From positions 1 to 28,623 of the IMG/VR virus record IMGVR_UViG_3300013093_000202: DNA of 28,623 nucleotides, one strand, 5' to 3'. Origin of the DNA: a virus. Positions within the stretch are counted from its first letter, which is position 1. Every line of letters starts with the position of its first letter. Made by a program: the position numbers and the translations under genes. The notes below the pieces were generated by a model. It had not been told where the DNA came from. It did no database searches and saw only the letters and a list, made by a program, of their open reading frames with translations. Below, piece by piece: positions 1 to 28,623 of the stretch.

Positions 1-3000
1 GTTAGGTAATAGACCTGTTTGAATTTCATTATAATTACTCTTCATCCATAGACTATAATCAAAAGTAGTCGATGGTTGAATAATATCTATTGCTGACCAA
101 TACTCATTCTTGAACAGTACGATCTGACCTTTGGTATACTTTTGATTAGGAACCCATTCAATGATATTATTCTGATTTAGAATAAATCCAGGAGCATTGA
201 CCAGTCCAGTCCATTCGTTAGTGATCCATCCTGATACTAGGATACGATCTTGTCTAGCACCAGTAGTTGGATCATAGATTAAGTCTGCAAAGATGCTGAC
301 ATTGTCGACAATCACTATGTGTTCATATGCAGTAAATTGCAAGTCTAAGAAGTTAATAGTATTAGAAGTCAAACTGGTAACACGGAAGTTATTGCCAATT
401 CGATCAACAACCAAATCGCGAGTCGGCAATGCTTCTTTGTTTTGATTTTGAATAACATTGTCTGGAGAATAGACAAAAATGTTATCGACAACAGCCTGTG
501 GTTGTTCAACACTGATAGTTTGTGCACCTGGGTTTAAATTAATAATCGACCCAACTGCAAATCCCTGCTGACTCCAGTATACAAATTCTTCGGCCATTTG
601 TAACCACGACAGAACATATCCATTTTCAACAGTATCAAAAACTAAACCTTGCGATTCTAAGAAGGCACCGTAGCTGGCAATAAAGTCGCACATGCTAGAT
701 AAGTTAGCAAATACATAACCATAAGGCACACGTACAACATTGTTAGTATAAGTTGTATTAACTTTTACATTAATACCACCATAGGATACTGTTGTTGATG
801 CTCCGCTTGACTTAGAAACTAATATTTCAAAGTAAGGACTTTGTGTGCTGTATCCAAATACTGCCCAGCCCTGTTCAACTTGTTGTACAATAATACTGCT
901 ATAAACGATTTCGTCAAACGGCTGATTTTTATACAGTAATACGTTGTAACTTTCTTGTGGTAGCAACAGACTGTCATTGGTACTTCCTGGAGTACTGCGT
1001 TCGGTGTATAACTTTAGATAATTCTTATCAGTATACCCGGCAACACGCCAGCATAAACGAAGATCTAAATTGTTTAATGTCGTAGTTAGTGTGTCTGTTG
1101 AATTAATACCTAATTGACGATTGTAATCGATTATCCAATCTAAGTAACTGGCCTTGCTTGTGCCATTGCCGTACAAAGGAGTTAGCTCAGTTGCATTTAA
1201 ACGATAGCGACCATCCCATAGATATTGTAATAATGCATTGTTATAAACATAACGGTCACGATCTACAAACAGACTAAAGAACTTGGCAGGTTTAGTTAAC
1301 GCCAATAAACGCATAACAGAGAATGGATAGCTACTGCTGGTTCTCCAAGTATTTTCAACTGGACCATCATCGCCGAACGTCCAACTACGTTGGAAACTGG
1401 TTGTGTCGTAGTTACCGATTACACTGATTAAAGGATTTACCAAATTACCTTCTGAGTCAACTGGCAATACTGATTGCAGACCTGTGCGTATATAGTGTGG
1501 ATTTACGTAGGCTCCGGCTGGGTCACGAACTAACCCATTGGCAAGGTCGTCCCATAAAACTAAGTTACCACTGGTATAAGGTGCAGGACCATATTCATTT
1601 TCCCACCAGCTTGGTTCTTGAGTCAACCCTAACATTTCCCAAGGAGTTGTATTAGGAGTATAAGTGTCATAGAAATAATTATAGATACCACGCCAGGCTC
1701 CTGCTTCAACAGGACCTTTGGTTAGTTTATTGCTGCTTTGACTATAGTTGTAGGTAAATGGATTGCCAGCAACATAATCTTGTGTTGTGTAATCTAACTT
1801 ATTCCAACCTACCCAGCTTAGGAAATCCTCAGACAAGATCTGATTAATCTGAGAAAGAGTGTACTCAGTGGTACGGAACTGTCCTGGTACTACATCTGCC
1901 GCAGTTAAAGGTATTGGTGACTTGATCTTTAAGTTATTGAAAATACGTGTTTCAAATTCTAATAGCACTTGGTCACGATAATCGCCGTAGGCTAAGGTTA
2001 TCGATCCATCGTGTCCTTGGATTACTGTACGTGGTTGTATGTAACTTGTATCTACATAAATCTCAGGACGGAAAGACGGATACAGTCCTAATTTAGTAGG
2101 AGTATTAGGTATATAGTTTCCGTATGTTTCTGGGTATTCGCGAATGGTAACGACGTCGCCTACCGACAATGGAACTGTAACAGTTACAGTCGGCGCATCC
2201 ACACTAACTGTATAATCATAATTGATAGTTAATAATCTATTATTAAGATAAACTAATAGTCCTTGATAGTTACTGGTAGTAAAACTGTAAGTCTGTACAG
2301 TATCAAATACGTCAGTACTGATATTGGTATAGGTATAGCTGTTCTCGATATAGGTTGCACTGGTTGGCAACATATCACTCCAGTAAAATGGACTGATATC
2401 GCTTCGACCTAATGCAATTTCTTGTACAACTTCATCTAGTATTTCAGAAGGAGTATAATTTATAAAGTTGCCGTTTGTGGCCAAATTAATCAGCAAGGCC
2501 TTGTACTTGACGTATTCTTGACTGTTAAAATTCAAAGATTTAAACAGTTCAAATTGTTGTTCACGTAAAAATACGCCAGTCAATACAGCAGGACTTGAAT
2601 TTTGTACCAGTATCTGTCCATAGACTAATATATCACCAAGATCACGTGTGTTGTTTACACCAATAATTGGACCTTGAATATCTTTAAGATTCTGTCCAAT
2701 GCTTTGATAATGTGTGCGAATTGTGCCTAAAGATAGTGTAGGAGAATTGTTGTTTAATCCGTTATTTGACAAGTTTAACGGAACTTGATAGAATCCTACT
2801 TGACTTGTTTGATTGCTAATAGCTAATACTTCAATTATGGTACCAGTTAAGATAGTAGTATCTACAATGGTAATAACAGTTGTGTTACTGGTAACAGTAT
2901 AACTGTATCGAGAAGGATCAACAAATATACCTTCGATAAACAATTGAACCGGAGCATAAACAGAAGTTGTATCAACTGCTACATCTAATTGAAGTGGAGA

Positions 3001-5721
3001 TGATCCATCATAGTTAAATTGGAATTCTTGGCGACTGCGATTTTCCATTGCTGCCGCTTGCCAACCAATTAAATTACTAAATTCAGTACGGTCGATATAC
3101 TGTCTTGCAAAACCTGTACTGATATTGGTTGTGTAGCTAACTCCGCTAGAAACATAGATAAAAGAATCTGTGTATAGGTAATTCTGGAATACTATATCAC
3201 CGAGATTATTAATATTTAGATACTGTAATGCAAATCCTAATACAGTATCTACAGTCGATCCACTGCCTAATGCATAACCAAACAGTTGACTGCCAGTGAA
3301 TGTACTGCTAGGATATACTATTGGATCACTAAAACTGATGCCTTTACTGTCGAATACATCAAATAATGGAGGCTGGTTAACACTGGTTTTTTGTTGTGCC
3401 AGAATCCAAATAACACCATTGAACCAAAAACTCTTTCCTTGTTGTGTATTACCGCTTAGTGTAACTACAGTCTGATTAACTGTTGATAGACCGCCTACTG
3501 CCGGAACTAGATCAATGATTAAATTGCCCGAGTTATCTGGATCTATAAAATTAACAACATAAATGTGATTACGCACATTAGGATCAAGATCTGCTGCAAA
3601 AATAACACGGGTACCGTTGATAAATGTATATCCGTCGATGCTGTATCCTGGTTGACCATTGATATTGCTAAATGCGTCGGCTTGACTAAAGTCAACAATA
3701 TTAACTGGATCTTTACCCTGTGTACCAAAATCGTACAGATACATATCTGCACGGAATTCAATAATAGGACGTTTAGCACGTAGAGCATTGTCTAGACTCA
3801 ATACCTGATTATTGTAAGTAGCGGTTGCTGCAATAACATCTTTGTGGAACCAGCGATTGCTACGGCTCCAAGCATTTCGATCTTGACTTGCACGATTAAT
3901 TGTAATATAGTCAGGTACTTCTGGTGCATTTAAACTTGCATCATACGGCTGGCTATCATAACTGGTGCTGTCATAAGGAACACTTGCGCTTATTGTATAT
4001 GTTTCTGGTGTAACTAATTCACTGGTAGGAATTAATCGAATACCATTACCAACTGTTGCACCAGCAACACCTGTGTTAGGCAGAGGAGCACCTGTTGGTC
4101 CACCTGCTCCGTAATTTAATAAGCTATCTGCTACAGTAGAATAAATGTATTGTTGGTATGTGCCATCTACACCAGTACCGGCGATCATTTGTCCGTTTGA
4201 AATATAAAACGGACCAAAGTAAGCTTCACCATCGATAAAACCAATGCGTGACGATGTACCAGGACCTGTACCTACTCCTTCAACATAATAAGTTAAATTT
4301 TCATATTGTGCCGGATATGTTGGACCACGGAATTGAACTTTAAGCCCATTAGTAAGCACCACACCATTTGGACTGGTATAATTTTGTGCACCAATAATTT
4401 CATCTAAATTAATAGTAATTTCTTGGCCTTGATCAACTAACTGGATCTGTCCAAATAATTCTGGATTACTAGCATCTTGATACCAGAGTGTGTCTAGTAC
4501 TGCTGTCAATAAAGGTACTTCATCAAAATATCCAGATGCATCTTTATACCAAGTTGTGCTTGCCCATTGTGTACCAAACTTAATAGTAAACTTACTTAGA
4601 TTAGGAACCGATGTTATGCTGTTTAGTCGCATAAAAGGATTGCCGTCTACGTCATTTACATATTGAATTTGCCAGATACTATATTGTTGAGCCGGATCAG
4701 TAATGTAAGTGGTTTGATCAAATAAGATCGAGTCGAAACTTCCGGGCTGACCGTTGTTAGAATCCAAACGCAACAGTGGATCAAATTGTGTATCAACTAA
4801 CCAACCGCCTGACTCAGGATCTGTAAAATTATTTGCAAAAACAATAGTTCTACCATTTAAAGATGTAATTCCATCAATTCCGCTTGGATTAGCAGCTAAA
4901 AATTGACTTACATAAACATTATTAAGTTGATCAAATAACAATGTTTCAGTCAATAGATCAACTGATCCCAATGAATTCAGCGTGTAATAAAAATCTTGTG
5001 CTGTTTTTAATGGAACATTAAATGTAACTTGACCTTGAGATTCGCCATTGTTTTCTACGCCCAAAACCGCACGGCTTGATATATTAGGTGTAGAAGGCAT
5101 TGTGCCAGATACACCCGGTGCAGCTTGGATATAAAAGCCCGAACCAGGTTGATTAACTGTAAATGTATAGTTGCCACCACGAGCTAAAGTAATAATAGGA
5201 TTGTTACCAGAAGTATCACTAAAGGTGTATGCATTAGCACCACGAGTAACGTCCCAGTTATTAGTTAGAGGAACAGGGTTTCCGTATACATTAACTGGAT
5301 CAGGGCCATTGGACAACCAATAATATTGACTATAGTTAGTAAACTTATCTAAATCGCAAAATGGATCCCATGAATAAAATTCACTTTGCCATAACGCATC
5401 TTGGCGAGTAGTTTGTGCGCCTTTAAGATTGAGTGCATCAATCATACCAGGATATGTTATTGCATCATTAGGATTACTTGTATCTGGATCTAAAAATACT
5501 ACACCAGGTTCAAGTTGATAATCGGCACGTACTGCACTTGGTTCTGTTAGATAATTGTCAGCAGGGTTAACACCGGGTCCAACCTTACGGCCTATATATC
5601 CTTGTACACGTTTAAAATTACTGTCTTGAGTTAATTGGTCAAGGGTAGCTGCTAAAAACTGTGTATTGGTACTGGTACGGAATATTTCCGGTAATAGATC
5701 TACTGAACGTGGTGTTGCCAT
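1..5721 (-). CDS. Giant virion structural protein in the T4 gp7 (baseplate wedge) position, C-terminus cut off by window edge
   Basis: A minus-strand frame starts at the ATG at 5719-5721, and I saw no stop in the stretches I read codon by codon, including the left edge. At least 1907 residues are present and the C-terminus lies outside the window. The ATG overlaps the gp6 stop as TAATG and is preceded by an AGGTGAG ribosome site. The N-terminus reads MATPRSVDLLPEIFRTSTNT. The rest is rich in Asn, Thr, Tyr, Gly and Val, with repeated aromatic motifs such as WSRSNRWFHKD and many strand-like stretches, as expected of a beta-rich virion protein; I see no enzyme motif. In T4 the gene after 6 is gene 7, a wedge protein of 1032 residues. 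The gp7 role is inferred from position and size, since I do not recognise a specific gp7 motif. It is almost twice the T4 length even when truncated. Confidence 0.75.
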   Translation of the reverse strand, partial: MATPRSVDLLPEIFRTSTNTQFLAATLDQLTQDSNFKRVQGYIGRKVGPGVNPADNYLTEPSAVRADYQLEPGVVFLDPDTSNPNDAITYPGMIDALNLKGAQTTRQDALWQSEFYSWDPFCDLDKFTNYSQYYWLSNGPDPVNVYGNPVPLTNNWDVTRGANAYTFSDTSGNNPIITLARGGNYTFTVNQPGSGFYIQAAPGVSGTMPSTPNISSRAVLGVENNGESQGQVTFNVPLKTAQDFYYTLNSLGSVDLLTETLLFDQLNNVYVSQFLAANPSGIDGITSLNGRTIVFANNFTDPESGGWLVDTQFDPLLRLDSNNGQPGSFDSILFDQTTYITDPAQQYSIWQIQYVNDVDGNPFMRLNSITSVPNLSKFTIKFGTQWASTTWYKDASGYFDEVPLLTAVLDTLWYQDASNPELFGQIQLVDQGQEITINLDEIIGAQNYTSPNGVVLTNGLKVQFRGPTYPAQYENLTYYVEGVGTGPGTSSRIGFIDGEAYFGPFYISNGQMIAGTGVDGTYQQYIYSTVADSLLNYGAGGPTGAPLPNTGVAGATVGNGIRLIPTSELVTPETYTISASVPYDSTSYDSQPYDASLNAPEVPDYITINRASQDRNAWSRSNRWFHKDVIAATATYNNQVLSLDNALRAKRPIIEFRADMYLYDFGTQGKDPVNIVDFSQADAFSNINGQPGYSIDGYTFINGTRVIFAADLDPNVRNHIYVVNFIDPDNSGNLIIDLVPAVGGLSTVNQTVVTLSGNTQQGKSFWFNGVIWILAQQKTSVNQPPLFDVFDSKGISFSDPIVYPSSTFTGSQLFGYALGSGSTVDTVLGFALQYLNINNLGDIVFQNYLYTDSFIYVSSGVSYTTNISTGFARQYIDRTEFSNLIGWQAAAMENRSRQEFQFNYDGSSPLQLDVAVDTTSVYAPVQLFIEGIFVDPSRYSYTVTSNTTVITIVDTTILTGTIIEVLAISNQTSQVGFYQVPLNLSNNGLNNNSPTLSLGTIRTHYQSIGQNLKDIQGPIIGVNNTRDLGDILVYGQILVQNSSPAVLTGVFLREQQFELFKSLNFNSQEYVKYKALLINLATNGNFINYTPSEILDEVVQEIALGRSDISPFYWSDMLPTSATYIENSYTYTNISTDVFDTVQTYSFTTSNYQGLLVYLNNRLLTINYDYTVSVDAPTVTVTVPLSVGDVVTIREYPETYGNYIPNTPTKLGLYPSFRPEIYVDTSYIQPRTVIQGHDGSITLAYGDYRDQVLLEFETRIFNNLKIKSPIPLTAADVVPGQFRTTEYTLSQINQILSEDFLSWVGWNKLDYTTQDYVAGNPFTYNYSQSSNKLTKGPVEAGAWRGIYNYFYDTYTPNTTPWEMLGLTQEPSWWENEYGPAPYTSGNLVLWDDLANGLVRDPAGAYVNPHYIRTGLQSVLPVDSEGNLVNPLISVIGNYDTTSFQRSWTFGDDGPVENTWRTSSSYPFSVMRLLALTKPAKFFSLFVDRDRYVYNNALLQYLWDGRYRLNATELTPLYGNGTSKASYLDWIIDYNRQLGINSTDTLTTTLNNLDLRLCWRVAGYTDKNYLKLYTERSTPGSTNDSLLLPQESYNVLLYKNQPFDEIVYSSIIVQQVEQGWAVFGYSTQSPYFEILVSKSSGASTTVSYGGINVKVNTTYTNNVVRVPYGYVFANLSSMCDFIASYGAFLESQGLVFDTVENGYVLSWLQMAEEFVYWSQQGFAVGSIINLNPGAQTISVEQPQAVVDNIFVYSPDNVIQNQNKEALPTRDLVVDRIGNNFRVTSLTSNTINFLDLQFTAYEHIVIVDNVSIFADLIYDPTTGARQDRILVSGWITNEWTGLVNAPGFILNQNNIIEWVPNQKYTKGQIVLFKNEYWSAIDIIQPSTTFDYSLWMKSNYNEIQTGLLPN

Positions 5722-8700
5722 TAATACTCACCTGTTTGACTTAAACTACTTCCAAGACTTGGTACAGGATATAATCCTGATACTGAGGTCTGGCTGCGTA
5801 TGTTGCTTTGTGTTAATGCTGTAATTACCTCAACATCATTAACGGTAGCTGCACTTACAAATATCTGATTTGGTGCCGAACGAATTTCATATAGATCACC
5901 AAAACTCTTCAATGGGTTTATTGGAACCAATACTACTGAACTAATAATTGTTCCTAAGTTCTGATGTAGATAAGCTGCAAGCTCACTAAAATAAAAAGTA
6001 TCGCCGAAATTCCATTTATCAATAGAAAAATATTGATTGATATATGTAATAACCTGGCTCTTTATTTCGCTTGTGCTTGCCACAGTATTGGCAGCCTGAA
6101 CTACTTTAATAGTTGCTTGCAATGCCGGTTCTGCTTTGGCACCAAATAGCGGCTGGAATGATACAGAATTTAGAACCATTGTGTCCGATAGCATTTTATA
6201 ATTATTTAATTCGCCATATGCAGTTGTCAATTCGTCAATGGTAGGCGGAGTTGGCTCTGCAACAGTGCCAGTTGTATCTTTGATATAATTTTGATAAGCA
6301 GTATAATAGCTTTGGGTGACCAAGTACATATCAATGATATTAGTTGATCCAGGATCAATCACATTGGTCAACGGACTATTATGACGATATTGATAATACA
6401 GACTTTGACGACCTACACGACTGATGTAATCAGTTTGCGGAACTAAAGTATATTGTATCTGTCCATAAGAAGTGGTTATTACCAATTGATAAAATGCATT
6501 TTCGCTATAGGCAAAGAATATCTGACCGTTAACAAATTCGCTCTTGACTAATTCAATAGAATCTAATGTAGGATAAGCAAAGTTCACTACATCTGCTGCA
6601 ACAGGCAAATAAGTTTCTGTATTATCAAAGTTTTGTGACAATACTAAAAATACATATTTGGTATTAGAATTTACACCAGGTGCAACAATCTCATCAAAGA
6701 AATCTGGATCATCTGGGACACCGTCGCTGTTAGTATCAGTATAGCTGACATAAACTTCGTAGTCGTTCACATAACCATCGCTCTCAACAGGTTGTCCAAT
6801 AATCTCCATTTGAATGTCGCTTGGCAAAGGAGTATTAACATCGGGTTGACTGTTCGACTTCAATGCTTTGATAAAGTCAGAAATAACTTTACCTGTTCGA
6901 CTATCATAAACTTTCTGACTACCGTCGTAATAGAAACGTGTTTCGACTACACTGGCAAATAGATAATCTAATCCGCGATAAGTTACTGTATATGTTACAC
7001 CATTGGTTACAAACTGCATTAACCAGGATGCATCTAAATTCAAACCTTGTGTATTTTGTGCATATTGTAAACTGAAGGCACTATCTTGTGCCAGATTAGA
7101 AGTAGTAATTAGATACCAAGTACTGGTTAAATTATTATAGCCGATACCAAAATTACGTGCCAGCTCGACTTGTTGTAACATTTGAGTTTGTAGTGAATCT
7201 GGCAATGTATCAACAAATACAGGAATAACCAACTGTGCAATTGCTCCTGATGGAACGAAATTATTAATTGCTACCGGTCCTGAACCATTGGTTAAATTGC
7301 CTAATCCAGAATTAGTTCCATCAAGTACCACAGCAGATACAGTAGCCCAGATCACTAATTTCTCATCACTTCGCGTAGGTGTACCTAACTTTAATTGATT
7401 ATTAGCGTCAAAGAAATAACCATTGGGCGGAACAAACTTAACCAACGAACCTTGTGCAATATATTTGGCATTGTTGCTGGCATAACTGCCAATTGACTGC
7501 GGAGCCAAATTGGTTGTATTATAAAAATACCCAGTTGTTTCGTTAACAACAGTGGTGCTTTGATTCCATGCTAAATCTAATACTGTTAGTGTAGGACGAG
7601 GATAGTTAGCATAATAAAACTGTGTTAGACTACGGTTGCTTAGTAATGGCTCAACAGTATTAGTAATGACATCGACGATATCGTTAATATTGACCCAATC
7701 AAATTGGAATGTCGGCAGAGTATTTTCTCTGTACAACATGCCATCGTCGCCGAAGATGTTGGTCGAACTGTACTTGCCTGTAATATCATTAACATCCAGA
7801 TAACGACTGGTACCCACAGCTGAACGAACAATTGCATTGCTCTTGATAATGCTGTTGTACTGTGTAAATGGGAAGTTATCGTAATCTTCGCCGTTGACCA
7901 TACGGTTCTGTGTATAGTAACGAGCAGGAGCACGTTGTTTAATTTGATCAATTGTTTCACGCACGGCTGCATTGCTGACAGGAGTAGTGATACCGCAGGT
8001 AAATGTAATTGTTTCTAATCGTCCGGCACGGCTAACATAGGTAATTGGAATTATTACGTTTTGCATTTCTGCAGGATTGATAATGTATTGCAATCCGTTG
8101 CTGGCACGAACGTATGTGCGGAATGTACCTACTGGAATTGTAGCAAAAACACCATCACCAAATGTCAAAGTAATCTGATCGTTGGCACGACTGGTGATCG
8201 AATAGAATGTACGTTGATCTGGCGACAATTGCTCAGTGGCTGCTGCATATATGCTCGGAGCATAAGTCCACTCTGAGCTAATGTTACCTGTGTTATCAAG
8301 TTGATATAACCAATAATCTTGATTATTAATTCCGTCGATATTAATGTCTACTGTACGATTAGGAACAGCTTCAGCTAAATTAAAATCCTGATTTTGTAAT
8401 ACGCCTTGCTTGAATAAGAAGAAGAATCCGGTGTTAGCTGAGCCAAAACCCATTTGGTCATTTTGATATAGCATATTAAATGCACCACTGGGTTGAGGAG
8501 CAGGTTCATAAATGTAATCTTCGCCCTGTGTAGTCCCACTCACAGCTTCGAATGGCATATTAATGCTGTCAATATTTGCTGAATAAGGAATTACAGGCAA
8601 ATAACCTGGGATCAAATTGATTGTATATTCGTCTGTACGTATGCCTAATAATGTTTGGCTATTGCCGGGACGACCGAATTTCTGACTATCAATTAGAGCA

Positions 8701-9194
8701 GCATTAACAATATATGTAAACTGATCTAACCAGTTAGCATTAGTTGGATCATTCCAATTGACAGTAACATTGCTGAGATTTACACCGTTGAAATCTGTGA
8801 TGTTTTCTGTAGTCTGTACAGAAAATACTTTTAATAGTCCTTGCGCAGAAGTATTACGCTTGGGAGTATAGCTAACAAGATTTGCCAGTCGAACAACTGA
8901 ATCGCGTCGTTCAGCTGTGTCAATAAAGTTTTCTCGAGCATTTAAATCGTTACGGAAAGCTAAACTTTGACCCATAAAGGCCATAACGTCGAGCAATGCA
9001 ATAAATTCGCTTGACTCAATGTAGTCGTTAAATGTTTCTGGATAATAAAGACGTAGATAGTCTACAAAGCTCTTGCGTAGAGTTTCAAAATCGTAGCTTT
9101 GGAAATCAGCTTCTCTGTATGCCTGATACAGGGCTTTCCAATCTTCTACACCAAATAAGGCAGCTTGTCTTGCAGTTTGTACAGTTTGGGCCAT
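5721..9194 (-). CDS. 6: Baseplate wedge protein, T4 gp6-like
   Basis: This 1157-residue protein matches the gp6 family at its N-terminus. Residues about 30-110 (FETLRKSFVDYLRLYYPETF, then a segment on loss of early residues into DVMAFMGQSLAFRNDLNARE) form the helical domain typical of T4-like gp6. gp6 forms the dimeric core of each baseplate wedge and closes the inner ring around the hub. It is much longer than T4 gp6 (660 residues). The extra length is in the middle and C-terminal parts, which look beta-rich and carry many Asn and Thr residues. It lies between gp25 and the giant gp7-position gene, the T4 order 25-6-7. A late-type octamer lies 18 bases before its start, and its stop overlaps the next start as TAATG. 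The family call is strong; the job of the extra domains is unknown. Confidence 0.9.
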   Translation of the reverse strand: MAQTVQTARQAALFGVEDWKALYQAYREADFQSYDFETLRKSFVDYLRLYYPETFNDYIESSEFIALLDVMAFMGQSLAFRNDLNARENFIDTAERRDSVVRLANLVSYTPKRNTSAQGLLKVFSVQTTENITDFNGVNLSNVTVNWNDPTNANWLDQFTYIVNAALIDSQKFGRPGNSQTLLGIRTDEYTINLIPGYLPVIPYSANIDSINMPFEAVSGTTQGEDYIYEPAPQPSGAFNMLYQNDQMGFGSANTGFFFLFKQGVLQNQDFNLAEAVPNRTVDINIDGINNQDYWLYQLDNTGNISSEWTYAPSIYAAATEQLSPDQRTFYSITSRANDQITLTFGDGVFATIPVGTFRTYVRASNGLQYIINPAEMQNVIIPITYVSRAGRLETITFTCGITTPVSNAAVRETIDQIKQRAPARYYTQNRMVNGEDYDNFPFTQYNSIIKSNAIVRSAVGTSRYLDVNDITGKYSSTNIFGDDGMLYRENTLPTFQFDWVNINDIVDVITNTVEPLLSNRSLTQFYYANYPRPTLTVLDLAWNQSTTVVNETTGYFYNTTNLAPQSIGSYASNNAKYIAQGSLVKFVPPNGYFFDANNQLKLGTPTRSDEKLVIWATVSAVVLDGTNSGLGNLTNGSGPVAINNFVPSGAIAQLVIPVFVDTLPDSLQTQMLQQVELARNFGIGYNNLTSTWYLITTSNLAQDSAFSLQYAQNTQGLNLDASWLMQFVTNGVTYTVTYRGLDYLFASVVETRFYYDGSQKVYDSRTGKVISDFIKALKSNSQPDVNTPLPSDIQMEIIGQPVESDGYVNDYEVYVSYTDTNSDGVPDDPDFFDEIVAPGVNSNTKYVFLVLSQNFDNTETYLPVAADVVNFAYPTLDSIELVKSEFVNGQIFFAYSENAFYQLVITTSYGQIQYTLVPQTDYISRVGRQSLYYQYRHNSPLTNVIDPGSTNIIDMYLVTQSYYTAYQNYIKDTTGTVAEPTPPTIDELTTAYGELNNYKMLSDTMVLNSVSFQPLFGAKAEPALQATIKVVQAANTVASTSEIKSQVITYINQYFSIDKWNFGDTFYFSELAAYLHQNLGTIISSVVLVPINPLKSFGDLYEIRSAPNQIFVSAATVNDVEVITALTQSNIRSQTSVSGLYPVPSLGSSLSQTGEY

Positions 9195-9212
9195 AGCATC
9201 TCTTTATTAGAG

Positions 9213-9220
9213 TATTTATG
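9213..9220 (-). promoter_or_regulatory. Late promoter octamer CATAAATA before gp6
   Basis: The minus strand reads CATAAATA here, matching the T4-type late promoter octamer (TATAAATA, first base variable in relatives). It ends 18 bases before the gp6 ATG. The octamer before the tube protein gene at 16683-16690 has the same 18-base spacing. Expected transcription start is near 9207, leaving a short leader with an AAGAG-like ribosome site. T4-like late promoters need no -35 box, and none is seen. Confidence 0.65.
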
Positions 9221-9241
9221 CTGGTTATAAACTGAGTATTT

Positions 9242-9616
9242 TTAGACGTAGGTTGCTGTACGTGTGTCTTGATCAAAGAAAATAGCCAACTGCTGTGCTG
9301 TACTACTGTTTACTACACTGACTAATAATTGTATTAACATGCCGTTTTCTTGTTGGAAGACCTGTGTATCGTTAAGGAAAATTCTTGGATCACCAGCAGC
9401 CACACGTTGTATCTCTGCTGTTATTGAGTTAACTAATGTGGGAGTTTGATTTTCAAATATATAACTCCAAATTACGGTACCGTAGTCGGGTCGTCCTGGT
9501 ACTTCTCCTTGCTGTATATTAAGAGCATTAATCAAGTCGCGCTTGACCAAATCAAAGTCTACAAGAGTAAACTTTTTATATTGATTAATTGAGTTGTAAC
9601 CGATGAAAGTAGCCAT
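9242..9616 (-). CDS. 25: Baseplate wedge protein, T4 gp25-like
   Basis: This 124-residue protein is the usual size for the gp25 / GPW_gp25 family (T4 gp25 has 132 residues). Characteristic features are the N-terminal strand region (VDFDLVKRDLINALNIQQGE), the RPDYGT segment that follows, the IWSYIFENQTP stretch, and the late helix ending AAGDPRIFLND. gp25 joins gp6 and gp53 at the centre of the baseplate and contacts the first sheath ring. It is also the phage counterpart of the type VI secretion protein TssE. It lies 15 bases downstream of gp5 and 47 bases upstream of gp6, in the T4-like order. No separate promoter is clear, so it is probably read through from gp5. Confidence 0.93.
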   Translation of the reverse strand: MATFIGYNSINQYKKFTLVDFDLVKRDLINALNIQQGEVPGRPDYGTVIWSYIFENQTPTLVNSITAEIQRVAAGDPRIFLNDTQVFQQENGMLIQLLVSVVNSSTAQQLAIFFDQDTRTATYV

Positions 9617-9631
9617 ACACTATTTACCCAT

Positions 9632-12175
9632 TTAACTGTAACCCGGATTCACATTAGGAGCCGGGTTTAGATTCGCTAATGCATTTGCACCTGCTAAATT
9701 ACCGGCTGCACTGGCAATATTTTCAGCTTCCTGAGGACTCTTGCCTTGTGCAATTGCCTGCGCATAGGCATCGGCTTTGGCATTTTCTTGTATTGATCTT
9801 ATATCAACTGTTGTAGTAGTCCCGCCTGCTGTGCTGGTATTACCAGATTCGCTTGCTGTACTTGTCGAACCTGTTGATGCTGCTGCAACTGGATTATTAT
9901 AATTAGGTACTGGTACTTTTTGATTGCCAATAACTGCGGCTAATGCTGCGTTGACTGCTGTGCGATTAACTGTATTTGTAGCAACTGATCCAGATCCGCC
10001 ACCTACACTACCAAAACCGCCGATGCTCAGTCCTCCAAACGCATTTTGTACCAGGTTAACAGAGAATTGTGCATTTTTTGTAAAGGCATTAATTTGTGCA
10101 GTTAATGTAGGACCTGCGATACCTTGTGCCCATTGCCCAACACTTGCGGGACCGAATTTAGCGGCCGAAGATACAAGTCCTGCTAATTGTAATGTACTTT
10201 CTTTACCGGTTATAACGCCAGATACACGCAGTTGATTCAGACCTGTAGTCATTAGACCCTGTTGTACTTGAGATTGCAGTGGTGTATTACTTAAAAACGC
10301 ATTTAAGTTTAGAGTATTGCTTTTGCCTGTCCAAACACTTGGATTGTTTAATACTGCACTCAGGCCGCCAGAGATACTACCAAATTGTGCATTAGTGCCG
10401 GGTTTAACGTATCCGGCTTGTTCAAGTTGTGTGATCGATAACCCAAACTGTCCTACACCTTTGGCATTACTAATAACTCCGCTTGCTTGTCCTACCATTA
10501 AAGATGTTGAACTCATTAGACCAGTTACCTGAGTTGTATTCAATGCCCCAACATTAGTGATAGCAGGTGCTTGAGTTAATACATTAGCAGGTGTAACAGG
10601 CTGAGTGACCGGAACTGTGTTTAATTGATCCATTGCCGGTGCCGACGGAGTCACTGGATTAGCTGTAGGCAATACACCAGCTGGCGTACCTGGAATAGAA
10701 TCTACTGTGCTGCTACCATCGCCTGATGTTTCGTTTGCAGGCTGTGCAAGATCAACTTTAGTTGATATACCTTTGTTGTGATTAGGATAAGGTTCGTGGG
10801 TGGGAGCTCTTGTTACAATAGTAGTAATTGCACCATCTTGCACTTGCCAACCTGTGCCTTGCACAAAAGAAACTCCGGGTAACTGACTGTCTGCAATAAC
10901 AGTAGGTTTGCTAATTGATACTGATCCACCGCCGCTATTGAGATTAATACGACCGGCTTTGAAGCTGAGATCACCTTCTGATTGTACGTTAGTTGATTGT
11001 CCTTTGAATCCCAATGATCCGTCAGCTAAAAATCCCAAGTCAGACTGACTATACGCTGTTAGTTTACCAACTGCTGCAATGTTTAATACATCGCTACTGT
11101 TGATATTAACTTTTTTGCCTTTAATATTAAAGTTGCCGCCGGCATACATGTTGATATCTTGGTCAGCATGTAAGTTTAATGTGCCTTCTGTGCGAACGTT
11201 AACTGAGTTGGTAGCATATACATCCACTGTACCTTCGGCACCTAACTCAATCCAAGTTTGTCCATTAGCATGTATAATGTAAAAGAAATCACCCGAATCA
11301 CTCATTGTAATCTGGTGACCTTTGCTGGTGCGAATACGTACTAAATTGTCCTGGCCTGTTAAATCACCATCATCCATAACAAGACTATGCCCGCCGCGAC
11401 GTGCTACAATTTTAACATCAGTGGGTTTGAGATTCCCAGAATCTACTTGTGATTTAATATCTTCGTCGGTTAGTCCACCGGCATAAACAGGACGTCCTGG
11501 AGTGGCAATACCGTATGCATTGCTGGGGCTTTCTCTCTGTGCATTACTGGTTATAGGACCTCGATCGACATCATTGATGATACCTTGTTGTAGCATAATA
11601 CCTGCTACTACGGAATGTACTGGTTTATTTTGATCAAAGAATTTAGGATTTTCACTTACTGTATCATTATCATCGTTGATTTCAGTAACAGGCAGTTGTG
11701 TACTATCAGCAAAATAAGTTTTTTGGTCAGAGTTTTGTAGATCAAAATTCTTGCTGGCACCAATGCCCGGAATCATATGATTAAGTCCTGTATCAGGAAC
11801 GCAACCCATATAGTATCCTTGGTTTGGATCGCCTGCTACAAAGAAACAGATTACCAGTGTTCCCAAGTCCGGAGGAGTAAACCACATGCCATAACTTTGC
11901 GGATTACCTACAAAAGTACCGGCACCTGTATCTGTTCCAGTCTGAACTACCGATCCATAAAATGGTGGCACATAGCTGACTGTTCTCCAGAGACTTTCGT
12001 CTGTTTTGTCATCGCCGGCAAATTGTTCAATATAAACTTGTAGACGGCCAGAGCGTACGGTGTCGATATTGTTCATAACTTCGCCGATAAACGGACCAAA
12101 TTCAGTGGGATTCCCACCACGATCGAATTTATATCCCTGGCCACGTCCACGACTTCGTTGTATATTCTCTGCCAT
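9632..12175 (-). CDS. 5: Baseplate hub spike protein, T4 gp5-like, with no T4-type lysozyme domain visible
   Basis: The 847 residues fall into several parts. Residues about 25-140 form the OB-fold of the gp5/VgrG needle (start GPFIGEVMNNIDTVRSGRLQ; later YGMWFTPPDLGTLVICFFVA). Residues about 255-425 form the triple-stranded beta-helix, with repeats such as TEGTLNLHADQDINMYAGGN. A Pro, Thr and Ala-rich linker follows to about 550. Next comes a separate domain at about 555-735, including FGLSITQLEQAGYVKPGTN. The protein ends in a Ser/Thr/Gly/Ala-rich tail. gp5 is the membrane-piercing tip of the tube. T4 gp5 carries a lysozyme between OB-fold and helix; here that stretch (about 140-255) shows no lysozyme Glu/Asp/Thr pattern. 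The start overlaps the upstream stop (TAATG) and has an AAGGA site. The C-terminal domain has no clear function. Confidence 0.88.
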   Translation of the reverse strand: MAENIQRSRGRGQGYKFDRGGNPTEFGPFIGEVMNNIDTVRSGRLQVYIEQFAGDDKTDESLWRTVSYVPPFYGSVVQTGTDTGAGTFVGNPQSYGMWFTPPDLGTLVICFFVAGDPNQGYYMGCVPDTGLNHMIPGIGASKNFDLQNSDQKTYFADSTQLPVTEINDDNDTVSENPKFFDQNKPVHSVVAGIMLQQGIINDVDRGPITSNAQRESPSNAYGIATPGRPVYAGGLTDEDIKSQVDSGNLKPTDVKIVARRGGHSLVMDDGDLTGQDNLVRIRTSKGHQITMSDSGDFFYIIHANGQTWIELGAEGTVDVYATNSVNVRTEGTLNLHADQDINMYAGGNFNIKGKKVNINSSDVLNIAAVGKLTAYSQSDLGFLADGSLGFKGQSTNVQSEGDLSFKAGRINLNSGGGSVSISKPTVIADSQLPGVSFVQGTGWQVQDGAITTIVTRAPTHEPYPNHNKGISTKVDLAQPANETSGDGSSTVDSIPGTPAGVLPTANPVTPSAPAMDQLNTVPVTQPVTPANVLTQAPAITNVGALNTTQVTGLMSSTSLMVGQASGVISNAKGVGQFGLSITQLEQAGYVKPGTNAQFGSISGGLSAVLNNPSVWTGKSNTLNLNAFLSNTPLQSQVQQGLMTTGLNQLRVSGVITGKESTLQLAGLVSSAAKFGPASVGQWAQGIAGPTLTAQINAFTKNAQFSVNLVQNAFGGLSIGGFGSVGGGSGSVATNTVNRTAVNAALAAVIGNQKVPVPNYNNPVAAASTGSTSTASESGNTSTAGGTTTTVDIRSIQENAKADAYAQAIAQGKSPQEAENIASAAGNLAGANALANLNPAPNVNPGYS

Positions 12176-15100
12176 TATGGATCCTTATTAACTATTTGTG
12201 GTGCAGTATTTGTTGCGTCTGGTACTGGACTATTAGCACCGGATGCTTGAATTTGTGGTGCAAATTGCGTTAGACCTGCATTGAAGGCCTGAGAACTTGC
12301 TTGTAACTGTGATGTTGTAAATATGCGACTCGGAGTCCAATCGGGATGAGCCGCTTCAAGTTGTGCTTGTATCTGTGGTTGTAAAACTCTTTCCTGTTGG
12401 TTTACATAAACTCCGAACTCTTCGGCACTCTTGGGATCGTTTTGAGTGAACACAGCAAGATCAGTTGTTTGTGTTGGAGTAGTTATTCTTATGTTGTTAG
12501 TACCAGATGTCGGTGCTTCTGCGGCAGATGCGGACTGGGGGTTCTCCCAAGACGCTACATATGGAGTCGGCACACTCACTGTGGAGTCTGTTGAATTAGG
12601 TACAGCTTTGGTGGCTCTTGCTTTGACTCCGAGACTTTGCGTTCCGCCAGGACCACTGTGTGCTGTTGCATTTCTATAACCAATAAATGCGTTTCCAGTT
12701 GTGTCGTTGCCCAGGAATACTTTAGAATTATAAGCAGCAGTAGATTGTCTTACATTACCGACGTTACCTGTTTGATCTATAACTGGGAATGTGATTAAAT
12801 TACCTTCTAAATCTTGAGTGAAGCGTCCTTTACTAAAAGTACTAACAACCTGTTTAGTTCTATAAACATAGCTCTGTGTTGGACCACCTGTTTGATTAGG
12901 ATCTCTGCCGATTACTTGGTTACCGCCAAGTGCTGTTTGTGCAGGATCTATAACTCCAGTTAATAAATTGTAGTCTGCTGGTTTGTTAAACAATACTTCG
13001 AATGCCACTTCCTGTGCTTCTGGATTAATAGTACCATCTGCTAAAAAAGGATCGTAGCTAAAATTCTGCGCTCCTGATACTCCTGCCCAGACTTCTCCTT
13101 GAATAATCCAAGCAGGATCTCCGACAATACTCAATTTGACTTCGCTCAAATCTCCTACACTGTATAATCTATCAGCTGCACTGGCAGCTCCTTCCAGTGT
13201 TTTGCCATCGGCACCTTGATCGCTTTCGTTACTGCGTGTTTGATAGTTAACTTTATATACGTCTCTATAATTTGCTGTTTCGGCCACTTGGGGTGTGTTG
13301 GCAGGAATCATATAGATTGCATTAAATGTCTGTTCGTAATTTAATATCTGTGTGTTCTGTCCGGTGAACCAATAGTAATATTGTTTTTGTACACCGCGGA
13401 ATACTCCGTCTGGAAACCAAGGACTTTTTAAATTGCTTACTAAGTAGGGATTAATCTGATAAGTGATCTTATAAGCATAATCATTTCTTTTATGATCGTA
13501 TCCAATAGGATCGGCTTTCATACCAACACGGTACCAACCAAATGCTTTAGCACTACTTGTGGTATTTTTTGTTAACTGTTGAGTAACTGGATCAATGACG
13601 TACAATTGCTGATCTGAAATATAAGTACTGCCTTTAATTGATTGGTCAATAAATTGTAATAAGCTGGTACCAGCAGTGGCACTGAGATTCTTTCCATTGG
13701 TGCTCATTGCCTGCACATTAGGACTTACCTGTTGGGCTGCTGTTGCATTGCTACCCATTGGTGTTTTACTTTTATCAGTTTTGCCAGGCTGCACTATACT
13801 GGCATTAGAAATAACAGGATCAGTAAAAATTACTTGGTATTGATTGGCTATTTCAAAAATTCCGTCAGCTACGTGTTGTTGTTCAAATTGATTAATAGCA
13901 TCAATAATTCCCGATGCTACTGTTTTAGTAGGTGCTGCATTGGCTTTTGGTGGTGCAGCACCCGACGCAGCCGAATTCGGCTGCGACTTACTCGATGTTT
14001 CTCGTCCATTGGTAGTAGTAGATGTTTTTACTGTAGTATTGCCCGAAAAAGATGCAGTACTATTAAATAACGCTCCTAACGTGGTTGACGTTAATTCTAT
14101 GTTATATGGTATTGTTCCGGCAGATTGTCCTGATGCAACATTGTTTTGTACAACGATTCCCTGACATTCATATTCAGTTAACTTATTGGCAATATGAAAC
14201 TTGATGTTAGTAAACTGAAAAGGAATATATTTTTCTACTATTGCAGTTCGGTCCGTTAGCCCTGTTTGAGTATTTTGATTGGCATTTGATACAGGTACTA
14301 ATTTACCATTTTGATCATATCCGTAAAATCTTATTACCATAAGATAATTCTGAGCCAGATAATTTTGTACGTTACCGAGATATTGTTTAACAGCACGATA
14401 TAGATTATCTAATAGAGTAATTCCATTTGGCTCGGTAATTCTAATACTTACTTCATAGCTGGCGTGAGCACTTCTTGTTCCTTTACCCGGCATCAAAGTA
14501 GTTAATTTAACTTCGTCAATATAGTAATCAAGTGGGAAAAATTGATTACGACCAGTAGCAGGACCCCATTCAGATGATGTTGGTATTTCTGTCGGTGCGC
14601 CGCCGGACTGCATCAATAATTGTGCTCCAGATATTAAATGTTGGCTATTATTAACCATATTTGAATAGTCTGTTTGATTCAAAAGATATAAACTGATGTT
14701 GTAGGTATACGAAGCATATTTGTCAAGCACATTGGCCTGAGGTTGAACTAAGGCATTCTGTCCTGACGACGCAAGTTGATTAATACGAGAAATAGTTGCC
14801 GCAGAACTATCATCGCTGGAAATAGCATTAACAGCTTGAGCAGCGATAGATGATGCAGAGGTAATAGGGCTGGTATTTAATGTCGGCTGTGCAGTCGGCG
14901 GAGGTACTGCTTGTGTGGTTGTTAAGGAACGTGTAGGGTCGGATGTTCCAGTGGTAGTATTATTTGCCGCGCTATAACCGGTTGCATTAGTGGGAACAGT
15001 ATTGGCAGCAGGTACTACTCTACCTGTATTTGGATCAGTTTTTAAAGCGGATGCAGCAGGGCTCTGTGTTGTTGCTCCGTCATCGCGAGCTGCTTGAGAT

Positions 15101-15294
15101 TCAGCAACAGAAGTTCCTGCGTTTTGTGAACCAACTGTGGTATTTCCTACTTGATCATAATACTGTTGAAGAACCCACGACGGTACCGATATTGGATCTA
15201 CATCAATTTGTAGACTAAGATACTCAATTTGATTAGGCGTTAACTGTGTACCTTGAGTATAACCCGAGTTACCGATATAATAAATTAATGCCAT
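12175..15294 (-). CDS. Large structural protein between gp53 and gp5; candidate baseplate hub (gp27-equivalent) protein
   Basis: I do not recognise this 1039-residue protein by family. The N-terminus (MALIYYIGNSGYTQGTQLTP, then a segment with IEYLSLQIDVDP) leads into a low-complexity Thr/Ser/Ala region to about residue 190. A folded segment follows at about 190-370, with NISLYLLNQTDYSNMVNN and, further on, TLMPGKGTRSAHASYEVSI. After another Ser/Thr-rich linker comes a second folded segment at about 460-860 (PWFPDGVFRGVQKQYYYWFT and AWIIQGEVWAGVSG). The C-terminal 170 residues are again Gln/Ala/Thr-rich. It ends at the gp5 start (TAATG), so translation is probably coupled. No gp27 homologue is seen elsewhere in the window. 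A hub ring seating the gp5 spike is therefore a reasonable inference, but it rests on position only. Confidence 0.6.
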   Translation of the reverse strand: MALIYYIGNSGYTQGTQLTPNQIEYLSLQIDVDPISVPSWVLQQYYDQVGNTTVGSQNAGTSVAESQAARDDGATTQSPAASALKTDPNTGRVVPAANTVPTNATGYSAANNTTTGTSDPTRSLTTTQAVPPPTAQPTLNTSPITSASSIAAQAVNAISSDDSSAATISRINQLASSGQNALVQPQANVLDKYASYTYNISLYLLNQTDYSNMVNNSQHLISGAQLLMQSGGAPTEIPTSSEWGPATGRNQFFPLDYYIDEVKLTTLMPGKGTRSAHASYEVSIRITEPNGITLLDNLYRAVKQYLGNVQNYLAQNYLMVIRFYGYDQNGKLVPVSNANQNTQTGLTDRTAIVEKYIPFQFTNIKFHIANKLTEYECQGIVVQNNVASGQSAGTIPYNIELTSTTLGALFNSTASFSGNTTVKTSTTTNGRETSSKSQPNSAASGAAPPKANAAPTKTVASGIIDAINQFEQQHVADGIFEIANQYQVIFTDPVISNASIVQPGKTDKSKTPMGSNATAAQQVSPNVQAMSTNGKNLSATAGTSLLQFIDQSIKGSTYISDQQLYVIDPVTQQLTKNTTSSAKAFGWYRVGMKADPIGYDHKRNDYAYKITYQINPYLVSNLKSPWFPDGVFRGVQKQYYYWFTGQNTQILNYEQTFNAIYMIPANTPQVAETANYRDVYKVNYQTRSNESDQGADGKTLEGAASAADRLYSVGDLSEVKLSIVGDPAWIIQGEVWAGVSGAQNFSYDPFLADGTINPEAQEVAFEVLFNKPADYNLLTGVIDPAQTALGGNQVIGRDPNQTGGPTQSYVYRTKQVVSTFSKGRFTQDLEGNLITFPVIDQTGNVGNVRQSTAAYNSKVFLGNDTTGNAFIGYRNATAHSGPGGTQSLGVKARATKAVPNSTDSTVSVPTPYVASWENPQSASAAEAPTSGTNNIRITTPTQTTDLAVFTQNDPKSAEEFGVYVNQQERVLQPQIQAQLEAAHPDWTPSRIFTTSQLQASSQAFNAGLTQFAPQIQASGANSPVPDATNTAPQIVNKDP

Positions 15295-15597
15295 TTAGAA
15301 TCCCAATGCTGTTTGTAAGGTAGTGATTTTTGGTAAAAATATTGATACACCAGGTGCGAAATCCCAAGGCGGTGCAGTTAGAGTATTTGGATTACGTTGA
15401 TAAAATACCCACCAAAGTTCAGGATGATTATATAGATCATACGCTAACAAATCAGGTCTGTATTGATAAGTTTGATTGATTGTAAAATATTGATCGTCTT
15501 GCTCTCTGGGTATAGGTCTATTGACCATAACATCCAGGTAAAATTGTGTATATTGCGTCAGAAAGTACGGACTTGTTGAACCGTAAGTTGCAGTCAT
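15295..15597 (-). CDS. 53: Baseplate wedge protein, T4 gp53-like
   Basis: This short protein (100 residues) carries the gp53 signature YQYRPDLLAYDLYNHPELWW, followed by VFYQRNPN and, near the end, DFAPGVSIFLPK. That last pattern is the LysM-like terminal strand of gp53. gp53 binds gp6 and gp25 in the inner wedge and helps wedges join around the hub. T4 gp53 is about twice as long, so this is a compact form holding mainly the conserved core. The ATG overlaps the upstream stop as TAATG, and the stop abuts the start of the next gene, so the three genes are probably co-translated. Confidence 0.85.
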   Translation of the reverse strand: MTATYGSTSPYFLTQYTQFYLDVMVNRPIPREQDDQYFTINQTYQYRPDLLAYDLYNHPELWWVFYQRNPNTLTAPPWDFAPGVSIFLPKITTLQTALGF

Positions 15598-16664
15598 TAC
15601 CAGAAGCCTCCTTTGATTAAGTCACCGTTGGCAAACTTAGACAAGCTAAATTGCTGACTAACCTGCTGTCGAGTTTGCACTGGTAATAAGGTAATGCCAA
15701 TTTCCATTTTAGTAGGGACATAAGTAGGCAAATCTACCTGTAGCGTTGCTGCCGGAGGTGGACCACTAATAGCACCTTTAGTTAGATTGTTATTGGCTAA
15801 TCTTACTTGGCTCGAACTCGCTGTATTAGAAGGCAAGTTTTGTTGATCTCTACGGTTATTTAAATTATTACCTTGATTACTTACGCTGGTTGCACGTATA
15901 TAATCAACATCGGCAGGCAAGTTATAATCAAACTGTGCAATTACGCAGGGTTGCAGATTAAACTGATAAGTTCCTAATCCTTGCAGGAACACCAACGGTG
16001 GCGGCGATCCTCGATAGTTAGTATCTTGTCCATAAAACATTTTTGTTGCTGAACGGAAAAAATGTATTACTGCTAATAGATAGTTAGCTTCGTTAGTATC
16101 TTGTGCAGTAAAAACTGCTTGTATACGTACTTCGCCCACAGAACTATTTTGATAAAAATATCCTTTGTAGTTGCTATGTGTTAAATCGTAACTGCTATAG
16201 TTTGCCTTATAGCTTGTATTAATAGTAGGTGTATACGGAAATATAACTCCGTCTGTTATGTATAATGGTTGTAGTATTCCTGCACCATCTGGATTATTAT
16301 AAAGATATTGACTGCCGCCTGCTAATCTCAGCTTAACACGCCAATCGCCGTCGTTGGCCTGTTTACGCTGTGCCTGTATCTGTGCTGTTTGCTGTGCTAA
16401 TTGTTTTTGTGCAGCAGCTTGATCAGCAGCCGACTGATCGACCGCTGGATAATTTGTAACATTGTTAGTTGGGGATACTGGCGGTTGCGGCTGTGGATTT
16501 TCAGACAACCAAACTGCAAGTACCGAAGGATCTCCTTGATGTGCAATATATTGTTCTTGCCAGGCAGCAAGTGCAGCATTATAAGCATCTACCTGAGAAT
16601 TGTAACTTGAACTGTAAGGGCTAGCGGTATTTGTTGTAACGGCAGGTGTGACTACTGTGGCCAT
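15597..16664 (-). CDS. Baseplate tail-tube protein, T4 gp48/gp54-like
   Basis: The 355-residue protein opens with a Gln/Ala-rich segment of about 105 residues with a predicted helical stretch (SAADQAAAQKQLAQQTAQIQ region). A folded domain follows from about residue 108 (DWRVKLRLAGGSQYLYNN). Within it are IFPYTPTINTSYKANYSSYD, LLAVIHFFRSATKMFYGQDT and GSPPPLVFLQGLGTYQFN. These resemble the tube-initiator proteins gp54 and gp48 of T4-like phages, which cap the hub and start tube polymerisation. I cannot tell which of the two it is. It is the first gene of the minus-strand late block, 18 bases after an AATAAATA octamer, with an AGGA ribosome site. The N-terminal extension is not part of the T4 family core as I know it. 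Confidence 0.7.
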   Translation of the reverse strand: MATVVTPAVTTNTASPYSSSYNSQVDAYNAALAAWQEQYIAHQGDPSVLAVWLSENPQPQPPVSPTNNVTNYPAVDQSAADQAAAQKQLAQQTAQIQAQRKQANDGDWRVKLRLAGGSQYLYNNPDGAGILQPLYITDGVIFPYTPTINTSYKANYSSYDLTHSNYKGYFYQNSSVGEVRIQAVFTAQDTNEANYLLAVIHFFRSATKMFYGQDTNYRGSPPPLVFLQGLGTYQFNLQPCVIAQFDYNLPADVDYIRATSVSNQGNNLNNRRDQQNLPSNTASSSQVRLANNNLTKGAISGPPPAATLQVDLPTYVPTKMEIGITLLPVQTRQQVSQQFSLSKFANGDLIKGGFW

Positions 16665-16682
16665 AATGATTATCCTATCACT

Positions 16683-16690
16683 TATTTATT
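16683..16690 (-). promoter_or_regulatory. Late promoter octamer AATAAATA opening the baseplate gene block
   Basis: The minus strand reads AATAAATA, a one-base variant of the T4 late octamer. It ends 18 bases before the ATG of the tube protein gene, the same spacing as at gp6. The leader holds an AGGA ribosome site. Polymerase carrying the gp55-like sigma factor encoded just to the right on the other strand would be expected to read it. Confidence 0.7.
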
Positions 16691-16723
16691 GTCTATAAAA
16701 ACGGCTAACTTTATAAAAATCAG

Positions 16724-16752
16724 TTGTTTTTTTACAACGAACCTGTTATAAT
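16724..16752 (+). promoter_or_regulatory. Sigma70-type promoter with extended -10 for the late sigma factor gene
   Basis: TTGTTT (16724-16729), a 17-base spacer and a perfect TATAAT (16747-16752) are present. TGT directly before the -10 gives the TGn extended -10 element. Transcription should begin near 16759, which places the ribosome site at 16767-16770 inside the leader. This suggests the host RNA polymerase expresses the sigma gene early. Confidence 0.75.
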
Positions 16753-16777
16753 AAGTAATCGACATTGGAGAACTATA

Positions 16778-17728
16778 TTGTCTGAGGCCACTCCCAAAAC
16801 AAAAGCATTTAAAACACCTGCTAAAGTAAATTATCTCAACAACAGAGATTTACTAAAACAAATACATCTAAGTAAAAATACATATTGTTCGTTTTTAGAT
16901 CCAAAAACTGATCATCAATACGACATTATTCTTGGATCGTTAAGCAAGATCAATCAACGTACTATTGTAGAAGCAAGACGCAATCGTGCAGATCGCATCA
17001 AAAGAGAAACTGGTGAGATCGTTGATCAAAAGAAGATTCCCAATACTGATCTAGTGTTTAGAATTAACACTTGGGAACATATACCGATTGCACCAAAAAA
17101 AGTACCCAAAACTGCTACTAAAAAGAAAAATCTCAAAGAGATTCTAGTACTAGATGATGAAGAATCTGTTGAGGATCCACTAGCAGATATCGTAGATGAA
17201 GTTATTTTAGATCCCACTCATGTACGTGTTAACTTCCCTCCGTTTTATCATTATCGTATAACCGAAGATAAAGAACCTTATCTAGTGGGCAAAAGCCACT
17301 GGAAAGGCGATTTAGAAACCGGAGAATATTCAAGGGATCACGGTACTATGACTGCCGAATTAGCACGTATGTTTTTAAAGTTATGTGAACGTTATGCTAC
17401 ACGTAGTAACTGGCGTGGTTATACTTACAACGAAGAAATGCGCGGCCAGGCATTGCTACAGTTGAGCCAAATTGGTCTACAGTTTGATGAAGCCAAAAGC
17501 CAAAACCCATTTGCCTACTATACTGCTGCTATTACCAACAGTTTTACTCGAATCTTAAACATCGAAAAGAAAAATCAAAACATTCGCGATGATATATTAG
17601 AAATGAATGGGCTGAATCCTTCCTGGACTAGACTGAACTCAAATAAAAGTTACCAAAAACCCGGGCCGGTTACTATCGTTGATCCTAGTACATATACATT
17701 GCCGGATGACTTGACTGAGCTGGAATAG
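16778..17728 (+). CDS. 55: Late transcription sigma factor, T4 gp55-like, with long N-terminal extension
   Basis: The C-terminal half matches the gp55 family of T4-like phages. After GTMTAELARMFLKLCERYAT come WRGYTYNEEMRGQALLQLSQ, NPFAYYTAAITNSFTRILNI and EKKNQNIRDDILEMNGL. This is the sigma region 2-like part that binds core polymerase and melts late promoters. I chose the TTG at 16778: GGAG lies seven bases before it and the promoter start point (about 16759) leaves a normal leader. A longer reading from 16724 would begin inside the -35 box. The product is then 316 residues, against 185 in T4. The first 170 residues are extra: a basic part, then an acidic stretch (LDDEESVEDPLADIVDEV). What the extension does is unknown. 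It might contact the clamp or a co-activator. Confidence 0.87.
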   Translation: MSEATPKTKAFKTPAKVNYLNNRDLLKQIHLSKNTYCSFLDPKTDHQYDIILGSLSKINQRTIVEARRNRADRIKRETGEIVDQKKIPNTDLVFRINTWEHIPIAPKKVPKTATKKKNLKEILVLDDEESVEDPLADIVDEVILDPTHVRVNFPPFYHYRITEDKEPYLVGKSHWKGDLETGEYSRDHGTMTAELARMFLKLCERYATRSNWRGYTYNEEMRGQALLQLSQIGLQFDEAKSQNPFAYYTAAITNSFTRILNIEKKNQNIRDDILEMNGLNPSWTRLNSNKSYQKPGPVTIVDPSTYTLPDDLTELE

Positions 17729-17740
17729 AATCTGTATAAT
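17711..17740 (+). promoter_or_regulatory. Sigma70-type promoter for gp47-methyltransferase-gp46
   Basis: TTGACT (17711-17716), an 18-base spacer and a perfect TATAAT (17735-17740) overlap the end of the sigma factor gene. The start point would be near 17747. That rules out the in-frame upstream ATG at 17743 as the gp47 start and leaves a leader with AAAGGA before the ATG at 17773. The TATAATAAGT context is shared with the promoter at 16747. Confidence 0.75.
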
Positions 17741-17772
17741 AAGTGTTACTTGCGGTATTTTCAAAGGATATA

Positions 17773-18789
17773 ATGAGTAACTTATTTAAAAAGGTCGCAG
17801 TCTGCACTGATATACATTGGGGTTTGAAATCTAATAGCCTAACACACAATCAAGACTGCGAAGCATTTATCGATTGGTTTATTGCTACTGCTCAGGAGCA
17901 AGGCTGCGAAACTGGAATGTTCTTGGGTGACTGGCATAATCATCGTGCCAGTATTAACCTACAGACTCTCCAGTTTAGCCTGCGTGCATTAGAAAAACTG
18001 TCAGCTGCATTTGATCAGTTCTATTTCATTCCTGGCAATCACGACCTATACTACAGGGACAAGAGAGATATTCACGGAGTTGAGTGGGCGCGGCATTTGC
18101 CTAATATACATATCATCAATGATTGGTTTAAGGAAGGCGATGTTGTTATTGCTCCTTGGCTAGTCGGCGATGACTATAAAAAGATTCCTAAACTGTCTGG
18201 GCAATATTGTTTTGGACATTTTGAGTTGCCGCACTTTAAGATGAATGCCATGGTAGAAATGCCTGATCACGGCGACCTTAAAGTAGACAACTTTGGCGGA
18301 TTTGAATCTGTTTATTCCGGGCACTTTCATCTGCGACAACAAAAACGCAACATCACCTATATTGGCAACTGTTTCCCTCACAATTTTGCCGATGCCGGCG
18401 ACGATCAAAGAGGTATGATGATCAAGGAGTGGGGCAAACAAGATCAATACTTTGCGTGGCCCAATCAGCCTCAGTATCGAGTTTATAACCTGTCTGATGT
18501 GATTGATCGACCCGACGAACTACTTGCACCGCGAATGCATGTACGTGTGCAATTAGACATTGGTATCAGCTATGAAGAAGCTAACTTTATCAAAGAAACA
18601 TTTATAAAAACTCATAATCTTAGAGAAATGGCCTTGATTCCTGCTAAGAATGCCGACATTGATACCGATATGGCACCGGGCGATATTAAGTTTGAATCTG
18701 TAGATCAAATTGTAACAGATCAAATTACAGCCATCGACAGCGAGTTTTATGATTCGAAGCTATTATTAAAAATTTATCAGAATCTATGA
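17773..18789 (+). CDS. 47: Recombination endonuclease subunit gp47 (SbcD/Mre11-like metallophosphoesterase)
   Basis: The 338-residue protein has the full metal-binding motif set of Mre11/SbcD nucleases: D13-x-H15 (CTDIHWG), GDWHNH at 52-57, GNHD at 88-91, and GHFHL at 183-187. A further conserved histidine lies in FGHFELPHF. With gp46 it forms the two-subunit nuclease that trims DNA ends during phage recombination-dependent replication and host DNA breakdown. T4 gp47 has 339 residues, so the length is normal. I set the start at 17773 because AAAGGA precedes it and because the upstream ATG at 17743 precedes the predicted transcript start. The stop overlaps the next start (ATGA), so gp47 and the methyltransferase are probably translated together. 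Confidence 0.93.
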   Translation: MSNLFKKVAVCTDIHWGLKSNSLTHNQDCEAFIDWFIATAQEQGCETGMFLGDWHNHRASINLQTLQFSLRALEKLSAAFDQFYFIPGNHDLYYRDKRDIHGVEWARHLPNIHIINDWFKEGDVVIAPWLVGDDYKKIPKLSGQYCFGHFELPHFKMNAMVEMPDHGDLKVDNFGGFESVYSGHFHLRQQKRNITYIGNCFPHNFADAGDDQRGMMIKEWGKQDQYFAWPNQPQYRVYNLSDVIDRPDELLAPRMHVRVQLDIGISYEEANFIKETFIKTHNLREMALIPAKNADIDTDMAPGDIKFESVDQIVTDQITAIDSEFYDSKLLLKIYQNL

Positions 18790-19496
18790 TCCAGTTTAGG
18801 AATACTAAATTTTGGCAAAACTATTCTGAGTACGATAAGATTGTTGATCAATCGTCAATGCGTTCTACTGTGGACGCAGTAATATATTGGCGATTGCTAA
18901 ATGCTTACAAGTTTAAAAACTTTTTAGAAATTGGAATTTATCAGGGACTAACCACAGGATTGTTTTTTGAATCATCCCCAAATGCTTCAGTAACTGGAAT
19001 AGATCCTGTCGGTCGACTAGAGTTATTTTATAAAAATTATCCAGAACATCAAGATAGATTTACGTTTGTTAATCAACCCAGTCAGGCAGTTACTTTAACT
19101 GATACATATGATTTTATTTTAGTCGACGGCGATCACGATTATGATCCGGCTATTTCGGATATCACTAAATGCTTGCCTCATTTAGATACAAATGGAATTC
19201 TAGCACTAGACGACTATAAGTCCATAGGTGTTGCTAAAGCTATCAAAGACCTGTATAATTTAACGACAGACTGGGTTCCGTTTTTACGAGCCGAGCAAAC
19301 AGAATTTTGGCATCATCGTAGTAATGATCAGGGAAAGTTCTTGGATTCTCTATTAACCGATCCTATCAGCAAGTTTATTTTTATACAAAACGAGTTTGAT
19401 TCTTACAATAACTGTATTTGCACAGCAAAGACATTGGGTATTTTTACCGATCAAACAGAATATTTTGACCTGGCACTAAAACATTATAACATATGA
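18786..19496 (+). CDS. Class I SAM-dependent methyltransferase, between gp47 and gp46
   Basis: This 236-residue protein has the fold of small-molecule or sugar-type methyltransferases (Methyltransf_24-like). Motif I is NFLEIGIYQGLTTGLF at about 45-60, which binds S-adenosylmethionine. The acidic ribose-binding residue is in TGIDP at 70-74. FILVDGDHDYD at about 110-120 supplies the metal or substrate-binding Asp and His. ILALDDYKS follows after the next strand. No DNA-methylase motif such as DPPY or NPPY is visible, so a nucleic acid target is not supported. It overlaps both gp47 and gp46 by ATGA, so all three are translationally coupled. I know of no T4 methyltransferase in this position. The substrate cannot be read from the sequence. 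Confidence 0.83.
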   Translation: MIQFRNTKFWQNYSEYDKIVDQSSMRSTVDAVIYWRLLNAYKFKNFLEIGIYQGLTTGLFFESSPNASVTGIDPVGRLELFYKNYPEHQDRFTFVNQPSQAVTLTDTYDFILVDGDHDYDPAISDITKCLPHLDTNGILALDDYKSIGVAKAIKDLYNLTTDWVPFLRAEQTEFWHHRSNDQGKFLDSLLTDPISKFIFIQNEFDSYNNCICTAKTLGIFTDQTEYFDLALKHYNI

Positions 19497-21262
19497 TACA
19501 TATCAAAAATCTCACTGTACGTAATTTCATGAGCGTAGGTAATGCTACACAGGGAATCGATTTTGATCGCAGAGACTTAACATTGGTCTTGGGCGAAAAC
19601 TTAGATCTGGGTGGTGATGGTTCACGTAACGGCACGGGTAAGACAACTATTATCAATGCACTTAGCTATGCACTTTATGGTAATGCGTTAAGTAACATTC
19701 GCAAAGACAACTTGGTTAACAAGACTAACGGCAAAAACATGTTGGTTAGTTTAGATTTTAATGTTAACGGACAAGAGTATCGTATTGAACGAGGACGCAA
19801 GCCTAACGTATTAAAGTTTTACGTTAACAATCAAGCTCAAGAGGCAACAGACGATAGTCAAGGCGATAGCAGAGAAACACAAGAGGCGATTGAACACACA
19901 CTAGGACTCAGTCACGATATGTTCAAACATATTCTTGCACTGAATACCTATACAGAGCCGTTCTTAAGCCTTAAAGCCAACGATCAACGTACCATTATAG
20001 AACAACTTTTGGGCATTACTTTATTAAGTGAGCGAGCTGACAAGATCAAAGAACTTAACAAGTCTACCAAAGATGCTATCAGCCAAGAAGAATTCCGTAT
20101 TCGTGCTGTACAGGAAGCTAACAAACGTATCGAAGGACAGATTGAAAGTTTACGTAAGCGTCAAAAAATGTGGACCACTAAGCAAGCAGAAGATGTTGCC
20201 GGGCTTGAATCAGCAATTGCCAGCCTTGAACATATCGACATCGATTCCGAAGTTGCTGCTCACAAGGCATTAACAGAATATAATAACCTAGTTAAAGAAC
20301 GTGCCGATATAGAAAAAAGTTTAGCCAGAGCTCGATTAGATCAAGCACGGGAAAAGAAAACAGCAGATAAACTAAAACAAGAACTTGATGCGTTGATCAA
20401 TCACAAATGCCATTCATGTGGGCAAGACATTCACGATGATAAACACGACGAATCGGTTGCTGCTAAAGATCTTGAATTTGATGCAGCCTGTGTCGAAGTT
20501 GACTTGCTAGGTGTCGGCATAATGGAGTTGGAAAACGAACTAGACGACTTGGGCGGACTAGGGTTGCAGCCTAAGGTGTTTTACGATACCTTAGAGGATG
20601 CGCTTAATCATCGCAATAGCTTAGAAGCACTACGCAAAGAACTTTCTACACGTTCTGCAGAAACTGATCCCTACGGTGAACAGATTGAGGATATGCAAAA
20701 TCAAGCACTACAGGAAGTTACATACGATCAAATGAACGAGTTAACAAGATTACAAGAGCACCAAGAATTCTTACTAAAGTTGTTAACCAACAAAGACAGT
20801 TTTATACGCAAGAAGATTATTGAACAGAATCTCAGCTACTTAAATGCCAGACTTACGTACTACTTAGATCGTATTGGTTTGCCGCATACCGTTGTATTTC
20901 AAAACGATTTAAATGTCAGTATTGAAGAACTAGGTCGAGAATTAGATTTTGATAATCTATCACGTGGTGAACGTAACAGACTTATCCTTAGCATGAGCTG
21001 GGCATTCCGCGATGTATTTGAAAGTTTATATCAACCTATTAATGTTTTGTTTATCGATGAAATGATTGACAACGGTCTTGATACACAAGGCGTAGAAAAT
21101 GCATTGAGTTTATTGAAACAACTTAGCAGAGAACGACACAAATCAGTTTGGTTAGTAAGTCACAGAGATGAACTAGCAGGACGAGTGGAAAACATCCTGC
21201 GTGTCATTAAATCTAACGGGTTCACTGAATATAGTACCGATACCGACGTCGATATTGCATAA
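19493..21262 (+). CDS. 46: Recombination endonuclease subunit gp46 (SbcC/Rad50-like ATPase)
   Basis: The 589-residue protein has the Rad50/SbcC layout. The N-terminal ATPase half has a Walker A region at 44-51 (SRNGTGKT, first Gly replaced by Ser, after a Gly/Asp-rich insertion). Long heptad-rich coiled-coil arms lie at about 170-300 and 320-450. A zinc hook has C306 and C309 (HKCHSCGQD). The C-terminal half has the ABC signature LSRGERNRL at 489-497, Walker B (NVLFIDE, about 520), and a histidine switch in WLVSHRDE. Length is close to T4 gp46 (560 residues). It powers and shapes gp47 nuclease action on DNA ends. The start overlaps the methyltransferase stop (ATGA). No strong terminator follows in the 36 bases before the next gene. 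Confidence 0.94.
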   Translation: MIHIKNLTVRNFMSVGNATQGIDFDRRDLTLVLGENLDLGGDGSRNGTGKTTIINALSYALYGNALSNIRKDNLVNKTNGKNMLVSLDFNVNGQEYRIERGRKPNVLKFYVNNQAQEATDDSQGDSRETQEAIEHTLGLSHDMFKHILALNTYTEPFLSLKANDQRTIIEQLLGITLLSERADKIKELNKSTKDAISQEEFRIRAVQEANKRIEGQIESLRKRQKMWTTKQAEDVAGLESAIASLEHIDIDSEVAAHKALTEYNNLVKERADIEKSLARARLDQAREKKTADKLKQELDALINHKCHSCGQDIHDDKHDESVAAKDLEFDAACVEVDLLGVGIMELENELDDLGGLGLQPKVFYDTLEDALNHRNSLEALRKELSTRSAETDPYGEQIEDMQNQALQEVTYDQMNELTRLQEHQEFLLKLLTNKDSFIRKKIIEQNLSYLNARLTYYLDRIGLPHTVVFQNDLNVSIEELGRELDFDNLSRGERNRLILSMSWAFRDVFESLYQPINVLFIDEMIDNGLDTQGVENALSLLKQLSRERHKSVWLVSHRDELAGRVENILRVIKSNGFTEYSTDTDVDIA

Positions 21263-21298
21263 TTTTAGGCCTGACTGGATCTGTCATAACTATGCAGT

Positions 21299-21718
21299 AT
21301 GACATGGTATTATAATGGCGAACCGGTAAACGAACTACCCGAAGATGCAGTTGGGTTTGTCTACTTGATCACGTGTGTTACAACTGGCAAAATGTATGTG
21401 GGCAAGAAGCTTGCAAAATTTGCTAAGACCTCGTATAAAGTAGTAAAATTAAAGAATGGCACTAAAAAACGTAAGAAAATCAAATCTAAAATATCATCAG
21501 ACTGGCAAGATTATTTTGGATCATCGGAAGAACTTAACAAAGATGTGATACTATTAGGACAGGATTCTTTTAAGAAAGAAATACTAAGATATTGTAAAAG
21601 CAAATCCGAGATGTCTTATTACGAGGCAAAATATCAATTTGATAATGATGTATTATTAAACGAGGATAAATGGTATAACGGATGGATATCAGTCAAGGTA
21701 AGAAAATTCAAACTGTGA
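21299..21718 (+). CDS. GIY-YIG homing endonuclease-like protein
   Basis: The 139-residue protein carries the GIY-YIG motif pair as VYLI (21-24) and YVG (33-35), a lysine-rich stretch, DYFGSS (71-76), and the likely catalytic Glu in MSYYEAKYQF (E109). It ends WYNGWISVKVRKFKL. This resembles free-standing endonucleases of T4-like phages, which cut related genomes lacking the gene and spread by repair. It stands alone after gp46 rather than in an intron I can recognise. A reading-frame piece of a typical endonuclease C-terminal domain begins in the +1 frame at its end, so the original gene may have been longer or the region may hold the wreck of a second endonuclease. The nuclease core itself looks intact. 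I see only a poor ribosome site before the ATG. Confidence 0.85.
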   Translation: MTWYYNGEPVNELPEDAVGFVYLITCVTTGKMYVGKKLAKFAKTSYKVVKLKNGTKKRKKIKSKISSDWQDYFGSSEELNKDVILLGQDSFKKEILRYCKSKSEMSYYEAKYQFDNDVLLNEDKWYNGWISVKVRKFKL

Positions 21719-21908
21719 TAAAAAAAGATGCGATCAACTAAAAGCAAACTGGAATAAGCCCGGACATCAAGAAAATATATCTAAAATAATGTCTTCATTA
21801 AAATGGTGTAACGACGGTATTAGGAACTATCGAAAATCTTTTATTCCAGACGGAATGGTTCCTGGTAAATTACGCATTCATAAATCAGCAATACAGACAA
21901 CTTTATAG
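21702..21908 (+). pseudogene. Remnant of a homing endonuclease C-terminal DNA-binding domain, out of frame with the GIY-YIG gene
   Basis: The frame open from 21702 (just after a TAA) to the TAG at 21906-21908 encodes KANWNKPGHQENISKIMSS, then LKWCNDGIRNYRKSFIPDG and MVPGKLRI. The pattern W-x-N-D/N-G, then P-x-G-x-x-P-G-K/R-L, is a common tail motif of phage homing endonucleases. There it sits after the nuclease domain and helps bind DNA. The frame is +1 relative to the GIY-YIG gene and overlaps its end by 17 bases. A single indel, or less likely a programmed shift, would join them. The first ATG in frame is at 21789 with no ribosome site, so separate translation is unlikely. Confidence 0.6.
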
Positions 21909-21910
21909 GC

Positions 21911-22310
21911 AACTTCAGCAGTAAGACTAGCATCGGTTTATTTCGGATGCCCTAAACCTGGACGAAAGTCGCAGGGATGGAAGCCTTGTCGCTGCAACAA
22001 GCACTCAACTACTATCCTTAACAGGACGAAGATCGCTTTTAAGACCCGCGGTTTAGTTGTTTGAAAAGATTAAAAAAGGCAAAATGAGGGACAGTGAATT
22101 CCCAGGTTATTACATAAGATAACGTTTATTGTAATAGCTACCGTTGTATATTAAGACTGAACGAGCAGGTACCGGACAACCGCCTGCGCTGTGTAGAAGT
22201 TTACATTATAGTTCTAACGTTATGTGGTTTGTGCGAGCTCAGATGAAGCCCAATCTTTTCTTAACCCTGTAGTGGGTTAAGTGTGGCTGTTGAGTCTAGA
22301 TGAAGTATCT
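21911..22310 (+). ncRNA. Candidate structured noncoding RNA, class not recognised
   Basis: No gene is visible here although the rest of the window is almost fully coding. By eye the plus strand forms several good hairpins. 21957-21975 has seven pairs, a GAAA tetraloop and one bulged base. 21985-22001 has CTTGT/ACAAG. 22108-22136 has ten pairs with one bulge. 22165-22187 has eight pairs closed by an ACAA loop with a TAC bulge. 22260-22281 has eight perfect pairs. Possible long-range pairs are ACTTCA 21912 with TGAAGT 22301 and, nested inside, AGACT 21924 with AGTCT 22293. CTAAACC 21952 can pair with GGTTTAG 22050, in competition with CAACTA 22006 pairing with TAGTTG 22054. The GNRA loop favours the plus strand. 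I compared it by memory with RNase P RNA, tmRNA, group I and group II introns and found no convincing match. Confidence 0.45.
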
Positions 22311-22343
22311 TAGTCGCTTCGCTCTACTTTCTACTGTCAAGAT

Positions 22344-22395
22344 AAAAAATAATGTTGTGAGCGATAGCGAAACAACAGATGTTCGCAGAACATCT
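22344..22395 (-). terminator. Rho-independent terminator region of the gp26-led minus-strand operon
   Basis: Read on the minus strand, a perfect eight-pair hairpin (AGATGTTC, loop TGC, GAACATCT; 22377-22395) begins at the stop codon of the last gene. A second hairpin with a TGTTGT/ACAACA stem (22353-22377) follows directly, then a T-rich run (complement of AAAAAA at 22344-22349). The second hairpin plus T run has terminator form; the first may stabilise the transcript end. In the plus direction no T run follows, so it does not look bidirectional. Confidence 0.65.
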
Positions 22396-22730
22396 TACAA
22401 GTCATCTGGAAAATCCCTGAAGAGCGCATGTTGGATCGTCGAACAATCAACAAATTGATTGAATGATTTGTGTTTAGTTTCTAGCTCACCTTCAAGTGGA
22501 GCAACACGTTTAAACGCATCATCCATTTGTGCCATGCCAGTAAACTCCATTAAAATCATAAATTCAGGCATGTCAGCAATACTACGGAATCCCATTTTAC
22601 AACGAGTAATCCTATATGACTCCATCTTTCCTTCGCTGATTAAATGATCAAAAAAACTCTTCATTCCGTTAACCCATTGCAAATCAGAAATGTCGCCTTG
22701 TTTATTTGCCCAGATAGTGTAAATGTCCAT
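22395..22730 (-). CDS. Small conserved hypothetical protein, DUF6614-like
   Basis: The 111-residue protein starts MDIYTIWANKQGDISDLQWV. It contains KMESYRITRCKMGFRSIADM, then FMILMEFTGMAQMDDAFKRV, and ends HALFRDFPDDL. The pattern of an N-terminal strand, a helix, ESYRI.R.K.GF, a central strand with a short helix, and a C-terminal RDFP resembles small ferredoxin-like or dimeric alpha-beta barrel proteins. I recall DUF6614 for this pattern, from memory only. Function is unknown. It has no signal peptide or membrane segment. The ATG overlaps the previous stop (TAATG), and it is the last gene before the terminator, co-transcribed with a tail assembly gene. The link to tail assembly is by position only. 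Confidence 0.6.
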   Translation of the reverse strand: MDIYTIWANKQGDISDLQWVNGMKSFFDHLISEGKMESYRITRCKMGFRSIADMPEFMILMEFTGMAQMDDAFKRVAPLEGELETKHKSFNQFVDCSTIQHALFRDFPDDL

Positions 22731-23164
22731 TATTGCATAGGTCCTAGTAGTTCAAAGCCTTGTATGCCTTGTTTATATAAATGTGCTTGATCTAAGTAGA
22801 GATATTGAAATCCACGTTCTCTATAGATAGCACATTCTGTTTTTAAACTTTCTATGCCCAACCGTAGCTTAGGATCGTGATAAGTCCAAGCAAATTGAGC
22901 ACACAAAGCATTAACTGTATCGTAGCGTTTAATTAAAGAGAACGCTACTAACTTGCTGTTATTGTAGTAGCCTATGACATCCGTATCGGGATCAGTGTAT
23001 TGGCTATCAAATATAGGCATAACGCTGCCAAAGTGTTTGTAGATACAGTAAGTTCTGTATATGCCGTTCAGTTGTGAGATGTCGGGCTTTGCTATGTAAC
23101 ACCATTCTACCGTAGGAATGTAGGTAGTTTTGGCAAGATCTATTCTAGCATACTCGTAAGTCAT
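22730..23164 (-). CDS. Hypothetical protein, possibly GNAT-fold acyltransferase-like
   Basis: The 144-residue protein shows VIGYYNNSKLVAFSLIKRYD, followed by VNALCAQFAWTYHDPKLRLG and, after a helix, ERGFQYLYLDQAHLYKQGIQ ending GFELLGPMQ. A strand with a small-side-chain turn, then Y/F-x-W, a helix, and a final Y-L-Y-L strand with a Tyr-rich tail recall the GNAT fold, and especially the C-terminal half of aminoacyl-protein transferases. No clear acetyl-CoA binding loop (Q/R-x-x-G-x-G/A) is present, so an acetyltransferase is not proven. It overlaps its upstream neighbour by ATGA and the downstream start by TAATG, so the three small genes are coupled. The function is not known. Confidence 0.5.
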   Translation of the reverse strand: MTYEYARIDLAKTTYIPTVEWCYIAKPDISQLNGIYRTYCIYKHFGSVMPIFDSQYTDPDTDVIGYYNNSKLVAFSLIKRYDTVNALCAQFAWTYHDPKLRLGIESLKTECAIYRERGFQYLYLDQAHLYKQGIQGFELLGPMQ

Positions 23165-23658
23165 AATCTAGGATCCTTGCGTCCTGCAAATAATTCTGTC
23201 AGATATTCTTCAGGCCAGTCTTTGTAATAGCCTTGTCGAGCTAACAGTTGTGCAAAGTGATTGAGTTTAGATAAGTCTTGTAAGAATACAACGGCGTAAG
23301 TACCTTGGTTCATAACAACACCGTTTACAGTTTCTACTGATTCGGGATGATCCGCTAAGGCAAATAATCCCCTGGCAGTTAAAAAATCACTGTTAAGTTT
23401 CTGTACTAGATTTTCAAATTCGTCAGCAGTGAAACTGCTAGCATCGTAAGCATAAGCAATAACTTCAAAATTGTCCATGGTCACTGATTTTAAATCGGTA
23501 ACAGGATCAACTGTGCCTAATCGTATATCAACTGTGCCGGCAAATCTAGCTCGTCTTGCATACGGGCAAGGTGGCCAGCCGGCTAGATTTGCATTGGGCT
23601 GCTCAACAAACTCAATGAGCCATTTGGTTATATCTGACTTTACTTGATCAATGTCCAT
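23161..23658 (-). CDS. Conserved hypothetical protein with WPPCPYAR motif
   Basis: I recognise no family function for this 165-residue protein. It opens with a helix (MDIDQVKSDITKWLIEFVEQ) followed by a proline-rich stretch containing WPPCPYARRARFAG at about 28-41. The rest alternates strands and helices (DNFEVIAYAYDASSFTADEF), with GLFALADHPESVETVNGVVM and a C-terminal helix QGYYKDWPEEYLTELFAGR. I recall similar WPPCPYAR proteins in aquatic T4-like phages, from memory only. It has no membrane segment or signal peptide. The single pair of neighbouring Pro-Cys-Pro residues does not make a zinc site by itself. The start follows the stop of the frameshift ORF by one base, without a strong ribosome site, so translation is probably coupled to the tail chaperone genes. 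Confidence 0.6.
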   Translation of the reverse strand: MDIDQVKSDITKWLIEFVEQPNANLAGWPPCPYARRARFAGTVDIRLGTVDPVTDLKSVTMDNFEVIAYAYDASSFTADEFENLVQKLNSDFLTARGLFALADHPESVETVNGVVMNQGTYAVVFLQDLSKLNHFAQLLARQGYYKDWPEEYLTELFAGRKDPRL

Positions 23659-23659
23659 G

Positions 23660-23890
23660 CTAAAAAAATGGTAAGCCGCTTTTCTTAGTGGTCTCTAAGT
23701 TTTCTTTGATAATACGACCAATCAGTTCTCTTTCCGTATAACTAAGATTCATTATTTCATTGTAGGTAATCCCGCCACGCATGTACCAACAGAGTTTAAG
23801 TTGTTCGCTGCGAATCTGTTCGGCCTCCTTATCCATTTTGTCTACCAGTGCTTCAATCTGGTGGTAATTAGAGATTAGGAGGCGGGATCG
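23660..23890 (-). CDS. gp51-like tail assembly protein domain, apparently made as a -1 frameshift extension of the gp26-like protein
   Basis: This frame, open between the TAA just upstream of the slippery site and the TAG at 23660-23662, encodes 76 residues after the slip. The key parts are YHQIEALVDKMDKEAEQIRS, then EQLKLCWYMRGGITYNEIMN, LSYTERELIGRIIKENLETT and KKSGLPFF. The W-Y-M-R-G-G ... ER-E ... TKK-G-LPFF pattern is one I associate with small proteins next to the gp26 gene in T4-like phages, annotated as gp51-like. No ATG, GTG or TTG lies in frame before the methionine at 23836, yet coding-like sequence extends upstream of it. A -1 slip on T TTT TTC would give a 351-residue fusion. Internal starting at 23836 (GGTAG a few bases before) remains possible. 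Confidence 0.75.
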   Translation of the reverse strand, partial: RSRLLISNYHQIEALVDKMDKEAEQIRSEQLKLCWYMRGGITYNEIMNLSYTERELIGRIIKENLETTKKSGLPFF

Positions 23891-24714
23891 AAAAAATTAG
23901 CCATATCCAATGTAAAGACCTGTGTATATTGATGCTGACATGCTGGGCATGTAACATTTAATGGTTTAAGTTCACTATCTTCTCGTAATTTAATAACATA
24001 ATCTCTAACAGCGGTGAATAAATTTCGATCGCAGTTGTGTAAAAATTCTTCAATGTGAGCTTGCTCGACAACAATACTGTTAGGAGTTCTTATTTCTGTA
24101 ATACTTTGACTCATTGCAGTTACAGTGACTTCAACAAGACTTTTCATCATTGAGTTAAGACGTGTTATTTTATCTGTTTCGGGCATTTCGGTATTATCGT
24201 TGACTGCTTGCAACATTTTTTGTTGTTCAAACTGTTTCAAACTATTGTTGGTCATTTCGCGATATGACAACGGACGGAAATGTAATTGCAAGTCACCCTT
24301 GACTAAAGGCTGATCGAAATCAGCGGATTTTAAGTTATCAATAACTGTGCGTAAATCTAAACCAAAATCATGTTCTTCGCCGCAGCTGGGACAAGTTGAT
24401 GAAATATCCATACTATGCCCATAACTGGCAATACGTATAGCAACTAACAGCACATCTAAGTCGATACTGGGAGTTGCCCAAGCATTAATAACATTTGGAC
24501 AGCAGCTTTGTATAACTCCGGTCACTGCTTCGCCATTGAACAAGGCGTCCGGAGTACGATAAGTGATTTCGTCAATTGCAGTCATTGGTAACACAGGCAA
24601 TTCGCCGTTTTCGGGATAGTTCAAAGAACCAGCAGGCCAGTTCTTGCCGTTACTGGGTAAACGTGTGTAAATGGCCGGTTGACGGAAAAACTTCATTAGC
24701 GGATTGGAATTCAT
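23875..24714 (-). CDS. 26: gp26-like baseplate hub assembly protein / tail assembly chaperone with a four-Cys zinc site
   Basis: This 279-residue protein opens with a turn-rich segment (IYTRLPSNGKNWPAGS) and PVLPMTAIDEITYRTPDAL, then a helical part with LDVLLVAIRIASYGHSMDIS. C108-x-x-C111 (TCPSCGEE) and C256-x-x-C259 (TCPACQHQ) bracket the middle and probably bind one zinc. The LPS-G-K start, the VLPMTA-DEI and PDAL segments and the VAIR-ASYGH stretch fit gp26-like proteins of T4-like phages. Such proteins help assemble the hub and tape measure rather than stay as major virion parts. T4 gp26 has 208 residues. The stop lies inside the overlap with the next frame, twelve bases after the slippery heptamer. 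AAGGA precedes the ATG. It is divergent from the tape measure gene, 60 bases away. Confidence 0.72.
   Translation of the reverse strand: MNSNPLMKFFRQPAIYTRLPSNGKNWPAGSLNYPENGELPVLPMTAIDEITYRTPDALFNGEAVTGVIQSCCPNVINAWATPSIDLDVLLVAIRIASYGHSMDISSTCPSCGEEHDFGLDLRTVIDNLKSADFDQPLVKGDLQLHFRPLSYREMTNNSLKQFEQQKMLQAVNDNTEMPETDKITRLNSMMKSLVEVTVTAMSQSITEIRTPNSIVVEQAHIEEFLHNCDRNLFTAVRDYVIKLREDSELKPLNVTCPACQHQYTQVFTLDMANFFDPAS
23890..23896 (-). promoter_or_regulatory. Candidate -1 programmed ribosomal frameshift site, T TTT TTC
   Basis: On the minus strand the heptamer T TTT TTC is in phase with the gp26-like frame (AAT TTT TTC GAT) at residues 273-276, just before its TAA. A -1 slip re-pairs both codons as TTT and enters the downstream 76-residue frame. 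A weak hairpin (ACCAG/CTGGT) lies about 26 bases beyond. This matches the tail assembly gene layout of many long-tailed phages (lambda G and G-T). Confidence 0.7.
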
Positions 24715-24774
24715 GGAAAATCCTTAGGTAAATATAGTTGTATACTTATCTGGATTTAACGGTACCAAGAAAAT
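24715..24774 (+). promoter_or_regulatory. Divergent 60-base control region between the gp26-like and tape measure genes
   Basis: This short gap must hold the leaders of both genes. The minus strand has AAGGA seven bases before the gp26-like ATG. On the plus strand only weak purine-rich sequence (CCAAGAAAAT) precedes the tape measure ATG. I looked for TATAAATA-type octamers on both strands. TATACTTA (24741-24748, plus) and TATATTTA (minus) each fit six of eight bases. I therefore name no promoter, though one on each strand is expected. Confidence 0.35.
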
Positions 24775-27700
24775 ATGACAGAAGCCGAATTACAAGATCT
24801 ATTAGAAAAGATTGCCCGCCAGACCGAATCCCTGGAGGAACTTACTTCTACCTTAAAAAACAATAATAAAGCCAATAAAGCAGGTGCATCCTCTAGCGGA
24901 AGCGATTATTCAGAATCTTATTCAAAACTTGCAAAAACCCTTGGCGAATCTGTTAGTAGTGCGATTTCAAAATCATTTATTACAAAATCTCGTACAGAAA
25001 AAGTAGCAAGCAAAGCAACCGGTGCGGCGTATAAAGCCGGAGCAACTGCAACAGATTCAATGAAAGCAGGCGACATTGCTGTTAAAAACTTTACTAAAGC
25101 AGTTAACAAAGCAGCAGGAGATCTAACAAGTTCTTTTGCATCGTTAGGTTCGTCTTTTACGAAAGGTACTGCTGGTGCTGCTTCATTTGCTGACGCAGCA
25201 GCATCGGGTGGGAAATTCTTATTAGCAACATTTGGAGCATCTGGTCCTTGGGCTGTAGCAGCAGAACTGGCCTTGGATGCAATGGTCGCATCTGCTAAAC
25301 AAGCAGATAAGCTGCATGCAAAAAACGAAGAATTACAAAAATCCGGTGCTAATGCCACTGATGGGTTAAACAGCGTCAACAAGATGCTGGGCAATTTTGG
25401 ACTTAGCGTCGATGAAGCCAATAAAATGCTCAGCCTGTTGTCAGGTAATACACAAGCATTACTCATGTTTCGCACAACAGTTGCAGACGGCGCCGATGCT
25501 TTGTCAAAAGTATTCGCCGATATGGGCGAGTCAGGTCTAAGAAAAGAATTAAAATTATTAGGCGTAAGCTACGAAGAACAAAGAGAAAGTTTAGCAAGTA
25601 ATCTATCACTTCAATCAAGACTTGGTCGATCTCAACAGATGTCAGTTAAAGACATGGCAAAAAGTACTGCTGATTATCTAAGAGAACAAGATGCCCTGAC
25701 ACGATTAACCGGTGCTACACGCAAGGAGCAGGAAAACGCTCGCGAACGTTTTATGGCCCAAGAACAAGCTCGTTTAAAAATTGAAAAATTAAAGCGAGAA
25801 GGTAAAACTGATGAAGCTGCTAATTTAGAGCAGACTAATAAACAAGTAACAGCTATTTTTGGCGAAGACATTGCTAAACAATTTGCTACAATGTCTGATG
25901 GTATTATCACTGAACAAAACAAAGGTCTGCAGATTTTAACCAATGGTATGGCAAGAGAAATTGCCATGCGTAAAGACTTAACACCGTCACAAAAAGCTGA
26001 TGAACTACGTAAAGCATTAAAAGCAGCACAAGGTGGAGGTGTTGAGCAACAGGCAGCAGTAGGAAACTTTGAAAAATTAACCGGCATCAATTACGGCAAG
26101 TATATGGATGCAATGGAAAAATCCACTGATCTTGAAAAACGTCGCAATGATGTTATGCAGCAACAGTTAAAACTGTCAGAAGGCAAAGGCAACGTTAAAG
26201 AAATGGCTGATATTGACGAAGCCAATTTAAAAATAAAAAAAGCCTGGATGGATTTCTTGCAATTAGTTCAAGGTCCGTTAATGAAAGGTTTTTCTATAGT
26301 GGCCAAAGTTGTCGGTGCGCTTGCTTCTGCATTCAGCGCACTGTTTAAAGCAGTAGAATTTATCGGTGATGTTATTGATAAACTATCAGAGGCGGTTGAT
26401 ACTATATTGACACCTTTTACCAGGCTCGGTGATGCAATTTCAAGTTTGATCGAAACTATAACAAATTGGATAGCGCATCCGATTGACTCAATTGGTAACT
26501 TATTCAGTTCAGGTGGATACACCGGCGATGGTGGCAAATACGAACCTGCTGGTGTAGTACACAAAGGCGAATATGTTTTAAATGCAGAAACAACTCGAGC
26601 ACTGGGTTTAAATCAATTGCCTGGCTATGCCAGCGGCGGCCTTGTAGGAAATGCAGGCATTAAAAACATAACAGGTGGCGGTGGTGATCTCACTGATACC
26701 AACAAGACTGTACATTCTTTTGATGAAGGTCTGAAAAAGATAATGCAAAACCCAGCCTTATTTGGCACCGGCGATAATAGTTTGCTTGGGTCAAGAGGTG
26801 TATTATCTCAATTGACAGATACATTTAAAAATCTATTAGATTCAATTGATGGTACTGGCGGCAGTCTTATTGATACAATTACTGGTTGGTTTTCCAAAAG
26901 TTCGGCACCGACAGCTACTGGAGTAAACTGGTCAGGCGGAAGTTATTCTGGCGGAACTGGCGGAACTGGTGGTGGTTATGTTATAGGTGGAGGAACAACT
27001 GGTGGCGGTGCTGCTACCGGAAACATACCTGCTACGCAACGAGGAATGAAAGGTGGAGCTACACAAGCTGGTCCTGCAGCTCCTGCATACGAAGGCCTTG
27101 GCAGTATGTCTGCCAAGTACGAATCTGGATCCAGAGGTAGTGAAGCAATAGGATACGATAAAACCGGGGGTACCAGCTACGGCAAATATCAAATAGCCTC
27201 AAAAACTGGTACTATGGATAAGTTCATGAGTTATCTTCAGGAAACTAATCCAGCAGCCGCAGCAAAACTACAAGCAGCAGGTCCGGCAGATTCTGGTAAA
27301 GATGGCAAGTTTGCTCAAACTTGGCAGGATATGGCCAAATCTGGAGAATTAGGAACTTCCGAACACGATTTTATAAAGAAAACACACTACGATCCTGCAA
27401 TGGCTGGCATTAAGGACAAAGGCCTATCTGACATGATCGGAGGTAACAAAGCCCTCCAAGACATGATGTGGAGTACTTCTGTACAGCACGGTGGTGCAGG
27501 TGCATCTGGCATAATGAACAAAGTTTATAAGCCGGGTATGAGTGCAGAAGATCTTACTAAAGCTGTATATGCAGAACGCGGTACAAGATTTGGCAGCAGT
27601 GACGAAAAAACTCGTGCTAGTGTTCAAAGTCGTTTTGGAAAAGAACAAGAAGAAACTTTAGCAAGATTAAAAGACCCTAACTCAAACGTAGCAATGGCTG

Positions 27701-28029
27701 CTCCCGGAATGCCTGTTGCGGCTGCTCCTGGAATGCCCGGAGCTGTTGATGCGAACGGACAGCCTATAGCTGGACCGACAATGCCTGTTGCAACAACAGC
27801 ACCTACATCTACTCAAGTTTCAGACATGATGGCCGGTGCTCAGGCACAAAACCAAGCTGTAGTTGCTGGGGGAGTTGGAGCTGCAACTGCAGGAGCAGGA
27901 GCTACCGGCGCAAATCAAGAAACAGCACAAGCTGATCCGCATCAAACACAATTATTAGAAAATCTAGTGTCATTGACTCGAGATCAAAACGCTACTATGA
28001 ACAAAATACTACAGAGTAGTACAGCTTAG
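24775..28029 (+). CDS. Tape measure protein with C-terminal peptidoglycan hydrolase domain
   Basis: The 1084-residue protein begins with a coiled coil ([20 protein letters not shown]), then long Ala/Lys/Ser-rich helices. Hydrophobic stretches lie at about 140-180 ([20 protein letters not shown]) and 505-575 ([19 protein letters not shown]). A typical tape measure segment follows at about 580-625: [20 protein letters not shown] then [12 protein letters not shown]. After a Gly/Thr-rich linker (about 710-760), residues about 780-960 carry [40 protein letters not shown] and [13 protein letters not shown]. These resemble the peptidoglycan-cleaving C-terminal domain of VgrG3-type spikes, with E783 as a likely catalytic residue. 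The end is Ala/Pro-rich and finishes in a coiled coil. The protein sets tail length and may open the cell wall on injection. T4 gp29 (590 residues) lacks the hydrolase, as I know it. Confidence 0.85.
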
Positions 28030-28062
28030 TGATAAGTAAACTACTACAATCGGAATAGATTA

Positions 28063-28623
28063 ATGGCAGATCAAGACAAAAAAGGGTGGAAAAAGTATTT
28101 TAAAGTCGCTAACGTAGCCGGCGACATAAGTCCATTGTCTGGCAGAGGTGCCGATGGATTGCCCGGATACGGACGTAACGATGGACGTGATCCTTTACGT
28201 GGACATGCAGATATTGTATATCGTAATTATGCAAGTCGTTTGCCCGAAGTTTATACAGGACATCCTAATCGCGTTGAGCGTTATAATCAGTACGAAAACA
28301 TGGATAGCGATACAGAAATCAATGCCTGTTTGGATATCTTAGCTGAATTTTGTACACAAACTACAGGTGACAATGTAGTACCTTTCCAAGCCAAATATAA
28401 TGATAAACCAACTGATAACGAAGTTGAAATTATTAAAAAACAACTGTTACAGTGGGTTAAACTTAACAAGTTAGATCAACGTATCTTCCGTATTTTCCGT
28501 AATGTACTCAAATACGGCGATCAAGTATTCATTCGTGACCCTGAAACATTTGAGTTAATGTGGACTGACATGACTAAAGTTGCTCGTGTTATTGTTAACG
28601 AGTCAGAAGGTAAGCGTCCAGAA
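28063..28623 (+). CDS. 20: Portal vertex protein, T4 gp20-like, 3' end outside the window
   Basis: The frame opens at the ATG at 28063 and runs to the window edge (187 residues). The N-terminus is MADQDKKGWKKYFKVANVAG. Further on it has the portal pattern RYNQYENMDSDTEINACLDI, LAEFCTQTTGDNVVPFQAK, LDQRIFRIFRNVLKYGDQVF and IRDPETFELMW, typical of gp20 of T4-like phages. gp20 forms the twelve-fold ring through which DNA enters and leaves the head, and to which the neck binds. T4 gp20 has 524 residues, so roughly two thirds lie beyond the window. It begins 33 bases after the tape measure stop on the same strand, with CGGAATAG as a weak ribosome site, so the two are probably read together. The protease, scaffold and head genes would be expected to follow. 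Confidence 0.9.
   Translation, partial: MADQDKKGWKKYFKVANVAGDISPLSGRGADGLPGYGRNDGRDPLRGHADIVYRNYASRLPEVYTGHPNRVERYNQYENMDSDTEINACLDILAEFCTQTTGDNVVPFQAKYNDKPTDNEVEIIKKQLLQWVKLNKLDQRIFRIFRNVLKYGDQVFIRDPETFELMWTDMTKVARVIVNESEGKRPE

Follow-up and report, generated by a model that had tools for sequence, protein, structure and literature searches.

In phage λ, a -1 slip near the end of a short gene yields gpG and gpG-T, the C-terminal domain being carried on the long form, and the pair is encoded beside the tape measure gene. The λ heptamer, G GGA AAG, is unlike the T TTT TTC of the locus described here. According to the abstract of Vladimirov et al., frameshifting is reportedly conserved in several groups of T4-like phages, with T4 itself said to use genes 26 and 51. 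Vladimirov, Gautam and Davidson (Virology 2022) are credited with identifying the tail assembly chaperone genes of T4-like phages, and two papers that cite their work mention poly-T slip signals in the genes of the short form, TAC-N (PMC12846349), and, for some T4-like phages, a short and a long copy as distinct genes in place of a frameshift (PMC10885494). An earlier note on the DNA analysed here, made from its letters alone, knew of no described slip in such phages; judging from these two citing papers it had already been reported, and frameshifting of the tail chaperone in T4-like phages is, as a general finding, not new.

For Pseudomonas phage Adele (Vandenendeviridae/Andersonviridae), a T-rich motif within the TAC-N gene has been described as the site of a -1 frameshift, and the downstream frame is annotated as a separate gene, as in our case; the motif, however, is GTTTTT, and the phage families are different (PMC12846349). 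T4 gp26 and gp51 are counted among the hub assembly chaperones; the particle does not contain gp51, which is nevertheless required (PMC3004832).

The present locus resembles the T4-like systems of Vladimirov et al., as these are described in the citing papers, in its proposed short TAC-N and long TAC-NC forms and in a poly-T slip within TAC-N; in some T4-like phages the gene copies are split. It differs from λ in that the tape-measure gene is divergent. With T4 genes 26 and 51 it shares the protein family, gp51 apparently corresponding to the long form in domain order, but T4 has two separate divergent genes where this locus has one gene and a slip.

Results

The DNA studied, IMGVR_UViG_3300013093_000202, positions 1 to 28,623, is a fragment of a viral genome; this whole stretch of 28,623 nucleotides is referred to as the window. 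On its minus strand, positions 23875..24714 encode a gp26-like protein of 279 residues (plus stop codon), the short form TAC-N, which matches PF12322 (T4_baseplate, 2.7e-16) and phrog_150 (baseplate hub, 1e-16). Its AlphaFold2 model has a pLDDT of 85, with residues 275-279 alone below 50, and a Foldseek search with this model returned a T4-like baseplate hub assembly protein at 5e-24. The same fold was found in uncharacterised proteins of 400-550 aa from other large phages, for example Ralstonia RSF1 and Erwinia Special G, which on these models are possible long single-chain relatives of gp26. A search of the PDB with the gp26 fold gave no match at E<=0.001 and hence, for the comparison with λ gpG, nothing that ties the fold to a tail chaperone of solved structure.

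The adjacent, divergent gene (24775..28029, plus strand) encodes a tape-measure-like protein of 1084 aa that matches phrog_1506 (9.7e-13) and phrog_24 (2.9e-10), both tail length tape measure protein. Beyond it lies a T4-like portal gene, gp20 (28063..28623, plus strand; PF07230, 1.1e-15), which is cut by the window end and serves as a lineage marker. This neighbourhood of gp26-like, tape-measure-like and portal genes is also present in jumbo phages such as 121Q, GAP32 and RaK2. Residues 775-957 of the tape-measure-like protein match the T6SS VgrG3-like C-terminal domain (PF21277, E 1.7e-32), and given this match the protein may include a cell-wall-degrading domain. The T4-like tail region also holds a DUF6614 protein at 22395-22730 (PF20319, E 1.6e-22).

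The gp26-like gene ends, on the minus strand, in ATG GCT AAT TTT TTC GAT CCC GCC TCC TAA. As the earlier note had seen, an in-phase heptamer T TTT TTC occupies positions 23896-23890, 12 nt ahead of the stop. The -1 frame (23660..23896, minus strand) is closed by a TAA directly 5' of the slip; from the slip on, 78 codons, namely FF and the 76 residues noted earlier, can be read before the stop at 23660-23662. The sizes given for the two products, 279 residues for the short protein and 351 for the fusion, agree with the sequence. Sixteen other genes of the window were checked, and none has an in-phase X3-[A/T]3 heptamer less than 60 nt from its stop; no other in-phase heptamer of this type in the window opens a -1 frame of more than 40 codons. 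The combination of heptamer and open frame in the window is more than chance.

The relatives fetched comprise 88 loci from IMG/VR that belong to the window's lineage (a few representing the same contig twice), 80 cyanophage-type loci and 16 jumbo-phage isolates; neither large set was retrieved with a pattern that covered the slip region. With Bakedbeans gp26 as query, no IMG/VR relatives were found. An in-phase T6 heptamer is present in every locus (88/88, 80/80 and 16/16), and it reads TTTTTTC in 183 of the 184. The exception, Xanthomonas phage XacN1 (locus L024, 3783), is the sole jumbo isolate with a T7 slip, TTTTTTT, after which the predicted fold shows a strong hairpin. In the cyanophages the heptamer lies invariably 3 nt ahead of the stop. 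Among unique coding sequences, T|TTT|TTC was found in 72/72 of the window lineage, 77/77 cyanophages and 15/16 jumbo phages. Just 60-72% of the other Phe codons in the three groups are TTT, and other Phe-Phe pairs are written T|TTT|TTC in 1/50, 0/92 and 0/3 cases, respectively. Judged by these codon counts, the heptamer and its phase are conserved beyond codon usage, and the junction comparison proposed in the earlier note found the same relative phase in all three groups. The counts come from related sequences and are not independent events, but the range of identities is wide, with protein identity to the window falling to ~25% among jumbo phages.

Wherever the contig extends far enough, 61-81 codons of the -1 frame are open. 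It contains no stop in 65/65 unique relatives, whereas the other two frames have about 5 per 70 codons. In some relatives (L002, L004) a GIY-YIG-looking reading frame follows the long form, 3' of the -1 frame, and is possibly, by its sequence, a homing endonuclease insertion.

Two other phages depart from this arrangement. Synechococcus phage S-SCSM1 (L029, 3675-3874) has kept TTTTTTC, but its gp51-like frame is in +1, not -1, and has its own ATG, which reflects either a change to independent initiation or an error in sequencing. Pseudomonas phage Cygsa01 (L031, 3280-3482) is without the heptamer; the gp26 stop and the gp51 start overlap in TAATG, the start codon apparently replacing the slip.

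Sequences that could assist the slip differ among the groups. In the window, a spacer of 6 nt (23884..23889, minus strand) separates the heptamer from GCCUCCU (23877..23883), the 5' arm of a probable stimulatory stem, whose 3' arm, AGGAGGC (23823..23829), lies within the -1 coding frame; folding of the window segment (z -2.64) gives exactly this stem. In the window's lineage, GCCUCC(U) begins 6 nt past the heptamer, and its pairing partner, (A)GGAGGC, follows after about 47 or 68 nt; the 6-nt distance lies in the 5-9 nt range looked for in a stem that stimulates a -1 slip. In 68 unique sequences the partner was located at +67 in 33 and at +88 in 23, at both positions in 0 and at neither in 12; other pairings occur among these 12, such as GCUCUUAGUUUU/GAAACUAAGAGC in L096 and GGCUCCUGAUCU/GGAUCAGGAGUC in L037. 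The Glu codon at the paired Glu-Ala site is GAG in 33/35 and 23/36 cases at the two positions, compared with 79/368 elsewhere, and where both Glu-Ala sites are present, GAG is used at exactly one of them in 6/7. An alignment of 30 first-site sequences has 86% of cells paired versus 30-54% in slid controls, a percentage that is biased upward because the rows were picked for having the stem; the stronger point is that three pairs are changed on both sides. Codon-preserving shuffles of the window lineage yielded a mean z of -1.8, with p<0.05 in 48% of sequences. On these comparisons, the stem probably promotes the slip in the window's lineage.

We also considered the GGAGG of the 3' arm as an ordinary ribosome site and rejected it, as the window has just an ATT codon after it and GAG is chosen at whichever of the two alternative sites pairs. 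A downstream stem common to all groups was likewise discarded: the shuffles gave no significant signal in jumbo phages (mean z -0.2) or cyanophages (mean z -0.7) as groups. All 70 unique cyanophage sequences (from loci L112-L191) have a Shine-Dalgarno-like GAGG, GGAGG, AAGG or AGGA 8-10 nt upstream of the heptamer. This site falls within a conserved Glu-Gly pair and is therefore partly protein-driven; GAG is nonetheless enriched there (46:31 vs 552:1270, p 2e-7). The site is absent from the jumbo group and from the window lineage (0/63), by which an upstream Shine-Dalgarno stimulator in the window was dismissed. In most enterobacterial jumbo phages neither a downstream stem nor a Shine-Dalgarno-like site is clear.

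T4 gp51, a protein of 249 aa, consists of a gp26-like domain and an extra C-terminal part, and T4 genes 26 and 51 are divergent neighbours. PF12322 matches both T4 proteins (gp26, 8.8e-64; gp51, 3.9e-52), as does phrog_150, and the two are therefore paralogues. To relate the joined long forms to gp51, their profiles were compared with four Straboviridae gp51 sequences. The cyanophage long forms align with T4-type gp51 over 235 columns (probability 98.6, E 8.7e-16), unbroken at the slip, and the jumbo long forms do so more weakly (probability 88.7, E 2.6e-6). The full long form of the window lineage aligns poorly (probability 5), and its extension alone gives a weak match at the corresponding C-terminal position (probability 56, E 1.1e-4); the same extension and that of the jumbo phages are clear homologues (E 6.9e-26). 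By these profile alignments, the evidence that the joined form is homologous to T4-type gp51 appears strong for the cyanophages, moderate for the jumbo phages and weak, when measured directly, for the window lineage. A fold search with the extension in BFVD, together with sequence searches of the PDB, found nothing.

The earlier note had read the locus as a gp26-like and a gp51-like protein joined by the slip. The slip junction is well supported, but the second open reading frame appears to correspond only to the C-terminal domain of gp51 and not to the whole protein; since T4 gp51 is already a complete long form, it is the fusion, and not this second frame, that appears to be its counterpart. 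From the domain order, the two T4 genes look like this short and long pair in split form. The 28.6 kb record, a genome fragment, contains one gp26-like match, and the T4 arrangement of split genes 26 and 51 was not found in it. Yet another order is seen in phage RB43 (L194, 2001-3294), which differs from T4 in having a gp51-like gene and, after it on the same strand, a frame of 185 aa that contains gp26-like cysteine motifs.

We consider a small gene of its own in the second frame, translated from an internal start at the first ATG (23834..23836, minus strand) or by re-initiation after the gp26 stop, to be very unlikely. Such a gene would agree with the separate CDS annotated there in most isolates and with the ATG found 3 nt past the gp26 stop in 39 of the 80 cyanophage loci, and at least one lineage, that of Cygsa01 with its TAATG and no heptamer, seems to use a separate start. 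The heptamer, however, is conserved and the ATG is not. In the window, as noted earlier, the frame has no ATG, GTG or TTG until the 19th residue after FF, and this ATG is without a Shine-Dalgarno match; among relatives the first ATG shifts to codon 16, 20, 5, 21, 8 or elsewhere, the PA5oct frame has no start codon whatever, and a Shine-Dalgarno match is missing in 84/88 loci of the window lineage, 69/80 of the cyanophages and 12/14 of the jumbo phages. Coding conservation begins at the slip and not at the ATG: an alignment of 28 rows shows no variation at F1, F2, R3, L6 and L7, which are five of the first seven residues in the extension, and these residues precede the first ATG of the window and of most relatives. 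The earlier note had pointed to coding-like sequence ahead of the window's ATG. AlphaFold2 predicts the extension to be helical from its second residue (pLDDT 81). That T4-type gp51 is a fused protein also argues against a separate gene. A clear ATG with a ribosome site, or a non-conserved heptamer, was looked for in the window's lineage and was not found. An internal start could be used in addition to the slip.

Slippage of the polymerase rather than of the ribosome, by which mRNAs would gain one base or lose two, we hold to be extremely improbable. T6 runs can lead to such slippage in AT-rich genomes, but here the run is fixed at T6 followed by C, without a longer T run, in 183/184 loci, its codon-phased position fits the ribosome, and so does a downstream RNA stem at a spacing of 6 nt. 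Homopolymer runs are also error prone, and the frame break might be put down to an indel introduced into a single intact gene by sequencing or assembly. The chance of this is next to nil: the same break occurs in 184 records, finished isolate genomes included, with a conserved stop in the 0 frame, and because the break is conserved the indel reading is refuted. A -1 slip in translation is the reading followed below.

Discussion

Our analysis suggests that one mRNA very probably gives rise to two proteins, a short TAC-N and a long TAC-NC, through a -1 slip. Most ribosomes would stop at the TAA and release the 279-aa gp26-like protein. A minority would move back by one base at U UUU UUC, probably assisted by the stem 6 nt downstream, and would then read the -1 frame to complete a protein of 351 aa, whose additional C-terminal domain would be helical. 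TAC-N and TAC-NC would probably assemble on the neighbouring tape-measure protein, the expected client of such a chaperone pair, and keep hold of it until polymerisation of the tail tube. We infer the slipping, its rate and the chaperone role; the adjacent tape-measure gene and the roles of T4 gp26 and gp51 suggest a tail assembly chaperone pair as the natural reading. The -1 frameshift and the design resembling λ G/GT that the earlier note had proposed for this phage are strongly supported by the heptamer, the open frame, their conservation, the co-varying stem and the gp51 alignments of the relatives.

The chances seem to us evenly divided that T4-like phages have an ancient, fixed slip whose helper is lineage-specific and mobile. 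The helper would then be a stem with its 3' arm at one of two sites 21 nt apart in the window lineage and a Shine-Dalgarno-like site in the cyanophages, with no slip where the genes are split, as in T4, or where a start codon replaces it, as in Cygsa01. What is possibly new here is the window's lineage and its stimulator. We found neither the two-site stem nor a lineage difference in helper signals described in the literature, and the uncultured window lineage, the movable stem and the cyanophage Shine-Dalgarno-like site may lie outside the coverage of Vladimirov et al.

The findings would correct routine annotation: the long chaperone is missing, or cut to a small gene, in most of the jumbo and cyanophage genomes examined. 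The small downstream gene is labelled 'hypothetical' or 'baseplate hub assembly catalyst', and the data favour one frameshifted protein. The two-site stem offers a natural data set on the evolution of frameshift stimulators. A frameshifted long form would also account for the resemblance of T4 gp51 to a gp26 with an extra domain, and for the lack, in cyanophage annotations, of a full-length counterpart to a T4 assembly protein that is essential but of unknown role (PMC3004832).
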